A stretch of DNA of 64,000 nt from Paenibacillus durus ATCC 35681 (GTDB taxonomy: Bacteria; Bacillota; Bacilli; Paenibacillales; Paenibacillaceae), in contig NZ_CP011114.1 of the NCBI RefSeq assembly GCF_000993825.1, positions 1,488,001 through 1,552,000 of the forward strand, given 5' to 3'. The notes below the pieces were generated by a model, which worked only from the letters and a program-made list of their open reading frames with translations, had not been told where the DNA came from and made no database searches. This document shows positions 1 through 64,000 of this stretch, one piece after another; within the stretch, counting starts at the first letter, position 1; every line of letters starts with the position of its first letter. The translations under genes and the position numbers were made by a program.

Positions 1-10
1 GAGCAGCATA

Positions 11-50
11 GAAGACGGTGCGCATCATGTGCGCGCCGTCTTCTTTTTTT
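11..50 (+). terminator. Rho-independent terminator of an upstream gene
   Basis: Arms GAAGACGG and CCGTCTTC with inner GCGC/GCGC pairs form a stable hairpin, followed by a run of seven T. It ends a gene that lies left of the window. Confidence 0.85.
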
Positions 51-103
51 ACCTCTACATAACCAAGGGTAGAGCGCCGCCCAAACTTACATGACTTAAG
101 CTA

Positions 104-133
104 TGGAAATGCCGTGGTGAAATAAGGTATAGT
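104..133 (+). promoter_or_regulatory. Possible sigma-A promoter of the YesL-like gene
   Basis: A TATAGT -10 element at 128-133 is preceded, after 18 bp, by TGGAAA. The -35 match is weak, so this is a tentative call based on position 38 bp upstream of the start codon. Confidence 0.3.
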
Positions 134-170
134 TAAGCTATGCAGTAGCGAAGAGACAGGAGGAAGGAAA

Positions 171-1004
171 GTGGAGTTTAAAGGCGCAATGGGCGGTTTA
201 TACCGTATCACGGAGTGGATTTCACGCATAGCGTTCAGCAATGTGCTGTGGACCTTATGCTCATCTCCGTTTTTGTTTTTTATCGTAATGAAATTCATGC
301 TGATGGCGACGGGCCAGGGGGGAGCCAACGAGCAGGTCGTCTTGAACTGGGGCCTTGCCATCACGGCTCCGTTTACCGTTTTTCCGGCAACGTCGGCGCT
401 GTTCACGGTGGTTCGCAAGTGGGTAATGGGCAATACAGATGTAAGCACATTCAAGACTTTTTTTCTAGGGTATAAGGAAAATTACCTGAAGAGCATGCTT
501 GGTGGCCTGATCTATACGCTCTTGTTCGTCGTGATGTACTTTGATGTGACGATTTATATGACACAAATGGCCGATTTTAAGATTGTCGGTATTTTGATGC
601 TTGTTCTGATGATTGTCCTTATGGTGTCGATGTTCAACTTTTTTTCGGCGGTCGTTCACTATCAGATGACTTTCAAGCAAGTGATGACCAACTCCATACT
701 GCTGACCATTGCCCGTCCAATCCGGGTGTTTACAACTCTCGTGGCCGGTCTTGTGCTCGCTTACATCGGTTTGAGATATCCTGCACTCTATTTTGTGTGT
801 ATTCCAACGCTGATCGCCATGGTTGCTTTCTTTAATTTCTACGCTACCTATAACAAATTGCAGCTTCAGGCGGAAACGAGAAAGCGTCAGGAAGAAGAAG
901 CTCTAGAGGCTGAGCGCAGCGTGGGCAACAAAGGATCGGAAGAAATTTCAGAGAAAGTCAACCTTTCCAAAGAGACGCCGGACGAGGAGCAGCCCCGCCT
1001 TTAA
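171..1004 (+). CDS. YesL family (DUF624) membrane protein
   Basis: Integral membrane protein of 277 residues with about five to six hydrophobic segments (near residues 20-45, 60-80, 105-130, 140-165, 185-225). The N-terminal GxxYRxxEWISRxAxxNxLW pattern is typical of the YesL/DUF624 family, often found near sugar-uptake genes but of unknown biochemical role. Translation starts at GTG 171 after a good AGGAGG at 159-164. The last ~50 residues are a charged, Glu/Lys-rich cytosolic tail that makes the protein longer than B. subtilis YesL (about 210 residues). It is a single-gene unit ahead of the 6S RNA; no sugar transporter is adjacent. Family assignment is fairly sure; function is not known. 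Confidence 0.75.
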   Translation: MEFKGAMGGLYRITEWISRIAFSNVLWTLCSSPFLFFIVMKFMLMATGQGGANEQVVLNWGLAITAPFTVFPATSALFTVVRKWVMGNTDVSTFKTFFLGYKENYLKSMLGGLIYTLLFVVMYFDVTIYMTQMADFKIVGILMLVLMIVLMVSMFNFFSAVVHYQMTFKQVMTNSILLTIARPIRVFTTLVAGLVLAYIGLRYPALYFVCIPTLIAMVAFFNFYATYNKLQLQAETRKRQEEEALEAERSVGNKGSEEISEKVNLSKETPDEEQPRL

Positions 1005-1082
1005 TTCAGCGTTTCCTGCTGGAGACTGTTAACCATATATAAAAAGAAAAACCGTCTCATGTAAAATAAAGCGCATACAAGG

Positions 1083-1111
1083 TTTACTTTTTCGCTAGAA
1101 CGCAATATAAT
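1083..1111 (+). promoter_or_regulatory. Sigma-A promoter of 6S RNA
   Basis: TTTACT at 1083-1088 and a consensus TATAAT at 1106-1111 are separated by 17 bp. The predicted start near 1118 coincides with the 5' closing strand of the 6S RNA. Confidence 0.8.
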
Positions 1112-1117
1112 AAGGCT

Positions 1118-1305
1118 AAATCCTGCGATGTACGTTATCGGCTGCTCGTTGTTTTGAACCAATGATAATGTCTTGGGAGATCTACATGAAGCGCAGCTGA
1201 AAGGCCCTGTCTATATGACAAGGGGACTTCAAAACCGCAACTGCGATCACCCACCTGCTATTGCAGGTTCAGAAGACACTGTAGCCGGACGGCATAGGCG
1301 GGTTT
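1118..1305 (+). ncRNA. ssrS: 6S RNA
   Basis: A non-coding stretch of ~190 nt starts right behind a consensus promoter. The 3' half contains the block CTTCAAAACCGCAACTGCGA followed by a short hairpin with arms ACCTGC and GCAGGT, then GTAGCCGGACGGCAT. This parallels the 3' half of enterobacterial 6S RNA (CTTAAAACTGCGACG, GCCTGCGGCGGCAT). The 5' half has TTGTTTTGAACC and GGGAGATCTACATG, as in Bacillus 6S RNAs. The ends CCTGC (1122-1126) and GCGGG (1298-1302) pair to close the molecule. 6S RNA mimics an open promoter and binds sigma-A RNA polymerase. Open reading frames across it are spurious. Confidence 0.88.
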
Positions 1306-1320
1306 TCTTTTATCGCGTAC

Positions 1321-1367
1321 GAAGGCGCCCAAGTATCCTTAGCGGGAGACTGGGCGCCTTCTTGTGT
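1321..1367 (+). terminator. Terminator downstream of 6S RNA
   Basis: Perfect 10-bp arms GAAGGCGCCC (1321-1330) and GGGCGCCTTC (1352-1361). The T tract behind it is poor (TTGTGTG), so termination efficiency is uncertain. Confidence 0.55.
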
Positions 1368-1472
1368 GCCGAAATGCAGACTGCAGCGGGATTAATAAGC
1401 ATTTTACTTTTGTTCCTGGGACAAGAGTGATACACTTAAATAAGTGAACTTGGGATATGAGGGGGAAGTCAG

Positions 1473-1862
1473 TTGTCTTTAAAAAGAACCTTGGTCGGCT
1501 TGTTTCGCAGCCATGAAGGAACGAGCGACCGCGCCAAAGAACCCGCTTTAAAAACGCGCTATTACAACCTCACCAAAGAAAAGGGATGGGAGGAAGTGTC
1601 CTCCACATTAAAGAAAATTCCAGGCTTTAGAGTACTTCATGAAGTTCAATCCGTAGGAGAGATTACGCTGGAGAAAAAGACGGCATTCGGCCGAACGCTG
1701 GATATTACCGTTTCCGTGCTTAATACGTCACCAACGCGGTGTGCGGTCGACGTCTATTCGGCATCCCGGGGCTCGCTTGGCGATTTGGGCTCGAACTACC
1801 GGGTTATTCAACGCCTCTACGAGACGCTGGACAAGAAGATCGGTAAATATAAGCTCGATTAA
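1473..1862 (+). CDS. Conserved cytosolic protein, DUF1499-like
   Basis: A 129-residue soluble protein with no signal peptide or membrane segment. The C-terminal half, with alternating hydrophobic strands and the segment DVYSASRGSLGDLGSNYRVI, resembles the DUF1499 pattern (a Ser-Arg-x-Gly...Asp-x-Gly-x-Asn-x-x-x-Ile motif), which I infer rather than know. The start is TTG 1473, placed 2 bp after a GGGGGAAG ribosome-binding region at 1461-1468. It is monocistronic between the 6S RNA terminator and a shared bidirectional terminator. Function unknown. Confidence 0.65.
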   Translation: MSLKRTLVGLFRSHEGTSDRAKEPALKTRYYNLTKEKGWEEVSSTLKKIPGFRVLHEVQSVGEITLEKKTAFGRTLDITVSVLNTSPTRCAVDVYSASRGSLGDLGSNYRVIQRLYETLDKKIGKYKLD

Positions 1863-1974
1863 ATCCTGCTGCGCCGCTTAGCGAAGGAAAGCGAGTATTG
1901 TATGCGCTTATATTATGGAAGAAACAAATTTACCCATCTGGGCCAAGATGGAAAATGGCTTGTTTTGGCTTGCA

Positions 1975-2010
1975 AAAAAGCGGGAGAAGGTGTGCCTTCT
2001 TCCGCTTTTT
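1975..2010. terminator. Bidirectional terminator between convergent genes
   Basis: AAAAAGCGG and CCGCTTTTT arms with inner AGAAGG/CCTTCT pairs give a hairpin with A-rich and T-rich flanks on either side, suitable for both the rightward gene ending at 1862 and the leftward tpx gene. Confidence 0.85.
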
Positions 2011-2034
2011 AAACATAAAAGTGTAAGTACGCTG

Positions 2035-2553
2035 TTACAACAAGCTCTTGACTGCGCTAATAGCGGCTTCGTAGTTCGGATGCTCCGCCATTTCGCCTAG
2101 ATATTCCACGTACGTGATCTTGTCATCTTTATCAATGACAAAGATAGAGCGCATATCCAGCTTGAATTCCTTGATCAGCACGCCGTAGGCCTCGCCGAAG
2201 GCATTCGTTTTGTAGTCCGAGAGTGTAATGACACGGTCGATTCCTGCGGCGCCGCACCAGCGGGCCTGAGCGAACGGAAGATCGGCACTGACGGTCAGAA
2301 TAACGACCTCATCGCCAAGCTCGGCAGCTTCACTGTTGAATCGGCGGGTTTGCGCGTCGCAGACGCCGGTATCAAGCGAAGGAACTACGCTGATGAGCTT
2401 TACTTTTCCGCTGAAATCTTTCAAGGTAGCTTCTTCGAGCAGATTTTTGCTGAGAATAAAATCGGGAGCCGGGTCGCCGGCGTTCAGCTTCGGTCCTATA
2501 AGAGTGATCGGATTTCCCTTAAAAGTGGCTGCGCCTGTTCTTTCTTGCGTCAC
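2035..2553 (-). CDS. tpx: Thiol peroxidase (Tpx, atypical 2-Cys peroxiredoxin)
   Basis: Reduces H2O2 and organic hydroperoxides in the cytosol using electrons from thioredoxin. The 172-residue protein has the Tpx signature [13 protein letters not shown] with the peroxidatic Cys65 and its T62-x-x-C context, and the resolving Cys100 in FAQARWCGA. Length is normal for the family (165-175). The start is GTG 2553 behind AGGAGGAAT. It is a single gene facing the DUF1499-like gene. Confidence 0.95.
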
Positions 2554-2678
2554 TGATTATTCCTCCTTGGACTAACAAAATTGGCTTGTTGCTGCCATAA
2601 TAAATTATAATCTTTTTAATGAGACCCTGTCCAACCTGGGACGTATATAGAACAAGAAAGGGAGAGAAGGGTGGCGCC

Positions 2679-3311
2679 ATGATATTCATCCGTTATGAAA
2701 ACTGGAAAAGTTATCTTAAATTTTATCCTGTTACAAGCCTCATCATTTTAGCAAATATCGTTATGTTTATGGTGCTGACGCTGAACGGGGGCTCGACGAA
2801 TCCGGAGACTCTGCTGCGCTTTGGCGCACTCGCGGACGCCGGACCGGAAAGAACAGAGTTGTGGCGGTATGTTGCATCGATCTTTCTGCATAACGGGTTT
2901 ACGCACCTGTTGTTCAACTGCTTTGCGCTGCTTGTATTTGCCCCGCCGCTGGAACGGCTTATGGGCTGGTGGCGTTATGTGCTGCTGTATGTGTTAGGCG
3001 GGGTGGTCGGCAATATTTTGTCCAATGGAGCATGGGGAGGCGGCACGGAGGAAGTGATAACGGTCTCGGTTGGCGCCTCAGGGGCGATATTTGCCGTCTA
3101 TGGCGCGTTCTTGTATATCGCCCTGTTCCAGCGCACTGTGATGGATGAAGGTTCGCGCAGGACGCTCTATGGCCTGCTGACGATGGGGATTATTATGTCC
3201 TTCGTTACGCCAAATGTGAACTGGACCGCCCATATTGGCGGTTTAATCGGCGGCTTCTTCCTATATGGCCTCATTATTCGGGTGCTGCCCCGCAGGCGGC
3301 CGCGAGGATGA
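2679..3311 (+). CDS. Rhomboid family intramembrane serine protease
   Basis: Cleaves substrates inside the membrane. With the start at ATG 2679 (GAGAAGGG 8 bp upstream) the protein is 210 residues with about six membrane helices. Family hallmarks are visible: HNGFTHLLFN in helix 2, the catalytic serine in GASG (Ser134) and the catalytic histidine in AHIGG (His185). A 20-residue longer reading from 2619 is possible but lacks a ribosome-binding site at its start. It is followed 45 bp later by a LysR gene on the same strand. Substrate unknown. Confidence 0.9.
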   Translation: MIFIRYENWKSYLKFYPVTSLIILANIVMFMVLTLNGGSTNPETLLRFGALADAGPERTELWRYVASIFLHNGFTHLLFNCFALLVFAPPLERLMGWWRYVLLYVLGGVVGNILSNGAWGGGTEEVITVSVGASGAIFAVYGAFLYIALFQRTVMDEGSRRTLYGLLTMGIIMSFVTPNVNWTAHIGGLIGGFFLYGLIIRVLPRRRPRG

Positions 3312-3356
3312 GAACGATCCGGTTAGAAAGAAGCGCAGGACGGAGGCGATTGTGAC

Positions 3357-4271
3357 GTGGAGCTTAGACAACTGCAGTATTTCTTGAAGGTTGCCCAGAA
3401 AGAGCATGTCACCAAAGCGGCTGAGGAGCTGCATGTGGCGCAGTCGGCGGTCAGCCGGCAAATCCACCTGCTGGAGCAGGAACTGGGCCTTGATTTATTT
3501 ATGCAAAAAGGCAGGAATTTGCACCTTACACCGGTAGGCCAGCTGTTCTGTAAGCGAGTGGAAACGATCTTAAAGGATCTGGACCGGTCCGTGGCCGAAA
3601 TACACGAATTTCTGGACCCTGAACGGGGGGAAATCCGGATCGGTTTTCCGAACAGCGTCGGGACGCATTTGATCCCTACCATCGTGGCCGAATTCCGCAG
3701 GCATTATCCGCACGTCAAATTCCGCTTTAAGCAAGGGATGTACCCCTCTTTGATCAAGGATGTGCTTTCCGGTGAAGTGGATTTGGCTTTCATATCCCCC
3801 TGCCCGGACAGTGACGAGCAATTGATCGGGGATGTGGTCATGACGGAAGAGCTGTTCGCGATCCTTCCTCAGAATCATCCGCTTGCCCAGGAGAAGATTA
3901 TACGTCTTGAACAGCTGAAGGATGAACAATTCGTGCTGTTCAGTCCGGGTTACTCGCTGCGTCCGATCGTCTGGCAGGCCTGCTTGAAAGCGGGATTTAC
4001 GCCGCAAATCGCGTTTGAGGGAGGAGAGACGGACACGATACGCGGCCTTGTTGCTGCGGGAATGGGGGTCAGTCTGCTGCCGGAAATGGCGCTGTACCCG
4101 ACGAACTCGCTTCAACCGGCTCAGGTGAGAGTGGAAGAGCCAGCGGTTACCCGAACAATCGGACTCATACACCGCTCAGACGGCAGGCTCCCGTTGGTCG
4201 CGCGTTCGTTCAGGGCTTTTCTGCTGACTTATTTCAGAACACGGCAAAATAATACCCCGGTCGGCTCCTAG
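3357..4271 (+). CDS. LysR family transcriptional regulator, GltC-like
   Basis: A 304-residue LysR regulator: N-terminal winged helix-turn-helix (residues 1-60, LHVAQSAVSRQI) and a periplasmic-binding-like effector domain (90-295). The sequence is close to B. subtilis GltC throughout, including MELRQL at the start, LFxxxGRN, EFLDPERGEIRIGFP and GLVAAGMGVSLLPE. GltC activates glutamate synthase genes, but no gltAB lies in this window, so the target is not shown by context. GTG 3357 is the start, with CGGAGG at 3341-3346. Confidence 0.85.
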   Translation: MELRQLQYFLKVAQKEHVTKAAEELHVAQSAVSRQIHLLEQELGLDLFMQKGRNLHLTPVGQLFCKRVETILKDLDRSVAEIHEFLDPERGEIRIGFPNSVGTHLIPTIVAEFRRHYPHVKFRFKQGMYPSLIKDVLSGEVDLAFISPCPDSDEQLIGDVVMTEELFAILPQNHPLAQEKIIRLEQLKDEQFVLFSPGYSLRPIVWQACLKAGFTPQIAFEGGETDTIRGLVAAGMGVSLLPEMALYPTNSLQPAQVRVEEPAVTRTIGLIHRSDGRLPLVARSFRAFLLTYFRTRQNNTPVGS

Positions 4272-4287
4272 AGCCTTCCGGGGTTTG
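4254..4287 (+). terminator. Terminator overlapping the LysR stop codon
   Basis: Arms ACCCCGG and CCGGGGT with an inner GGCTC/GAGCC stem and a three-base loop, followed by TTTGTT. The UAG stop codon lies in the loop region. Confidence 0.8.
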
Positions 4288-4320
4288 TTATGATACAAGA
4301 GCTATCTGTACAGCAGCCGG

Positions 4321-4989
4321 TTAGTCGCGATTGCTGGTATAGACCAAAATCAGGCGAAGCAGCTCAAGTACGGAGACTAGAGCGGCGGCAACGTAGGTCA
4401 GCGCTGCGGCGTTAAGCACTTTGGCGACTCCGCGTTCTTCATCGTTTCGGATAAAGCCCTGCTCCACCATGACTTGGCGGGCCCGGTTGCTGGCATTGAA
4501 TTCCACCGGCAATGTTACAAGCTGAAAGGCTACAGCCGCCGAGAAGAAGATTATGCCAAGGCCGATCAAATTCAAGGAGCTGAACAGGAAGCCGGCGAGC
4601 AGCATGAAAGGAGCGACGCCCGAAGCGAAGTTAACGACCGGGAACATCCGGTGGCGAAGCACCAGCATCGGGTAGTGAACTTTGTGCTGAATGGCATGCC
4701 CTACCTCGTGGCAGGCCACGGAGACTGCTGAAATGGAGCGTTCATAATATACAGGCTCCGACAAACGGACAACCCGGTGAATCGGGTCATAGTGGTCGGT
4801 GAGGGCGCCGTGAACAGGCTCAATCGGAACATCGCTAAGACCATTGGAATCCAGCATGCGTCTTGCGGCCTCGTAGCCGGTCATCCCGTTCAGGTTGGCA
4901 ACCTGAGCCCATTTGTTAAAGGTTCCCTTTACCCTGAACTGAGCCCATAACGAGAATATAAAAGCTACTATTACTAATAGATACATCAT
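4321..4989 (-). CDS. Membrane-bound zinc metallopeptidase, YugP family
   Basis: A 222-residue membrane protein with an N-terminal membrane helix (residues 2-18), the zinc-binding motif HEVGHAIQH (about residues 95-103), and three further hydrophobic segments (about 118-140, 140-160 and 197-217). This arrangement matches the YugP-type neutral zinc peptidase family (Zn_peptidase_2). Length is normal. ATG 4989 follows GTGGAGGAAT. Substrates are not known. It is divergently placed from nothing obvious and shares its 3' side with the LysR terminator region. Confidence 0.88.
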   Translation of the reverse strand: MMYLLVIVAFIFSLWAQFRVKGTFNKWAQVANLNGMTGYEAARRMLDSNGLSDVPIEPVHGALTDHYDPIHRVVRLSEPVYYERSISAVSVACHEVGHAIQHKVHYPMLVLRHRMFPVVNFASGVAPFMLLAGFLFSSLNLIGLGIIFFSAAVAFQLVTLPVEFNASNRARQVMVEQGFIRNDEERGVAKVLNAAALTYVAAALVSVLELLRLILVYTSNRD

Positions 4990-5021
4990 TTACTCATTCC
5001 TCCACTTTCTGGTCGATTGAA

Positions 5022-5453
5022 TTAGATTGGCGGCACTTGCGTCAATAGAAGACGTATGGCTTCAATGCAGGCCGCTCCCTGCGGAATCAGATGCGCCAAG
5101 GCCAGCTTGGCCTGTCCCGGCTTCATCCGGCTCAGCGCCGGTTCAAGCGCCTTAACTTCACGCCGTAGCTGCTGCATATGAGCCTCAAGCTCCGCCAGCT
5201 TACTGGATACATCGGGATCGGGCGCTGCCGCGTTCCATCTCGCTATGATGGACTTGATTTCTTCCAATGTATATTTTTCTTGTTTCAAGTGATTAATACG
5301 TTCCAGAGTATCCAAGGTTTCATCGCTGTATAGCCGGTAATTTTTCATACTTCTTGTCTCGGGATGAATCAGTCCAAGCTTAGTATAATAATCAATGGTA
5401 CGCTCGCTGATATTAGCCGCTTTGGCCAGTTCGCCGATCCGGTATAGGTTCAT
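5022..5453 (-). CDS. MerR family transcriptional regulator
   Basis: A 143-residue regulator starting at ATG 5453. The N-terminal winged helix (YRIGELAKAANISERTIDYY, residues 4-23) is typical of MerR proteins, followed by a long coiled dimerisation helix (residues 80-110). No cysteine cluster is present that would indicate a metal sensor. A 40-residue N-terminal extension in the same frame has no ribosome-binding site, whereas GAGGTGAG precedes ATG 5453. It is divergent from amtB, but its sequence is unlike GlnR/TnrA, so a link to nitrogen control is not supported. Confidence 0.82.
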   Translation of the reverse strand: MNLYRIGELAKAANISERTIDYYTKLGLIHPETRSMKNYRLYSDETLDTLERINHLKQEKYTLEEIKSIIARWNAAAPDPDVSSKLAELEAHMQQLRREVKALEPALSRMKPGQAKLALAHLIPQGAACIEAIRLLLTQVPPI

Positions 5454-5659
5454 ATCCCCATGCTGCTCACCTCGCAGAAGGAAATGTTGAGGCTCCGGGT
5501 GGAATGGATGCCGTATTTCCTTGATTTGTCTATTTAATGATATCAGACTAAAAACCGTACAGTCAAACGTCACGCTTTCAAAAGTATATTCATCTATTTC
5601 CCGATTGATGCTGCTAATTATTTACTAAAAATTTATTTCCCGTTTCGTGAAAAATAGTC

Positions 5660-5689
5660 TTGTCAATTTTGCTTCGTTTTGCTTATAAT
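5660..5689 (+). promoter_or_regulatory. Sigma-A promoter of amtB
   Basis: TTGTCA at 5660-5665, 18 bp spacer, TATAAT at 5684-5689. Transcription would start near 5696. Confidence 0.75.
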
Positions 5690-5710
5690 GACATTAAGAG
5701 TTTCATGATT

Positions 5711-5727
5711 TGTTAGAATATATTACA
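5711..5727 (+). promoter_or_regulatory. GlnR/TnrA box in the amtB leader
   Basis: TGTTA, seven bases, TTACA exactly fits the GlnR/TnrA consensus TGTNA-N7-TNACA. It lies about 15-31 bp downstream of the predicted transcription start, which fits repression by GlnR under nitrogen excess rather than activation by TnrA. Confidence 0.8.
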
Positions 5728-5744
5728 TAGGGGAGTGGGGAGTA

Positions 5745-7130
5745 ATGAAGAGAAAGTGGTTATGTTTTGTGTTAGCGATGCTAACGCTGACGATTTACCC
5801 TGTCAGCGCTTTTGCCGCTGACGGACCTACTGCTCCGGACCTGCAGATCGGTCTGGACACAGCTTTTACTTATTTGGCATTTATTCTAGTATTCTTTATG
5901 CAAGCTGGCTTTGCCATGCTTGAAGCCGGTTCGGTCCGGATGAAGAATGCGGGCCACGTTGCAGGTAAGACGGTGCTGACGCTTGCAATTGCAAGCATTT
6001 GCTTCTGGGCGGTGGGCTTTGGCCTGGGCTTCGGGAACGGCAACGGCTTCTTTGGCACTACGGGCTTTGGATTCGGCGGAGATTCAATGGCTGCTTCTTT
6101 TAAATCTCTGGAACTTTCTGATGTAACCTTGAACGTGAAATTCCTGTTCCAAATGGCGTTTGCGGCTGTATCGCTTGCCATCGTCTCCGGCGGTATGGCG
6201 GAACGCGCGAAGCTGAGCGTATATATTATCTTCGGCATTTTGTTCTCCATCTTTATTTATCCGGTTGTCGCTCACTGGGTATGGGGCGGCGGCTGGCTGG
6301 CAACGATGGGCATGCAGGACTACGCAGGTTCGACAGTTGTCCATCTGACGGGTGCAACGGCGGCGGTAGTCGCTACAATCCTGCTCAAACCTCGCCTTGG
6401 CAAATTCAATAAAGAAGGCAAGCCGGTTATTATTCCGGGACATAACCAAGTATTTACGGTTCTCGGCGTTATCATTCTGTGGTTCGGCTGGTTCGGATTC
6501 AACCCAGGCAGCGCACTGAGCCCAATGGGCGGATTCTTCGGTTATGTGGCCCTGACCACGAACATTGCTGCAGCAGCGGGTGGTCTGGCAGCTCTGGTAG
6601 CCTCCTGGCTGTACTTCGGCAAGTCTGATATTCCGGCGATGCTGAACGGCGTTCTGGCCGCTCTCGTAGCCATTACAGGCGCCTGCGCCTTCGTTGAACC
6701 TTGGGCAGCTTTTATTATCGGTCTTGTTGCCGGCGCATTTACGTTCATGACTTCGCAATGGCTGGAACGCGCGGGTCTTGACGATCCGATCTACGCTTTC
6801 TCCGTACACGGTATCGCCGGTATGTGGGGTGCGGTATCCACTGGTTTATTCGCAACTCCTGAACTCGCTAAAACTGTAAATGTCGGTCAAGCCGGTCTGT
6901 TCTATGGCGGTGGCTTCCACCAGCTTGGTGTTCAAGTTCTCGGTGTAATTGGAACTTTTGCCTTCGTGGCAATCCTGTCCTTCATCTTCCTGTATATCAT
7001 GAAGCTGGTAAGCGGCATTCGCGTTACGGAAGAAGAAGAATTGATGGGTCTGGATATCAGTGAACACGGTACTTATGGTTATCCTGAGCAAATGAAGCTG
7101 ATTTCGGAATCCGAATCCCGGAAGAAATAA
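5745..7130 (+). CDS. amtB: Ammonium transporter
   Basis: Conducts ammonium/ammonia across the cell membrane as a trimer. The 461-residue protein begins with a signal peptide (MKRKWLCF... cleaved near AFA-AD, residue 25), followed by eleven membrane helices. Family signatures seen: FFMQAGFAMLEAG, the AVVATILL helix after HLTGATAA, and the twin-His region including DDPIYAFSVHG. The C-terminal EEEELMGLDISEHGTYGYPE tail is the usual PII-contact region, although no glnK gene follows here. RBS GGGGAGTGGGG precedes ATG 5745. The GlnR box and promoter upstream indicate nitrogen regulation. Confidence 0.95.
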   Translation: MKRKWLCFVLAMLTLTIYPVSAFAADGPTAPDLQIGLDTAFTYLAFILVFFMQAGFAMLEAGSVRMKNAGHVAGKTVLTLAIASICFWAVGFGLGFGNGNGFFGTTGFGFGGDSMAASFKSLELSDVTLNVKFLFQMAFAAVSLAIVSGGMAERAKLSVYIIFGILFSIFIYPVVAHWVWGGGWLATMGMQDYAGSTVVHLTGATAAVVATILLKPRLGKFNKEGKPVIIPGHNQVFTVLGVIILWFGWFGFNPGSALSPMGGFFGYVALTTNIAAAAGGLAALVASWLYFGKSDIPAMLNGVLAALVAITGACAFVEPWAAFIIGLVAGAFTFMTSQWLERAGLDDPIYAFSVHGIAGMWGAVSTGLFATPELAKTVNVGQAGLFYGGGFHQLGVQVLGVIGTFAFVAILSFIFLYIMKLVSGIRVTEEEELMGLDISEHGTYGYPEQMKLISESESRKK

Positions 7131-7160
7131 TTATAATATAACATCAGGGAGGCGGGCCGA

Positions 7161-8240
7161 GTGACCCAGACGGAGTCCGACGATTGGGACTATAAGGCAG
7201 TTCATGAGTCCATCGTAACATCCGGTTCGCCCCAGGAGCTGAAGACAAGGCGCATAGCCTGTCAAAGCATTCTCCTGGAACAGTTAAATGTTATCCCAAT
7301 TGAGGAATGGATGCTGCGTGTCAATGCGATGCATGATGCTATCGCAGAAGCGGCGGTTGTTTTATCCGAGGCGCAGATGATTGAGGCGGGCCATGGCCCG
7401 CCTCCCTGCGCTTATTCCTTTATTGTGTTCGGCAGCGCAGGCAGAAAAGAAACGACGCTGTGGAGCGACCAAGATAACGGGCTGATTATCGAAGGAGAAC
7501 CGGAGGAAGCGAAGGAGAAGTATTTTGAAGAATTCGGGATTAGGCTTTCCTTACTGTTGGCTAATAGCGGATATGAGAAATGCGAAGGCAAGGTCATGGT
7601 TTCCGAGCCGATGTGGCGGAAGACTCTGACTGAATGGAAGGAGCAGATTACGGGCTGGAGAACCCAGTTTGAATGGGAACCCATTCGATATTTGATAATC
7701 TGTTCCGATATGCGCCATGTTGCGGGAGACCGCAGCCTCTCCGAGCAGTGGCTGGATTTTTATCATGAAGGGTTTATCGATAACCCTAAGCTATGGGCGG
7801 CTGTTCTGCGAAATACCGTCCGTCATAAAGCGACGCTTAATCTGCTCGGGCAGGTGCTCACCGAACGGTTCGGGGATCATGCCGGCGGATTTGACGTCAA
7901 ATATGGGCTATACATTCCGTTAGTTAACGGTGTGAGATATTTTGCTTTGCAGCATGGAATTCGTAAGACCTCGACATTAGAAAGGCTGGAAATATTGAGC
8001 AAGGAGTACCAGCATCTGCCGGAAGGTGTGCGAAGTGCGTTCCTGACGGCGCTAAAGATGAGGGTTAACACTCCCTATTCCGTTCATGACGGTCTCTTGT
8101 CGGGCAGTGATTTTGCATCAGAAAATGAACTGAGGAACAGGCAGCTGATGTCCGAACTGCGAGACAGCTTACTGCTTGTCAGACGCATCCATCGGGTTCT
8201 GCAGCGCCAGCTCCGGTCAGCGGAAAGGAGACAGCTATGA
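7161..8240 (+). CDS. DUF294 nucleotidyltransferase-like protein
   Basis: A 359-residue soluble protein. Residues 85-120 carry the nucleotidyltransferase fold motif FGSAGRKETTLWSDQDNG (GS...D-x-D), as in the GlnD-type DUF294 family; the C-terminal ~150 residues match the helical DUF294_C extension. The reaction is not known; GlnD relatives transfer UMP to PII. GTG 7161 follows AGGGAGG. It starts 30 bp after amtB on the same strand and overlaps the next gene by 4 bp, so the three may be co-transcribed and the location next to amtB makes a nitrogen-signalling role plausible but unproven. Confidence 0.82.
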   Translation: MTQTESDDWDYKAVHESIVTSGSPQELKTRRIACQSILLEQLNVIPIEEWMLRVNAMHDAIAEAAVVLSEAQMIEAGHGPPPCAYSFIVFGSAGRKETTLWSDQDNGLIIEGEPEEAKEKYFEEFGIRLSLLLANSGYEKCEGKVMVSEPMWRKTLTEWKEQITGWRTQFEWEPIRYLIICSDMRHVAGDRSLSEQWLDFYHEGFIDNPKLWAAVLRNTVRHKATLNLLGQVLTERFGDHAGGFDVKYGLYIPLVNGVRYFALQHGIRKTSTLERLEILSKEYQHLPEGVRSAFLTALKMRVNTPYSVHDGLLSGSDFASENELRNRQLMSELRDSLLLVRRIHRVLQRQLRSAERRQL

Positions 8241-8986
8241 AGGAGCCGAACAAAGGCGGCGGGTTCTGGAACAACTTAAGACACGGCGGCATGCCGTCTG
8301 CGATCGCTTCGATTCGTGGCGGTGAATCCGCACAGCAGACCGCTCAGCAAATGGCTTTTATCAGGTCTTTGATGCGGGAGAAACGTCGGCCGGAGGTGCT
8401 CCATACGCCGCTGTCCGAGCTGGAGACCATTGTTTTTGATTTGGAAACAACTGGGTTTTCTAGTCAACATGGGGATGAGATTCTGTCATTCGGGGCGATT
8501 AAGGTCGTCGGGGAGGAGGTCATTGAGGACGAGTGCTTTTACACGCTTGTCAATTGTCAGACCTCCATTCCGGCGAATATAACCGAATTGACGGGAATTA
8601 CCGAAGAAATGAGTAAAGCTGCGCCTTCGCTTATTGACGGACTTCATAATTTTATGTCATTTGTAGGTAAAAGAATATTGGTCGCCCATGCCAGCGCTCA
8701 TGACAAATCGTTTCTGAATGCGGCGCTGTGGAAAACGTCGAAGGTACAGCTTACCCACCGTGTGCTGGATACGATGATGCTTGCGCGCTGGCTGGAGCCA
8801 ACCCGGGGCAACTACACGCTTGATGAATTGTTGACGGTGCACGGTATCCCGATCTGCGGAAGACATAACGCGCTGGAAGACGCCAAAATGACGGCTAAGC
8901 TCTGGGTGTCTTACCTGCGTGAGATTTCCGAGCATAAGCAGGTGGAGACGCTGGGCGATCTGTATGCTTACTTGAGCAGAACTTGA
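8237..8986 (+). CDS. DEDDh 3'-5' exonuclease (DnaQ/PolC epsilon-like)
   Basis: A 249-residue protein with the full DEDDh exonuclease set: ExoI FDLETTGF (Asp-Glu, about residues 65-72), ExoII VAHASAHDKSF (Asp near 153), ExoIII RHNALEDAKMT (His and Asp near 211-216). It is a stand-alone proofreading-type exonuclease without a polymerase domain. The ATGA overlap with the DUF294 gene indicates translational coupling; this exonuclease-DUF294 pairing is a recurring one in bacteria, which I recall but cannot check here. Its 3' end overlaps the convergent M67 gene by 19 bp. Confidence 0.88.
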   Translation: MKEPNKGGGFWNNLRHGGMPSAIASIRGGESAQQTAQQMAFIRSLMREKRRPEVLHTPLSELETIVFDLETTGFSSQHGDEILSFGAIKVVGEEVIEDECFYTLVNCQTSIPANITELTGITEEMSKAAPSLIDGLHNFMSFVGKRILVAHASAHDKSFLNAALWKTSKVQLTHRVLDTMMLARWLEPTRGNYTLDELLTVHGIPICGRHNALEDAKMTAKLWVSYLREISEHKQVETLGDLYAYLSRT

Positions 8987-9444
8987 AGCTGCGCTTCAAT
9001 CAGCGAGACCGATCGTTCTCCGCCTTCGGTTCGGGCGCGTTGAATGCTATACCCGTTCAGAAGAATGGGATTCGCCGGCTCTATACCGGGAGCGCCAATC
9101 AAATATACCGAGAAATGGTCACCCAGACCGGTTAACCCGTCAAGGTCGGCGGAAGAGGGCTGGGGGACCGCAAGCGGATGGGAGTGGAACAGGCCGATCG
9201 GAGGAGGCGCGTGATACAGCGCCGAGATCCAGTCTGCCGGATGTGGGACAAAAGCATGCAGCGGGTCAGGCGCTACGTTGCGCATGGGCACATAGGTGTC
9301 GATGCGCATGCCGCCCGCTGCGGCAGCACCCAGCAGGACGCCGCATGCTTCATGCGGAAGAGCGGATGCCAAATGCTTCCCCAGCGCTTGGTATACGGAA
9401 GGTTGTAGCCATATAGGCGGAACTTTTCCCTGGAATGCTGTCAT
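8968..9444 (-). CDS. M67 family (JAB/MPN) metallopeptidase
   Basis: A 158-residue JAMM-type zinc protease/isopeptidase homologue. The metal site is visible as HEACG (Glu near residue 32), then FHSHPLAVPQPSSADL with the His-x-His and Asp ligands and conserved Ser. Such proteins often remove or process ubiquitin-like sulfur-carrier proteins (MoaD/ThiS) but no partner is next to it. The reading starts at GTG/ATG 9444 with a GGGTGA ribosome-binding stretch. Convergent overlap with the exonuclease gene. Confidence 0.82.
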   Translation of the reverse strand: MTAFQGKVPPIWLQPSVYQALGKHLASALPHEACGVLLGAAAAGGMRIDTYVPMRNVAPDPLHAFVPHPADWISALYHAPPPIGLFHSHPLAVPQPSSADLDGLTGLGDHFSVYLIGAPGIEPANPILLNGYSIQRARTEGGERSVSLIEAQLQVLLK

Positions 9445-9648
9445 TGTTCACCCCTCTCTCTTCATTGGGTTTCGTCCTGGACGAAATCCCCTTTTTTTGT
9501 CCAAAAAATACTATTCCGCTCGGGAAACGCTCAGATTGGCTGGGAAACTGACGATATAAACGCGGTATTTCCAATACTCCCGTTTGAAACTTGCCTAGAC
9601 GGGGGTACAATAGGAGTGAACAACTCCATTTATAAAGGAAAATCTACG

Positions 9649-10263
9649 ATGAAGATGGCAAACCGCAGAAACTTGGTAATCGTTATTTTGGCGCTAGTTG
9701 CGGTATCCGTTATTTTGCTGCTGCATCCCGGAGGCAAGACGGAAACCGTTCAGCATGTTAAGAATGCGCCGCCGGCTGAACAGGCCATTCTTCCAGCTAA
9801 CGGCAAGACCCTGCCGACCGAGAGCGGACCCAAGACTGGACTTTTGGCGCCCTCTTTCACGATCCAGGGTGAGAACGGGACCACTTATGCAGTCGGCGGA
9901 GTAAGGGATAAGGTCGTACTGCTCAATTTTTGGGCTTCCTGGTGTGATCCTTGCCGGGCAGAAGCGCCGGAATTAAACAAAATAGCCGAAAAGTACAAAG
10001 ATACGCTTGATATTTATGGGATCAATGTGACAAGCTACGATTACAAGGCCAATGCGGACCGTTTTGTGAACAAGTATAAGCTAATCTTTCCCGTAATGTT
10101 CGATCTTAAGGGAGAGATTTATGCCAAATACAATGGCGCCGTGTTTCCTACCAATGTTCTGATCGACCGCAGCGGCGTTATTTCCGAGATTGTTCTCGGG
10201 GGATTGACCGCAGAGCAGCTTGACGAGAAGCTGGTGAAACTTAAGCAGCAGCAGCGTCTGTAA
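9649..10263 (+). CDS. ResA/TlpA-like thiol-disulfide oxidoreductase
   Basis: Membrane-anchored extracytoplasmic thioredoxin-fold protein (204 residues from ATG 9649, AAAGGA 9 bp upstream). One N-terminal membrane helix (residues 9-25), an Ala/Pro/Lys-rich linker, then the AhpC/TSA-type domain with the redox site WASWCDPCRAEAP. The family reduces disulfides in cytochrome c maturation or other exported proteins. No cytochrome genes are adjacent, so the client is unknown. A GTG at 9616 in the same frame would add 11 residues. Confidence 0.87.
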   Translation: MKMANRRNLVIVILALVAVSVILLLHPGGKTETVQHVKNAPPAEQAILPANGKTLPTESGPKTGLLAPSFTIQGENGTTYAVGGVRDKVVLLNFWASWCDPCRAEAPELNKIAEKYKDTLDIYGINVTSYDYKANADRFVNKYKLIFPVMFDLKGEIYAKYNGAVFPTNVLIDRSGVISEIVLGGLTAEQLDEKLVKLKQQQRL

Positions 10264-10364
10264 GGATAACATAACGAGCAGAGGCCAGCTGCAATTTTTA
10301 TTGAGCTGTCCTGAGTGACCCGATTTGGATGCTGACGCATGGTGGCGAAATCGAACTTATGTTG

Positions 10365-10411
10365 TGAAAAAAGAGCCGTTTCCGCGCGGATGCGCAAGGG
10401 AAGCGGCTCTT
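10365..10411 (-). terminator. Terminator of cimA
   Basis: On the minus strand AAGAGCCG and CGGCTCTT arms with an inner GCGCA/TGCGC-like stem are followed by a run of T (AAAAAA on the plus strand at 10366-10371). It may also serve the convergent ResA-like gene. Confidence 0.85.
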
Positions 10412-10450
10412 CGGCATTCTCTAACTGATTGTTACTGTTGAGCGGTAAAA

Positions 10451-12070
10451 TTAATGATTGACCAGGCCGCGCTGCCCCAAATCCAGAAGATCGGTCACTT
10501 CCGGCGATATTTGACCGAGCAAGGCGTAGCGCATACTGTCAACCAGCGCTTCCCAGCTTGCCTCGATAACGTTGGCGGATACGCCGACAGTACTCCAGGT
10601 ATCGCTATAATTTTTGGATTCGATTAGCACGCGGACCTTCGCGGCAGTCTGATCCTTCTCGTCCAGCACACGGACCTTATAGTCGGACAAGTGCATGTCT
10701 TTCAGCTGCGGGAAATGAGCCAGAAGCGCCTTGCGCAGCGCATTATCCAGAGCATTGACAGGGCCGTTGCCTTCACCGGCGGTATAAAGAGTTTCGCCGC
10801 CAACCTTCAGCTTGACGAAGGCTTCCGAGACAACCGGCTTTCCGGCGGATTTCTCTACGAGCATCTTGAACGACTCGAAGGTGAATAGTTCATTCATTTC
10901 GCCCGTCGCTTCACGGAGCAGCAGTTCGAGCGAAGCATCGGCGCCTTCGAACTGGTAGCCCTGATGCTCTAAATCTTTGATCTTGTCAATCACTTTGCGC
11001 GCCTGCTCGCTGCTAGGGTCAAGATTCAGGCCCATATCCTGCGCTTTGGACAGTACATTGCTCTGACCGGCCAGTTCAGAGACCAGCACGCGCTGCTTGT
11101 TGCCGACCAATTCGGGAGCGATATGCTCGTAGGTGCGGGAGTCACGCAGAATGGCGGAGACGTGAATGCCTCCCTTATGCGCAAACGCCGCACTTCCCAC
11201 ATAAGGCTGATTTACCGGCATATTAACATTGGCGACCTCGCTGACGAAGCGGGCCGTATTCGTAAGCTGCGGCAGAGAATCCGCGGGAATGCAGCTGTAT
11301 CCCATCTTGAGCTGCAGTGTCGGAATGATGGAACAGAGGTTGGCGTTGCCGCAGCGCTCACCGTATCCGTTGATCGTTCCCTGCACCTGCCGGGCACCGG
11401 CCTCTATTGCGCTGAGCGCGTTGGCTACAGCAAGCTCGCAGTCGTTATGGGTATGGATACCAAGCGGCGCGCCGGGCAATTGAAGGGCCAAAGAAGAGAT
11501 GATATCCCGGATCTCATGCGGCAGCGTTCCTCCATTGGTATCGCACATTACGAGCCAATCGGCTCCCGCTTCGCGAGCGCGCGACATGACTGCCGCAGCA
11601 TACTCGGGATTATTCTTATATCCGTCGAAGAAATGCTCGCCGTCAAAAATGACTTCAAGCCCTTTGCTTTTTAAATATGCGATGGAATCGCCGATCATGG
11701 CGAGATTTTCCTCTAGACTGGTTTGCAGGGCGGTGTGAACATGGAAGTCCCATGATTTTCCGACCAGTGTCGCTGCCGGTACGCCTGCTGCCAGTATACG
11801 CTGAAGATTGTCATCTTGGTCCGCCTGCGTGTTCTTGCGGCGCGTGCTGCCGAATGCGGTGATTTTAGCGTTCAAATGAAGATCTTTCACTCTTTTGAAA
11901 AATTCGATATCCTTCATGTTGCTTCCCGGAATGCCACCTTCAATGTAGTGCACACCCAGATCGTCGAGCTTCTTGGCAATTTTCAGCTTGTCGTCCGCCG
12001 ACAGACTGATTCCTTCGCCTTGGGTGCCGTCGCGCAGCGTTGTATCGAAGATGGAGATGGACTTAGACAT
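10451..12070 (-). CDS. cimA: (R)-citramalate synthase
   Basis: Condenses acetyl-CoA and pyruvate to (R)-citramalate, the threonine-independent route to 2-oxobutyrate and isoleucine. The 539-residue protein starts with FDTTLRDGTQGEG, has the HMGL-like TIM-barrel (residues 1-280; metal His in HTHND) and a C-terminal LeuA-type dimerisation/regulatory domain. The DTNGGTLPHE and INGYGERCGNANL segments are typical of the CimA branch rather than LeuA. ATG 12070 has AGGAGG at -8; an 18-residue longer reading lacks one. A 63-bp repeat unit lies directly upstream of the ribosome-binding site. No T-box leader is visible. Confidence 0.92.
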   Translation of the reverse strand: MSKSISIFDTTLRDGTQGEGISLSADDKLKIAKKLDDLGVHYIEGGIPGSNMKDIEFFKRVKDLHLNAKITAFGSTRRKNTQADQDDNLQRILAAGVPAATLVGKSWDFHVHTALQTSLEENLAMIGDSIAYLKSKGLEVIFDGEHFFDGYKNNPEYAAAVMSRAREAGADWLVMCDTNGGTLPHEIRDIISSLALQLPGAPLGIHTHNDCELAVANALSAIEAGARQVQGTINGYGERCGNANLCSIIPTLQLKMGYSCIPADSLPQLTNTARFVSEVANVNMPVNQPYVGSAAFAHKGGIHVSAILRDSRTYEHIAPELVGNKQRVLVSELAGQSNVLSKAQDMGLNLDPSSEQARKVIDKIKDLEHQGYQFEGADASLELLLREATGEMNELFTFESFKMLVEKSAGKPVVSEAFVKLKVGGETLYTAGEGNGPVNALDNALRKALLAHFPQLKDMHLSDYKVRVLDEKDQTAAKVRVLIESKNYSDTWSTVGVSANVIEASWEALVDSMRYALLGQISPEVTDLLDLGQRGLVNH

Positions 12071-12084
12071 GTGCGTCCTCCTAA

Positions 12085-12147
12085 AAGTTTTGATAACATA
12101 ACTTCCGTGAGTGTACTTCGCCAAACTGGCATCGGAAGCATAAACTT
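12085..12147 (-). repeat. 64-nt leader repeat unit, single copy in front of cimA
   Basis: This 63-bp block matches the three tandem units at 30577-30771. Shared blocks on the plus strand are AAGTTTTG at the gene-proximal end, TTCGxCAAA, ACTGGCATCGGAAGC and the AC(T)T junction. In both places the unit directly precedes the ribosome-binding site of a minus-strand gene. It may be a cis-regulatory RNA or a dispersed repeat. Confidence 0.7.
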
Positions 12148-12359
12148 AGCGGGAATGAATTTTTATATTATAGCATTTTTACGCTGGAATGTAACAGAGA
12201 ACCTACACATTAATATTTAATTTTAGTAAAAAAGAGCGGAAAATTCCCGGCGGGCAGGCCTTTCAAACCGGATTGACCTGTTAAGCGGAGAGCGGTATGC
12301 TAAAAATTAGCAAGGAAATGGGCGCAGCATCAGTATGACTATGAAGGAAGAGGGCTGAA

Positions 12360-13655
12360 ATGAGCGATAAGGTAGACCGGTATTATCCCGCCAGCGGCCG
12401 GGTTATACTGCATGTGGATATGAATGCGTTCTACTGTTCTGTCCATGAGGCCGAGAATCCGGAAGCCTATAAAGGCAAGCCGACCGCGGTGGCCGGAAGC
12501 GTGGAGCTGCGCAAAGGAATAATCGTCACCTGCTCCTATCCTGCAAGACGGCGCGGCGTATCTACGGGCATGCAGGTGCAGAGGGCCCTACGCGTGTGTC
12601 CGGAACTCATTGTCATCAAGCCCGATTTCCATCTCTACCGCCGTTATTCGGCAGCCTTCATGCAGATTGCCTACAGCTATACGCCATTGCTGGAAGCGGT
12701 ATCCATTGACGAGTGTTATCTCGATATAACGGGGTCGCGCCAGTTTGGCACACCGCTGGAGATTGCCGGGACCATACAGAACCGCATCATGGATGAGCTT
12801 GGATTGCCATGCTCCATCGGAATCGCGCCCAACAAGCTGCTGGCCAAGATGGCCTCTGATCTCAAGAAACCGAGCGGTATTTCTATCTTAAGACTGCGGG
12901 ATGTACCGAAGGTGCTGTGGAACAAGCCTTGCGGAGAAATGTTCGGAATCGGGGCCAAGACGGCGGATAAGCTGAAAAAAATAGGCATCTACAGCATCGG
13001 TCAGTTGGCTGCGGCGGATGAAAGTATGCTGCTTGACGTCTTCGGCGTTCTGGGCTCCTGGCTTAAACGCGCTGCGAATGGCATCGACGATTCTTCCGTG
13101 AATCCCGAGCGGGAGCAGAGCAAGTCGATTGGCCACACGACGACGCTGCCGGGGGATATCGCAGGGATAGCCGAAGCGCGGCCGGTGCTGCTCGCATTAA
13201 GCGACCAGGTGGCCAGAAGACTTCGTAGACAGAAGCTCGTCGCTTCCGGCGTTCAGCTTACCGTACGGACTCCTGATATGAAGACCATCACCCGTTCGCG
13301 GCAGCTGGAGGCTCCGACCGAGACGGCTGAGGATATATACAGAGCGGCCTGCGCACTGTTTCAAAAGCATTGGGATGAGGAGAAGCCCATTCGTCTGCTC
13401 GGAGTGACGCTGCACGGCTTAACTCCGAAGGAGGACTCCGCCATCCAGCTTGATCTGTTCGACTACGAGCGTCAGCCGAAAAAGGAATCGCTGAACCAGG
13501 TCATGGATATGCTGCGCAACAAATTCGGCGAGAATGCGGTGCTGACAGCGGGGATGTTAAGCGATCCGCACACGAATCTGCTGCGCAATCATAAGGCGCG
13601 CGGTACCTCGTTGCAAAAGGATCAGCTGCGCCGACCGCAGCAGGATGAGGAGTAG
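12360..13655 (+). CDS. dinB: DNA polymerase IV (Y family)
   Basis: Error-prone translesion polymerase, 431 residues. Y-family hallmarks: HVDMNAFYCSVHE with the first catalytic Asp, YSIDECYLD-type SIDECYLDI with the second acidic pair, and the little-finger domain after residue 245. QLDLF at residues 363-367 is a sliding-clamp (DnaN) binding motif, followed by a long C-terminal tail. ATG 12360 has only a GGAAGAGGG-type site. No clear LexA box was found upstream, so SOS control is not shown. Confidence 0.94.
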   Translation: MSDKVDRYYPASGRVILHVDMNAFYCSVHEAENPEAYKGKPTAVAGSVELRKGIIVTCSYPARRRGVSTGMQVQRALRVCPELIVIKPDFHLYRRYSAAFMQIAYSYTPLLEAVSIDECYLDITGSRQFGTPLEIAGTIQNRIMDELGLPCSIGIAPNKLLAKMASDLKKPSGISILRLRDVPKVLWNKPCGEMFGIGAKTADKLKKIGIYSIGQLAAADESMLLDVFGVLGSWLKRAANGIDDSSVNPEREQSKSIGHTTTLPGDIAGIAEARPVLLALSDQVARRLRRQKLVASGVQLTVRTPDMKTITRSRQLEAPTETAEDIYRAACALFQKHWDEEKPIRLLGVTLHGLTPKEDSAIQLDLFDYERQPKKESLNQVMDMLRNKFGENAVLTAGMLSDPHTNLLRNHKARGTSLQKDQLRRPQQDEE

Positions 13656-13695
13656 CTTGATTCAAGCTGTTTAGACAAAAGCGTGGGAATACGGA

Positions 13696-13724
13696 TTGAA
13701 ATTGCCGCCTTTTTATATTAATAT
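13696..13724 (+). promoter_or_regulatory. Probable sigma-A promoter of the ferredoxin gene
   Basis: TTGAAA at 13696-13701, 17 bp spacer, TAATAT at 13719-13724, about 100 bp before the ferredoxin start. Confidence 0.5.
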
Positions 13725-13801
13725 GACAAGAAGAAACGACACTCGTCCGCCATGGAACGACAATCGTTAGAATAACAGCTTGCTTTGGGCGGAGCTGATG
13801 A

Positions 13802-14065
<264 letters not shown>

Positions 14066-14104
14066 TTCTTCCGTTTTACGAATTTATTAAATGGATTCAT
14101 GGAG

Positions 14105-14149
14105 AGACATCCCGATTCACAGATTTTATTGTGACAGGGGTGTCTTTTT
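14105..14149 (+). terminator. Terminator of fer
   Basis: AGACATCCC pairs with GGGGTGTCT, with an inner TTCACA/TGTGA stem, followed by five T. Confidence 0.85.
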
Positions 14150-14211
14150 GCTGTTTTTGGTCCGATATATAGTATAAATATTAAGCCTGTTCCAAGCACA
14201 CGGAGGCAACG

Positions 14212-15660
14212 ATGAAAAATTCACAGTACCTCAAGCAGTACGTACAGATGCATCCCGACAATAAAATGGCGTGGTATTTGCTGGGCAAGGAATATAAGAA
14301 AAACGGGCAGGAAGGTAAGGCGAATTACTGCTTTAACCAGGCCGGAGGCGTGTATGAGGCTTTTGAGCAGAGCAAAGTGCCGTCTGATATGCTGCGTGAA
14401 TACGAGGAAGAATTGCTAAGGACGGCAAGGGATCGGGAGAAGCGGAATGGCAGAATACGCAGGTTGCTCCTGCTGGTGTCATTTCTGCTGCTCGTTCTGA
14501 TGCCGGCTGCGGCTAAAGCGCCGGGCGACGGCTCGATGATGACGGCAGTCGAACCTGAGGGCCAAACGAATACCGTTCCGGCCGCGCAACCAGGAAGTAA
14601 TCCTGATCAGGAGAAGGCCGGCGATCCAGCAGCGAATACACTTTTGTTCACAGCCCGGGAGGCTGGCGACGCAGCTTCCGCACGCGGTCTGGCCGGGCTG
14701 CTTGGAAGCGGCGGAGGCAAGGTTCCTTCCTTAACGGCTGTGCTTGGCATGCAGCGGTCGGGAAAATGGCTGCTCTGGAAGGAGCGGCTTCCCGTGGCCT
14801 ATACCTTAGAGCGGAACGAGGGCGGCCGGACGATGATCCAGTCCTACGACGCCGCAGCATGCGCATGCAAGCCGCCGGATGCCGGGGAGCTGACTGACCG
14901 CGGGGCCGAGTGGCAGCGGCGCCAGGAACAGCTGGCTGCGCTCTGGAGCGCGCTGCATAGCTTTCGCGCCGCCAAGGGACGGCTGCCTGAATCGATCGGC
15001 GAGCTGACCGGCGATTTCCCGGGCAATTGGCTGGCCGGGACGACGCCGCTGATGGAGCGCGCCTTCGCGCCGCTGAAAGCCGAGGCGGAGCGAAAGAGCG
15101 AGAATGCGGCGCAAGGCGCTGCGGCTGGCCTGGACTCGCCGGGCGCGGATTCCGGAGCTGCTGCAGAGGCCGCGCCCTCAGCGGGCAATGGCGGAGCGGA
15201 GCTGCCATTCCTGTTACAGCCGCTCGCCATTCTCGTAGACAAGCAACAACACCGCTTGGCGGTAACCAGCGGCGGAATTATTATTCGGAGCTATGAAGTG
15301 GGCCTTGGAGGAACCCGGACGCCGGAAGGCAGCTTCGTCATTACCGACAAGGTCGTGAATCCGAATGGACATGACAACGGGGAATTCGGCAGCAGGGGAA
15401 TGCAGCTCTCCGACACCAATTACGCCATTCATGGCACCAATGAACCGGAAAGCGTAGGCAAGGATGAATCATTGGGCTGTATTCGGATGAAGCGGAGCGA
15501 TATTGAGGAGCTGTTCGATCTTGTTCCGAAAGGAACGAAGGTGCAAATCACCCAAGGGGGTCTTCCGCCTGGCGTAACGATGGGTTCAGAGAATCCGTTC
15601 TCCCTGAAAGCCGCCGGGAACCAGACCAACCCCCGCAAACAATACCATTGGCTGAATTAA
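14212..15660 (+). CDS. Membrane-anchored L,D-transpeptidase (YkuD) with N-terminal TPR-like segment
   Basis: Likely forms 3-3 or protein cross-links in peptidoglycan. The 482-residue protein has a short cytosolic TPR-like region (residues 10-55), one membrane helix (83-100), an Ala/Gly/Pro-rich linker, an intermediate domain (about 160-290) and a C-terminal YkuD domain (335-455). The catalytic set is visible: HGTNEP (His407) and SLGCIRM (Cys423). The TPR-membrane-YkuD order is less common than the LysM-YkuD arrangement of B. subtilis. The linker and middle part are very GC-rich. The stop overlaps a 45-residue gene on the other strand by 4 bp. Confidence 0.88.
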   Translation: MKNSQYLKQYVQMHPDNKMAWYLLGKEYKKNGQEGKANYCFNQAGGVYEAFEQSKVPSDMLREYEEELLRTARDREKRNGRIRRLLLLVSFLLLVLMPAAAKAPGDGSMMTAVEPEGQTNTVPAAQPGSNPDQEKAGDPAANTLLFTAREAGDAASARGLAGLLGSGGGKVPSLTAVLGMQRSGKWLLWKERLPVAYTLERNEGGRTMIQSYDAAACACKPPDAGELTDRGAEWQRRQEQLAALWSALHSFRAAKGRLPESIGELTGDFPGNWLAGTTPLMERAFAPLKAEAERKSENAAQGAAAGLDSPGADSGAAAEAAPSAGNGGAELPFLLQPLAILVDKQQHRLAVTSGGIIIRSYEVGLGGTRTPEGSFVITDKVVNPNGHDNGEFGSRGMQLSDTNYAIHGTNEPESVGKDESLGCIRMKRSDIEELFDLVPKGTKVQITQGGLPPGVTMGSENPFSLKAAGNQTNPRKQYHWLN

Positions 15661-15794
15661 CTGCCGGTTACAATAAAGAGGACGATGAAAATAATGACAA
15701 GCAGCGCAATGCTGGCGCCGATCCACACAATGGCTTTGCGGTTGACCTCTTCTTTTTTCTGCTGTATTGTAGGCGGTTTGCGTTTGGTTGACAT
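15657..15794 (-). CDS. Small single-pass membrane protein, 45 residues
   Basis: Reading from ATG 15794 gives MSTKRKPPTIQQKKEEVNR, then a hydrophobic helix (residues 21-43, IVWIGASIALLVIIFIVLF) and a stop at 15657. AAAGGATGG lies 10-14 nt upstream of the start. The positively charged N-terminus, a clean membrane helix and tail-to-tail packing with the YkuD gene favour a real gene, although it is below usual ORF cut-offs. No function can be given. Confidence 0.68.
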   Translation of the reverse strand: MSTKRKPPTIQQKKEEVNRKAIVWIGASIALLVIIFIVLFIVTGS

Positions 15795-15974
15795 GTGAAT
15801 CGACCATCCTTTTCTCTTGTATCTGGATTTCCCTGTGCTCTTCTATTGTAATGCGTTTACAAAAAAAATACTACACTCCCCATCCATCCTGCTTTTCGCG
15901 AGAGGACTAAAACTTTTCTTTTCCCGCGGAAAAGGCTAAAATTATAATGAAACTTTATGCCTGAAGGAGCGAGA

Positions 15975-17075
15975 ATGGTGCTGTATCGAAATATTGCGAA
16001 ACCTTTTTTCTTCAAAATGGACCCGGAAGCCGCACACCATCTCGTCATCGGGGGACTTGAAAAAGCAGCCGCCCTGCCCGGCGGACTCTCGGCCTTGCGC
16101 CTGATGTACGGCGTCCCGGAGACGCCGGAGCTGGCTGTAGACCTGTTCGGACTTCATTTTCATTCGCCCGTAGGGCTTGCGGCCGGATTAGACAAGAATG
16201 CCCAGGCGATTCCCGGATTTTCGTCAATCGGCTTTGGCTTTATGGAGGTCGGTACGGTGACTCCGAAGGGCCAGCCGGGGAACGAGCAGCCAAGGCTGTT
16301 CCGGCTTCCGTCTGATGAAGCGCTCATCAACCGGATGGGCTTCAATAATGAAGGCGCGGAAGTGATGGCGCGGCGCCTCAAGGCGGAGACTAGACGGACT
16401 ATTCCGGTCGCGGTCAATATCGGACGGAATAAGACGACCGCCAACGAAGCTGCGCATGAGGATTACCGGAAGTGCATTCGGACACTGTATCCGTATGGTG
16501 ATTTTTTTGTGGTTAATATCAGTTCTCCGAATACGCCGGATTTGCGCAGTCTCCAGCACGGAAGCGAACTGTCCCATTTGCTGTCGGAAGTTAAGCAGGA
16601 GATGGAGCTCCAGCGCGGGTCAAACGGCGTCCGTAAGAGCATTCTGGTCAAGATTGCTCCGGATGTAAGTAGCGCCGAGCTTGAATATATGGTGCATACG
16701 CTGACAGAAGCGGGAATGGATGGTATTATAGCTACCAACACGACGGTTCGCCGCGAGGGACTCACCCATGAAAGCGCGTCGGAAACCGGCGGACTCAGCG
16801 GAAAGCCGCTACGGGACAGATCGACGGAGATCATCTCCGCGATCTACCGGCAGACGAACGGAAAGCTGCCGATTATCGGTTCGGGCGGCATCTTCTCTGC
16901 CCAGGATGCCTATGACAAAATCCGGGCGGGCGCAAGCCTGGTCGAAATCTATACGGCTCTCATTTACGAAGGGCCGGAGGTGAACCGCAGGATACATGCC
17001 GGGCTGCGGAATCTTCTGAGAAGGGACGGCTTCCGGCATATCTCCGAAGCGGTGGGCGCGGACGTTCAAATATAA
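15975..17075 (+). CDS. pyrD: Dihydroorotate dehydrogenase (quinone), class 2
   Basis: Oxidises dihydroorotate to orotate in pyrimidine synthesis with quinone as acceptor, attached to the membrane. 366 residues from ATG 15975 (GAAGGAG 6 bp upstream; an earlier in-frame ATG at 15957 lacks a site). The N-terminal extension typical of class 2 (YRNIAKPFFFKMDPEAAHH) is present, then the TIM barrel with NISSPNTPDLRSLQ, where class 2 enzymes carry the catalytic serine, and IGSGGI for FMN phosphate. The last two codons fall inside a structured repeat element shared with another leader in the window. No other pyr genes are adjacent. Confidence 0.93.
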   Translation: MVLYRNIAKPFFFKMDPEAAHHLVIGGLEKAAALPGGLSALRLMYGVPETPELAVDLFGLHFHSPVGLAAGLDKNAQAIPGFSSIGFGFMEVGTVTPKGQPGNEQPRLFRLPSDEALINRMGFNNEGAEVMARRLKAETRRTIPVAVNIGRNKTTANEAAHEDYRKCIRTLYPYGDFFVVNISSPNTPDLRSLQHGSELSHLLSEVKQEMELQRGSNGVRKSILVKIAPDVSSAELEYMVHTLTEAGMDGIIATNTTVRREGLTHESASETGGLSGKPLRDRSTEIISAIYRQTNGKLPIIGSGGIFSAQDAYDKIRAGASLVEIYTALIYEGPEVNRRIHAGLRNLLRRDGFRHISEAVGADVQI

Positions 17076-17170
17076 GGAAGTATAAGCTTCGCGCTTATCC
17101 AAAGCCTTATATTTTTCTATGAGAAACGGATGCCTGCCTCTTCAAGAGGACAGCGCAGCCGTTTCTTCTT
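17069..17170 (+). promoter_or_regulatory. Two-hairpin structured leader element, copy 1 (before relQ)
   Basis: Hairpin 1 has outer arms AATATAAGG (17069-17077) and CCTTATATT (17105-17113) and an inner ATAAGC/GCTTAT stem. Hairpin 2 has arms GAGAAACGG (17121-17129) and CCGTTTCTT (17159-17167). Shared blocks CTATGAG, AACGG and GTTTCTTCTT also occur in copy 2 at 23430-23528. It begins on the pyrD stop codon and ends ~40 nt before the relQ start. Confidence 0.65.
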
Positions 17171-17207
17171 AGCTGACGGCGGAGATGAAAGGACAGGAGG
17201 AAGGACG

Positions 17208-18020
17208 ATGGACGGCAGAGATTGGGGCATTTTTATGCTTCCATATGAACAGACAGTGGAAGAGCTCAAGGTTAAATTCAAAACAATGCGCGCGGAGCTG
17301 AAAAAGCGCGAGGAATATACGCCGATTGAATTTGTAACCGGGCGGGTGAAGCGCCTGTCCAGCATTCTGGAGAAGGCGAAGCGCCTAAATGTGCGGATGG
17401 AGGATCTGGAGCAGGGGATTGAGGATATTGCGGGTATCCGGATCATGTGCCAGTTCGTGGAAGATATCCGGCGTGTGGCCGAGTATATCCGCGCCCGCAA
17501 AGACCTTGAAGTGGTATATGAGAAAGACTACATTACCAATTACAAGGAGAGCGGCTACCGCAGCTTCCACATGATCATCAGGTACCCGGTCCAGACCGCC
17601 CTTGGGCTAAAGATCGTGCTGGCCGAAATTCAGATCCGCACGCTGGCGATGAATTTCTGGGCGACCATCGAGCACTCCCTGAACTATAAATACCGGGAAA
17701 GCCTGCCGGATGAAATCAGGCTGCGCCTGAAGACGGCGGCGGAAGCCGCATCCATTCTGGATAGCGAAATGTCCAGCATCCGGGAAGAAATACTGGAAGC
17801 GCAGAAGACGTTCGAGGAAAATTCCAACACGACGACCCAGGTGCTTCATGCGATACATCAATTGTATTTCTACCATCTTGTCAATGAAGCGATCCGCAGC
17901 CAGGAAGAGTTCAACCAGATTTGGCAGCGTCAGGACATGGAAGCGATGAAGGAACTGCTCGTACGTGTGCGCGGAATGATTTCCCAAGCGAAGAAAGACG
18001 ATTTGCCGGATGGGTTATGA
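17208..18020 (+). CDS. relQ: Small alarmone synthetase (GTP pyrophosphokinase), RelQ/SasB type
   Basis: Makes (p)ppGpp or pGpp from GTP/GDP and ATP. 270 residues from ATG 17208 behind CAGGAGGAAGG. The synthetase domain (residues 10-200) closely follows B. subtilis SasB/YjbM: PIEFVTGRVK, DIAGIRIMCQFV, YKESGYRSFH (Tyr for base stacking), EIQIRTLAMNFWATIEHSLNYKY. The family member in B. subtilis ends after ~211 residues; here a further ~60-residue helical tail follows. It overlaps the DUF309 gene by 11 bp, suggesting coupled expression. Confidence 0.92.
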   Translation: MDGRDWGIFMLPYEQTVEELKVKFKTMRAELKKREEYTPIEFVTGRVKRLSSILEKAKRLNVRMEDLEQGIEDIAGIRIMCQFVEDIRRVAEYIRARKDLEVVYEKDYITNYKESGYRSFHMIIRYPVQTALGLKIVLAEIQIRTLAMNFWATIEHSLNYKYRESLPDEIRLRLKTAAEAASILDSEMSSIREEILEAQKTFEENSNTTTQVLHAIHQLYFYHLVNEAIRSQEEFNQIWQRQDMEAMKELLVRVRGMISQAKKDDLPDGL

Positions 18021-18450
18021 ACCTCTATATGTCGCTTATCTGGTCTACTTCAATCGGGACCGTGATTATTTCGAATGTCACGAGGTTCTGGAAGAGCTGT
18101 GGCTCTCCAAGGAACGCGACCCGCTGTATAAGGCGCTGCTGCAGATAGCCGTGGGGCTGTATCATTACCGCAATGGCAATGCGCGCGGCGCCATTATCAT
18201 GCTGGAAGGAGCGGCGGCGAAGCTTCGGGAATATCCGGAGATTACGCTGGGCATTCATCTTGGCAAACTGGTCCGTGAGGCGGAAGACTATGTTCGGCAG
18301 TTAAAGGAGTATGATGATCTGGCTTATTACGATTTGACGATTGATATCGTGGACGGAGAGCTATCGGAGGCGGTTCAGGCCGCTTTGCCGGACATCAAGC
18401 CGAACATCCCCCAGCGCCGGGGACCCCATAGAGAGTCCGGCCGCCGCTGA
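18010..18450 (+). CDS. DUF309 family protein
   Basis: A 146-residue all-helical cytosolic protein. Residues 10-75 carry the DUF309 signature (FNRDRDYFECHEVLEELW ... QIAVGLYHY.NGN..GA). Function unknown. ATG 18010 lies within the end of relQ in another frame; GATTTGCCGGAT is a poor ribosome-binding site, so translation probably depends on relQ. Confidence 0.85.
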   Translation: MGYEPLYVAYLVYFNRDRDYFECHEVLEELWLSKERDPLYKALLQIAVGLYHYRNGNARGAIIMLEGAAAKLREYPEITLGIHLGKLVREAEDYVRQLKEYDDLAYYDLTIDIVDGELSEAVQAALPDIKPNIPQRRGPHRESGRR

Positions 18451-18478
18451 TCGGGCATGTGTTTATAAATTACTTACG

Positions 18479-18510
18479 GCTCAGGAACACCCGCAGGGGT
18501 GTTCCTGAGC
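18479..18510 (+). terminator. Hairpin after the relQ-DUF309 unit
   Basis: Nearly perfect arms GCTCAGGAACACCC and GGTGTTCCTGAGC around a short GCAGG loop. There is no T tract (TATTC follows), so it may be a processing or weak termination signal. Confidence 0.5.
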
Positions 18511-18549
18511 TATTCAACCCCTATATACGATAATTGGGAGGACGGCAGC

Positions 18550-20109
18550 ATGGCGGTACAACTTCCGCACTCCTTCTCCGAGCGGATGAAGGAGCTGCTG
18601 GGACGGGAATACGAAGCATTTTTGAAGACCTATGGGGAGATCCCGCATACGGGCATCCGTGTTAATACGCTAAAGATTACGGTGGATGAGCTGCAGCGGA
18701 TCTCACCTTACCGCATGGAGCCGATCCCCTGGTGCCCCACGGGTTTTTACACAATCGAAGGCGCCAGACCCGGCAAGCATCCTTACTACCACGCCGGGCT
18801 TTACTATATTCAGGAGCCGAGCGCCATGGCGCCTGTCGAGCTGCTCGGCGTCCTTCCCGGCGAACGAGTGCTGGATTTATGCGCCGCACCCGGCGGCAAG
18901 TCGACGCAGATCGCCGCCAAGCTTCAAGGACAGGGAATGCTGATCAGCAATGACTTGCATCCTGAGCGGACCAAGGCTCTGGCCAAGAATCTGGAGCTGT
19001 GCGGCGCGAGAAACGCGGTCGTCCTGAACGAGAGCCCGGAGCGAATCGCTGCGGCATTCCCGGGATTTTTCGATCGCATCTTAATTGATGCGCCATGCTC
19101 GGGCGAAGGAATGTTCCGCAAGGACGAGGATATGGTTCGGCAGTGGGACGAGAATACGCCGGCCAAGTATGCCGGCATGCAGCGGGAGATTTTACGGGCG
19201 GCGGCGCTGGCGCTCAGACCTGGGGGGACGCTGGTTTATTCGACCTGCACCTTCTCGCCGGAGGAGAATGAAGGGAGCATCGCCGAATTTCTTGCCGCAC
19301 ATCCGCAGTTCTCGATCGTTCCAGTCCATGGCACAGGCTCTTTTTCCCCGGGGCTGGAACCGCTTCCGGGTACGGCCCGTTTATGGCCCCATAAGGTTAA
19401 GGGCGAGGGGCATTTTATTGCCGTGTTAAGACATAATGGGAAGCCGGAAGAGGAGAGCGGCGCCGATGCAGGGCCCGGCGACGGCGGCAAGTCTCTGCCG
19501 GTCGTGCCGCGTGGGGAAGCTGGAGGACGGAATGCTCAAGGCGGCCGGGCAGCCCTTGCCCGCAAGGACAAGTCATCCGTGGGTCGCGGCGACAGCCGAA
19601 ACGGCAGGAACGGCCGTACTTCCTCCCGGGGCGATGGCAGGGGACGCAGTGCGGCCATTGCAACGGAGGGAGATATTTTAGCGTCCTATGCCGAGTTTGC
19701 CCGGGAGCAGCTTGGCTGGCAGCCGGAAGGCTTTCCCGTCCTATTCGGGGAGCATCTGTATTTGTCGCCGCTGCCGCGTGAAGCGCTGAATGGCCTAAGA
19801 ACGGTGCGTCCCGGCTGGTACATAGGGCATGTCCGGAGCGGACGCTTCATTCCGGGCCACCCGCTCGCGACCGCGCTGACTCCCGGAGAGAGCCTGCGCA
19901 GCCTGTCGCTTGCCGGGGACGGGCCAGAGGCCGTGTCCTATCTGAAGGGGGAGACATTGTCGATTTCGGAGGACCGCCTGACGATTGCCCCCGGCACATC
20001 GCCGAAGGGGTATGTACTCGTCTGTATCGACGGATACAGCGCCGGTTGGGGGAAATGGCAGAATGGCATCCTCAAGAATGAATATCCCGCAGGCTGGAGG
20101 TGGACTTAG
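18550..20109 (+). CDS. RsmF-type 16S rRNA (cytosine-C5) methyltransferase (RsmB/NOP2 family), copy 1
   Basis: Methylates cytosine-C5 in ribosomal RNA using SAM. 519 residues from ATG 18550 (GGGAGG upstream). SAM motif I VLDLCAAPGGKST, motif IV DAPCSGEGMF and motif VI STCTFSPEENE with the two catalytic cysteines are intact. A Gly/Arg/Ser-rich linker (about residues 300-375) joins to a C-terminal RsmF-specific domain (FAREQLGWQPEGFPVLFG..., HLYLSP; GWGKWQNGILKNEYPAGWRW at the end). A homologous gene lies at 21833-23227 on the other strand. The next gene starts immediately after the stop. Confidence 0.9.
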   Translation: MAVQLPHSFSERMKELLGREYEAFLKTYGEIPHTGIRVNTLKITVDELQRISPYRMEPIPWCPTGFYTIEGARPGKHPYYHAGLYYIQEPSAMAPVELLGVLPGERVLDLCAAPGGKSTQIAAKLQGQGMLISNDLHPERTKALAKNLELCGARNAVVLNESPERIAAAFPGFFDRILIDAPCSGEGMFRKDEDMVRQWDENTPAKYAGMQREILRAAALALRPGGTLVYSTCTFSPEENEGSIAEFLAAHPQFSIVPVHGTGSFSPGLEPLPGTARLWPHKVKGEGHFIAVLRHNGKPEEESGADAGPGDGGKSLPVVPRGEAGGRNAQGGRAALARKDKSSVGRGDSRNGRNGRTSSRGDGRGRSAAIATEGDILASYAEFAREQLGWQPEGFPVLFGEHLYLSPLPREALNGLRTVRPGWYIGHVRSGRFIPGHPLATALTPGESLRSLSLAGDGPEAVSYLKGETLSISEDRLTIAPGTSPKGYVLVCIDGYSAGWGKWQNGILKNEYPAGWRWT

Positions 20110-20868
20110 ATGACAAAGTCAAAAGGCAGCGAAGGAAAAAAGCAGCGGCTGGATAAGATATTGTCCCATGTCGGCTACGGCTCGCGCAGCGAGCTCCGCA
20201 AGCAGGCCAAGCAGGGCCTCATCACCGTCAACGGCGTGGTCCAGAAAGACAGCGGCGCGCATGTCGATCCTTATAACGATACAATCGAGGTGGCCGGCGA
20301 GACGGTTCTTTACCGTGAGCATATTTATCTTATGATGAATAAGCCGCCGGGCGTGCTGTCGGCGACGGAGGACAAACGGGACCGGACCGTGCTGGATCTG
20401 CTGGAGGAGCGCTATGCGGTGTTCGAGCCTTTTCCGGTAGGGAGACTGGATAAAGATACGGTCGGATTGCTGCTGCTAACGAGCGACGGACAGCTTGCCC
20501 ATGAGCTGCTGTCGCCGCGCAAGCATGTGCCCAAGACATATGAAGCCCTCGTGGAAGGCGAGGTCGGCCCGGACGATGTGGCGGCTTTTGCGGAGGGGGT
20601 CAGACTGGACGACGGTTATGTTACTTTGCCGGCGCAGCTGACTGTTCTGGGAAGGGAGCGCGGAAGGCAGGTCATTTCGCAAATCTCCCTGACGATTACC
20701 GAGGGCAAGTTCCACCAGGTGAAACGGATGTTCCAGGCCGTCGGGAAGAAGGTTATCTTTTTAAAAAGAGTTTCGATGGGCAATTTGCCTCTGGATGCGA
20801 ATCTGCCCGAAGGCGCCTGCCGTGAGCTGACGAGCGAGGAGCTTAAACTGCTCGGTGCAGAAATTTAA
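20110..20868 (+). CDS. RsuA/RluB family pseudouridine synthase
   Basis: Isomerises a uridine in rRNA. 252 residues: S4 RNA-binding domain (residues 12-60), then the synthase domain with the catalytic aspartate in GRLDKDTVGLLLLT and the YEA-V-G motif. The closing KFHQVKRMF motif is typical of RsuA. ATG follows the stop codon of the RsmF gene without a gap, with GGAGGTGG inside that gene, so the two form an rRNA-modification operon. RsuA (16S) versus RluB (23S) cannot be told apart safely. Confidence 0.9.
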   Translation: MTKSKGSEGKKQRLDKILSHVGYGSRSELRKQAKQGLITVNGVVQKDSGAHVDPYNDTIEVAGETVLYREHIYLMMNKPPGVLSATEDKRDRTVLDLLEERYAVFEPFPVGRLDKDTVGLLLLTSDGQLAHELLSPRKHVPKTYEALVEGEVGPDDVAAFAEGVRLDDGYVTLPAQLTVLGRERGRQVISQISLTITEGKFHQVKRMFQAVGKKVIFLKRVSMGNLPLDANLPEGACRELTSEELKLLGAEI

Positions 20869-20946
20869 CAATTGAATGCACAAGCCGGAATGACGCCGTA
20901 TTATAATTAAACTTAGAGATAAAAGATGCTCAGGGGATGGTGGAGA

Positions 20947-21747
20947 ATGAAATACAAGCTTATAGCGCTAGATGTTGACGGTACGCTGCTAAATGACGAT
21001 CATATCTTGAGCCCCGAGAACAAAAAGACGGTGGCCGAGGTCACCAGACATGGGGCTCGGGTCGTTCTCTGTACGGGAAGAAACCCGAAGAACGCCATTC
21101 CGATTATGCAGGAGATGGGACTGACCGGTTATGTGCTTGCCGATAACGGCGCCGTCACCGTGCGGGTAGAGGATCAGGAGGTCATACATCAGTACCCTAT
21201 GGACGGACGCGGACTTGATCCGTATATTGAATATTGCCGCACACGCGATATCCATTTTGATGTAAATACCGCATTTGAGCTGTATGTCGACAATGTGGAG
21301 CATCTGACCCAAGAAGCCCACTTTATGTATGAGCATCTTCAGCTTGTTCCCGCGTCCTTGCCGGCATGGAATGAGTTTCGTGAACCGATTGTCAAATTCA
21401 CCGTATTTTCCACAGCGGATATGATGGATGAAGCAGAGCGGGAGTGGAGCAAATGGATACGGTCGTTTAATATCCAGCGGAGCGGAGAGTTTTTCATTGA
21501 TTTAATGCATCACGAAGCTTCAAAAGGCAATGCGCTGATGAATCTGGCTAAGCAGCTTGGCATCCGTCAGCAGGACGTGCTGTCTATCGGCAACTACTAT
21601 AATGATATTTCGATGCTTACTTTCGCGGGCCTTGGGGTTGCTATGGACAATTCGCCCGTAGAAGTCAAAGCGGCGGCAGACGCGATCACCGGCACCAATA
21701 ACGAAAATGGGGTATCGGAGGCTCTCATTAAATATTGCTTGTCTTAA
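20947..21747 (+). CDS. HAD superfamily phosphatase, Cof type
   Basis: A 266-residue cytosolic hydrolase. HAD motif I DVDGTLLND, motif II LCTGR, and motif III/IV K(G)NAL...IGNYYNDISML are visible, with the C2B-type cap typical of Cof/YwpJ-like enzymes that act on sugar phosphates or flavin phosphates. In motif IV the usual GDxxND is GNYYND. ATG 20947 follows GGTGGAGA. Substrate unknown. Confidence 0.88.
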   Translation: MKYKLIALDVDGTLLNDDHILSPENKKTVAEVTRHGARVVLCTGRNPKNAIPIMQEMGLTGYVLADNGAVTVRVEDQEVIHQYPMDGRGLDPYIEYCRTRDIHFDVNTAFELYVDNVEHLTQEAHFMYEHLQLVPASLPAWNEFREPIVKFTVFSTADMMDEAEREWSKWIRSFNIQRSGEFFIDLMHHEASKGNALMNLAKQLGIRQQDVLSIGNYYNDISMLTFAGLGVAMDNSPVEVKAAADAITGTNNENGVSEALIKYCLS

Positions 21748-21761
21748 GTCGGATTTTTCAT

Positions 21762-21804
21762 AAAAGAGTGCTCCTTAGCCTAAGCGGCCAAGAGCACTCT
21801 TTTG
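21762..21804. terminator. Bidirectional terminator between convergent genes
   Basis: Perfect arms AAAGAGTGCTC and GAGCACTCTTT with A- and T-rich flanks, placed between the HAD gene and the second RsmF gene. Confidence 0.88.
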
Positions 21805-21832
21805 TTAACAGGACGTATAATAGCATGTAGGT

Positions 21833-23227
21833 CTAAGGTTGGCGCAGTCCTTTCGGATAATGGTTTTTGAGTTGGCCGGAGCTTGCTTTCCCCCAGCCAA
21901 GCGGCAGATGGTCCACAGTGACCAGCGTCCAGCCCTGCAGATCGTCCGACACGGTCAGACTCTCGCCCCGCAGCCAGCTTCGTGCCTCGGGACTTTCCGG
22001 GTCCAGATCGAACGAACGCGCTGCCTGCTCCGGACAAAGAGCCATAGCGAGCGCATGCGCAGGCTCCAGTCTGTTCTTCTTCAAATGGGCGAGATGCAGA
22101 CCTGCCCGGGGAATCCGCAGTCCGTGAAGCAGTTCCGGGGAAAAGGATTCGCCAAACGCAGAGGGGAGCAGGTAGAGCGACTCCCCGAACAGAAGCGGAA
22201 CGCCTTCCGCCCGGAATCCCGGGATTTCTGCGGCAGCCCATTCCCGGAACTGCCGGAATGCAGTCTGGGCGGCGGCATCCGGTCTTCCGCCGATACGTCC
22301 TTTACCGCTCCGATTTCCGCGTTTCGCAGAGCCCTGTAACGGGTCTACGGTTGAAGGATCAGGAGCTCCACCCTTGGCCAGCAGGGCTACAAAATGCCCT
22401 TCGCCTCTATCCTGATGCGGCCACAGCCGTTTTGCCGCCAGCAGCTCCATATCGGGATAGGTTGCCGTAACCCGCGCGATCAACTCTTCATTTTCTTTCC
22501 TGTTGAACGTGCAGGTGGAATAGGCAAGCCGTCCGCCAGGCTTCAGCATAGTATACGCATCCTGTACAATATCCCACTGCCTGGCGGCGCACATTTCCAC
22601 ATGCTCCGGCGACCATTCGCTGATCGCGCCCTGATCTTTGCGGAACATTCCTTCTCCGGAGCAAGGGGCGTCAAGCATAATCCGGTCGAAGGTTTCCGGA
22701 AAAAGCCGGGCCAGATCGCCAGGATTCGCGGAGGTTACAAGCGTATGGGAAAGACCCAGCCGTTCCACATTTTCCGCTAGGATTTTGGCCCGTTCAGGAT
22801 GAATTTCGTTCGATATGAGCAGTCCCTGCCCGTCCATCAGGGAGGCGATGTGGGTAGTCTTACCGCCTGGAGCGGCGGCGAGATCAAGCACCGTCTCACC
22901 GGGCTTGGGGTCCAGCAGTACGGCGGCGGACATGGCCGATGGCTCCTGGATATAATATAATCCGGCCTCATGATAAGGATGGCGTCCCGGACGCGAGGGC
23001 TCCTCGTAGTAATAGCCTTCGGGACACCAGGGAACAGGCTGAAGGCCGAATAGACGCGCAGTTTTTTCGGCAGCTTTTTTCCCCGAGGCTGTGCGGGTTT
23101 TTAGCCAATTCATTCTCAGGCCTTGGGTCTTTGGCGCTGCATATGTATCCAGAAAGGCGTCCGTTTCGCTTCCCAGCATCTCTCGGATCATGGCTGTGTA
23201 AGCTGCGGGCAGCATTTCCTTATTCAT
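21833..23227 (-). CDS. RsmF-type rRNA (cytosine-C5) methyltransferase, copy 2
   Basis: A 464-residue paralogue of the protein at 18550-20109. It shares the same layout: N-terminal domain, VLDLAAAPGGKTT, DAPCSGEGMF, STCTFNRKENEE, and a C-terminal domain ending in LGWGKASSGQLKNHYPKGLR. The linker is much shorter (about residues 300-335) and the SAM motif has Ala for Cys. Both catalytic cysteines are kept, so it should be active; the two probably modify different sites or substrates. GGAGAATGCAAC precedes ATG 23227. Confidence 0.9.
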   Translation of the reverse strand: MNKEMLPAAYTAMIREMLGSETDAFLDTYAAPKTQGLRMNWLKTRTASGKKAAEKTARLFGLQPVPWCPEGYYYEEPSRPGRHPYHEAGLYYIQEPSAMSAAVLLDPKPGETVLDLAAAPGGKTTHIASLMDGQGLLISNEIHPERAKILAENVERLGLSHTLVTSANPGDLARLFPETFDRIMLDAPCSGEGMFRKDQGAISEWSPEHVEMCAARQWDIVQDAYTMLKPGGRLAYSTCTFNRKENEELIARVTATYPDMELLAAKRLWPHQDRGEGHFVALLAKGGAPDPSTVDPLQGSAKRGNRSGKGRIGGRPDAAAQTAFRQFREWAAAEIPGFRAEGVPLLFGESLYLLPSAFGESFSPELLHGLRIPRAGLHLAHLKKNRLEPAHALAMALCPEQAARSFDLDPESPEARSWLRGESLTVSDDLQGWTLVTVDHLPLGWGKASSGQLKNHYPKGLRQP

Positions 23228-23429
23228 TGTTGCATTCTCCTTTTTTTCATTTTATTCAAGAGGAATGAAGCGTTGCGGCACAAGGCATTGCGGCTACACC
23301 TGCGAATGGTAACGGTTTTGTGTGTTGCCGTTTAGGGCGGATGCCGATAAAATCTAAGTAGGAACTTTAGCAGTGCCTGTGTACATATGCTTAACTATAT
23401 CATAATTGCCAAGCAAGGCCGTTTTTGAA

Positions 23430-23528
23430 AATATAAGAATTTATAAGCTCTAACGCTTATATAGTGTTCTTCTATTTCTATGAGTAACGGCACCATCCCT
23501 GATGGGACGGTGAAGTTGTTTCTTCTTG
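23430..23528 (+). promoter_or_regulatory. Two-hairpin structured leader element, copy 2 (before the glycosyltransferase)
   Basis: Outer arms AATATAAGAA (23430-23439) and TTCTTCTATT (23467-23476), inner ATAAGC/GCTTAT, then CTATGAGTAACGG, a hairpin CACCATCCC/GGGACGGTG (23491-23512) and GTTTCTTCTT. Relative to copy 1 an A-U pair replaces a G-C pair in the outer stem. It ends 25 nt before the start codon. Confidence 0.65.
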
Positions 23529-23553
23529 GGCAATAGAAAAGGAGACTTACCAT

Positions 23554-24690
23554 ATGAATCTGCTGCAAGCGCTCTTCTTTCCGCCGGAGCAGCCCGGCGG
23601 TGTATCCTCAATGATTCCCTACTTGCAGGAACGCTTTCGATCAAGCCGCTGGGATATGGAACTGTTCTGGCTGCCCAAGCGCATCCGCGGAAAAGGCAGT
23701 GACGAAATCGTCTTTGAAACCTTCGATTGGACGCCTTACGGCGAGAGTCCGGTCGTACAAAAATATATCCAGACCTACCGCGATTACTTGTGGTGGACAA
23801 AGCTGCGCCTGAACAAGCGGTTCGATCTGATCCACGCGCATCATCCAATAGCCGGAATGGCTATGAAGAAAGCATTTCCGGATGTGCCGCTTGTTCAGAC
23901 GGTCCACTCCAGCTACGAACGCGAGCTCATTCTGAACGGGAAAATTGCCGAGAACGGGCTGGAGCATGAGTTCCTGACTTTAATTTACCGGGAACTGGAG
24001 TATGTAAGCGACCGGCTGATGACCGTGTCACGGTCCTTTGCGGAATATATGTCGCATTATACGGAGAACCCTTCTCGCATTCAGATCATCCCGAACGGCT
24101 TTGACGAAAAAAGGTTCAAGCCGGTTGCGCATGAAAACGATGTCCCGCAGCTGGTGACTGTCACCCGTCTAGTTCCGGCTAAAGGGATTGATGTGCTATT
24201 CAACGCCTGCGCCGAGCTTAAGAAGCGCGGTCACGAATACGTGCTGCATATTATCGGTGACGGACCGTCCCGTTCCGATCTGGAGAATCTGGCGAGGTCG
24301 CTCGGTATATATAATGAGACCATTTTTTACGGCTATACCTTGCATCCCGAAGAATTTATGCCGTTTTTCGATATTTTTGTGCTGCCGTCCCGCGCGGAAG
24401 CCTTTGGCTCCGTATTTGCGGAAGCTGCGCTGAGCTGTCTGGCGCTCGTCGGAACAGAAGTTGGGGGTATCCCGGAGCAGATCGAGGACGGGATCAACGG
24501 CCTGCTTGTCAAGCCTGATGATGTGATTGCCCTGGCGGATGCGCTGGAGAAGGTCATCACAGATCCGGCCTATCGTTATGAGCTGTCCCGTTCGGCATGG
24601 GACAAAGCCAAAAATCTGTACTCCCTGACCCGCATCGCCAATGAGCTGAAAAAGACGTATCTGCAGCTTCAGACCGGCAGCCAAGAGTGA
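23554..24690 (+). CDS. Glycosyltransferase family 4 (GT-B)
   Basis: A 378-residue cytosolic or membrane-associated retaining glycosyltransferase. N-terminal acceptor domain (residues 1-175, with HAHHPIAGMAMKKA), C-terminal donor-binding domain with RLVPAKGIDVL and the EAFGSVFAEA EX7E region for the nucleotide sugar. The N-terminal FFPPEQPGGVSS is a typical GT4 loop. RBS AAAAGGAG precedes ATG 23554. Its stop overlaps the yhaO start by 4 bp, though a functional link is not obvious. Acceptor and sugar cannot be inferred. Confidence 0.85.
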   Translation: MNLLQALFFPPEQPGGVSSMIPYLQERFRSSRWDMELFWLPKRIRGKGSDEIVFETFDWTPYGESPVVQKYIQTYRDYLWWTKLRLNKRFDLIHAHHPIAGMAMKKAFPDVPLVQTVHSSYERELILNGKIAENGLEHEFLTLIYRELEYVSDRLMTVSRSFAEYMSHYTENPSRIQIIPNGFDEKRFKPVAHENDVPQLVTVTRLVPAKGIDVLFNACAELKKRGHEYVLHIIGDGPSRSDLENLARSLGIYNETIFYGYTLHPEEFMPFFDIFVLPSRAEAFGSVFAEAALSCLALVGTEVGGIPEQIEDGINGLLVKPDDVIALADALEKVITDPAYRYELSRSAWDKAKNLYSLTRIANELKKTYLQLQTGSQE

Positions 24691-26036
24691 ACGGCATGAT
24701 CCCGTTTCGTTTTTTGCACGCCGCGGACTTGCATCTGGACAGCCGCTTTACCGGCTTATCTCATATCCCCGGACTCATTAGAGACTATCTGCGGGAAGCT
24801 GCCTTTGCCGCCCTAGGGCGGCTTGTTGCCGTGGCGCTGGAGGAAGAGGTCGATTTTGTCGTCATTAGCGGAGACGTCTACGATTCTGCCGACTCTTCGC
24901 TCCAGAGCCAACTGCGCTTTCAGGAAGCGCTGCTGGAGCTTTCCAGAAGCGGGATCGCGGTCTTCCTCATTCACGGCAATCATGATCCGCTGGACGGTCC
25001 GCGTCTTCAGATGGAGCTTCCGGATAATGTAACGGTCTTCGGCGCCGACAAGCCGGGACAGGTCACCGCCGTACGCCGCATTGATGGGCAGGAAGCCGCA
25101 GTCGTAAGCGGAATCTCTTATCCTACGGCCAAGGTGACGGAAAATACGTCGCTGCGGTTTCGGCGGAAAGAGGACAGCGGGCTGTTTCATATCGCGCTCC
25201 TGCATGCGAATGTCGATGGCGATCCGGCGCATGAGACATATTCTCCTTGTACCCGCAGAGATTTGATCGACTCCGGCTTCGACTATTGGGCGCTCGGCCA
25301 TATCCATAAGCGCCGGGTTCTGTATGAACGTCCCTTTATCGTATATCCGGGAAATATCCAGGGACGCAGCGTCAAGGAGACAGGACCGAAGGGCTGCTGC
25401 ATCGTGGATGTGGACGCCGCCGGAATCGCTGCCCTGCGGTTCAAGGAATTGGATGAGGTCCGTTTCCTGATTCGGGATATTTCGATTGACAATATGGTCA
25501 GGGAAGCCGAATGGATAGAGGCGGTGGAACGGGCGGTGGAAGAGATTCGGCAGGAGCATCCGAGCATGATGTCCGTCGTCCGTTTCCGAATCACCGGCCG
25601 GGGCGCCGTTCACCGCATTCTCTCGGAAAGAGGGGCGGCGGAAGATTTGCTGGATGAGCTACGCCGGCGTGAAGCGCTCCGGTCGGAACAAGGACGGTTT
25701 CATGGGCTTGTCTGGCCGGAAGGGTTCTCGCTTGAATCCGGAACCGAAGTTGACCGCGAACGCCTGCTTGCGGAAGACAGCTTTCTCGGCGAACTGATGC
25801 GGCTTGCGGCGGAAAGTACCGGGGACGACCAAATGCTGGACGAGCTCGTCCGGTCAGCGCTGGCGCCGCTTGGGGAGAATCGTGAGCTAAGGCGGATGCT
25901 GGCCGAAGCAGGTGAGGACGATATACGCGTCTGGCTGACGAGGGCGGCCGAAACGGCCGTGACCCTGCTCAGCGATGCCCTGGAACCGGATGAAGAAAGC
26001 AGTAATCGGCCCGGCAGCCGCCAAGGAGGTCGGTAA
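24687..26036 (+). CDS. yhaO: DNA repair exonuclease, YhaO (SbcD/Mre11-like)
   Basis: Metallophosphatase-type nuclease subunit, 449 residues. Motifs in order: HAADLHLDS, SGDVYDSAD, HGNHDPLD, LLHANVDG and GHIHKRRV, all metal-binding. The C-terminal part is the YhaO-specific region. Start GTG 24687 overlaps the glycosyltransferase stop (GTGA); ATG 24696 is an alternative. It is followed one base later by its probable ATPase partner. Confidence 0.88.
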   Translation: MNGMIPFRFLHAADLHLDSRFTGLSHIPGLIRDYLREAAFAALGRLVAVALEEEVDFVVISGDVYDSADSSLQSQLRFQEALLELSRSGIAVFLIHGNHDPLDGPRLQMELPDNVTVFGADKPGQVTAVRRIDGQEAAVVSGISYPTAKVTENTSLRFRRKEDSGLFHIALLHANVDGDPAHETYSPCTRRDLIDSGFDYWALGHIHKRRVLYERPFIVYPGNIQGRSVKETGPKGCCIVDVDAAGIAALRFKELDEVRFLIRDISIDNMVREAEWIEAVERAVEEIRQEHPSMMSVVRFRITGRGAVHRILSERGAAEDLLDELRRREALRSEQGRFHGLVWPEGFSLESGTEVDRERLLAEDSFLGELMRLAAESTGDDQMLDELVRSALAPLGENRELRRMLAEAGEDDIRVWLTRAAETAVTLLSDALEPDEESSNRPGSRQGGR

Positions 26037-26037
26037 G

Positions 26038-29000
26038 ATGAGAATTCAGCGGCTTGAAATTAGCGGCTTTGGCCGTCTTCACGCCAGGGAATTGGAGCTG
26101 TCAGCGGGATTGACCGTGCTGTACGGCCCCAATGAGGCCGGCAAATCTACGATGCTGCAGTTTATCCGCGCCATGCTCTTCGGAATTCCTGGAAGGAACT
26201 ATCCAGCGGAGAGATTAGAGCCTGTGCATAGCGGCCTGCACGGGGGCTCCTTGACTGCCCGGGACGGACAAGGAAATGCCTGGAGCATCCGGCGGTATGC
26301 CGGAGGTTCGGAGGGCGGAAAGGGCGACAGGCTCAAGATTACGTTCAGCGGCATCGACGGAAGCGTGGAAGAGCTCGGACAGGAGGAACTGGAGAAACGC
26401 CTGCTGGGCGGCGTCTCCCGGAGCATGTTCCGCCAGCTCTTTGCGGTGACGCTGGACGAGCTTCAGGAGCTTGGAACCTTGCAGTCCGAGGAAATGAGCA
26501 GTTATTTGTTTCACGCGGGCATCGGCGGAGGAGGAGAGATCCTGCGGGCGGAGCGGCGTCTCCAGCAGGAGGCGGAGAAGCTCTACAAGCCCAGGGGTAG
26601 AACACAGGAAGCGGCGAAGACCCTCCAATCGATCGAGAAGCTGGAGCGGCAGATTGCGGAAAGCCGATCTTATCTTCCGCGTTACAATGACAATACCGCA
26701 GCGCTGCGAGCTGCGGAAAGTGAGCTTGAAGAGCTTGAGCGCCGCCGCAGGGAGGACGGGGCCAGGCTGACCCGACTGCGCAAAGCGCTCGACATCCGTG
26801 AGCTGTGGCTGAAATGGGAAGCCGCCCGCCAGGAATTGCGGGAGTTGCCGGACTTTCCGTCTTTCCCCGAGGATGCTCCGGAACGCTGGAGGGATCTGCT
26901 GACACGGACCGGTAATGCCGCACAGGCGGCGGCACGCGCCGAACGAAATGTCTCGGAACTGCAAGAGGAGCTGGCCGGGATTGCTCAGGACCCCCAGCTG
27001 GAAGCGCAGGGTCCCCGGCTGGAGCGACTTCTCCGCGCCCAAGGCGGCTATGAGAACCGGAAGACGGAGCTGCGGCGGCTGGAAGAGGAACGGAAGCTGC
27101 TGCGCGAGCATTTGCAGCGCATCCTGCGGAGCATACATCCCGGCTGGACCGCCGGGGAGCTTGCGGATTTCGCCGGCGCCGCAGCGGACCGTGAAGCCGC
27201 GCGCCGCTTCGGGGTTCAGTTCGCCGCTTATGACCGGCGAATGGAAGGTCTCGCCGCCGAGCGGCAGGCGCTGCGTGTGCGCCTTGCCGCAGCGCAGGCG
27301 GCGCTGCAGCAGGCGGAGCGCTCGCTTGCGCGGGAGCAGCGGGAAGGCGCCGCCTCATTCGCGGCGCTGCGGCCCATAAGCCCGCGCGAGACGGCGCGGC
27401 TGTGGGACGAGCTGCAGCAAGCCGCAGAGCGCTGGCGCGAGGCCCAGCTGCGGCAAGCACAGCCAGGCGCAGCTGGGGCCGCTGGCAGCGCGCGAACCGC
27501 CGCTGCCATAGCGCCGCTGCTGCCGCTGGCGGCCGCGCTCACCGCGCTGCTGCCGGCGGCGCTGTGGCTGACCGGAGCTCCGCCGGTCAGCGTCTGGATC
27601 GCGATCGGCGTGCTGGCCGCCGCCGATCTGGCCCTGCTTGCCGGCGGGCGCGGAGCGCGCCGGCAGGCCTCCCCGCCGCCCGTCAGCGGCGGGGAGGAAG
27701 CCGCAGCCGAGATGCTGCGGCTGCGGGGGCTGCTGCTCTCCGGGCCGGAGGCGGAGAGCAGGGATGCGCGACCGGAACGGAGGTCGCGCGCCTTGCCGGC
27801 CAGCCCGGATGCGGGCGGGCTGGAGGCGGGCATGAAGGAGCTGCGGCGGCTGATGGACGCCTGGACAGCCTGGCGCCAGCGCGCCGACCGGCTGAGCGGC
27901 GAGCGGGATCTCCGCCGCACGGAGGCCGATGCGCTGGCCGGTCAAGAGCAGGCGCTGGTCCGCGAGATGGACGCGGCTGAAGAGGAGTTCCGCGGTACTT
28001 CGGCGCGGTTCGAGGAATGGCTCCGCCGCCGCAACCTGCCGGAGGACTTGTCTCCGGAAGGGCTGCCCGACATTTTCAGGCTAGCGGAGCAGGGGAACGA
28101 GCTGCTGCGCCGGGAGGACGGGCTTGAGCTTCGTATAGCCGAGTTGAAGCGGGAAACTGCGGCGTTTGAAGAGGAATGCCTGCTTCTGATGGCGGAAGCC
28201 GGAGAAGCTGCGGAGGAAAGGGCTTCTGCCTCGGAAGAGGATGCGCGGAAGGCGAACGCAGACGTATCTCACGCTTCGTCCGTGATTTTATCTGATGCTG
28301 CATCGTCTGCTGCTTCGCCATCCGGCAATGGAGAGCCAGGTTTAACGCCGTCTGTGCCTACTGGCGCTCCACAACCGGATAATGCGCCATCCGAAATCCG
28401 GGTTAGAGCTGTATCGCTTCCCGGAGTGCCGTCTTCAGCCGCTGTACCGCCTGTCACCTCACCTGTTGCCCCCACGGCGCTTTCACCGATCCGCTGGCTG
28501 GAGGAGAGAGCAGCGGCATGGGAGATGCTTAAGACGGCGCTTCTACGCCGGGAAGACTTGATCTCCCGGCTGCGCGGGGCGAAGGAGGAACTGGAAGAGA
28601 GTCGACGGGAACAGGAAGCGCTCCGGCAGATTTGTGGTAATCTGCTGCGAGAAGGCGGGGCGAAAGACGGCGAAGACCTGCTTCGCCGGGCTGCTGCCCT
28701 GTCCCGGCGCCGGGAGCTGGAACGGTCGCTCCGGCACTCGGAGCTGGCCATGTTCGGAGGCAGGGACGAGGAAGAAAGGCAGGGACTTCTGGAGCTGCTG
28801 TCGCTACAGGACGCTTACGCACTGGAAGAAGAGAGGAAGCGGGAGGAGAGGGGCCTTGCCGAACTTGAGGAGCGAAGAAACGCGCTGCTTCAGCTTCGGG
28901 GCAGGCTGCTGCAGGAAAGGGAGAACCTGAAGAAGGTCTGCCGGGAGGATACAACGCTTCAGCAGCTGGAGGAGCAGAAGGCGGCGCTGCGGGGGATCGC

Positions 29001-29466
29001 CGAGCAATATGCCGTTTCCGCGCTCGCGGCTGAATTGATCAGCCGAACAAGACGGATTTACGAGCGTGAGAAGCAGCCGCAGGTTCTGGCCTTGGCTTCC
29101 TCGTATTTCGAGCGTCTGACCGGAGGAGAGTACCGGCGCGTCGTCATGACGCTAGGGAAGAAAGAGCTGAAAGCGGAGCACCGGGAAGCCGGCTTACTGG
29201 ACAGCGGGCTGCTGAGCCGGGGAACGGCGGAGCAGCTGTATCTGGCCCTGCGTCTGGCTCTCGCGGGAACGATGGACCGGCAGGACCCGCTGCCGCTGCT
29301 GTTTGACGATCTGTTCGTCAATTTCGATGAGCGGCGTCTGCATGCGGCGCTTTCACTCCTTGGCGAGCTGTCCTCTTCCCGCCAGGTCGTGATGCTGACC
29401 TGCCACCGTCATGTCGCTGAGGCGGCGGCTCAGCTGGTGACGGATGCCTCCGTTATCTCCGTGTAG
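26038..29466 (+). CDS. yhaN: YhaN-type SMC/Rad50-like ATPase
   Basis: Probable partner of YhaO in DNA end processing. 1142 residues from ATG 26038 (AAGGAGGT upstream). Walker A GPNEAGKST at 30-38, long coiled coils, a central double hydrophobic segment (about residues 490-540) predicted to span the membrane, a Ser/Pro/Ala-rich stretch (about 740-815), then signature SRGTAEQLYLALR and Walker B LLFDDLFVNFDE near 1085. B. subtilis YhaN has ~963 residues, so this one is longer. The central 27.1-28.0 kb part is strikingly GC-rich, producing long false ORFs on the other strand. The 3' end overlaps the ykvI-like gene by 14 bp. Confidence 0.88.
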   Translation: MRIQRLEISGFGRLHARELELSAGLTVLYGPNEAGKSTMLQFIRAMLFGIPGRNYPAERLEPVHSGLHGGSLTARDGQGNAWSIRRYAGGSEGGKGDRLKITFSGIDGSVEELGQEELEKRLLGGVSRSMFRQLFAVTLDELQELGTLQSEEMSSYLFHAGIGGGGEILRAERRLQQEAEKLYKPRGRTQEAAKTLQSIEKLERQIAESRSYLPRYNDNTAALRAAESELEELERRRREDGARLTRLRKALDIRELWLKWEAARQELRELPDFPSFPEDAPERWRDLLTRTGNAAQAAARAERNVSELQEELAGIAQDPQLEAQGPRLERLLRAQGGYENRKTELRRLEEERKLLREHLQRILRSIHPGWTAGELADFAGAAADREAARRFGVQFAAYDRRMEGLAAERQALRVRLAAAQAALQQAERSLAREQREGAASFAALRPISPRETARLWDELQQAAERWREAQLRQAQPGAAGAAGSARTAAAIAPLLPLAAALTALLPAALWLTGAPPVSVWIAIGVLAAADLALLAGGRGARRQASPPPVSGGEEAAAEMLRLRGLLLSGPEAESRDARPERRSRALPASPDAGGLEAGMKELRRLMDAWTAWRQRADRLSGERDLRRTEADALAGQEQALVREMDAAEEEFRGTSARFEEWLRRRNLPEDLSPEGLPDIFRLAEQGNELLRREDGLELRIAELKRETAAFEEECLLLMAEAGEAAEERASASEEDARKANADVSHASSVILSDAASSAASPSGNGEPGLTPSVPTGAPQPDNAPSEIRVRAVSLPGVPSSAAVPPVTSPVAPTALSPIRWLEERAAAWEMLKTALLRREDLISRLRGAKEELEESRREQEALRQICGNLLREGGAKDGEDLLRRAAALSRRRELERSLRHSELAMFGGRDEEERQGLLELLSLQDAYALEEERKREERGLAELEERRNALLQLRGRLLQERENLKKVCREDTTLQQLEEQKAALRGIAEQYAVSALAAELISRTRRIYEREKQPQVLALASSYFERLTGGEYRRVVMTLGKKELKAEHREAGLLDSGLLSRGTAEQLYLALRLALAGTMDRQDPLPLLFDDLFVNFDERRLHAALSLLGELSSSRQVVMLTCHRHVAEAAAQLVTDASVISV

Positions 29467-30562
29467 ACCGCGGAACCGGTTTGGGGGCGGGCAGCAGCTC
29501 CGATTTTGGAGGTGCCACCGATTTGCCCGGCGGAACCATGGGAACGAGGATTAATTTGACCGCCCAGACGAGCGACAGCGCTCCGAACATCGGATAGAAC
29601 AGCGCCAGCAGCGAGCTGAAGCCGAACTGGCTGAAGACATAGCAGGTCAGCATGACCGCAGGTGTAATGAAGGCGGACGAGATCGGCAGGCGTTGCGCCA
29701 GTTGTAGCGTGACCCCGTAAATATCGGCGACAAAGGTGCTGAATATTTCCAGAAAGATTAGCATCAGATACACAAGCTGTACCAGCGCTCCGAGACGGAA
29801 AGCAATGCTGCCCATCGGAATCTCAAACTTCAAGATGCCCGGCATATGCGCGCTCATGGCAAAATGCGCCGCCATCAGCATAAAGCCGATGCCCAGACCG
29901 CCGAGAATGCCGCCATAGATAAGCGGCCGTTCATTCTGGGTATGCCGGGCCATCGGAACGAGGACGGCCTGTGACATTCCCAAATTGAACGCTGTATACA
30001 GAAACGGTGACAGTCCGGCGGCAAAGGCGCTGCGTTTCGTGCCAAGCTGCAAAAAGTGATGCGCTCCCGGATGATCAAGCGTGTTGAAAATAATAATAAG
30101 CGACAAGGTCAGCATCAAGGGAACGACAATGCTGTTCATCTGCAGAATGCCGGAAATGCCTCTTTTCAGCAGAAGATAAGAGCCGATTACGGTCAGCACC
30201 AGCCCGGTTTGATAGTGGAGCCCGAGATGCTCCTCAAAAATCGCGCCCGCTCCGGCCAGCATAATGCTGTTCACTCCAATCAGAATAGCCAGGGTGAACA
30301 GGCTGATAATGCCGCCTACGTTCTTCCCGAACAGATGGCGGTTGAAATCCTCATAGGATTCCGCTCCGATCCGCTGGGCAAGAATCATCATTTTGGTGCC
30401 GAGCCAGATAAAGACCCCTGTGGCGAACACAATGGTCAGCGTTGCCCAGCGGCCGTACTGCGTGAAGAACTGGAGAATTTCCTGGCCGGTGGCGAATCCG
30501 GCTCCCACAATAGTGCCAATATAAGTAAAGGCGATTTGCAGCGTGCGGAGCATTTGTCTCAT
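29453..30562 (-). CDS. YkvI-like membrane transporter (APC/LeuT-fold)
   Basis: A 369-residue integral membrane protein with about ten helices. The first helix with GTIVGAGFATGQEILQFFT matches the B. subtilis YkvI family, whose broken-helix glycines suggest an amino-acid-type secondary transporter; the substrate is unknown. ATG 30562 follows AGGGGGAG. Three tandem ~64-nt repeat units lie directly upstream of the ribosome-binding site. The C-terminal 30 residues are Pro/Lys-rich. Confidence 0.8.
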   Translation of the reverse strand: MRQMLRTLQIAFTYIGTIVGAGFATGQEILQFFTQYGRWATLTIVFATGVFIWLGTKMMILAQRIGAESYEDFNRHLFGKNVGGIISLFTLAILIGVNSIMLAGAGAIFEEHLGLHYQTGLVLTVIGSYLLLKRGISGILQMNSIVVPLMLTLSLIIIFNTLDHPGAHHFLQLGTKRSAFAAGLSPFLYTAFNLGMSQAVLVPMARHTQNERPLIYGGILGGLGIGFMLMAAHFAMSAHMPGILKFEIPMGSIAFRLGALVQLVYLMLIFLEIFSTFVADIYGVTLQLAQRLPISSAFITPAVMLTCYVFSQFGFSSLLALFYPMFGALSLVWAVKLILVPMVPPGKSVAPPKSELLPAPKPVPRSTRR

Positions 30563-30576
30563 AATTCTCCCCCTAA

Positions 30577-30771
30577 AAGTTTTGCAAGCTTAAACCGCAT
30601 CGGATATTCTTCGGCAAAACTGGCATCGGAAGCGTACACTAAGTTTTGCAAGCCTAAACCGTAAGGATTGCACTTTTGGCAGAACCGGCATTGAATGTGT
30701 ACGCTTAATTTTGTAAGTATCAGCCGTATCCTTTGATTTTCTGGCAAAATTGGCACCGGAAGCAGAGGCTT
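30577..30771 (-). repeat. Three tandem ~65-nt leader repeats upstream of the ykvI-like gene
   Basis: Units at 30577-30640, 30641-30706 and 30707-30771 share (plus strand) AAGTTTTGCAAGC-TAAACCG, TTCGGCAAAACTGGCA and CGGAAGCG blocks; unit 3 is more diverged and a partial fourth unit runs to about 30800. The same unit occurs once before cimA, at the same distance from its ribosome-binding site. Confidence 0.8.
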
Positions 30772-30825
30772 GCCTACTTGTGAAGCCTAAAAATCAGTCT
30801 TTTGGATGCGCAATGCCCCATATGC

Positions 30826-30855
30826 TTGTGTACTCCGCATAGTACAGGTTATGAT
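30826..30855 (+). promoter_or_regulatory. Tentative promoter of xpt
   Basis: TTGTGT, 18 bp, TATGAT. A PurR-box-like half site CCGAACAAG lies at 30917-30925 just before the ribosome-binding site. No second half was found, and no guanine riboswitch is visible. Confidence 0.3.
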
Positions 30856-30950
30856 GTTGAGCAGAAGGACATGACTTCCGCCTGTTTTCGCCTGCGGGAT
30901 TTTGACAGTGGAACGTCCGAACAAGAATGGATAATGGAGGCGTAAGCGTC

Positions 30951-31523
30951 ATGGAAATATTGAAAAAGCGGATTTTGGAGGAAGGGGTTGTCGTTTCCGA
31001 TCAGGTGTTGAAGCTGGACGGGCTGCTCAACCATCAGGTCGATCCCGAGCTGACAATGGAGATGGGACGGGAATTTGCGAAGCTGTTTGCAGACCAGGGA
31101 GTGACCCGTGTTGTTACCGTGGAATCCTCGGGTATCGCCGTTGCATTTGCCACCGCGCATGAATTGAAGGTGCCGCTTGTCTTTGCGCGCCGCAAGAAAA
31201 CACTGCTGGCCGACCCTGATGCGCTGTGCGAGCGGGTTCCGTCGTTTACGAAGGGGATCGTCACGGACATTATGATTTCCCGCCAATTTATATCGCCGGA
31301 GGACAAAATTCTGTTCATCGACGATATTATCGCCAACGGCGATGCGGCGCGCGGCTTGATTAAGATCATTCATCGCTCGGGAGCGGAGCTCGTCGGACTT
31401 GGGGTCGTTGTGGAAAAATGCTTTGAGGCCGGTGCCCGTACGATCCGCGAACAGGGTGTACGTCTGGAATCGCTTATAAAAATCAAGTCCCTTGCCGGCG
31501 GAAGAATCGAATTCGAGCAGTAA
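30951..31523 (+). CDS. xpt: Xanthine phosphoribosyltransferase
   Basis: Salvages xanthine to XMP with PRPP. 190 residues from ATG 30951 (AATGGAGG upstream), normal length. N-terminus MEILKKRILEEG and SDQVLKLDGLLNHQVDP are typical of Xpt; the PRPP-binding motif ILFIDDIIANGDAA is intact, as is VVVEKCFEAG. In B. subtilis xpt is paired with pbuX and has a purine riboswitch; neither is seen here. Confidence 0.94.
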   Translation: MEILKKRILEEGVVVSDQVLKLDGLLNHQVDPELTMEMGREFAKLFADQGVTRVVTVESSGIAVAFATAHELKVPLVFARRKKTLLADPDALCERVPSFTKGIVTDIMISRQFISPEDKILFIDDIIANGDAARGLIKIIHRSGAELVGLGVVVEKCFEAGARTIREQGVRLESLIKIKSLAGGRIEFEQ

Positions 31524-31641
31524 TCCATCGGGTTACAAATCGTGACGAATCTAAGAACAATGCCTATTTTTTTAACAATTGCTTTCCACCCCATACATTT
31601 TCATTTATAATAAAGTCAGACATAGGAGAGGAGGCGTCACA

Positions 31642-31959
31642 ATGGGGAAAGAACCGGTGACAGAACAATTCTTTATTGATAAATTAACCGAGGCCAAGGA
31701 TCACTTCGAGCGCGCGCTCGATTGCAAGCACACGGAGTTTGACGATCTGTATCCCTATATGATCGAACATCCTCAATTCTTTTGGTACAAACGATATGTT
31801 GCTTGGTCGGAACTTCTGACTATCGCAGGCTTGTGCGAAGAACTGGACTTCGCCTGGAGAGAGAAGTTTACAGCCAAACAAGTGGAGTATCTGGAACACC
31901 GTGTGATGTCCGCAAAAGTTCTGGACTTCTGGTTTGAGAAGAATGAAGCGCTGATATAG
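31642..31959 (+). CDS. Hypothetical soluble protein, 105 residues
   Basis: Starts at ATG 31642 after AGGAGGCG. Acidic, helix-rich, aromatic protein (YPYMIEHPQFFWYKRYVAWSELL) without signal peptide, membrane segment or a motif I recognise. It is monocistronic, with a terminator downstream. The strong ribosome-binding site and codon use support a real gene. Confidence 0.75.
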   Translation: MGKEPVTEQFFIDKLTEAKDHFERALDCKHTEFDDLYPYMIEHPQFFWYKRYVAWSELLTIAGLCEELDFAWREKFTAKQVEYLEHRVMSAKVLDFWFEKNEALI

Positions 31960-32008
31960 GTCAAACACAAAGAGGTGCATGATATGTGCATACCTCATTA
32001 TTTAAATG

Positions 32009-32041
32009 AGACCCAATGATCTTTCATTGCGGTCTTTTTTA
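32009..32041 (+). terminator. Terminator of the 105-residue protein gene
   Basis: AGACC-x-AATGA and TCATT-xx-GGTCT arms with a CTT loop, followed by six T. Confidence 0.8.
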
Positions 32042-32100
32042 TGTCATAATCCGATTCGGACACTTGCTATATGGTGCTCCGGATGAGAGGAGAACTTCGT

Positions 32101-32316
32101 ATGATCAGCGATGAGCAGCTGAATGAATACCGCCTTTCAGGCGAGAAGATCCGGGTTATTCGCGATACTCTGGAGAGCAATGACGTGATCGGGATTGTTA
32201 TTGCGTGGGACGACAGCCAGGTTATGATCCGCAGACCCAACCGGAGGGTGGTCAAGCTGGACCGGGGTTATATGTTTCAGCCCAATACCGAGCCGAGACG
32301 CAGTGTTTTTGAATAA
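32101..32316 (+). CDS. Hypothetical small protein, possible beta-barrel
   Basis: 71 residues from ATG 32101 behind AGAGGAGA. After a helical N-terminus (EQLNEYRLSGEKIRVIRD) it alternates hydrophobic strands (IGIVIAWDD, QVMIRRPNRRVVKLD) in a way that suggests a small SH3/Sm-like barrel; this is inference from pattern only. No known family recognised. The gene stands alone between two terminators. Confidence 0.72.
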   Translation: MISDEQLNEYRLSGEKIRVIRDTLESNDVIGIVIAWDDSQVMIRRPNRRVVKLDRGYMFQPNTEPRRSVFE

Positions 32317-32352
32317 CGTGAGCAATAACAAGCTGACCAGCAACTGTAATTG

Positions 32353-32392
32353 AAACGGCTTTCGAGGTTTTATCTCGAAAGCCGTTTGCTTT
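32353..32392. terminator. Strong bidirectional terminator
   Basis: Perfect 14-bp arms AAACGGCTTTCGAG and CTCGAAAGCCGTTT, loop GTTTTAT, followed by GCTTTTT. Serves the small gene on the left and hisC on the right. Confidence 0.92.
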
Positions 32393-32418
32393 TTCTCAAG
32401 ACCGTTTGCTGATCATTC

Positions 32419-33534
32419 TCATTCATTTAGACTGGAGTCAGAGTTAAGCTCGATTCGTGATATTTTCAATTGAGTTCCACGAACGAGGCCCAGCAGCGCT
32501 TCATATAGAATATCCATTTCTTCATCCGTTCCAATCGTCACGCGCAAATATTTATCAATCCTGGGCCTCGGAAAAAAACGCACGAAAATGTTCTGTCCCC
32601 GCAATGCTTCATTTAGAGTATCGGCCTCTACCCTCGGGTGGGAGATTAACAAGAAATTCGTACTGGAGTCCACCACCTCAAATCCCGCTTGACGGAGGAG
32701 GGAGGTGATCCGGCTGCGGGTGGCTATAACGGTCTGAATATTCCGGGTGAACGTTTCCGTATCCTCAAGAGACGCTATGGCTCCCGCCTGGGCGATCCAG
32801 TCGACGGTGAAGCAGTTGATACAATCTCTGACGCGAATGAGCGCTTCAATTAAACTGCTGTGTCCCATCGCCAGACCGATCCGCAACCCCGCCAGCGACC
32901 GCGATTTGGAGAATGTGCGGATGACGAGCAGGTTGTCATATTTCGGAATCAGTCCAATTGACGTTTCTCCGCCAAAATCAATGTACGCTTCATCCACAAT
33001 AACCACCGCCTGCTGATTTTGTTTCACAAGGGCCTCTATATCCTCTAGGGGAATGGCTTTGCCCGTTGGGGCGTTGGGATTAGCCATTATAATTCCGTCA
33101 TTATTGATGAAAAAGCGGTCAACCGGCACATCGAAGCTTTCGGTCAGCGGAACCGTCCTGTACGATACCCCGAACAGCTTGGCGTACACTTCATAGAAAT
33201 TATACGTAATATCGGGAAAAAGAATCATATCCCCCGGATCGAAAAAGGCCTTGAAGCAAAAAGCCAAAATTTCGTCGGACCCGTTGCCGGAAAAAATCTG
33301 TTCCGCTGGAATGCCGTAGTGGCGGCTGGCTGTTTCCCGCAAGCGGGAGCAATTCGGATCGGGATATAATCTCAGCTTGTCGGTAACGGCGGCTTTCATC
33401 GCATTGAGCACCTCGGGCGAAGGCGGGTAGGGATTCTCGTTCGTGTTTAATTTGACCAGTCTGCCTGCCCGGGGCTGCTCGCCCGGTACATAAGGCGCAA
33501 TCCCCTTGATCGTCTCACTCCAGTATTTATTCAT
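32419..33534 (-). CDS. hisC: Histidinol-phosphate aminotransferase
   Basis: PLP-dependent class I/II aminotransferase, 371 residues from ATG 33534 (GGGAGGAAC upstream). Motifs: NENPYPPSP, DEAYIDFGG, and the PLP lysine in RTFSKSRSLAGLRIG. MNKYWSETIKGIAPYVPGEQP at the N-terminus and LRVTIGT near the C-terminus are typical of HisC. It transfers an amino group from glutamate to imidazole acetol phosphate in histidine synthesis and may also act on aromatic 2-oxo acids. It is solitary, away from a his operon. A second HisC-like gene lies at 44954. Confidence 0.88.
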   Translation of the reverse strand: MNKYWSETIKGIAPYVPGEQPRAGRLVKLNTNENPYPPSPEVLNAMKAAVTDKLRLYPDPNCSRLRETASRHYGIPAEQIFSGNGSDEILAFCFKAFFDPGDMILFPDITYNFYEVYAKLFGVSYRTVPLTESFDVPVDRFFINNDGIIMANPNAPTGKAIPLEDIEALVKQNQQAVVIVDEAYIDFGGETSIGLIPKYDNLLVIRTFSKSRSLAGLRIGLAMGHSSLIEALIRVRDCINCFTVDWIAQAGAIASLEDTETFTRNIQTVIATRSRITSLLRQAGFEVVDSSTNFLLISHPRVEADTLNEALRGQNIFVRFFPRPRIDKYLRVTIGTDEEMDILYEALLGLVRGTQLKISRIELNSDSSLNE

Positions 33535-33662
33535 TGCCGTTCCTCCCAACTTCATAATCTGGTGAACGATGCGGATTCTCTATATATGTATATGTGCCAG
33601 GCGGACGTGGAGGAACCATGCTGATGAAAAGGGTGAGCTGCACAGCGGATGGAGAGAAAATA

Positions 33663-33695
33663 AAAAAACAGCCCATCACTTCCGTGATCGGGCTG
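33663..33695 (-). terminator. Terminator of the 144-residue protein gene
   Basis: Arms CAGCCC/GGGCTG with inner ATCAC/GTGAT; on the minus strand a run of seven T follows. Confidence 0.88.
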
Positions 33696-33726
33696 GTACT
33701 ATCATGATCATTATCCGACAGAATAA

Positions 33727-34161
33727 TCAGATGGATACAGCCATATGGCTGGAATGCTCTTCCCGGGCTTGAATCGAGAACTCCCCGGCAAGTCCGAGAT
33801 AGGCGCGCATTCTCAACGTCATCTCCCGCCGGAAGCTCTGCCATTCAATCTGCATCTCTCCGGCAATACCCCGGCACTTATACTCGGCTTCAACACCATG
33901 CTGATTTTGCCGAACAGTTGTAATAACCATATTCTGCGAATCAAGCTCACGCTTAACTTCCTGCAGCATAACAGCTGTCTTCTTCGCTCCGATGGAGACC
34001 AGTTCCATATAGAGCTGTGGCATTTTAAATAGGCCGCTCTTCCCGATGGCCCGGCAGTCGCGCTCGAACACTTTATGAATAAACGTTAGCAGCAAGTAGC
34101 TTCTGACAAGAGACAGTTCTTCTTGGGTTGCTTCCCGGTTACGCTTTGCAATCGTCGCCAT
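33727..34161 (-). CDS. Hypothetical protein, 144 residues
   Basis: Starts at ATG 34161 after GAGGTGAT. Basic, soluble protein; N-terminal helices (EELSLVRSYLLLTFIHKVFERD) and a strand-rich middle, possibly a winged helix (QLYMELVSIGAKKTAVMLQEVKREL), but I do not recognise a family. A 23-residue upstream extension has no ribosome-binding site. It ends in a clear terminator. Confidence 0.72.
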   Translation of the reverse strand: MATIAKRNREATQEELSLVRSYLLLTFIHKVFERDCRAIGKSGLFKMPQLYMELVSIGAKKTAVMLQEVKRELDSQNMVITTVRQNQHGVEAEYKCRGIAGEMQIEWQSFRREMTLRMRAYLGLAGEFSIQAREEHSSHMAVSI

Positions 34162-34342
34162 CTGAATCACCTCAATTGTAGTATGCGAACCTTTGTTCTT
34201 ATTATACATCCAATTTATTCGCGAAAGCAATATTTATACATTAATTTATGGAAAAATGTTATTTTAACAAATATATTGACTGGTGTTTGTTATCATGGTA
34301 TGATCTCTCTTGTGGCCGCATAAGCGTGCTTCGAAAAAATAC

Positions 34343-34427
<85 letters not shown>

Positions 34428-34636
34428 TCATATTTTACAAACAAAACCCTTCATTTGAAGGGTTTATTTTTTTGGCTTTTAATAGGTCATTGGTATATGT
34501 TGGGGGATAAAATAAACGCGTGAACTAATTTATTTTGCATTAATTAAAAGGAAAATATCGGAAGATGTCGAATAATCATTTATAGTAGGATGTATTCTTG
34601 AAAGAAAAATTATTGGGTGATTTGAATATCAACATA

Positions 34637-34664
34637 TCCTAATAACTCAGAATTATTTGGAGGT
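34637..34664 (+). repeat. Left inverted repeat, tyrosine-recombinase-like crossover site
   Basis: 28 bp, exact reverse complement of 36401-36428. Arms TCCTAATAA and TTATTTGGA (one mismatch when paired) surround an asymmetric centre CTCAGAA. The TTTGGAGGT at its inner end is the Shine-Dalgarno sequence of the gene starting at 34672. Confidence 0.88.
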
Positions 34665-34671
34665 AGATTTT

Positions 34672-35682
34672 TTGAGTTCAATTTTGGAAAATCGTTATAA
34701 AATTAAACTTATAATAAAGAATGATGATGAAGATTATGTCCAAGCCCTAAAAATATACAATGATGAAACTCCTCCTGAGATAAAAACCGAAAGTAATCAG
34801 ATTACTTATTGGATCAATAAGGATACAAGCAACTTTAACTTTAAATTCATGATTTTTACGGCTTATTTGGATAATGAAGTGATAGGATTTGCCGAAATCG
34901 CTTATTTTAATGTTCAGCCTAAGTTTGCATTAATTGATTATATGACTTTTAAAAAAGTCTACAAAGTTAATGCTGTATTTTTTCCGATATTTAACTTAAT
35001 TCAAAATTATATGAATAACAATTCTTTACATGTGGATTATTGGATCACCGAGATTAATCATAAGGAGGACGGTGCAAATATTGATAAAGAGAGTGCTTTT
35101 TTCAAAAAATTAATATGCATTGAGAATTTCGGAAGTATAAGTACAGATTATTTTCATCCCTCTTTGGGAGATAATAACTATGAGAGTTCATTCATAGCCA
35201 GACTTTATATAAAAACAAATGATAGTCTTAAACAACTTTCAAAACAAACCGTTTTATTTATAATCAAAACAATATATTACTCTTATTACTGGGAGTGGTA
35301 TAAGCCCTTTTCTACAGTTGATGCGATAAACAGTTATAAACAGCATTTGGATATCAATTTTGAAAAAATTAAAAAGAATTTAATTGATCAAGCCAATGTT
35401 TCTGTAGAATGTAGTAACTGCATGTTGGCAGAAGTTAATTCGCAATCAACTTCCGGAATAGTTCCTGCTAAAAAAGTAAAAAAGAAGTTTACTTTGCCCT
35501 TGATCCTAACTGCAGTAATTTTGTCTCCTTTAATTATCATGCTATTATACTATCAAATTTTTAAATTACTGGGATTTAATTTAGGTTCCACAACTATGAC
35601 CCCAGCTGTAGCCACAATTCTGGGTGCTGCTATATCAGGCTCTATTGGTATCTGGTCAACGACAAGAAAAAAGAGTGATTAA
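34672..35682 (+). CDS. GNAT-like protein with two C-terminal membrane helices
   Basis: 336 residues from TTG 34672, which has GGAGGT 7 bp upstream. Residues ~10-165 resemble a GNAT acetyltransferase (FTAYLDNEVIGFAEIAYF as strands 2-4, then LIDYMTFKKVY), but the acetyl-CoA P-loop is not clear. A middle region (170-265) has no recognised domain and includes a CSNC pair. Two hydrophobic helices (about 273-298 and 309-328) near a basic C-terminus anchor it to the membrane. Base composition is AT-rich. It converges on the methyltransferase gene with a 4-bp overlap, and both lie inside the inverted repeats. Function unknown. Confidence 0.75.
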   Translation: MSSILENRYKIKLIIKNDDEDYVQALKIYNDETPPEIKTESNQITYWINKDTSNFNFKFMIFTAYLDNEVIGFAEIAYFNVQPKFALIDYMTFKKVYKVNAVFFPIFNLIQNYMNNNSLHVDYWITEINHKEDGANIDKESAFFKKLICIENFGSISTDYFHPSLGDNNYESSFIARLYIKTNDSLKQLSKQTVLFIIKTIYYSYYWEWYKPFSTVDAINSYKQHLDINFEKIKKNLIDQANVSVECSNCMLAEVNSQSTSGIVPAKKVKKKFTLPLILTAVILSPLIIMLLYYQIFKLLGFNLGSTTMTPAVATILGAAISGSIGIWSTTRKKSD

Positions 35683-36392
35683 TGTTTACGACAAAGCATA
35701 ATGATATTATGGCTTCGATGGGCTAGGAAAGGAATATATTGGAATAATGAATCTGCAATGGCAAATTTAGTTGCTGAATTTTCATTTTTTAAGAGTTTGT
35801 AAAAGAAATTACTCAGAATATGAAACCTTTTGGTTTGTAATGATTGCAGTCCACAGCTCTTCAGTATTTCTGTAATATAGTTCATCGAGTATACCCATAA
35901 TATATGCTCTTCATTAAAATACTTAGTCTTTATGACAGCAGCAGATTCTTTATAAGCATCAGAATTAAAAAAGTCTATACTCCAACTGCTCTCAAATTCG
36001 AGTAAAAGATATCCACCGGGTTTTAGTATTCGCGATAGCTCAGAAATACATATTGATGCATCACAGTAGTTGATGACGCTTCCAACGCATATGGCAATGT
36101 CAAAAGAAGAAGCTGCAAATGGCATATTTTCTACGCTGGCAACGGAATACTTCGCGAATTTAGAAATGAACTTGTCGGTTATATCTAGATGGTGCATGTC
36201 GTACTTTAATCCGTATGTATTTCCCCCTGAACCTGCATTTAATATGTGCGGATTGTCTATAAAGATGTTATGTTTAGAAGCTATATATTTCTCGATTTCC
36301 TTTTTTGTATGGAGATGCCAGTTATCATCTTCTGGCCATATACTTTCCTGTGATTCATAAAACTCTTTTATTTGACTTGGATTTAATTTCAT
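35679..36392 (-). CDS. Class I SAM-dependent methyltransferase
   Basis: 237 residues. SAM motif I HILNAGSGGNTYG (residues 49-61), acidic end of strand 2 at HHLD, and VENMPFAASSFDIAICVG (motif II region) followed by LSRILKPGGYLLLEFE (motif III) fit the Methyltransf_11 type, often acting on small molecules. No DNA-methylase motif (NPPY/DPPY) is present. Start ATG 36392 uses a GGAGGT lying within the right inverted repeat. AT-rich codon use. On the minus strand it lies 48 bp behind the recombinase gene. Confidence 0.85.
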   Translation of the reverse strand: MKLNPSQIKEFYESQESIWPEDDNWHLHTKKEIEKYIASKHNIFIDNPHILNAGSGGNTYGLKYDMHHLDITDKFISKFAKYSVASVENMPFAASSFDIAICVGSVINYCDASICISELSRILKPGGYLLLEFESSWSIDFFNSDAYKESAAVIKTKYFNEEHILWVYSMNYITEILKSCGLQSLQTKRFHILSNFFYKLLKNENSATKFAIADSLFQYIPFLAHRSHNIIMLCRKH

Positions 36393-36400
36393 AGTTTAAA

Positions 36401-36428
36401 ACCTCCAAATAATTCTGAGTTATTAGGA
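36401..36428 (-). repeat. Right inverted repeat, tyrosine-recombinase-like crossover site
   Basis: Exact inverted copy of 34637-34664, with arms TCCAAATAA and TTATTAGGA around TTCTGAG on the plus strand. With the flanking AAA and TTTTTT it also folds as a terminator-like hairpin (AAACCTCC/GGAGGTTT). It carries the Shine-Dalgarno sequence of the methyltransferase gene. Confidence 0.88.
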
Positions 36429-36439
36429 GGTTTTTTGCT

Positions 36440-37378
36440 TTATAATCTCAAATTATTCCTGGGGTTAAACTTGGTGAGGACATCCTTTTTTCGTTCTACA
36501 GATACTTCCGTATAGATTTGTGTAGTGCTGACGCTGGTATGACCAAGAATCTCTTGAACGGAGCGCAGATCGGCGCCGTTATTTAATAAATGAGTCGCAA
36601 AGCTGTGGCGTAAATAATGCGGCGTTGATTTTTTGCTGATATTGGATAGATCTCTGTACTTTGAGTAGATGTCCTCAATGGAATAAATAGAAAGCCGTCC
36701 ACCGTATTTGTTAATGAAGAGTGCATTTGACTTGGGTTTGAGATGTTCTCGAACGCTAAGCCACATTTGAATTTTGTTTATGACCTCGCTGCTTGAAATG
36801 TACAGGAGGCGTTCCTTTCTCCCTTTTCCGAAAATTAGAATGGTTCGCTCCGCGAAATCGATATTCTCCAGATCAATCGAAACCAACTCTCCAATTCGGA
36901 TTCCAATTACATACAACAGCTCGATAATGGCATTATTTCGTGTACAGATCCATTTTCTAAAAGATGTATGCAATTGCTTCATATGTTCCTGGGGGGAGTT
37001 TAAGAGTCTTTCAACTTCAGTTACGGATAATGTTTTAGGAATGCGTTTGGATGTTTTGAAATGTTTGCCGAAGCCAGAGACAGGAGAATCGGGCAATTCT
37101 TCTTTTTGCACCAAATAATTAAAAAAAGCTTTGATGCAGATATATTTTCTTTTGATGGTCGAATCCTTTAGCTGATTTTTGCCTGTCAGATCCTCCAGAT
37201 ACATGCGCAAATTTTGTTTGGTCACCGTGTTGAAGGATTGATGATTGTACCACTCAAGCAAGCCATTCATGTCTGAAAGATAGGCCTTAATCGACTTCAA
37301 AGACAAGTTGCGTTCCACGCTTAAATAAAGCTCGTATTGTTTTATGTATTTAGTCAAACGGGTGATAGTTAAATCCAT
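36440..37378 (-). CDS. Tyrosine site-specific recombinase (XerC/D-like)
   Basis: 312 residues: N-terminal core-binding SAM-like domain (residues 8-95) and catalytic domain (115-300). All catalytic residues are visible: Arg161 (GIRIGE), Lys185 (FGKGRKER), His254 and Arg257 (HYLRHSF), His280 (LGHTSVSTTQ) and nucleophile Tyr289. It lacks the arm-binding domain of lambda-type integrases and so resembles Xer enzymes and simple invertases. ATG 37378 follows GGAGGCA. Its 3' end is 12 bp from the right inverted repeat, suggesting that the repeats are its targets. Confidence 0.92.
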   Translation of the reverse strand: MDLTITRLTKYIKQYELYLSVERNLSLKSIKAYLSDMNGLLEWYNHQSFNTVTKQNLRMYLEDLTGKNQLKDSTIKRKYICIKAFFNYLVQKEELPDSPVSGFGKHFKTSKRIPKTLSVTEVERLLNSPQEHMKQLHTSFRKWICTRNNAIIELLYVIGIRIGELVSIDLENIDFAERTILIFGKGRKERLLYISSSEVINKIQMWLSVREHLKPKSNALFINKYGGRLSIYSIEDIYSKYRDLSNISKKSTPHYLRHSFATHLLNNGADLRSVQEILGHTSVSTTQIYTEVSVERKKDVLTKFNPRNNLRL

Positions 37379-37849
37379 GTTGCCTCCTGTTGGATGTTTT
37401 TTTGGTTGTTTTATGTATGGAAGAGGAACTTTAATTATTACGCAGCTTACTTCATTTGTGAAGTAAATGGATCGGTATTTTTCGGTGCTAAACCATTTGC
37501 TATTCGAAAGGCTGTTGCAAAGAGGGGCAGACGGGTTAACTCAAGGTTAGATAAATTCATAAATTGTTCCTGCGTGACGAGACCTTATTTATGAAATACA
37601 GAGGTGGGGGGGCAGATTTCGCAACTGGCAATCCTGGAGAAGGACCGAATGGTTTCCTGAAATGATATTTTTTGTTTGGTGAGGGAAAAGAAGTATGGGC
37701 CAAGGCTAATAAGCGCGAAGCCTAATTACGGTCTCACCGGCGATTTCATTCTAAGCCACATGCGAAAATGCGCATGTGGCTCAGAGTGATGAATCGGATG
37801 TTAGCACCGGTATGCCGGATGACAGAGGAAGCATCACTTAAAGATTTGG
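37379..37849. other. Gene-free stretch at the right side of the island
   Basis: AT-rich up to about 37600, then rising to the genome average. A perfect 11-bp hairpin (AGCCACATGCG at 37754-37764, CGCATGTGGCT at 37771-37781) without T tract is the only structure seen. A 66-codon ORF at 37394-37594 has no ribosome-binding site. No tRNA fragment was found. Confidence 0.6.
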
Positions 37850-38809
37850 TTAACCCTTCATCAAATGCGGCGGGAAATGAGGCAGCACGTACTCGCCCAG
37901 CTCTTGAATAACTTCACCAGCCGGACGATCACTGTCAAACAGGGCGAAGAACAGGTGATTCACGCCAATGGAACGGTAGATTTCAAGCAATTCGACCAGT
38001 CTGTTCCGGCCTACGCGATATCCAAGCCGGATTGGGGTTTCCCTTTCATCCGGGTTTTCCGCCAGATCAAGATGCATGGGCATCGAGAAAGGGCGGAAGG
38101 CTTCATTCCCGTTGCGGTTAGACGAATCGCGCCATGCCGCTATGACTTCTTGCTGCCGCGCCGGCGCTTGCGGGTAGTACATCCAGCCATCGCCATTTTG
38201 ACCAAGCCAATTCATGTCTTGCTGCGCAAAGCCGGTAACGATGGTAGGAATCCTGGTATCCAGTTTTGGAATAAGCGTGGTTCGTTCCATCTGGCCATAG
38301 CTGGAATGAATCAAGGGATATTCCTCATACAGTGCTTTTTGGAGATAGGAGTATGCTTCCCGGAACTGAGCGCCCCGGCTAGGGTGGTCTACTCCAAGTC
38401 CGCGAAAGTCAGCCTGCCGGTCTCCGGAGGAAATTCCCATGATCAGTCTTTGGGGAAACAGCGCTTCAATGGTAGCAACCTCCTTCGCCAGCCGAAGCGG
38501 ATGGCGAAGAGGCAGTACAAGCGCGGAAGTCCCGAGAGCGATTTGTTTAGTCTGACTAAGAAGATGCGTGCCGTAAATCAAAATATCATAAATTTGTCCG
38601 ACAGCCGGGTCCAGGAAATTCGGATCTTTCAAGATAACGTCCCGAAGCCAGAGTGCGGTAAAGCCGTAATTTTCAGCAGCTTGCGAAAGCTCCACCTGAT
38701 GCGCCATCGTCGGTGCCTTCATCCGATAATTCTCCAGCGGGATGTGGAGACCAAGCGTTAGCTCTCCCTCTCGGTATATCCTTTGATAACTTGTATGATG
38801 ATCAAACAT
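37850..38809 (-). CDS. LLM-class flavin-dependent oxidoreductase (luciferase-like)
   Basis: 319-residue TIM-barrel monooxygenase/oxidoreductase using FMNH2 or F420. Features: GLHIPLENYR start, ALWLRDVIL, TSALVLPLRHPLRLAKEVATIEAL (typical LLM helix), RLIMGISSGDR. RBS GGGTGCACAT is weak; ATG 38809 is placed 14 bp behind the MFS gene stop, so both are co-transcribed. Its place in an HxlR-linked cluster suggests oxidation of an unwanted small molecule. Substrate unknown. Confidence 0.85.
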   Translation of the reverse strand: MFDHHTSYQRIYREGELTLGLHIPLENYRMKAPTMAHQVELSQAAENYGFTALWLRDVILKDPNFLDPAVGQIYDILIYGTHLLSQTKQIALGTSALVLPLRHPLRLAKEVATIEALFPQRLIMGISSGDRQADFRGLGVDHPSRGAQFREAYSYLQKALYEEYPLIHSSYGQMERTTLIPKLDTRIPTIVTGFAQQDMNWLGQNGDGWMYYPQAPARQQEVIAAWRDSSNRNGNEAFRPFSMPMHLDLAENPDERETPIRLGYRVGRNRLVELLEIYRSIGVNHLFFALFDSDRPAGEVIQELGEYVLPHFPPHLMKG

Positions 38810-38823
38810 ATGTGCACCCCCAA

Positions 38824-40029
38824 TTATTTCCGCTCAAGCTTGGCGGAAACCGCAGTGAGTATAATCGCAAGCATAACCATCAAAGCCCCGATCCATGGCG
38901 TATGCACAAGTCCCATAGTATCGACAACAATCCCGCCGACAAAAGCGCCAACCGCAATGCCGATGTTGAAAGCTGCAATATTTAGCGCCGAAGCAACGTC
39001 TACCGCCGAAGGAACATACTTTTCAGCCAGTTGGACAACATATAGCTGGAGACCAGGGACATTCATGAATGCGAACAATCCCATCAGGACGATGCCAATC
39101 AAGCCAGTGACTTTAAAGGGAATAAGGAACGTCAACAGAATAAGAACAGCGGCCTGCAAAATAAACATAAAAAGCAGCGCACGGATCGGATTTTTGTTGG
39201 CCCATTTACCGCCAACAGAGTTGCCGACTGCTACAGCAATACCATAGACGATCAGGATAATGTTAATCGCGCCTTGGCTAAATCCGGTAACATCGTGCAG
39301 GAGCGGGGTTAAGAAAGTGAACGCGACGAACGTTCCTCCATAACCGAGCGCAGTAATCAGGAAGCCCAGAAGCAGGCGGCCGTTCGTAATCAGCCGGAAC
39401 ATGTCCGAGAATTTAGCGGGCGGAGCTTGCTTCAAATTACGAGGGATGAGTATGGCGCTTGCAATGATCGCAATAACACCCAGCAGGGCGACGGCCCAGA
39501 ATGTTGCTCTCCAGTCAAAAGCTTGACCGATAAATGTCCCTAACGGTACACCTGTAACAATGGCAATCGTAAGGCCGGTGAATACAAGCGCGATGGCACT
39601 GGCTTTTCTTTCAGGAGATACTAACTGAACAGCAATCGTCGATGCAATTGAGAAAAATACGCCGTGAGAGAATGCAGTTATGAAACGCGCAACGAGCAGC
39701 AGCCCAAATGATGATGACATCGCAGCGGTCGCATTGCCGATAATGAAGAGCACCATCAGCCACATAAGCAAAGACTTGCGGCTCATGCGATTGGTGAGCG
39801 CAGTAACGATAGGGGCCCCTACAGCAACCCCGAGGGCGTAACCTGTAATAAGAAGGCCGGCCAGAGTAATAGCGACATTCAAGTCGCCGGCGATGCTTGC
39901 AAGCAGACCTACGGGAACAAACTCGGTTGTTCCGATACCGAAAGCGCTGATCGCCAGGGCAAGGAGCGCCCAGTTTCCAGATTTTTGCGTCTCTTTGGTC
40001 TGAGACACGGATTGTGCAATGTTGCTCAT
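38824..40029 (-). CDS. MFS transporter, DHA1 family (AraJ/YdhP-like)
   Basis: 401 residues, twelve membrane helices, probable drug or metabolite efflux. GTTEFVPVGLLA in the first helix and the loop RMSRKSLLMW are typical of the AraJ/YdhP group. ATG 40029 follows GGAGGAAATT; an in-frame earlier start lacks a site. Divergent from the HxlR regulator with a shared operator between them. Confidence 0.9.
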   Translation of the reverse strand: MSNIAQSVSQTKETQKSGNWALLALAISAFGIGTTEFVPVGLLASIAGDLNVAITLAGLLITGYALGVAVGAPIVTALTNRMSRKSLLMWLMVLFIIGNATAAMSSSFGLLLVARFITAFSHGVFFSIASTIAVQLVSPERKASAIALVFTGLTIAIVTGVPLGTFIGQAFDWRATFWAVALLGVIAIIASAILIPRNLKQAPPAKFSDMFRLITNGRLLLGFLITALGYGGTFVAFTFLTPLLHDVTGFSQGAINIILIVYGIAVAVGNSVGGKWANKNPIRALLFMFILQAAVLILLTFLIPFKVTGLIGIVLMGLFAFMNVPGLQLYVVQLAEKYVPSAVDVASALNIAAFNIGIAVGAFVGGIVVDTMGLVHTPWIGALMVMLAIILTAVSAKLERK

Positions 40030-40135
40030 ATGAATTTCCTCCACTTTACTTATTTGCATCGAATCGAAGTTCCATGCATTGAAATTTTTATCTCATGGCG
40101 TTATTGTATAGCTGTACGACCAATATGATAAGTAC

Positions 40136-40168
40136 GTACTTTTAAGTAATGTAGGCACTAAAAAGTAC
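40136..40168. promoter_or_regulatory. HxlR-type operator, copy 1
   Basis: GTACTTTTAAGTA, seven variable bases, CACTAAAAAGTAC. Outer GTACTTTT/AAAAGTAC halves form an inverted repeat. It lies between the divergent MFS and hxlR-type genes, just downstream of a possible promoter (TTGTAT 40103, TATGAT 40124). Confidence 0.8.
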
Positions 40169-40196
40169 CCTACTCTGTCCAAGGAGGTGAACTGAA

Positions 40197-40532
40197 GTGT
40201 TCAATATTCCGGTTGAAGCTACTCTTGATGTGATTGGAGGCAAATGGAAAGTCGTCATCTTGTGTCATTTAGATAAAGGGGAGAAGCGGACCAGCGAATT
40301 AAAGAGATTAATGCCCGGCATTACGCAAAAGATGCTTACCCAACAATTGCGTGAGCTGGAAGAGGACGGAGTTGTGAAACGAAGCATTTACGAGCAGATC
40401 CCGCCGAAAGTGGTATACTCGCTAACCGAATACGGATGGTCTCTAAAACCAATTTTGGATACCATGTGCGCATGGGGGGAGAAGCATATCGAGCAGACGC
40501 CTGAGCCCCCAATCGTTGTATCTTCCAACTAG
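40197..40532 (+). CDS. HxlR family transcriptional regulator
   Basis: 111-residue winged helix-turn-helix protein. Typical motifs: TLDVIGGKWKVVILCHL, RTSELKRLMPGITQKMLTQQLRELEEDG, PPKVVYSLTEYG. GTG 40197 follows AAGGAGGTGA. One cysteine near the N-terminus of the fold (ILCHL, Cys24) is in a position like the sensing Cys of YodB/HypR-type regulators, so thiol-based sensing of electrophiles is plausible. The operators around it suggest autoregulation. Confidence 0.9.
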   Translation: MFNIPVEATLDVIGGKWKVVILCHLDKGEKRTSELKRLMPGITQKMLTQQLRELEEDGVVKRSIYEQIPPKVVYSLTEYGWSLKPILDTMCAWGEKHIEQTPEPPIVVSSN

Positions 40533-40573
40533 ATTTTAGAGTAGCGTACTTAATTCAATATTAATCGGTCAAA

Positions 40574-40607
40574 GTGGACTGTGCATTTTATGCAGTCCGC
40601 TTTTTTT
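40574..40607 (+). terminator. Terminator of the HxlR gene
   Basis: GTGGACTG and CAGTCCGC arms with inner TGCA pairs, followed by seven T. Confidence 0.88.
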
Positions 40608-40675
40608 AGTTTTCGGGGTCCCCGCAAAGTACCTGGAGTAAACCTTGAAGTTAGGTGCCACTTTGTGCGCTATAG

Positions 40676-40708
40676 GTACTTTTAAGTACCTGCGGTACTA
40701 AAAAGTAC
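40676..40708. promoter_or_regulatory. HxlR-type operator, copy 2
   Basis: GTACTTTTAAGTA, seven variable bases, TACTAAAAAGTAC, the same 33-bp layout as 40136-40168. It lies upstream of the aldo/keto reductase gene, with a -10-like TATAAC at 40717. Confidence 0.8.
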
Positions 40709-40846
40709 GTACTTACTATAACGTTCTGTTGGATTTATAATGAGCCTGCAGCGGGGCGACAATCGAGATGAACCCGAGTTCCCCCGTAAATGAGGCGCCG
40801 CCTCAAGAAATTAACTCGAATAAATGAGAATGGGAGGAAAGATTCA

Positions 40847-41689
40847 GTGGTAAAAAATTTGCAAGATACAACTGCTCTGTATAATGGTGTGAGGATGCCG
40901 TGGTTTGGATTGGGTGTATTTAAAGTGGAGGAAGGTCCCGAACTTGAGGATGCGGTGAAGACAGCGATCAAACATGGATACCGCAGCATTGATACGGCAG
41001 CTATCTATGGAAATGAAGAAGGCGTCGGACGGGGAATTCAGCAAGGGCTTAAAGAAGCCGGGATTAGCAGAGAAGAACTGTTTGTGACTTCCAAAGTATG
41101 GAATGACGATTTGGGATATGAGTCAACGCTGGCAGCCTATGAGACGAGTCTCAAAAAGCTGAATCTGGAATACCTGGATTTATACCTGATTCACTGGCCG
41201 AAAGAAGGAAAGTTTAAAGATGCCTGGAGAGCGCTGGAAACCATTTATAAAGAAGGCCGTGTAAAAGCGATTGGCGTAAGCAACTTCCAAATTCATCATC
41301 TTGAAGAGCTAATGGTTGACGCGGAAATTAAACCCATGGTGAATCAAGTGGAGTACCATCCTCGGTTAACCCAAAAGGAATTACAGCAATATTGCAAGCA
41401 GCAAGGCATTCAATTTGAAGCTTGGTCGCCGCTCATGCAGGGTCAACTCCTGGATAATCCGGAGCTCAAAGCCATTGCGGATAAATACAATAAATCCATT
41501 GCCCAAGTCATTCTGCGCTGGGACCTTCAGAACGGCGTTATCACGATTCCTAAATCTACGAAAGAACATCGGATCGTTGAAAATGCCAGCGTATTTGATT
41601 TTGAATTAACAAAAGAGGATATGGAGCAAATTGACAGTCTGAATCAAAATCATCGGGTTGGCCCGGATCCGGACAATTTTGATTTTTAA
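40847..41689 (+). CDS. Aldo/keto reductase, YvgN-like
   Basis: NADPH-dependent reductase of aldehydes such as methylglyoxal, 280 residues from GTG 40847 (GGGAGGAAA upstream). It follows B. subtilis YvgN closely (NGVxMPWFGLGVFKVE; WSPLMQGQLLDN). The catalytic tetrad is present: Asp and Tyr in SIDTAAIYGNEE, Lys in TSKVWND, His in LIHWP. C-terminal NADPH phosphate-binding IPKSTKEHR is intact. First gene behind operator copy 2, with the next gene 38 bp downstream. Confidence 0.92.
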   Translation: MVKNLQDTTALYNGVRMPWFGLGVFKVEEGPELEDAVKTAIKHGYRSIDTAAIYGNEEGVGRGIQQGLKEAGISREELFVTSKVWNDDLGYESTLAAYETSLKKLNLEYLDLYLIHWPKEGKFKDAWRALETIYKEGRVKAIGVSNFQIHHLEELMVDAEIKPMVNQVEYHPRLTQKELQQYCKQQGIQFEAWSPLMQGQLLDNPELKAIADKYNKSIAQVILRWDLQNGVITIPKSTKEHRIVENASVFDFELTKEDMEQIDSLNQNHRVGPDPDNFDF

Positions 41690-41727
41690 GAAGAAGTATA
41701 CCGGCAATAGTAAAAGGAGACTGTGTA

Positions 41728-42681
41728 ATGATCGGAATTGGTATTGAGCAATACGGCGATGAACAGCAGCTAAAGACAGTAGTTGTACCTACAGAACCGT
41801 TAGGGCCGGATGACCTGTTGATCGCTATAAAGGCAAGCGGGGTAAACCCCGTTGACTGGAAAGTGCGGGAAGGGCTTCTGAGAGAAGACTTTCCGTACCA
41901 GCTTCCGCTTATTTTAGGCTGGGATGCGTCAGGTAAGGTGGCGGCTGTCGGCTCCAATGTGAAGGATTTTAAAGTGGGAGACGATGTCTTTTTTAGACCG
42001 GAAATGGAAAAACAGGGAACCTACGCAGATGAAATCGTGATCCCTGCAAGCCTGGTCGCACCGATGCCTCAAGGACTAACCTATGCTGAAGCGGCTTCGC
42101 TCCCCTTGGTAGGGCTCACGGTATGGCAGGCTCTTGTAGAAGCAGGGAATGTTCAGCCGGGGGATAAAGTGCTCATTTTAGCGGGAAGCGGCGGGATCGG
42201 TTCGATGGCCATTCAAGTCGCCAAAGCACTCGGCGCCTATGTGGCGGCGACAACAAGCTGCAAGAACATGGAATTCGTACGTGATTTGGGGGCGGATGAA
42301 GTTCTCGCTTATGACCAAGGCTTGAATACAACAACAGAGTTTGATTTTATGCTGGATACGCTCGGAGGCTCTTCTTATGGGGATGCTCTGAAATTTATGA
42401 AGAAAAATGCAGTGGTGGCTACAATCATTAGCGGGCGGGATGCCGTTCGTCCCGATTATATAGATGCAGTGGAAGAAGAGCGCCAGTTGACGGTTAAGTT
42501 CGTATTTACTCGTCCGGACGGAAGAAATATGAACCATATCCGCGAGCTTGTTGAAGCGCAAAAAATAAAGCCGGTTGTAGCCGAAGTTCTTCCGCTAACC
42601 ATTGACGGAGCCAGAAAAGCTCACCGTTTAAGCCAAACAGGCAGGGTGCGGGGAAAGATCGTTTTGAGTAATAACAACTAA
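41728..42681 (+). CDS. NADP-dependent quinone oxidoreductase (zinc-free MDR family)
   Basis: 317 residues of the medium-chain dehydrogenase family without structural or catalytic zinc cysteines. GroES-like N-terminus (KASGVNPVDWKVREG) and Rossmann motif ILAGSGGIGSMAIQVAKALGA. Such proteins reduce quinones or enones. RBS AAAAGGAG precedes ATG 41728. It is second in the operon; a terminator overlaps its stop. Confidence 0.9.
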   Translation: MIGIGIEQYGDEQQLKTVVVPTEPLGPDDLLIAIKASGVNPVDWKVREGLLREDFPYQLPLILGWDASGKVAAVGSNVKDFKVGDDVFFRPEMEKQGTYADEIVIPASLVAPMPQGLTYAEAASLPLVGLTVWQALVEAGNVQPGDKVLILAGSGGIGSMAIQVAKALGAYVAATTSCKNMEFVRDLGADEVLAYDQGLNTTTEFDFMLDTLGGSSYGDALKFMKKNAVVATIISGRDAVRPDYIDAVEEERQLTVKFVFTRPDGRNMNHIRELVEAQKIKPVVAEVLPLTIDGARKAHRLSQTGRVRGKIVLSNNN

Positions 42682-42706
42682 TCTGCTTGATTAGTTGTTA
42701 TTTTAA
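42670..42706 (+). terminator. Terminator overlapping the quinone oxidoreductase stop
   Basis: Perfect 14-bp arms AATAACAACTAATC and GATTAGTTGTTATT with loop TGCTT, then TTAAAA. The UAA stop lies in the first arm. It would partly insulate the following flavoenzyme gene. Confidence 0.8.
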
Positions 42707-42757
42707 AATTTAATAAGTGCAAATTTTCACAATTAAAAAATAAGGAGAGAGCTCATC

Positions 42758-44674
42758 ATGTTCACAAAGATTTTTGAACCGGGCAAAATAGGCAATCTGG
42801 AAATTAAGAACCGGCTGGTCGTCCCCCCGATGCTGACCGAATATGCCGCCGAAGACGGCAGGCTGACTGAGCGGTATATTAGATACTATGAGGAAAAAGC
42901 CAAAGGCGGCTGGGGCCTGATCATCGCCGAAGACAACGCGGTCGAACCCCGCGGGGCCGGTTTTAAGAATTTACCCGGGATATGGTCGGATGAAATTATG
43001 GAAGAGCATAAGGAATTGGTTGAACGGGTTCATAAGGCGGGAGCTAAAATAGCGGTCCAAATCTATCATGCGGGCAGAGAAGCCAGCAGTGCAGTCATGG
43101 GCATGCGGCCGATTGCCCCTTCGGCGATTCAAGATCCGACGCAGTCTGAAACTCCTGTTGAAATGACTACGGAAGAAGTAAAGGAGATGGTCGAGAAATT
43201 TGCTCAGGCCATCAGAAGATGTAAAGAAGCGGGCTATGATGCGATTGAGCTTCACGGCGCGCATGGATATTTAATCAATCAGTTCGTCTCTCCTTTCTCC
43301 AACAAGCGAACCGACGCCTATGGCGGAAACCTGATGAACCGGCTGCGGTTCCCGCTTGAAATTATAGCCAGAGCCAAGGAGTTGGTCGGCGACGAGTTCC
43401 CGATGATTTACCGGATTTCCGCCGACGAGATGGTGGAAGGCGGACTGACCATTGAAGATACGAAAGTCATCAGTCAGGTGTTGGAGCAAAGCGGCATTGC
43501 TGCCATTCATGCTTCTGCCGGCGTCTACAAGACTGGAGCGATCGTCTCCGCGCCGACAGCGATCAGAACGGCCGTGTTCTCCGACTATGCCAAAGAAATT
43601 AGAAAAGTGGTCAATATTCCAGTTTTTGCCGTCAATAAGATCATTTATCCGCATGTAGCGGAGTCGATTCTAAAAGAAGGCAAGGCTGATTTTGTGGCTA
43701 TGGGCCGGGCTTCCACCGCAGATCCTCAATTCCCGAACAAGGTGAAGGAAGGAAGGCTGGATGAAATCATTTTCTGTATCGGCTGCAGACAGGGCTGTCA
43801 GTGGAGAATCGCTCAGCAAAACCCGGTGTCCTGCCTGGTTAACCCGCTCACGGGCAAAGAAGGCGAATATGAGGTTAAGGAAGCTGAAGTGAAAAAGAAA
43901 GTGATGGTCATCGGCGGCGGACCCGTTGGTATGGAAGCGGCCATTATCGCAGCAAAACGCGGTCATGATGTGACTTTGTACGATAAGAGCGACAAGCTTG
44001 GAGGACAGTGGCTTCTGGCTGCAATCCCTCCAGGCAAAGAGCTGCTGAACACCTTTACGGTATGGCAAAAGGGCGAGCTTGACCGTTCAGGGGTCAAAGT
44101 CGTGTTAAATACAGAAGTAACGAAAGCATTCGTAGAGCAAGTGAACCCGGATGAAATCATCCTCGCTTCGGGAGCCACTCCAATCATTCCTGGAATTCCA
44201 GGCGCAGACAAATCTCATGTATACACGGCCAATGATGTGCTGCTTGGAAAAGTGGATCTGCCAGATCAAGTGGTCGTTATCGGCGGCGGACTGGTAGGAG
44301 CGGAAACGGCAGAACATACTGCGGTTCACAATCGGAAGACCTCCATCGTTGAGATGCGTCCGGAAATTGCGGCCGACATGGAGCCGGCATCCAAAGAGTT
44401 CTTGATAAAATCCTTGAAGCATAATGAAGTGGCCGTACACGTCAATTCGAAGGTTCTGGAAATTACGGATACGCATGTTATCATTGATACGGAAAAAGGA
44501 CAACAAGCGCTGCCTGCTTCTCTGGTCGTGTTGGCAATCGGATCAAGATCGAATAACGCATTGGCTTCAGAACTTGGAGAAAAGTACAACGTGAATGTAA
44601 TTGGCGATGCTTCTGTTGTCGGGAAAGCTTTGGAAGGTATTAACCTTGCCTATAAGACAGCTTTGGCTATATAA
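42758..44674 (+). CDS. FMN/FAD/Fe-S oxidoreductase, Old Yellow Enzyme / 2,4-dienoyl-CoA reductase type
   Basis: 638-residue two-part enzyme. Residues 1-330: OYE-like TIM barrel (GNLEIKNRLVVPPM; HGAHGYLINQF). Residues 335-365: 4Fe-4S cluster cysteines (CIGCRQGC and a later C). Residues 375-638: two dinucleotide-binding folds (VIGGGPVGMEAAI; VIGGGLVGAETAE) for FAD and NAD(P)H. The family reduces activated C=C bonds (2,4-dienoyl-CoA, enoates, bile-acid-type enones). ATG 42758 follows AAGGAGAG. Co-location with a quinone reductase and AKR suggests electrophile detoxification. Confidence 0.92.
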   Translation: MFTKIFEPGKIGNLEIKNRLVVPPMLTEYAAEDGRLTERYIRYYEEKAKGGWGLIIAEDNAVEPRGAGFKNLPGIWSDEIMEEHKELVERVHKAGAKIAVQIYHAGREASSAVMGMRPIAPSAIQDPTQSETPVEMTTEEVKEMVEKFAQAIRRCKEAGYDAIELHGAHGYLINQFVSPFSNKRTDAYGGNLMNRLRFPLEIIARAKELVGDEFPMIYRISADEMVEGGLTIEDTKVISQVLEQSGIAAIHASAGVYKTGAIVSAPTAIRTAVFSDYAKEIRKVVNIPVFAVNKIIYPHVAESILKEGKADFVAMGRASTADPQFPNKVKEGRLDEIIFCIGCRQGCQWRIAQQNPVSCLVNPLTGKEGEYEVKEAEVKKKVMVIGGGPVGMEAAIIAAKRGHDVTLYDKSDKLGGQWLLAAIPPGKELLNTFTVWQKGELDRSGVKVVLNTEVTKAFVEQVNPDEIILASGATPIIPGIPGADKSHVYTANDVLLGKVDLPDQVVVIGGGLVGAETAEHTAVHNRKTSIVEMRPEIAADMEPASKEFLIKSLKHNEVAVHVNSKVLEITDTHVIIDTEKGQQALPASLVVLAIGSRSNNALASELGEKYNVNVIGDASVVGKALEGINLAYKTALAI

Positions 44675-44704
44675 TCCCCGGTAGACTTAATAGAATGATT
44701 AACG

Positions 44705-44746
44705 GACTGCAGTAAATGTGAATTATTCATTTGCTGCAGTCTTTTT
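44705..44746 (+). terminator. Terminator of the flavoenzyme gene
   Basis: GACTGCAG-x-AAATG and CATTT-GCTGCAGTC arms followed by five T. Confidence 0.88.
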
Positions 44747-44886
44747 CAATATTTCGACTAAATTATGGATGGACAGACTCTTGAAATGATCAACACGCGG
44801 TGATATATTGTTTTTAGGTATAAAACATACTAAACATATTGGTGAAATAGTAATTACATATTCCTATCGCTGCCAACTGGAAAACC

Positions 44887-44932
44887 GGAGGCCCGTGTTA
44901 ATGTCAATATTAATCGGGTCTCCTTTATTTTT
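44887..44932 (+). terminator. Terminator hairpin in the leader of the aminotransferase operon
   Basis: GGAGGCCCG pairs with CGGGTCTCC, followed by TTTATTTTT, ending 22 nt before the start codon at 44954 and just before its ribosome-binding site. This position suggests an attenuator or riboswitch-type expression platform. No known riboswitch class could be recognised upstream. Confidence 0.7.
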
Positions 44933-44953
44933 AAATTTAGGAGGTTGAAGCTG

Positions 44954-46081
44954 ATGTCTTCAGCGTTACCCTATAAGAAAGGTCTTCACGGCATTGATCC
45001 GTATATTCCAGGCAAGCGGCTGGAGGAGGTAGTCAAAGAGCTTGGGCTTCGACAGGTGATCAAGCTGGCTTCCAATGAGAATCCTCTGGGCTGTTCTCCC
45101 CATGTCACGGAAGCGGTGGCGGCTGTACTGCAAGCCCCCTCCCGCTATCCGGACGGCGGCAGCTCGGAGCTTAAGGCTGAACTGTCCCGGCTTACCGGGC
45201 TCGGGCCGCAGCAGTTCGTTATCGGCGCAGGCTCCTTTGAGCTGATTGCCTTTGTTGCGGAAACGTTCATCGGTCCGGGCGATGAGGCGATTATGCCGAC
45301 TCCGTCCTTCTCTTGGTACGGTACAGTCACCAAGCTGCAGGAAGGCAGAATCATACAGGTGCCGCTAACAGCGCACCGTGTCGATCTGGACGCCATTAAG
45401 AGAGAAATTACAGATAAAACCAAGGTTATCTGGCTGTGCAATCCCAACAACCCCACCGGCACGATCTTTACAAGTGAACAGCTTAGCCGATTCCTCCAGG
45501 ATATTCCGTCTTCCATTGTGGTCGCCATGGACGAGGCTTACTGTGATTTTGTAACCGGCGGGCAGGGCTACCCGGATACGCTCAATTGGATCGGGCAATA
45601 CCCGAATCTGATCGTTCTCCGTACCTTTTCCAAGATTTACGGGCTGGCCTCTCTGCGCATCGGGTACGCCGCCGCAAGCGAGGAGACGGCCGGATATATG
45701 AACAGATGCCGCCAGATTTTCAATGTGAACGCAGTTGCCCAAGCTTCTGCTTTGGCCGGATTAAAGGACGCCGGATTTCGGGAGAGAGTCTACGAGAACA
45801 ACCGGCTGGGGAAGGAATATTTCTACAAAGCTTTTGGAGAGCTCGGACTAGATTACATTCCAACGGAAGCCAGCTTCATTATGGTGCATACCGGGCAGGA
45901 CAGCGATACCCTGTATCAGCAGCTTCTAAAGGAAGGCGTGATCATTCGTCCCGGCTCGGCTTACGGCATGCGGAAGTGGCTTAGAGTCAGCATTGGAACG
46001 ATGGAAGAAAACCGCATATTTATAGAGGCGCTGCGCAAGGTGTTGAAAGCGCCGGAGGCGGCCGGAAGTTCAAAGAACTAA
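44954..46081 (+). CDS. HisC-like PLP aminotransferase
   Basis: 375-residue class I/II aminotransferase starting at ATG 44954 (AGGAGG 9 bp upstream). Motifs: SNENPLG, CNPNNPTG, DEAYCDFV, PLP Lys in TFSKIYGLASLRIGY, arginine in LRVSIGT. Sequence is HisC-like, but the neighbours (a 2-oxoacid/hydroxyacid-type dehydrogenase and a C-S lyase) make a role in aromatic or sulfur amino-acid metabolism more likely than histidine synthesis, for which another hisC exists at 32419. Confidence 0.85.
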   Translation: MSSALPYKKGLHGIDPYIPGKRLEEVVKELGLRQVIKLASNENPLGCSPHVTEAVAAVLQAPSRYPDGGSSELKAELSRLTGLGPQQFVIGAGSFELIAFVAETFIGPGDEAIMPTPSFSWYGTVTKLQEGRIIQVPLTAHRVDLDAIKREITDKTKVIWLCNPNNPTGTIFTSEQLSRFLQDIPSSIVVAMDEAYCDFVTGGQGYPDTLNWIGQYPNLIVLRTFSKIYGLASLRIGYAAASEETAGYMNRCRQIFNVNAVAQASALAGLKDAGFRERVYENNRLGKEYFYKAFGELGLDYIPTEASFIMVHTGQDSDTLYQQLLKEGVIIRPGSAYGMRKWLRVSIGTMEENRIFIEALRKVLKAPEAAGSSKN

Positions 46082-46121
46082 CGCGTTAAGGGCTTAACTT
46101 ATTATTGAAGGGAGAATAAAT

Positions 46122-47249
46122 ATGATCTTGGCAAAGGCTCCGGAGAAGTACTGGAACGAACCGGGAATTCTCACAAAAGGAGGAGAGATTATTGCCCCCA
46201 TCGGCAAGCGGGCATGGATACTGGCGGGAAAGACGGCATTGTCCGTCGCCGGTGAGGCGTTACTGAAAAGTCTAGACGAAAGCGGCATTGTATACGAGAT
46301 TCAAGTATATGAAGGCTACTGCACCCTGGAAGATATCGATATTCTCGCAGCGGCGGTGCAAGCTTCGGCATCCGATGTGCTCATTGGGATTGGCGGCGGC
46401 AAAATCCTGGATACCATCAAGGCGGTGGGCGATAAGCTGAGCCTTCCGGTTGTGACGGTGCCTACCATCGCGGCAACCTGCGCTGCATGGTCCGCCCTGT
46501 CCGTCAGTTATACCCGTCAAGGTACTCAGACCGGGGGAATCATACTGGAGAGATCGCCGAAGGTAGTATTGTCCGACACGGCAATATTGGCGGCTGCGCC
46601 GCCCCGCTATATAGCGGCCGGGATTGCCGACACGCTCGTCAAATGGTATGAAGCGGCGCCCAATGTGGGAAGCGGACCAAGCAGCATTCACGCCAGAGCG
46701 GGACTCGCGACCTCCAAGCTGGCGCTTGACATTCTGGAGGAGCTCTCCATCGACGCCTATCTGGCATCAGGCCGCGGGGAGGTTACGGATGCCATATCCG
46801 AGGTAACCAATACGATCATTTTTCTGGCAGGTCAGGCTGGCAGCTTGAGCAGCGGCAGACCGCAGGCTTATATTGCGCACGCCATTAACAACAGCCTGAC
46901 CAAGCAGCATGAGACGCATATCCGGCTGCATGGCGAGAAGGTAGCGTTCGGTCTGGTGGTCCAGCTGTATCTGGAAGGCTACAGCCAGACTAAGATCGAT
47001 AATGTCGCCCGTCTGCTGCATGCTCTAAGGCAGCCGCTGACCTTACGTGAGCTTGGATTTAAGGACAGCTTCCGGGAAAAAGCGGCGCTGATAGCCAACG
47101 GCGTTTCCCTTGACGAAGAAGCGGCGGCCGCGCTTCCCTTCAAGGTCAATGCGGAGCTTCTGGAGCAGGCTATCCTGAATACCGACCTAACCGGACAACG
47201 CATCGCAGAGCAGGAGCAGAACGCTTCAAGGCAGGTTCAGGCCGTATGA
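46122..47249 (+). CDS. Iron-containing/glycerol-dehydrogenase-type oxidoreductase (HcxA-like)
   Basis: 375 residues of the GldA-type branch. NAD-binding IGIGGGKILDTIKAV, metal-binding region GIADTLVKWYEA and HAINNSLTKQHETHIRLHGEKVAFGL (histidines). It resembles E. coli YbdH/HcxA, which reduces 2-oxo acids such as 2-oxobutyrate and 4-methylthio-2-oxobutyrate; in E. coli ybdH lies next to the methionine aminotransferase gene ybdL, paralleling this operon. RBS GAAGGGAG precedes ATG 46122. Overlaps patB by 4 bp. Confidence 0.82.
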   Translation: MILAKAPEKYWNEPGILTKGGEIIAPIGKRAWILAGKTALSVAGEALLKSLDESGIVYEIQVYEGYCTLEDIDILAAAVQASASDVLIGIGGGKILDTIKAVGDKLSLPVVTVPTIAATCAAWSALSVSYTRQGTQTGGIILERSPKVVLSDTAILAAAPPRYIAAGIADTLVKWYEAAPNVGSGPSSIHARAGLATSKLALDILEELSIDAYLASGRGEVTDAISEVTNTIIFLAGQAGSLSSGRPQAYIAHAINNSLTKQHETHIRLHGEKVAFGLVVQLYLEGYSQTKIDNVARLLHALRQPLTLRELGFKDSFREKAALIANGVSLDEEAAAALPFKVNAELLEQAILNTDLTGQRIAEQEQNASRQVQAV

Positions 47250-48442
47250 CCCGGCCGCGCTTTGACTTTGACAAGCCGGTTGACAGGAACAATACCTTGT
47301 CGGCCAAGTGGAACTATGTCCAGGAATCCGTAGGCGTGGAGGATGCTCTGCCCATGTGGGTGGCCGATATGGATTTCGAGACCGTTCCCGAGGTTAAGGC
47401 TGCGATCCTGGCTAGAGCGCAGCATGGCATATACGGGTACACGGCACGCTCCAATGGCTACTATGATGCGATTATCGATTGGAATTTGAAGAGGCACGGA
47501 TGGAAGGTGGAGAAGAATTGGATTACCCACAGCCCGGGCGTGGTCAATGCTTTGTTCACGGCGGTACGCGCCTACACCAAACCGGGGGACGGCATTCTCA
47601 TTCAGCCTCCGGTTTACCCCCCTTTCTATCGCGCCATCAGCATGAATGATTGCAAGACCATCCTCAATCCGCTGAAGCTGGAGGGGGGCCGCTACGTTCC
47701 CGATCTCGCTGACTTTGCAGACAAGATCGGCAGCGGCAGGGTCAAGCTGTTTATTTTATGTAATCCGCACAACCCTGTGGGAAGGGTGTTCACGGAGGAA
47801 GAGCTTCGAGCCATGGGCGAGCTGTGCTTGAAGCATGGCGTTATCGTCATATCTGACGAAATTCATTCCGATCTTCTGTTCAAGCCGCACCGTCATATTC
47901 CATTTGCATCCATCTCGGAGGCATTTGCACAGAATACGGTCGTATGCACGGCTCCGAGTAAAACGTTCAATTTGGCGGGTCTCTCTACATCCAATATCAT
48001 CATTCCAAATGATGAACTGAGACGCCGTTATGATGCAGCCAATGAGCAAGTGGCGCAAAAGAGCCATAACATATTCGGCGCAGCGGCCTGTGAAGCGGCA
48101 TACAGGCATGGGGAGGAATGGCTGGATCAGCTGATGTCCTACATAGATGGAAACCGGCGGTATGCGGTGGAATTTATTGAAACTAGACTGCCGCAGCTGA
48201 AGGTGTACAATCCGGAAGGAACCTATTTCCTCTGGTTGGACTGCCGTTCGCTCGGTCTCGGTAATCAGGAATTGGAACAATTTTTACTGCACGAGGCGAA
48301 GCTCTGGTTCAATCAAGGACATACTTTTGGCAAAGAAGGAGACCGTTTTGTTCGAATCAATATCGGCTGCCAGCGTTCGACTGTGGAAGAAGCCCTGAAG
48401 AGGCTTGAGCATGCAGTTCACTCCCCAGTACAGCAGGGATAG
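47246..48442 (+). CDS. patB: MalY/PatB family C-S lyase (cystathionine beta-lyase)
   Basis: 398-residue PLP enzyme splitting C-S bonds in cystathionine or related S-conjugates to pyruvate, ammonia and a thiol. PatB/MalY signature MWVADMDFETVPEVKAAI, NPHNPVGR, SDEIHSDLL and PLP Lys in APSKTFNLAGL are intact. It starts at ATG 47246 in an ATGA overlap, so it is translationally coupled to the dehydrogenase. Confidence 0.9.
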   Translation: MTRPRFDFDKPVDRNNTLSAKWNYVQESVGVEDALPMWVADMDFETVPEVKAAILARAQHGIYGYTARSNGYYDAIIDWNLKRHGWKVEKNWITHSPGVVNALFTAVRAYTKPGDGILIQPPVYPPFYRAISMNDCKTILNPLKLEGGRYVPDLADFADKIGSGRVKLFILCNPHNPVGRVFTEEELRAMGELCLKHGVIVISDEIHSDLLFKPHRHIPFASISEAFAQNTVVCTAPSKTFNLAGLSTSNIIIPNDELRRRYDAANEQVAQKSHNIFGAAACEAAYRHGEEWLDQLMSYIDGNRRYAVEFIETRLPQLKVYNPEGTYFLWLDCRSLGLGNQELEQFLLHEAKLWFNQGHTFGKEGDRFVRINIGCQRSTVEEALKRLEHAVHSPVQQG

Positions 48443-48479
48443 CGCGATTAAACCTCTTGCTTTGCTCAAGGGAATTACA

Positions 48480-48533
48480 AAATCGGACACTTCCAACATC
48501 TCTGCAGATGGGGAGTGCCCGATTATTTTTTTT
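48480..48533 (+). terminator. Terminator of the patB operon
   Basis: AATCGG-x-CACT and AGTG-x-CCGATT arms with an inner CATCT/AGATG stem, followed by a run of T. Confidence 0.85.
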
Positions 48534-48544
48534 AAAACTGCTTA

Positions 48545-48931
48545 TTAATATCCCCCGCCGTACCCATAGCCAGGATAGTAAGGATAAGGTGGATAGTAGT
48601 ACGGATAAGGTGTGAAAAATGGAAATGCAAAGAAGAAAAATGGGAAACGGAGTCGGCGGAATCTGCGAAATCTCCTTGGACCAAAGCCAATTGCTCTGTA
48701 AGTATTGTCATTTTCCCGTTCTGCGGCATCGATCTCTTCAGGAACCATCATCGTGATGCCATCGTCGTCCATACCATCGATAATTCCATCAAACTGTGAC
48801 CCGTCCCTCGACTGTGCAATAACATGGTAATTCATGTACTTTTGACATAGTGATTTTACATCGCCTCCCATTCCTCCCATTGGGTAAGCCGCCTTGCCTT
48901 GATTAGGATATGTTGGATTTGGATTCATCAT
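48545..48931 (-). CDS. Hypothetical protein with Phe/Tyr/Pro-rich C-terminus
   Basis: 128 residues from ATG 48931 (GGAGGGAAAG upstream). N-terminal low-complexity Pro/Gly/Met segment, then a compact segment (residues 30-66, YHVIAQSRDGSQFDGIIDG) that resembles an Sm/SH3-like strand pattern, a basic Arg/Phe stretch, and a tail of Pro, Tyr and Gly. Such tails occur in spore coat proteins of this group, but that is only inference. Family not recognised with certainty. Confidence 0.7.
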   Translation of the reverse strand: MMNPNPTYPNQGKAAYPMGGMGGDVKSLCQKYMNYHVIAQSRDGSQFDGIIDGMDDDGITMMVPEEIDAAERENDNTYRAIGFGPRRFRRFRRLRFPFFFFAFPFFTPYPYYYPPYPYYPGYGYGGGY

Positions 48932-49001
48932 TTGCTTTCCCTCCTTTACAACGTCATGATATTCGCCTATTCCGGAAAATGTTACTCTTAGAGAAAATAC
49001 G

Positions 49002-49031
49002 AAAAAGCCTCCTGGTGAAGGGGGCCTTTTG
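49002..49031 (-). terminator. Terminator of the serine hydrolase gene
   Basis: On the minus strand AAAAGGCCCCC and GGAGGCTTTTT arms with loop TTCACCA, ending in five T. Confidence 0.8.
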
Positions 49032-49076
49032 CACTCATCATAGTCGAATATCGGCTGCCGTGTATAATTTCATTAA

Positions 49077-50249
49077 TTATTGTATTCCTTCATAAATGGC
49101 ATCGCGGAGATCTAGAGTAAACTGGCCGGACATCCCTTCCAGCGTGGTATTCGTAAACGCTGCAACGCTAAGCTTCCGGATAGGGTCTACGAACCAGGAA
49201 TGGCCATATACTCCGCCCCAGCGCCACGTTCCCGGAGATTGCGGCGTCGCGGCGGCAGCCGTATCTGTCAGCACGGAGAACCCGAGGCCGAATCCGAAGC
49301 CCGGCGAGTCAGGGAGCGTCAATCCGGAAGTCTGGCTGCGTCCCATCTCCGCAATGAATGCAGGCGTTAACAGCGGGTTACCGCCGGTTCGCAGCGTTTC
49401 CAGAAGATGCAGGATGTCGCCCGCAGTGCCGATCATTCCCGCGCCGCCCGATGGAAAGGCAAGGGGGTCGAAGGCCCGTCCCGGATCGAGCAGAGTGCCG
49501 GATAGCCCTTCAGATTTACCGACAATATCAGGCTCGCGCATACGCCGAGGTTCGGGTGTATCATCCGCATAATTGGCAGCAAGCCGTTCCGGGTCAACGA
49601 CATGGAACGCCGTGTCCGTCAAGCCGATCGGTTCCGTCACCAGTGATCTGACTGCTTCGGGGAGGGGTGAACCGTATACATTTGCTACAATCGCACCGAG
49701 TACATCCGCAGCGAGCGAATAGTTCCAGGCGGTACCGGGCGTGAAGAGTAACGGTACAGAAGCCAGCCGCCGTAAATTTTCTTCAAGTGAAAGGTTGGTA
49801 CGATCCATTCCGTCGGAGACGCCAGCCTGGTGGTAAGGACCGTCCTCCGGTTCCAGAAAGCCGTAGCTAAGACCGGCCGTATGGCTCATCAGCTGGCGCA
49901 GCGTGATTATAGCCGGAGAGCCATCTGGCAACGTTGGTTTGAAGTAGGGAAGCCATGTGTCAATAGGCATATCAAGGTCAAGTCTCCCCTTGGAGACGAG
50001 TACCATTGCAGCGACCGAGACGACAAGCTTGGTTACCGAGGCAAGCCGGAACAATGCATCCTCACGGATGGGCAGGTTCTTCTCACGGTCTGCCAATCCG
50101 GCGGCGCGGCTATAACTAAGCTTACCGTCTAAAGCTATTTTCACTACCGTCCCAACCAACCGTTTTTCGGAAAGTGTGCGGTCAATAACTTCATCAACCC
50201 GTGCTTGCAGACCTGCTGCACCCATTTGATTTACTTCACAGTTACTCAA
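49077..50249 (-). CDS. Serine hydrolase, beta-lactamase/esterase (class C) family
   Basis: 390 residues from TTG 50249, which has AAGGAGG 7 bp upstream. SxxK motif SVTK (Ser near 73), the tyrosine motif WNYS, and HSW in place of KTG near the C-terminus fit the EstB/AmpC-like esterase family. No signal peptide, so it is cytosolic and more likely an esterase than a beta-lactamase. Substrate unknown. Ends in its own terminator. Confidence 0.85.
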   Translation of the reverse strand: MSNCEVNQMGAAGLQARVDEVIDRTLSEKRLVGTVVKIALDGKLSYSRAAGLADREKNLPIREDALFRLASVTKLVVSVAAMVLVSKGRLDLDMPIDTWLPYFKPTLPDGSPAIITLRQLMSHTAGLSYGFLEPEDGPYHQAGVSDGMDRTNLSLEENLRRLASVPLLFTPGTAWNYSLAADVLGAIVANVYGSPLPEAVRSLVTEPIGLTDTAFHVVDPERLAANYADDTPEPRRMREPDIVGKSEGLSGTLLDPGRAFDPLAFPSGGAGMIGTAGDILHLLETLRTGGNPLLTPAFIAEMGRSQTSGLTLPDSPGFGFGLGFSVLTDTAAAATPQSPGTWRWGGVYGHSWFVDPIRKLSVAAFTNTTLEGMSGQFTLDLRDAIYEGIQ

Positions 50250-50360
50250 AGATTGTCCTCCTTCCAAATGTCAGGGATAAAGAATATTATGGACCGGTAT
50301 CCAAATCAAAACAATATGCAAAATCGGATATGTACCAAGTAATAGTGATCACCAATAGTT

Positions 50361-51434
50361 TCAGAGATTATTGCGTTCCCGGAACCATACAATCTTAACA
50401 GAGATGCACACAAGTGCCAAAGCAGCAAAAAGCAAACCGCTCCCAATGATTTCGTTTATACCCAAACCGGAAATAAACCAGCCTCCCACCACTGTTCCTA
50501 GCGTAACTCCCAAGTTTGAAAAAGAGACATATAAACTGTTTGCAAATTCGGGAGCCTCTTGCGCTTCGGATGTCAGCCAGATTTGACTGACTATCAGCCC
50601 GCTGGTGTGAACGGCTCCCCAGAGAAGAATAGCGGCAATGACGAGAATAACGGAGCTTGATACAAAATAAAGAAACAGGTAGCAAAAGCCTAACGCTACA
50701 GGATAAAACAACACCGTTTTTACCATTTGAAAAGCGAGCAGCTTTCCCGCATACCAATTGCCCAGAACACCGCTGATTCCAAAAACTACAAGCATCAGGC
50801 TGATAAATGCCCCGTTCATATCGAATCTTTGCGTCAAATACTCGGAGAAATAACTGTATACAGAAAACATGGAGGAGAAGATAAAGCAGTTTGCAGCCAT
50901 ATTCAGCAATAGCGAGGGTTTTCGCAATATGCCGAGCTGGTTACTGAAAGAAGGATGGTTAATTTTTGCAGATGGAGAGGGAACCATGATGCCAATCCCT
51001 ATACAAGCGATCCCGTTTACAATAGCGGAGAATAAAAAAGAAGTACTTAATGAGAATTGATTTGCGATATAAGAGTAAAGCGGAATTCCCAGGACCATGC
51101 CTATGCTGACTCCTAGAAATACTTTTGCACTTGCTTTAGCTGCTTCTTCATTTTGAGATAATGCCCCGGCCATTGCAAAAGCAATCGAAAAATAAACCGG
51201 GTGGAAGAAAGCGGGGAGTATACGGAGCAACAAAAGAATCTCAAAGCTGGGCGCAAAAGAGGAGACAAAATTAGAACCCGCAAATAATGCCATGATCCCT
51301 ATCAACACTCTTTTTTGATTCAGTCTGGATAGCAGTAATGTCATCCAAGGACCAAAAATAGCAATAATGAACGCAAATGAACTTACAAGCATTCCGGCAG
51401 ATACAGCAGATACATGGTACTTATTCATGACCAT
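50361..51434 (-). CDS. MFS transporter, N-terminus apparently frameshifted
   Basis: The open frame gives 357 residues with eleven membrane helices and starts at the second half of a conserved region. The missing first helix (VITVGVFGIIYTELGIVGAL) is encoded in the same frame directly upstream (to about 51500) but has no start codon. A good start, ATG 51517 with AAAGGCGGG, is out of frame by one base; adding one T in the TATTCG stretch near 51502 would restore it. Either the gene is a recent pseudogene, a sequencing error is present, or an internal start is used. A palindromic operator lies upstream and an ArsR gene beyond it. Confidence 0.7.
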   Translation of the reverse strand: MVMNKYHVSAVSAGMLVSSFAFIIAIFGPWMTLLLSRLNQKRVLIGIMALFAGSNFVSSFAPSFEILLLLRILPAFFHPVYFSIAFAMAGALSQNEEAAKASAKVFLGVSIGMVLGIPLYSYIANQFSLSTSFLFSAIVNGIACIGIGIMVPSPSAKINHPSFSNQLGILRKPSLLLNMAANCFIFSSMFSVYSYFSEYLTQRFDMNGAFISLMLVVFGISGVLGNWYAGKLLAFQMVKTVLFYPVALGFCYLFLYFVSSSVILVIAAILLWGAVHTSGLIVSQIWLTSEAQEAPEFANSLYVSFSNLGVTLGTVVGGWFISGLGINEIIGSGLLFAALALVCISVKIVWFRERNNL

Positions 51435-51546
51435 TGGTAAAGCTCCGACGATTCCAAGCTCCGTATAAATGATGCCAAATACCCCAACTGTAATAACGAA
51501 TAGCTGCGTTTCTTCATACCATCCCGCCTTTAATCTTTATATATGC

Positions 51547-51566
51547 ATATCTATAAATATAGATAT
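51547..51566. promoter_or_regulatory. ArsR-type operator upstream of the MFS gene
   Basis: ATATCTA-N6-TAGATAT; the arms extend to a perfect 9-bp inverted repeat (ATATCTATA/TATAGATAT). It shares its 7-bp ends and 6-bp spacing with the site at 51931. Confidence 0.75.
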
Positions 51567-51608
51567 ATTACCAATAAGCAGACAACCCTAAATTTACAAC
51601 GGGGCTGC

Positions 51609-51920
51609 CTATAAATGGTTTTTAATATAGTCGGTAAATTTACCGATGTTTTCTTCATTCCTGCGGTAGTAAGTCCACTGACCAAAACGTCTAGATTCCA
51701 AAAGCCCTGCATTTTTCATTAGCGTTAAATAGCTGGAGATCACGGATTGCGCAAGTCCTGTCTTCTCTTGAATGCTTCCTACACATATCCCTCCTTTGAA
51801 GTCGGCATCCGATGGCAGGTAGATTTGAGGACCAAAATGTACATCCGGACTCTTCAGCCAATCTAAAATTTGCACGCGGGTCTCGTTGGAAAGCGCCTTA
51901 AAAATTAATTTAGTATCCAT
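51609..51920 (-). CDS. ArsR/SmtB family transcriptional regulator
   Basis: 103-residue winged helix protein (ALSNETRVQILDWLKSP; QSVISSYLTLMKNAGLLESRR). No clustered cysteine/histidine metal motif is seen; one Cys in GGICVGSI could take part in sensing. It lies directly upstream of the MFS gene on the same strand, with matching operators before each gene, so it probably represses both itself and the transporter. Confidence 0.88.
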   Translation of the reverse strand: MDTKLIFKALSNETRVQILDWLKSPDVHFGPQIYLPSDADFKGGICVGSIQEKTGLAQSVISSYLTLMKNAGLLESRRFGQWTYYRRNEENIGKFTDYIKNHL

Positions 51921-51930
51921 ACTGCTTATT

Positions 51931-51950
51931 ATATCTACTTATCTAGATAT
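51931..51950. promoter_or_regulatory. ArsR-type operator upstream of arsR-family gene
   Basis: ATATCTA-N6-TAGATAT located 11-30 bp before the start codon at 51920, same layout as 51547-51566. Confidence 0.75.
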
Positions 51951-51992
51951 TTCAAGATGTAGACCTGATTTTTCCGCTAAAAGCAGAGTCTC

Positions 51993-52391
51993 TCACTCTT
52001 GAGAATTCTCCAAGTTGATGTCCCTGTCGGCAAATACTTTCTTGGCCACGCCAACCGCGTTCAGCACCTTGGGAAATCCGGTGTAGGGGATGCATTGGAT
52101 GAAGGTTTCAATGACCTTCCGGGGAGGGATGCCCACATTCAATGCGCCGTGGATATGCACCTCCAGCTGCGGCTCGCATCCTCCGGCCGTCAGCAGGCTG
52201 CTCAGCGTGATAAGCTCCCGTTCTGGAAGGGTTAGTCCTTCCCGGCAATAAATATCGCCAAAGGCAAATTCAATAATGTAGGTACCCAGGTCCGGAGCGA
52301 TGTGCCGCAAACCGGCAATAACTTCCTCTCCGCCTCTTCCATCCACTTCCGCAAGCTTTTGCAAGCCGAGCTCATAACGGTCTTGTTCCAT
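51993..52391 (-). CDS. Carboxymuconolactone decarboxylase family protein
   Basis: 132 residues from ATG 52391 (GGAGGAGG upstream). Helical CMD/AhpD-like domain (residues 35-120: LTLPERELITLSSLLTAGG, HIHGALNVGIPPRKVIETFIQ). The redox CxxC of AhpD is absent, so it is the gamma-carboxymuconolactone-decarboxylase-like branch. Real substrate unknown. Its promoter has MerR-type geometry and lies between this gene and a broken merR gene. Confidence 0.87.
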   Translation of the reverse strand: MEQDRYELGLQKLAEVDGRGGEEVIAGLRHIAPDLGTYIIEFAFGDIYCREGLTLPERELITLSSLLTAGGCEPQLEVHIHGALNVGIPPRKVIETFIQCIPYTGFPKVLNAVGVAKKVFADRDINLENSQE

Positions 52392-52422
52392 TGTATTTTC
52401 CTCCTCCATAAAATATAGTTAG

Positions 52423-52453
52423 AGCATATTAGCTGGAGCTAACTCCAGGTCAA
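52423..52453 (-). promoter_or_regulatory. MerR-type promoter and operator of the CMD gene
   Basis: On the minus strand TTGACC (52453-52448) and TATGCT (52428-52423) are separated by 19 bp, the over-long spacing activated by MerR proteins. The spacer holds a palindrome CTGGAG-CTAA-CTCCAG (52433-52448). Confidence 0.85.
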
Positions 52454-52475
52454 GAGGTTTTTAAGGAGGGATTGC

Positions 52476-52863
52476 ATGCATTATTCCATTGGCGAATTTG
52501 CGGATATGACGGCTTTAAGCATCGACACCTTGCGTTACTATGAGAAGGGAGCGGTTAATCCGGGTGGAGCGTGACGCGGCAGGCCGGCGCCGTTATACCG
52601 AGAAGGATGTGAGCTGGATACAATTCATCAAAAGGCTGAAACAAACCGGTATGCCCATTAAGCAAATTAAGGCATACGCGGCTCTGCGGTACGAGGGCGA
52701 TGCGACTCTGCTCCAGCGGCTTCACCTGCTGGAAAGCCACCGTCTTGGCGTGCTGGAGGAAAAAGAGAAGTGGGAGACTAACCTGAATAAGCTGGAGGAG
52801 AAAATTCAAGTCTACAAAGACCTAATCGTAAATACGGGTCATCCCGCCAATTCGCTACGGTAA
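52476..52863 (+). pseudogene. MerR family regulator, disrupted by a frameshift
   Basis: ATG 52476 (TTAAGGAGGG upstream) opens MHYSIGEFADMTALSIDTLRYYEK, a normal MerR DNA-binding start, but runs into UGA about 30 codons on. The rest of the protein (RLIRVERDAAGRRRYTEKD ... coiled coil) continues in the next frame. Removing one G from the GGG at 52547-52549 restores LRYYEK-ERLIRVERD. Total restored length would be ~128 residues, normal for the group. Either a recent inactivating mutation or a sequence error. Confidence 0.82.
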
Positions 52864-53012
52864 CCCCGCAGGCAGCAGCCATAACGGATCAACCCTTTCT
52901 TTCCCCCGTCATAGCATAAGCTGTCAATTGTTGACTCCGCCTTCCCCACATAAATTTCCCTCTGCCATCAAACAATGAAACCAATATCTATGTTGTCAAG
53001 GGAGATGAAGTC

Positions 53013-53903
53013 ATGAACAAGAATCGTTTACGCCATCCATATTCGGCCTATACGAAAGCCGCCGCCCTGCTGGTTATGGCGATAGGCCTTGTTATCGGCG
53101 GAGGCCACGGAGATGCGGCATTTCATACCGGGCGGACCCAGCCCGGTCAGTTAACAACGAATACTCAAGAGCCCTCCGCGAGGGGACACTCCACCGTCCA
53201 TCCGCGTGTAGCCATTATCATCGATGACTTCGGAAACGGTATGCGGGGCACGGACGAAATGTTCGCTCTGCCGATCAAGCTTACTGTCGCGGTGATGCCG
53301 TTTCTGTCCACCTCGCAGGAGGATGCGTGGCGGGCTCATGAACGGGGCTTTGACGTTCTGGTGCATTTGCCGATGGAGCCCCGTAAAGGCAAGCCGGAGT
53401 GGCTTGGTCCGGGAGCCGTACTGTCCAGTTTAAGCGATCAGGAAATCCGTAAGCGAGTCGAGGCGGCGGTGGACAATGTGCCTTACGCGGTCGGGATCAA
53501 TAATCATATGGGCTCCAAAGTTACGGGAGACGAGCGGGTCATGCGCGCCGTACTGTCCGTCTGTAAGGAAAGAGGGCTATTCTTTGTGGACAGCCATACC
53601 AATTACCGCTCGGTAGTCGGCCAGGTGGCTGAGCAGATGGGCCTGCCGCGAGTGGAGAATCATGTCTTTCTGGATGACACCCATACAGCCAGTCACGTAA
53701 CCCGTCAATTGCAACGGGCGGGGAAGCGGGCGCTGGACCATAAATACTGCGTAACAATCGGTCATGTCGGAATTAAGGGCAAAGAGACCGCCGCAGGAAT
53801 CCGCGGCGGCATTGATGATTTAAAGAATCGTGTACAATTCGTCGGAATTTCCGATCTGGTCAAGGACGAGTGGAAGTGGAGTTCCCCGCTTACGTTTCCA
53901 TAA
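53013..53903 (+). CDS. Divergent polysaccharide deacetylase family protein (YibQ-like)
   Basis: 296-residue exported or membrane-anchored protein (hydrophobic segment residues 16-33). Polysacc_deac_2 fold with VAIIIDDFGNG, VMPFLSTS, HLPMEPR, NNHMGSKVTGDE and FFVDSHTN. The family is related to carbohydrate esterases and is thought to act on cell-wall or polysaccharide substrates. GGGAGATGAAGTC precedes ATG 53013. It converges on cwlD with a 14-bp overlap. Confidence 0.87.
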   Translation: MNKNRLRHPYSAYTKAAALLVMAIGLVIGGGHGDAAFHTGRTQPGQLTTNTQEPSARGHSTVHPRVAIIIDDFGNGMRGTDEMFALPIKLTVAVMPFLSTSQEDAWRAHERGFDVLVHLPMEPRKGKPEWLGPGAVLSSLSDQEIRKRVEAAVDNVPYAVGINNHMGSKVTGDERVMRAVLSVCKERGLFFVDSHTNYRSVVGQVAEQMGLPRVENHVFLDDTHTASHVTRQLQRAGKRALDHKYCVTIGHVGIKGKETAAGIRGGIDDLKNRVQFVGISDLVKDEWKWSSPLTFP

Positions 53904-54615
53904 GATAGGCGGCAATGCCGCTCGATATCGCTTCAGCGATTTTCTCCTGGCCTTTGGAAGTCGTTAGCAAGGCCCGGTCGATCGGGCTGCTAATAAATCC
54001 AGCCTCTACGATAACCGTGGGGGCGGTTATTTTTTTCAACAGATAGAACGGCTTCCCGGGTTGGGTATTTAATTCTACTCCATAAAGTGCATTCAACTGA
54101 TCCTGAATCGCATTGGCTAGCATGAAGCTGCGGCCTTCCTGACGGTACAGCACGATCGGTCCGTGCTTGGACTGAGAGCGTGCCCAGTTGATATGAATAC
54201 TGACGACGACAGCGGCGGGCAGTGTCTCGGCAAGCTCCTTGCGCTGGGCCAAATCGCGCATATGGCGGGAGCGGCTGCGAAGCCACTTATTCTCATCGCT
54301 GGGGGCATAGTCGCCCAAACGGTTCAGGACGGCGTCAAATCCGTCCGCTCTCAGCATCAAGAATAGCTTACGGGAAATGGCGAGTGTCAGATCCTTTTCC
54401 AGGATGTCTGCGTGCGAGGTACCGCCGTCAATGCCCCCGTGACCGGCGTCAATCAGTATGATGCGGTGACCGTGCCCAATCAGTGTTTGATGTTGTTCAG
54501 ACCGCCCGTCCGGTGAGGCGAAAGATGGATGGGCATTACCCGTCAGCAGCGTTCCCATAATCAGCAGGATAAACAGCCTCCTTGCCGGAGCTCTCCATTG
54601 GTTAGTCAGAATCAA
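53890..54615 (-). CDS. cwlD: N-acetylmuramoyl-L-alanine amidase, CwlD-like
   Basis: Zinc amidase removing peptides from muramic acid; CwlD acts in formation of muramic-delta-lactam in the spore cortex. 241 residues from TTG 54615 (AGGGAGG upstream). Signal peptide (residues 12-33), then LIDAGHGGIDGGT (His ligand), EKDLTL (Glu ligand), SIHINWA (His ligand) and VEAGFISSP with the catalytic Glu. Length and motifs fit CwlD. Confidence 0.87.
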   Translation of the reverse strand: MILTNQWRAPARRLFILLIMGTLLTGNAHPSFASPDGRSEQHQTLIGHGHRIILIDAGHGGIDGGTSHADILEKDLTLAISRKLFLMLRADGFDAVLNRLGDYAPSDENKWLRSRSRHMRDLAQRKELAETLPAAVVVSIHINWARSQSKHGPIVLYRQEGRSFMLANAIQDQLNALYGVELNTQPGKPFYLLKKITAPTVIVEAGFISSPIDRALLTTSKGQEKIAEAISSGIAAYLMET

Positions 54616-54792
54616 GAGTTAAACCTCCCTGTGTAATCTTGAATCCGGAAGCAGTCGATCTGCTTCAGAGTCTGTTCTTTTTTGGTTAGATTGTGCTTCA
54701 AAAGGCAGAATTATGCGGCTGAGGCCTGTTTAGGGCGAGGATAAACCGTGCAAACTAACCATTAAGGAAGAAATATAGAGGAGGTGAGTGCA

Positions 54793-54981
54793 GTGGCCTC
54801 GGACGGTGAAGATCTGGTCAAATACATTACTGAAAAAGTGGTCGTCTATATGGAAAGTCCTCGCGACAGCCGCAGCCGGCACCGGGCCGGCAGACAGCCG
54901 TGGAGCCAGAAATGGTTCGGAATGCTGCCGCTCGGCTTGTCAATGTGGCGAAGCAGCCGGAAGGTTAGGGACAAAGGGTAG
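54793..54981 (+). CDS. YqzE family protein
   Basis: 62 residues from GTG 54793 with GAGGAGGTGA 5 bp upstream. DLVKYITEKVVVYMESP and PWSQKWFGMLPLGLSMW match the pattern of B. subtilis YqzE (YVKFVTQQFVKYMDTP, PWSVRWFGVLPYAWSM). Function unknown; in Bacillus the gene lies behind the comG competence operon. Here it is single. Confidence 0.83.
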   Translation: MASDGEDLVKYITEKVVVYMESPRDSRSRHRAGRQPWSQKWFGMLPLGLSMWRSSRKVRDKG

Positions 54982-55003
54982 AGAGAGTGACATGTTATAC
55001 AAC

Positions 55004-55038
55004 AGCCCCATTTTCCGGCAAAAGCGGAGTATGGGGCT
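55004..55038. terminator. Hairpin between convergent genes
   Basis: AGCCCCAT and ATGGGGCT arms with inner TCCG/CGGA pairing; weak T content on either side. Confidence 0.55.
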
Positions 55039-55073
55039 ATATTGCTTTCTTCTATACAGTTGGACTATCGCAT

Positions 55074-56144
55074 CTAGTGTGCCGCTTCTCCGTCACCGGA
55101 GACATAGGCCTGGAATGTGCCGCTTGCCTGAAGGGCGCCCAGCGGAACAAAACGCCGCCCGCCAATGCCTGAAGCGGCATAAGGGACCGTCCCGCCTCCG
55201 TCTGCTGCGGATCTTGTCCACAGCTGATAACCCGTAATCATGAGCGGGGCGCCCAAAATGTCGTTCGCTCCGGTATTGGACCGGAAGACAAGACCCGGCT
55301 GCTGCTCGAGCAGCTGTACGAATTCGCCTGCTGCCAGCGGAGCAAGCTTTGGAGACGTCAGCCACAGCAGATTATCGTAGGGATTTCCGGGGTGTCCGGT
55401 TAGGAACATCGGAGCGGCTGTAATTTCGGATAATGAGCCGGATGCCGTCAAGCCGTATCGCCCGGCTGCTTGAGCGCTTCTGGCGACCGCTTCAGCTTTG
55501 CTGTCGTCCCAAGGAAGGATCTCCGGGACGATGGCGTTCACATATAATACTTGCCCGTTTACCGTAACTTTCCAGTAGGGCAGAAGCGGCGCATACAGCG
55601 GAACTGGTTCAATGATTTCAAATAAAGAATGGATAAGGCCCTTCTGCGCCAAGAACAGGCGCAGCTCGGTGACGGAGTAGGGAAGTCCTTCGGTATCCGC
55701 CCCATATTCGCTTAATGTGTATCCGCCGTTATCCGAGGCGGTAATAATCATATATCCGATCCGCTTATCGCCGCTAATGAGGTTGACAAGCCAACCGTGG
55801 GTACCGGGTCCCAGCGGATGAATCGATCGTTTCGCCGTTTTCCATTCCTTAAAGGGGGCTTCATCCGCAAGCTTGTCGATCGCCTCACGAACAAAAGCTT
55901 TCAGGGAGTCCGGGACGGCGAGATCCTGCCGTTTGGGCAGCGGCGATAGGGCTGAATCGGACGATCCGGCAGCTTCCGCAGCCGCAATCTCCGTCAGTCT
56001 CAAGGAATTGGCGGCAGGAGCATCCGCAGCGGGAGGGCCGAAGGCAAATCTGGAAACGGCCGCTGTCAAGATCAATATAAGAATCAAGAGAAAGCAGACA
56101 CGCATTGCGGGGATGGCACGCTTTCTTCTGCTGCTCGGGTTCAT
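55074..56144 (-). CDS. Hypothetical membrane-anchored extracytoplasmic protein
   Basis: 356 residues. Basic N-terminus and one membrane helix (residues 13-35), then an Ala-rich linker and a large extracellular part with strand-rich character (WLVNLISGDKRIGYMIITAS; VPLYAPLLPYWKVTVNGQVLYVNA). I do not recognise a domain; it may relate to peptidase-like or PepSY-like folds but no motif supports this. ATG 56144. Transcribed toward yqzE, behind yqhH-yqhG. Confidence 0.7.
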   Translation of the reverse strand: MNPSSRRKRAIPAMRVCFLLILILILTAAVSRFAFGPPAADAPAANSLRLTEIAAAEAAGSSDSALSPLPKRQDLAVPDSLKAFVREAIDKLADEAPFKEWKTAKRSIHPLGPGTHGWLVNLISGDKRIGYMIITASDNGGYTLSEYGADTEGLPYSVTELRLFLAQKGLIHSLFEIIEPVPLYAPLLPYWKVTVNGQVLYVNAIVPEILPWDDSKAEAVARSAQAAGRYGLTASGSLSEITAAPMFLTGHPGNPYDNLLWLTSPKLAPLAAGEFVQLLEQQPGLVFRSNTGANDILGAPLMITGYQLWTRSAADGGGTVPYAASGIGGRRFVPLGALQASGTFQAYVSGDGEAAH

Positions 56145-56331
56145 TTGCGTTTGTTCACCTGTCCTTCTATGGGCTGCCGGAGCCGCGGGCGGGACGACGT
56201 AGCCGTTTCTTCTTGGTTTCTACTACCCTACATTGTAGTGGACAAGCGCTGAAAAGGTTGTTGCAAGCTGTCGGGCTCATTCAAGGTGGATTCCATTTTT
56301 TTTGGCCGCTTTTAGCGAGCCGGGTCGCTTT

Positions 56332-57462
56332 CTATTGCTTACGGAGATGAAACAGGCCGTAGACGACCGGCGATACGGAAATGTTCGGTTCATACTGCCA
56401 AATGGTTTCTTTTCGGCGGCTGGCATGCTGTTCTTCGGTAGCAAGCCGCTTTTCTTCACCTTGTTCCTTCAGAAGCTCGATATAGTAAGCGTCAATAATT
56501 TCAAGCTCTCCTTGCAGACGCCGCCGCGCTGCCTCGGCCCAGCTGTAATCCTGACCGGAAAGCTTTGAGAGGATATGGCGTTCGAGCAAGCCGGCTCCCG
56601 AAGACAGGGAGATTTCATAAGGCTGGACGTGGACATTCTCCGGCAGGCGCGGAGTCAGCTCAAGCGGGTCCAGAATAGAGCCGAAGTTCTCCCTGACTTC
56701 TCCGGTAAGCAGCGATACGCCGATGAAATGTAGCTCTTCCCGTTTCAAATCGCAGCTGAGCTCCACCTTGAAGCAGACGGCGAGCCATGGCTCGTAGGCG
56801 GCGGAGAAAAGGGTCATCCGCTGGAGATTTCCCGGGGCTTCAAACAGATGCAGACATTTCCCCTCGGTCTGCGCCGCGGACCAAATCTGGCGCAGCCGCC
56901 TACTGCCAAACGTGATATCCTCGCGGCGGATTAGCCCGGGGCCTAGACGCGGCAGCACCGGTGTTACCCCGAAATAACGGGCAAGGAGGCCATCGTTCGG
57001 CCCGTTGTTAGCAGCCGAGTTCCCGGCGGCGCCGATTGGTGCGCCAGCGGCGGGGTTTGCCCCCGGATTGCTTCCGGCACCCGGCCCAGGATTTCCCCCG
57101 GACGGGCCAGCGCCAGGGCCTCTTGTTGCGTTCCCCCCCTGGCCTGCCGCCGCTCCGCTTCCCCAAGGCGTCTGACTAGCAAGCCCCCCGCTTCCCGGCC
57201 CGGTGCCGCTCCTTGGCGCGGGTATACTCGCCGCCGCATCATACTTCTCCGGGTCAAAGACGAAGGTAAAGGACAGTGTTTGCGGCTCCGCGCCGGTGCG
57301 CTCGACGAACCCCCAGTAGTAAGGCCGGTCGGTTAACATTTGATCGGCGCGGGGGGAGAGCTTTACGGTGACATGAACCGGCGATTTTTCAATGATCTGA
57401 CATTCCGTCGCTTCCAGATAGTCCATAACATGCTTCTGCACCTGCTGGGCGGTCATGGTCAT
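56332..57462 (-). CDS. yqhG: YqhG family protein
   Basis: 376 residues. N-terminal part VMDYLEATECQIIEKSPVHV and RPYYWGFVERTG.EPQTLSFTF closely follow B. subtilis YqhG; C-terminal half (residues 165-376) is helical and also YqhG-like. An insert of ~70 residues rich in Gly, Pro, Asn and Ala (about residues 95-160) separates the halves. Function unknown. It starts within the stop of the helicase gene (4-bp overlap), as in the B. subtilis yqhH-yqhG pair. Confidence 0.83.
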   Translation of the reverse strand: MTMTAQQVQKHVMDYLEATECQIIEKSPVHVTVKLSPRADQMLTDRPYYWGFVERTGAEPQTLSFTFVFDPEKYDAAASIPAPRSGTGPGSGGLASQTPWGSGAAAGQGGNATRGPGAGPSGGNPGPGAGSNPGANPAAGAPIGAAGNSAANNGPNDGLLARYFGVTPVLPRLGPGLIRREDITFGSRRLRQIWSAAQTEGKCLHLFEAPGNLQRMTLFSAAYEPWLAVCFKVELSCDLKREELHFIGVSLLTGEVRENFGSILDPLELTPRLPENVHVQPYEISLSSGAGLLERHILSKLSGQDYSWAEAARRRLQGELEIIDAYYIELLKEQGEEKRLATEEQHASRRKETIWQYEPNISVSPVVYGLFHLRKQ

Positions 57463-59201
57463 GGCGCGGCCTCGCTTTCACTGAGGATTCCATCCTTCAG
57501 CTCGGCCAGCGTCTGGCCGAGCTGCCCTACTTTGCTGCGGATTTCTTCGTCGCTTTCGGCCTCCAGCATAATTTTGTAGAGGCTTTTTTCCAGCGACTCT
57601 TTTTTCTCGAACCGTTCCAAAATCGTGTCCAGCCCTCCGATCACCGTCTCGAACAGATTGATTTTTTCATGCAGCAGATGCAGGATATGCTCCTCGATCG
57701 TCCCGGTGGTGGAGAGGTTGTGGATGATAACGTCGTTTTGCTGGCCCAGCCGGTGTACCCGGCCGATCCGCTGCTCGACCCGCATCGGGTTCCAGGGAAG
57801 ATCGAAATTGATCATATGGTGGCAGAACTGCAGATTGATGCCCTCGCCCCCGGCTTCGGTAGCAATCATCACCTGGGCGCGTCCGCGGAACAGGTCCATC
57901 ATCCAGTCTTTTTTGCCTCGGTTCATGCCGCCGGAATAAGGGACGGAAAGGATGCCGTGATTGCGGAAATACTGAAGCAGGTACTCCTGGGTCGCCCGGT
58001 ATTCGGTGAATACGATTACTTTTTCGTTCATTTCTTTAATGAGGGAAATGGTTTTCTCCGCCTTCGTGTTCGCTTTTACCGTCCGGATCTGCTGGAGGAG
58101 CTCGATCATCCGTTCCCGGCGGGGCGAGTCCTCGGGGAGCTTTTTCGTCAGATTAACCAGCGTCACGAACACCGCGTCACGGCTGCTGCATACCTCCCGC
58201 TGCAAGGTGACGAGCGACAGCATGCTGCTTAAATTCCCGCCCGACTCCTGATACTGATCTTTGACAAAGGATGTGACCCCGTCATATAATGTTTGTTCTT
58301 CGGGTGAAAGTGTAAGGGGTACATTGCTGACCTTCCGCTTCGTAAAAGCCACCGGTCCTTCGCCCCTGCGGTTGCGGATCATCACCTTGGACAGCTCGTC
58401 CCGGAGCTGGTCTTCGTTCTTGGCCACGCGCTTGTCGACGACGAAATTCGCCGCAAAATCACCCTGATTCCCGAGCTGGCCCGGCTTCAGCAGCGTAATG
58501 AGATTGAACAGCTCGCCGAGGTCGTTCTGCACCGGGGTGGCGGTGAGCAGCAGGCAGTATTTTTTGCGGAGCTCCTGAACGAATTGGTAGTTGGTCGTCT
58601 TCTTGTTCTTCAGCTTATGGGCTTCATCGATAATGAGCATGTCGTATTCGCCGGAGATCAGGCGCTCCTTGTGGGGATCGCGCTTGGCCGTATCCATGGA
58701 GGCGACGACGATGTCGTTGTCCCAGGAGTACGCCTTTTTTTGCGCCACGGCCGAAATGCCGAACTTCGTATTCAGCTCCCGCACCCACTGAAGCACAAGC
58801 GAAGCGGGGACGAGAATCAGCACTTTGGAGACAAGCCCGCGCACCAAATATTCCTTCAGCACCAGGCCCGCTTCAATCGTCTTGCCAAGGCCGACCTCGT
58901 CCGCAAGAATCGCGCGTCCCGACATCTCGAACAGCACCTTGCGTGCCGTGTCGATTTGGTGGGGCAGTGGAGACAGCGAAGCCAGATGCTTCATGCACTG
59001 CAGCTCCTCGAAGCTCTCCACCAGGCCGGAAGCCTCGCCTTCCATCGCCAGCCGGGACAGCCTCCAGTCGCCCCAGGGGCCGCCTTTGTCCAGCCGGGAT
59101 TCCAGGTCTTTCAGCCATTCACGTTCGAAGGAGATAGGCACGGGAAGAACGATATCCTGACCTTGTTCTTGCTTCAGGTTATTGCGGGGTACGTGAGTCA
59201 T
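57459..59201 (-). CDS. yqhH: SNF2-type DEAD/DEAH helicase, YqhH-like
   Basis: 580 residues, RapA-like Snf2 ATPase. Motif I LADEVGLGKTIEAGLV, motif II DEAH, motif III LLTATPVQND, motif V GGEGINLQF and motif VI QRIGRVHRLGQ are all present. Works as a nucleic-acid translocase; the exact role of YqhH is unknown. Paired with yqhG downstream. GTGAGTCATGAGCG region; ATG 59201 has a GAAGGAGACAG ribosome-binding stretch. Confidence 0.9.
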   Translation of the reverse strand: MTHVPRNNLKQEQGQDIVLPVPISFEREWLKDLESRLDKGGPWGDWRLSRLAMEGEASGLVESFEELQCMKHLASLSPLPHQIDTARKVLFEMSGRAILADEVGLGKTIEAGLVLKEYLVRGLVSKVLILVPASLVLQWVRELNTKFGISAVAQKKAYSWDNDIVVASMDTAKRDPHKERLISGEYDMLIIDEAHKLKNKKTTNYQFVQELRKKYCLLLTATPVQNDLGELFNLITLLKPGQLGNQGDFAANFVVDKRVAKNEDQLRDELSKVMIRNRRGEGPVAFTKRKVSNVPLTLSPEEQTLYDGVTSFVKDQYQESGGNLSSMLSLVTLQREVCSSRDAVFVTLVNLTKKLPEDSPRRERMIELLQQIRTVKANTKAEKTISLIKEMNEKVIVFTEYRATQEYLLQYFRNHGILSVPYSGGMNRGKKDWMMDLFRGRAQVMIATEAGGEGINLQFCHHMINFDLPWNPMRVEQRIGRVHRLGQQNDVIIHNLSTTGTIEEHILHLLHEKINLFETVIGGLDTILERFEKKESLEKSLYKIMLEAESDEEIRSKVGQLGQTLAELKDGILSESEAAP

Positions 59202-59388
59202 GAGCGCTGTCTCCTTCTGCGGGCCTATAGTTTACATAGTCAAATGTATAAGTAGTATGCGCGTAAAAGAGAGAATTCATAACTGCTATTTTTGGAGCCA
59301 GTCTCTAAAAACAGGAGAAACAAAGAGCAAATGCGGGCAGTTGCCGTGTTATTTCGCATGGGCCGCAATATTTCGACAAAGACTCTTT

Positions 59389-59404
59389 CCACAATATATG
59401 GTAT
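59389..59404. promoter_or_regulatory. NrdR box 1
   Basis: CCACAATATATGGTAT, close to the consensus ACACWATATATWGTGT. It overlaps a possible promoter (TCGACA 59373-59378, TATATG 59395-59400). Confidence 0.78.
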
Positions 59405-59421
59405 AGTTTAAAGGCTAATTC

Positions 59422-59437
59422 ACACAATATATTGTGA
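59422..59437. promoter_or_regulatory. NrdR box 2
   Basis: ACACAATATATTGTGA, a near-perfect NrdR site, 33 bp from box 1 (about three helical turns), the usual arrangement for cooperative NrdR binding in front of ribonucleotide reductase genes. Confidence 0.88.
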
Positions 59438-59740
59438 CAAGTGCGGTGGAAGCCTTTTTAATCGGAGAAATGACCCGCCTATATAAGATGAACTTGAAAA
59501 ATGACATCAGGGTAAGGAGTAACGAAGGGGAAGTTTGGAACTGTAGGAGCGATAGCGATCGCCTTTGTCTCTGGATTTCATCCGCCAAGAGCGGTTTAAA
59601 TGAAGAAATCTGGGGACAACAGCGGCCGGAAGTCCAAATATTCCTCGTAGTTACGACTGACATCTGATGGAAAAATCTTAAGTTCATCTATATAACACAG
59701 AGATCGGAATACTAATCATACTTTCGGGAGGTTGTTTATA

Positions 59741-62440
59741 TTGAGTACAGTGGAGCGCAGGCAGCGGCTGGAGGGGCTCAGCGAGAAAATCTTTTTGGAC
59801 CGCTATGCCTGGAAGGACGCTGACACAAACAATGCCAAGGTGGGAGACGTGGTGCTTGTCCTGACCAAAGACGACCCAAAATTTCCTACCAAGGAAGTCG
59901 GGGAAATCGTAGAGCGCAGCGGCCGGACCGTGACGGTCAAGACCCGCAGCGGCGAGCTGGTTCAGTCCGAGGTGGAGAAGCTGACGCTCAATATCGAAAA
60001 AACACCGGAAGAAATGTGGGACCGCCTGGCGGGAGCCATGGCTTCCGTGGAGAAGACGCCGGAACTGCAGCGCGAATGGACGGATAAATTCCGCAGCATT
60101 CTGGATGACTGGAAGCTGGTTCCCGGTGGCCGGATCGCGGCCGGAGCGGGTGCGAGCGACGAGCTGACGCTGTTCAACTGCTATGTCATTCCTTCGCCAA
60201 AAGACAGCCGGGGCGGCATTATGGAAACTTTGTCCGAAATGACGGAGATTATGGCCCGCGGCGGCGGCGTTGGCATCAACCTGTCCTCGCTGCGTCCGCG
60301 CCGCGCCGTCGTCAAGGGCGTTAACGGTTCCTCCAGCGGGGCGGTATCCTGGGGCGGACTGTTCAGCTATACGACGGGACTGATCGAGCAGGGCGGCAGC
60401 CGCCGGGGAGCGCTGATGCTGATGATCAACGACTGGCATCCGGACGTGGTTGATTTTATTACCGTCAAGCAGACGATGGGCCAGGTGACGAACGCCAACC
60501 TGTCGGTGTGCGTCAGCAACAGCTTTATGAAGGCGGTCAAAGAGGATCTCGACTGGGAGCTCGTATTCCCGGATACGACGGAGCCGGACTATAACGAAGT
60601 CTGGGACGGCGATCTTGAGAAATGGAAGGCGGCGGGCCGCAAGGTTAATCATTACCGTACCGTCAAAGCGCGGGATATCTGGCATACGATCATTGAATCC
60701 GCGTGGAAATCGGCGGAGCCGGGCGTCGTCTTCATGGAATATTACAACCAGATGTCCAACAGCTGGTACTTCAACCCAATCATTTGCACGAATCCTTGCG
60801 GCGAGCAGGGTCTGCCCGGCTGGGGCGTCTGCAACCTGTCCGCGATCAACCTCTCCAAGTTCTATGACGAGGAGAAGCATGATGTGGCCTGGGACGAACT
60901 GGCGACGACAACCCGCTATTCGGTGCGCTTCCTGGACAATGTCATTGACAAGACGCCGTATCATTTCCCGGAGAACGAAGCCAATCAGAAAAAAGAGCGC
61001 CGCGTAGGTCTCGGAACGATGGGTCTGGCCGAGCTGATGATTAAGCTGAACATCCGATATGGTAGCCCGGATTCACTGGCGTTCCTGGACAAGCTGTACG
61101 GATTTATGGCCCGCGAAGCCTATCTGGCCTCTTCCGAGATCGCGGCGGAAAAAGGTTCTTTCCAGGCGTTCGACGCTGAGAAATACCTGCTGAGCGGCTT
61201 TATGAAAAATATGGCCGAGGTGTACCCCGAAGTCGGCGAGGCCATCGCCAAGCAGGGTATGCGTAATGTTACAGTCATTACCCAAGCGCCGACAGGCAGC
61301 ACGGGCACGATGGTCGGCACATCGACCGGCATCGAGCCGTACTTTGCCTTCAAATATTTCCGTCAAAGCCGTCTCGGCTTCGACGAGCAGTTCGTGCCGA
61401 TTGCAGAGGAATGGCTGAAGGCTCATCCGGGCGAAGAGCTGCCGAACTATTTCGTAACCTCGATGGACCTGTCCGCCAAGGATCACATCCGTGTGCAAGC
61501 CGCCATTCAGCGCTGGGTGGACAGCTCCATTTCCAAGACGGCGAACTGCCCGAACGATTTTACGGTCGAAGAGACGAAGGAACTGTACGAACTGGCCTTT
61601 GATCTCGGCTGCAAGGGCGTCACTATCTACCGCGACGGCAGCCGTGATGTACAGGTATTGCAAACGGAGAAGAAAGAAGACAAGAAGGACGCTCCGCTGA
61701 AGGAGACGGCGGCTCCGATTGCCGAAGCGGCAGAGGCCGCAGAGGTTAGTGCCGCCCAGGTTTCTACTGCGCCAGCGGCTCCGGTCAGCAGCGCATCCGC
61801 TGATTCCGGTTCGGCGTCAAGCGGCAAAGTTGTCGACAAGCAGTACAAGAAACGCCCGCAGGTGCTGCGCGGCGCGACCTATAAGATCAACACGCCGTTC
61901 GGCATGGCGTATATTACGATTAACGACCTGGACGGCACCCCGGCCGAAATTTTCCTGAACGTCGGCAAGGCCGGCTCCGACGTGTTCGCCATGGCGGAAG
62001 CGCTCGGCCGCGTCTGCTCGCTGTTCCTCCGTTACGGAGATCACGGCGAGAAGGTTGAGCTGCTGATCAAGCATCTCAAAGGCATCGGCGGCTCCGGAGC
62101 CATCGGCTTCGGCGCGAACCGCGTCGAGTCCATCGCCGACGCCGTGGCGAAGGCGCTGGAAACCCATGTGCAGCAAAGCGCACATGAAGACCACGCTCCC
62201 GCGCCAATCGCGGCAACGCTCGCGCTCGAGGATTTCGAGAGCGCGCTGAACGCCGAGCTGAAGGCCGGCGGCGCACCGGCAGCCCCGACCGTTGAGGCCG
62301 ACCACGGCCACGGCGGACATGGGCACAGCCATTCGTCATCGGCTTCCCGCGACTTGTGCCCATCCTGCGGCACCGCCTCGCTGATTAACATCGAGGGCTG
62401 CAAGACGTGCGGGAACTGCGGGTACAGCCGGTGCGGGTAA
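59741..62440 (+). CDS. nrdJ: Vitamin B12-dependent (class II) ribonucleoside-diphosphate reductase
   Basis: Makes deoxyribonucleotides with adenosylcobalamin as radical source. 899 residues from TTG 59741 (CGGGAGG 8 bp upstream). Seen: LFNCYVIPSPKDS (redox Cys), GGGVGINLSSLRPR, NPCGEQGLPGWGVCNLSAINL (radical Cys and Glu), and APTGSTGTMVGTSTGIEPYF. An Ala/Ser/Val-rich linker (about residues 640-695) joins a TSCPD-type domain, followed by a His/Gly-rich stretch and a C-terminal zinc-ribbon-like CPSCG...CKTCGNCGYSRCG with the thiol tail. Regulated by the NrdR boxes upstream. Confidence 0.94.
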   Translation: MSTVERRQRLEGLSEKIFLDRYAWKDADTNNAKVGDVVLVLTKDDPKFPTKEVGEIVERSGRTVTVKTRSGELVQSEVEKLTLNIEKTPEEMWDRLAGAMASVEKTPELQREWTDKFRSILDDWKLVPGGRIAAGAGASDELTLFNCYVIPSPKDSRGGIMETLSEMTEIMARGGGVGINLSSLRPRRAVVKGVNGSSSGAVSWGGLFSYTTGLIEQGGSRRGALMLMINDWHPDVVDFITVKQTMGQVTNANLSVCVSNSFMKAVKEDLDWELVFPDTTEPDYNEVWDGDLEKWKAAGRKVNHYRTVKARDIWHTIIESAWKSAEPGVVFMEYYNQMSNSWYFNPIICTNPCGEQGLPGWGVCNLSAINLSKFYDEEKHDVAWDELATTTRYSVRFLDNVIDKTPYHFPENEANQKKERRVGLGTMGLAELMIKLNIRYGSPDSLAFLDKLYGFMAREAYLASSEIAAEKGSFQAFDAEKYLLSGFMKNMAEVYPEVGEAIAKQGMRNVTVITQAPTGSTGTMVGTSTGIEPYFAFKYFRQSRLGFDEQFVPIAEEWLKAHPGEELPNYFVTSMDLSAKDHIRVQAAIQRWVDSSISKTANCPNDFTVEETKELYELAFDLGCKGVTIYRDGSRDVQVLQTEKKEDKKDAPLKETAAPIAEAAEAAEVSAAQVSTAPAAPVSSASADSGSASSGKVVDKQYKKRPQVLRGATYKINTPFGMAYITINDLDGTPAEIFLNVGKAGSDVFAMAEALGRVCSLFLRYGDHGEKVELLIKHLKGIGGSGAIGFGANRVESIADAVAKALETHVQQSAHEDHAPAPIAATLALEDFESALNAELKAGGAPAAPTVEADHGHGGHGHSHSSSASRDLCPSCGTASLINIEGCKTCGNCGYSRCG

Positions 62441-62578
62441 GCTGAAGAACATTATCATATTGTTATGATTTTGTGATATTCCAGAATAAATTGGAATTGT
62501 AACATAATTCGTTAGACGATTTGTTGCAGAAATATTTAGAAATAAAGAAATATTCATTTGGCTTGTATAAATATACAT

Positions 62579-62612
62579 TGGGCTGGGCAATTATGAATAA
62601 TTGTCCAGCCCA
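62579..62612 (+). terminator. Hairpin downstream of nrdJ
   Basis: 14-bp arms TGGGCTGGGCAATT and AATTGTCCAGCCCA with loop ATGAAT. T tract is weak. It lies ~140 bp behind the stop; the rest of 62441-62814 is AT-rich and shows no gene. Confidence 0.7.
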
Positions 62613-62814
62613 TTACTTTATCTAGGATGATTTATTTGCGCAGACGACCGATTAAAAGAATTTGATTTATATTAAATTCGGACTATGCTTATTTTGCTAT
62701 TTAATGTTTTTTTATTATATGTTACTACTTAGGTACCCCTAGCTAGTAGTAGAAGGACATTAAATAATCGTTGATTTTAATGAAATTAAAGAAATAATGA
62801 AGGGGAATATGAAC

Positions 62815-63366
62815 ATGGAATTGTCAACGGAACAACGCGAAGAACTACTCCGGACATTGAAAGCCCGTTTTGAGAAAAACATGAACCGCCATCAAGGCCT
62901 TGTATGGGTGGACGTGCAAGCGAAGCTCGAAGCAAAGCCTGAGAAGCTGTGGTCGCTCCATGAAATGGAAAGAACCGGCGGCGAACCGGATGTGGTGGGT
63001 CAGGATGATCAGACGGGGGAATACCTGTTCTATGATTGTTCAGCGGAAAGTCCCAAAGGCCGCCGAAGCGTTTGTTTCGACCGTGAGGCGTTGGAGTCCA
63101 GGAAGGAACATAAACCGGAGAATAGCGCCGTTGACATGGCAACTGCCATGGGCATGGAGCTGTTAACGGAAGAGCAATACCGCGGGCTGCAGAAGCTGGG
63201 GAAGTTCGACCTGAAAACCTCCAGCTGGGTTCAAACCCCTGATAACATCCGAAAGCTCGGCGGAGCCCTCTTTTGTGACCGCCGCTACGACACGGTCTTC
63301 GTGTACCACAATGGAGCGGAATCCTATTATGCTGCCAGGGGCTTCCGCGGCTCTTTAAGAGTCTGA
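62815..63366 (+). CDS. DUF4256 family protein
   Basis: 183-residue cytosolic protein from ATG 62815 (AAGGGG 9 bp upstream; in-frame ATGs at 62797 and 62809 are alternatives). Segments LLRTLKARFEKNMNRHQGLVW, MERTGGEPDVVGQD, EYLFYDCSAESPKGRRSVC and FDLKTSSWVQTPDNIRKLGGALF are characteristic of DUF4256. Function unknown. Confidence 0.85.
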   Translation: MELSTEQREELLRTLKARFEKNMNRHQGLVWVDVQAKLEAKPEKLWSLHEMERTGGEPDVVGQDDQTGEYLFYDCSAESPKGRRSVCFDREALESRKEHKPENSAVDMATAMGMELLTEEQYRGLQKLGKFDLKTSSWVQTPDNIRKLGGALFCDRRYDTVFVYHNGAESYYAARGFRGSLRV

Positions 63367-63383
63367 CAGAGTGCAAGAAAAGT

Positions 63384-63428
63384 AAGCCGAGGGGGAGCGG
63401 GATGCAGGTCCGTTTGTCCTCGGCTTTT
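63384..63428 (+). terminator. Terminator of the DUF4256 gene
   Basis: AAGCCGAGG and CCTCGGCTT arms, loop of ~25 nt, followed by TTGA. Region 63430-63640 behind it shows no supported gene. Confidence 0.7.
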
Positions 63429-63640
63429 GATTGGCGGTACTTGCCGCTCCATTACCAGGCGGTCGAAACCCCAAGGCTGTCGGTCCGGTGGAAGTCCAGC
63501 GGAGCAAGAAACCCTCCAGCTTCCTAAACGCTTACGAGAATATCCAGAAGGCCGTGAGTAAAGGACAAATCGGCTTCAAACGCAAACATGTCAGGTGTTA
63601 AAGAAGAGGGGATGAATTACACACACCAATCGGAAGCGGG

Positions 63641-64000
63641 ATGATCCAATTGAAACGCAGAAACAGCATCATTTCCTTTGGCGGTATTGCATTCATCATT
63701 TCCGGCCTGCTCTTTTTGGCCCAACAGCTCTTTCTTCTGCCTGTGCCCATCCCTCCGTCGGCAGAGGGAGAGCTCATGATGTGGCTGGCGGAGTGGAAGT
63801 TTCATATCGCCATGGCGGATGAACTGATTTTCTTCGCCACCTTGTCTTTGATCCCTTCCATCGCTGCACTCTACCGGGTACTGGCGGGGACCGACCGTAT
63901 CAAAGCCGCGCTGGGGTGCGGTCTAATGGCTGTCACCATTCCGGTCCATCTCTTCATGACAATCGTCTTGGGCCGAATGGTCTATCCGGTGTATGACCTT
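63641..64000 (+). CDS. Integral membrane protein, truncated by the window end
   Basis: Open from ATG 63641 to the last base (120 codons, no stop). Four hydrophobic segments are visible (residues 9-33, about 57-78, 87-105 region and 110 onward), with ISFGGIAFIISGLLFLAQQ at the start. GGAAGCGGG precedes the ATG; TTG 63650 is an alternative. Family not recognised; it has the look of DUF4386-type membrane proteins, but that is a guess. Confidence 0.65.
   Translation, partial: MIQLKRRNSIISFGGIAFIISGLLFLAQQLFLLPVPIPPSAEGELMMWLAEWKFHIAMADELIFFATLSLIPSIAALYRVLAGTDRIKAALGCGLMAVTIPVHLFMTIVLGRMVYPVYDL

What the first reader, a model, noticed from the sequence alone, without database searches (positions are those of the whole stretch)
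34637..36428. Candidate invertible two-gene cassette with its own tyrosine recombinase
Two convergent AT-rich genes (GNAT-like protein with two membrane helices; SAM methyltransferase) are bracketed by exact 28-bp inverted repeats, and an intact tyrosine recombinase gene ends 12 bp outside the right repeat. Inverting ~1.77 kb would exchange which gene lies next to the left flank and which lies behind the recombinase gene. Because each repeat carries the Shine-Dalgarno of the adjoining gene, either gene would keep its ribosome-binding site in either orientation. This would be an either/or expression switch. Seen: repeats, genes, recombinase. Known: RecV-type and other tyrosine recombinases invert segments between inverted repeats. 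Inferred: that this one does so.
Basis: partly seen in the sequence, partly recalled or inferred. Interest (0 to 1): 0.9.

Follow-up and report, generated by a model that had tools for sequence, protein, structure and literature searches.

The report
Flipping two-gene cassette with own recombinase
A soil bacterium carries a pair of facing genes that a neighbouring enzyme can probably flip end over end, and relatives carry the same flip unit loaded with other gene pairs, including a known anti-virus system, apparently to control which partner gene is switched on.

Summary
Exact 28-bp inverted repeats bracket two convergent genes beside an intact tyrosine recombinase. The unit occurs in 34 of 394 family genomes. 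Cassettes stand in opposite orientation in G227/G245 (cassette 99% identical, flanks 95%), in G192/G217 (96% vs 85-86%), and within the single assemblies G060 and G386 (100%). In 8 of 34 genomes the contig ends in or just past the repeat. Contents are fixed gene pairs (GNAT-fold protein + methyltransferase; ATP-grasp + large partner; Thoeris TIR + SIR2/STALD; others); four of the five pair types seen in two or more genomes occur in both orientations. Similar units with homologous pairs lie on Streptococcus, Aliarcobacter and Methylobacterium plasmids with other repeat letters. New here: the recombinase-side repeat carries CCTCC (34 of 34), complementary to the usual Shine-Dalgarno GGAGG and predicted to lock it; the far repeat lacks CCTCC in 29 of 31. 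So the far gene should be on, and the recombinase-side gene off or coupled to recombinase translation. Expression was not measured, and strict either/or is doubtful because Thoeris needs both parts. Literature searches found no description.

The parts
34566..34572 (+). TGTCGAA motif, resembles a Spo0A box (consensus recalled), upstream of the far repeat
   Evidence: TGTCGAA within 200 nt upstream of the far repeat in 16 of 31 genomes, background 1.8% of AT-rich 200-nt windows; 13 of the 16 are one related group; function inferred
34634..34664 (+). far (left) recombination site, 31 nt; outer arm ATATCC not complementary to the SD; inner arm carries SD GGAGG of the adjoining gene
   Evidence: possible -10 TATCCT 34635-34640 (by eye only)
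34672..35682 (+). cassette gene A: GNAT-fold protein with two predicted C-terminal helices; at the predicted 'on' position in this assembly
   Evidence: found in 2 of 394 family genomes, both inside this platform
35679..36392 (-). cassette gene B: class I SAM methyltransferase; at the recombinase-side position
36401..36431 (-). recombinase-side recombination site, 31 nt; outer arm ACCTCC complementary to inner arm GGAGGT (hairpin predicted to lock the SD)
36440..37378 (-). tyrosine recombinase, 312 aa, reads towards the cassette
   Evidence: relatives at E<=1e-70 in 34 of 394 family genomes
37434..37462 (-). promoter-like TTCACA-17-AATAAT upstream of the recombinase; similar letters by eye in a second genus group
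   Evidence: the scan found fewer promoter-like sites than shuffles, so this is a lead only
34343..34427 (+). tRNA-Leu(cag) in the left flank, followed by a terminator-like stem 34444-34465; any far-side promoter should lie between that and the repeat (inference)

Best explanation
This is a site-specific DNA inversion switch. SHOWN by comparison: a tyrosine recombinase gene sits beside two inverted 31-nt sites, the segment between such sites exists in both orientations in relatives and within single assemblies, and sites, recombinase and cassette genes go together. INFERRED: the recombinase makes the crossover, in the 7-nt spacer, also in the window's strain. INFERRED from sequence and folding: transcription must enter from outside, because each site lies directly against the start codon of the gene it adjoins. 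The gene beside the far site has a free Shine-Dalgarno and is expressed from the left flank. The gene beside the recombinase has its Shine-Dalgarno paired with the fixed outer arm and stays off, or is translated only when ribosomes finishing the recombinase open the hairpin. Inversion swaps which partner of a conserved two-gene module is in the 'on' place. Whole cassettes also differ between close strains, so the locus is a platform that can be loaded with different two-gene (probably conflict or immune) modules.
For: Opposite orientations: G227 vs G245 (L018/L022), cassette 99.1% over 3575 bp reversed, flanks 95%; G192 vs G217, 96.3% over 3494 bp reversed, near flanks 85-86%; G060 chromosome vs 17-kb contig, 3596 bp reversed at 100%, the contig being the deposited 'plasmid' NZ_CP010977.1; G386, 2263 bp in both orientations at 100% either side of a 100-N scaffold gap. 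Pair types: ATP-grasp gene recombinase-side in 10 genomes and far-side in 4; GNAT/MT 1 and 1; polyprenyl/membrane 1 and 1; Thoeris 2 one way and G386 both ways; aminotransferase/pentapeptide 2 and 0 (classes). Contig ends 28-88 nt past the recombinase in 8 of 34 genomes. In G325 and G390 both flanks stop at the base where the two cassette ends begin to differ, and the cassette is its own contig with the repeat at both ends. In G388 both ends of one cassette are joined to the same far-flank letters. Outer arm CCTCC at the recombinase side in 34 of 34 and at the far side in 2 of 31. SD opening energy 12.0 vs 4.0 kcal/mol on average, higher in the recombinase-side context in 50 of 52 gene-context comparisons. 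Same asymmetry with unrelated letters in two Aliarcobacter plasmids, 10.6 and 9.1 vs 3.6 and 3.8. Recombinase stop exactly 6 nt before the arm in 21 of 34 and inside it in 11 of 34.
Against: No reads, transcripts or proteins were examined; the window's own genome shows one orientation only. The genomes are related, so 34 of 34 is not 34 independent events, and the Wilcoxon value takes no account of that; G060 counts twice there. The two exceptions among the 52 are both genes of G064. Two genomes of one genus (G358, G325) have CCTCC on both sides, and G060's far site is also predicted paired. Some inner arms are not GGAGG (GGGGG, GGAGA, GGTAA). In one Aliarcobacter plasmid the difference is negligible (2.5 vs 1.7) and in Streptococcus small (5.4 vs 2.2), with the recombinase facing away. 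One pair type occurs in one orientation only (2 genomes). Contig breaks could come from the repeat alone if an assembler used very short words; G060 and G386 could in principle be mixed cultures.
Confidence: 0.78

Rival explanations
1. Cassette-capture platform: the inverted sites exist to swap whole two-gene modules between strains, both genes are expressed in both orientations, and inversion is a neutral by-product.
For: Cassettes differ completely between strains with 97% identical flanks (L016 vs L018); a cassette can be more alike (96%) than its near flanks (85-86%); pairs stay together even at 44-52% identity; Thoeris, one of the pairs, needs both parts: the TIR genes alone did not deplete NAD (PMC11312562, passages).
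Against: The two sites are not equivalent: CCTCC outer arm on the recombinase side in 34 of 34, on the far side in 2 of 31, and a similar asymmetry with different letters in two of three Aliarcobacter plasmids. A neutral by-product would not need this.
Confidence: 0.2
2. Reversed polarity: the recombinase-side gene is the expressed one, co-transcribed and translationally coupled with the recombinase, and the far gene is silent.
For: The recombinase reads into the adjoining gene, and its stop codon lies inside the hairpin arm or exactly 6 nt before it in 32 of 34, which suits translational coupling. Far-side promoters are not proven; no sigma-70-like site was called on the + strand of the window's left flank.
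Against: The hairpin would block independent initiation. The far side mostly lacks the arm, and in one group of 11 genomes it has conserved upstream blocks.
Confidence: 0.08
3. The repeats are ends of a transposon-like insertion and the neighbouring recombinase is unrelated to them; no ongoing inversion.
For: Short terminal inverted repeats around two AT-rich genes of narrow distribution would look like this.
Against: Both orientations inside single assemblies at 100% identity; the recombinase gene ends within 14 nt of, or inside, the site in 34 of 34; no further copies in the window's genome.
Confidence: 0.02

Closest known systems
Tyrosine-recombinase inversion switches (RecV of Clostridioides difficile, FimB/FimE fimS, PsrA hsdS)
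   Same: Tyrosine recombinase with short inverted repeats; segment found in both orientations (from abstract beginnings, and recall)
   Different: Here the inverted segment is two whole, unrelated, convergent genes that form a conserved pair and differ wholesale between close strains; each recombination site carries a ribosome-binding site, and one site has an arm complementary to it
Phage Mu G segment / Gin and P segment / PinQ (serine recombinases)
   Same: An outer promoter reads into an invertible segment holding alternative genes facing each other (layout recalled; only listings and abstract beginnings seen)
   Different: Different recombinase family; Mu-type segments exchange versions of a tail fibre, here the partners are different proteins of one module
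Integrons
   Same: Tyrosine recombinase with exchangeable gene cassettes next to it (recalled)
   Different: No array of direct repeats; one two-gene cassette between inverted sites
Thoeris anti-phage system (ThsA/ThsB)
   Same: G193 and G383 cassettes are ThsA (PADLOC E 4.9e-145 and 3.3e-97) plus a TIR protein; G386 falls in the same clusters
   Different: Described as an operon (PMC11312562, passages); here the genes are convergent in an invertible cassette. The window's own cassette is not Thoeris

Membership tests
Site-specific inversion switch (inverton) of a tyrosine recombinase | Inverted repeats flanking the segment | tested here: met
Site-specific inversion switch (inverton) of a tyrosine recombinase | Tyrosine recombinase with its domains, adjacent | tested here: met
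Site-specific inversion switch (inverton) of a tyrosine recombinase | Both orientations exist, breakpoints at the repeats | tested here: met
   in relatives and in two single assemblies; not in the window's own assembly
Site-specific inversion switch (inverton) of a tyrosine recombinase | Inversion depends on this recombinase | not testable with these tools
   only co-occurrence: relatives of one STAND protein in 6 of 394 genomes, all six carry the recombinase
Site-specific inversion switch (inverton) of a tyrosine recombinase | Inversion changes expression | not testable with these tools
   predicted only: SD opening energies
Integron | Array of cassettes separated by direct attC repeats | tested here: not met
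   one cassette between two inverted sites; two site copies in genome G000
Thoeris (for the window's cassette) | ThsA (SIR2/STALD or equivalent) and TIR ThsB | tested here: not met
   neither window protein gives a PADLOC hit
Thoeris (for the G193 and G383 cassettes) | ThsA and TIR ThsB side by side | tested here: met
   the ThsB match is weaker (E 4.3e-06 and 3.1e-08) than that to another candidate family, PDC-S66

The most novel reading that the evidence does not exclude
A cross-phylum class of flip-armed, reloadable immune platforms. Each holds one module (an enzyme or signal maker plus a sensor or effector) in convergent orientation between loxP-like sites that carry the ribosome-binding sites. 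At rest only the far partner is made; the recombinase transcript carries the other partner behind a hairpin that terminating recombinase ribosomes open. Induction of the recombinase would thus both flip the DNA and briefly supply the missing partner, so the module is fully armed only around inversion, and strains replace the module wholesale.
Probability: 0.3. Interest if true: 0.95.

Novelty: new variant of a known kind. Interest (0 to 1): 0.88.

Why it matters
Inversion switches usually turn one gene set on or off, or swap versions of one protein (recalled). Here a recombinase appears to flip the two halves of a conserved module, including a known anti-phage system, and position-specific RNA pairing built into the recombination site seems to decide which half is made. 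A similar layout with homologous gene pairs, but unrelated site letters, on plasmids of Streptococcus, Aliarcobacter and Methylobacterium suggests a widespread, unrecognised way of storing and switching conflict genes. It also gives a search rule for finding new two-gene defence candidates.

Tried and rejected
Phage and viral collections: recombinase matches in phages are all below 60% identity (38 records, 20 listed, none opened); no methyltransferase match in phages at E 1e-12; no exact site match in viral contigs. So no phage carrier was found, but distant ones were not looked at. PADLOC found no known defence family for the window's pair. Of 16 plasmid records with a recombinase match I opened 11: nine carry a platform-like cassette (H1, H2, H8, H9, H11, H12, and H4, H5, H13 via their methyltransferase hits), while Pusillibacter H3 and Pasteurella H14 are XerD/XerC-annotated genes in ordinary surroundings; five (H6, H7, H10, H15, H16) were not opened. 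Of 5 plasmid records with an ATP-grasp match three (Rhizobium, Peribacillus, Photobacterium) were not opened; of 234 with an SHMT match only the Streptococcus one was. L023 (44% recombinase) shows no such site, dropped. A tRNA-attached island was considered because of the tRNA-Leu, but of 33 related loci scanned only one holds any tRNA; rejected. A sigma-70 scan of the locus gave fewer hits than shuffles (10 vs 13.8), so no promoter is claimed from it. The G386 double unit was first read as a real duplication; the 100-N gap and 100% identity point to a scaffold of two alternative contigs. Searches for ATP-grasp/STAND literature showed nothing on point in their listings.

Full report
WHAT IS THERE. 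Exact 28-nt inverted repeats bracket two convergent genes, and an intact tyrosine recombinase gene ends 11 nt outside the right repeat. In ten simulated windows the longest exact inverted repeat was 16-18 nt. The repeat occurs only twice in the 5.58-Mb genome (up to 3 mismatches). The site is a 31-nt near-palindrome, two 12-nt arms and a 7-nt asymmetric spacer, of the size of classic tyrosine-recombinase core sites (recalled). The inner arm of each site holds GGAGG, the Shine-Dalgarno of the gene it adjoins.

HOW COMMON. Recombinase relatives at E<=1e-60 are in 11 of 100 genomes of the genus, and at E<=1e-70 in 34 of 394 genomes of the family, in 5 of 19 genera. All 34 have the site at or just after the recombinase stop; in G009 and G384 the contig ends inside it. 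The second, inverted site is in the fetched stretch of 25, with 1.7-3.6 kb between the sites, and was read from other contigs of 6 more.

IT INVERTS. Strains L018 (P. sp. LS1, G227) and L022 (P. xylanexedens, G245) have 95% identical flanks and a 3575-bp cassette, 99.1% identical, in opposite orientation with the change at the sites. G192 and G217 are a second such pair (96.3% cassette, 85-86% near flanks). In G060 the chromosome and a 17,061-bp contig carry the locus, 100% identical over the cassette, in opposite orientation; that contig is the deposited 'plasmid' NZ_CP010977.1 of Paenibacillus sp. IHBB 10380. In G386 two copies of the cassette in opposite orientation, 100% identical over 2263 bp, lie either side of 100 N. 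In 8 of the 34 genomes (G009, G162, G210, G234, G325, G384, G388, G390) the contig with the recombinase ends 28-88 nt after it. In G162, G325 and G390 both flanking contigs end on the same last letters; in G325 and G390 that is where the two cassette ends begin to differ, and the cassette is its own contig with the repeat at both ends. In G388 contig C8 has the same far-flank letters outside both ends of one cassette. The G234 record (L019) is named k141, which suggests an assembly with 141-letter words (recalled); a ~32-letter repeat would not break that unless both joints were present. These are signs of mixed orientation in culture, not read counts.

PAIRS, NOT ALTERNATIVES. All-against-all comparison of the cassette genes of 25 genomes gives fixed partners. 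An ATP-grasp gene (Dala_Dala_lig_C) is found in 14 genomes; its partner is in one ~800-aa cluster in 10 of them (two members scanned, AAA_16/TPR, STAND-like), in a second ~800-aa cluster in 3 (one member scanned, no Pfam hit) and unclustered without a Pfam hit in 1 (G182). The others are TIR with SIR2-STALD, that is Thoeris (3 genomes); GNAT-fold protein with SAM methyltransferase (this window and G377); polyprenyl synthase with a protein without Pfam hit that looks membrane-bound (2); aminotransferase with pentapeptide repeats (2); and single cases of SHMT-like or radical-SAM enzyme with STAND/TPR (families). Orientation is free: the ATP-grasp gene is recombinase-side in 10 genomes and far-side in 4 (G060 counted once, by its chromosome). 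GNAT/methyltransferase and polyprenyl/membrane occur once each way; Thoeris is TIR recombinase-side in G193 and G383 and both ways in G386. Aminotransferase/pentapeptide is the same way in its 2 genomes. As far as searched the genes live only with the platform: GNAT gene in 2 of 394 genomes, both platform loci; methyltransferase in 2 of 344 of the order, the same two; relatives of one STAND protein at E<=1e-30 in 6 of 394, all platform genomes, with at most 2 candidates scored per genome. In a search of 5.8 billion proteins the GNAT protein has 9 relatives besides itself. For 7 of the 9, a methyltransferase relative (best 120 of 607 listed) has the same longest-contig length, consistent with the pair staying together.

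CASSETTES ARE EXCHANGED. L016 and L018 have 97% identical flanks and no cassette similarity beyond the sites. In G192/G217 the cassette is more alike than the flanks. The recombinase-side flanks fall into nine groups without a match between groups, so the platform sits at several chromosomal places.

THE TWO SITES DIFFER BY POSITION. The outer arm on the recombinase side is CCTCC in 34 of 34; on the far side in 2 of 31 (G358, G325). Inner arms read GGAGG in most genomes (exceptions GGGGG, GGAGA, GGTAA), so the recombinase-side site can form a hairpin of up to 12 bp that buries the Shine-Dalgarno. Mean opening energy was 12.0 kcal/mol in the recombinase-side context and 4.0 in the far context, higher in 50 of 52 comparisons, each gene tested in both contexts; the two exceptions are the genes of G064 (26 loci including both G060 copies, related genomes not down-weighted). 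The recombinase stop codon is inside the arm in 11 of 34, exactly 6 nt before it in 21, 8 nt in the window and 14 in G210, which suggests, but does not show, translational coupling. Upstream of the far site TGTCGAA, like a Spo0A box, occurs in 16 of 31 (background 1.8%), 13 of them one related group.

BEYOND PAENIBACILLACEAE. Plasmid searches with the methyltransferase and GNAT proteins gave 3 records each, the same three, all with the pair beside a tyrosine recombinase. Streptococcus salivarius plasmids carry methyltransferase + GNAT-like, polyprenyl synthase + membrane-like, or SHMT-like + TPR pairs (matches to the Paenibacillus families E 3e-130 to 4e-26). Near-exact inverted repeats of 29-42 nt that contain an SD stand at the borders in the four records tested, S. 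equinus included; there the recombinase faces away. Aliarcobacter plasmids (Campylobacterota) carry GNAT + methyltransferase or ATP-grasp with other genes; two of the three cassettes seem to hold three genes. Their sites were read by eye for L118 and L122, which the repeat finder did not list among its five longest; it did list the L119 site (86%). In L118 and L122 the asymmetry is the same in other letters: recombinase-side opening 10.6 and 9.1, far side 3.6 and 3.8. The third hardly differs (2.5 vs 1.7), and Streptococcus weakly (5.4 vs 2.2). A Methylobacterium plasmid has recombinase, D-Ala ligase-like and convergent STAND-like genes (E 1.6e-69 and 1.2e-15). The same 17 letters, including the start codon, stand at both borders (read by eye; the repeat finder at 18 nt did not list it). 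Recombinases of the four groups are 28-41% alike between groups, and 26-36% like the two XerC/XerD controls, so common descent of the platform is not shown; homologous cargo is.

WHAT IS UNCERTAIN. No expression data. In the cited work TIR genes without ThsA did not deplete NAD (PMC11312562, passages), so a strict either/or state would leave a Thoeris module inactive; leak, coupling, frequent flipping or carry-over of protein must be invoked if the asymmetry is real. That the pairs are immune modules is shown by family only for Thoeris; for the window's own pair it is inference.

LITERATURE. Eight full-text searches aimed at this arrangement or its parts showed no description of it in their listings; two more were for background. 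Only the held open-access library was searched, and most lists were cut; apart from passages of two papers I saw listings and the beginnings of abstracts. PMC12529663 (beginning of abstract) remarks that recombinases often lie beside anti-phage genes with unknown function, which this finding bears on.

Noticed in passing
NZ_CP010977.1 (L076, L031), G060 contig C2: A 17-kb record deposited as a circular plasmid matches the chromosome at ~100% over most of the stretch compared, except for the inverted cassette; it is probably an alternative assembly of the chromosomal locus, not a plasmid.
   Followed up: yes
window 34566-34572 and far flanks of 15 other genomes: TGTCGAA (Spo0A-box-like) upstream of the far site, 60-70 nt away in the seven genomes where the distance was printed; possible link of the switch to sporulation control.
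   Followed up: partly
one search hit list: Many methyltransferase relatives in the 120 listed of 607 lie on contigs of about 1.7-2.0 kb, close to the cassette length, as if contigs break at inverting sites in many other bacteria too.
   Followed up: no
L116, L117, L120, L121, L123: In Streptococcus plasmids the recombinase gene is divergent from the cassette and a pezAT pair lies on its other side; an extended -10-like TGGTATACT stands just outside the far repeat in the four records read there.
   Followed up: partly
G008 (L030), G073 (L029), G009 (L126, by eye): Cassettes pairing an amino-acid-type enzyme (SHMT-like, lysine-aminomutase-like radical SAM) with a STAND/TPR ATPase: possible undescribed two-gene conflict systems.
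   Followed up: partly
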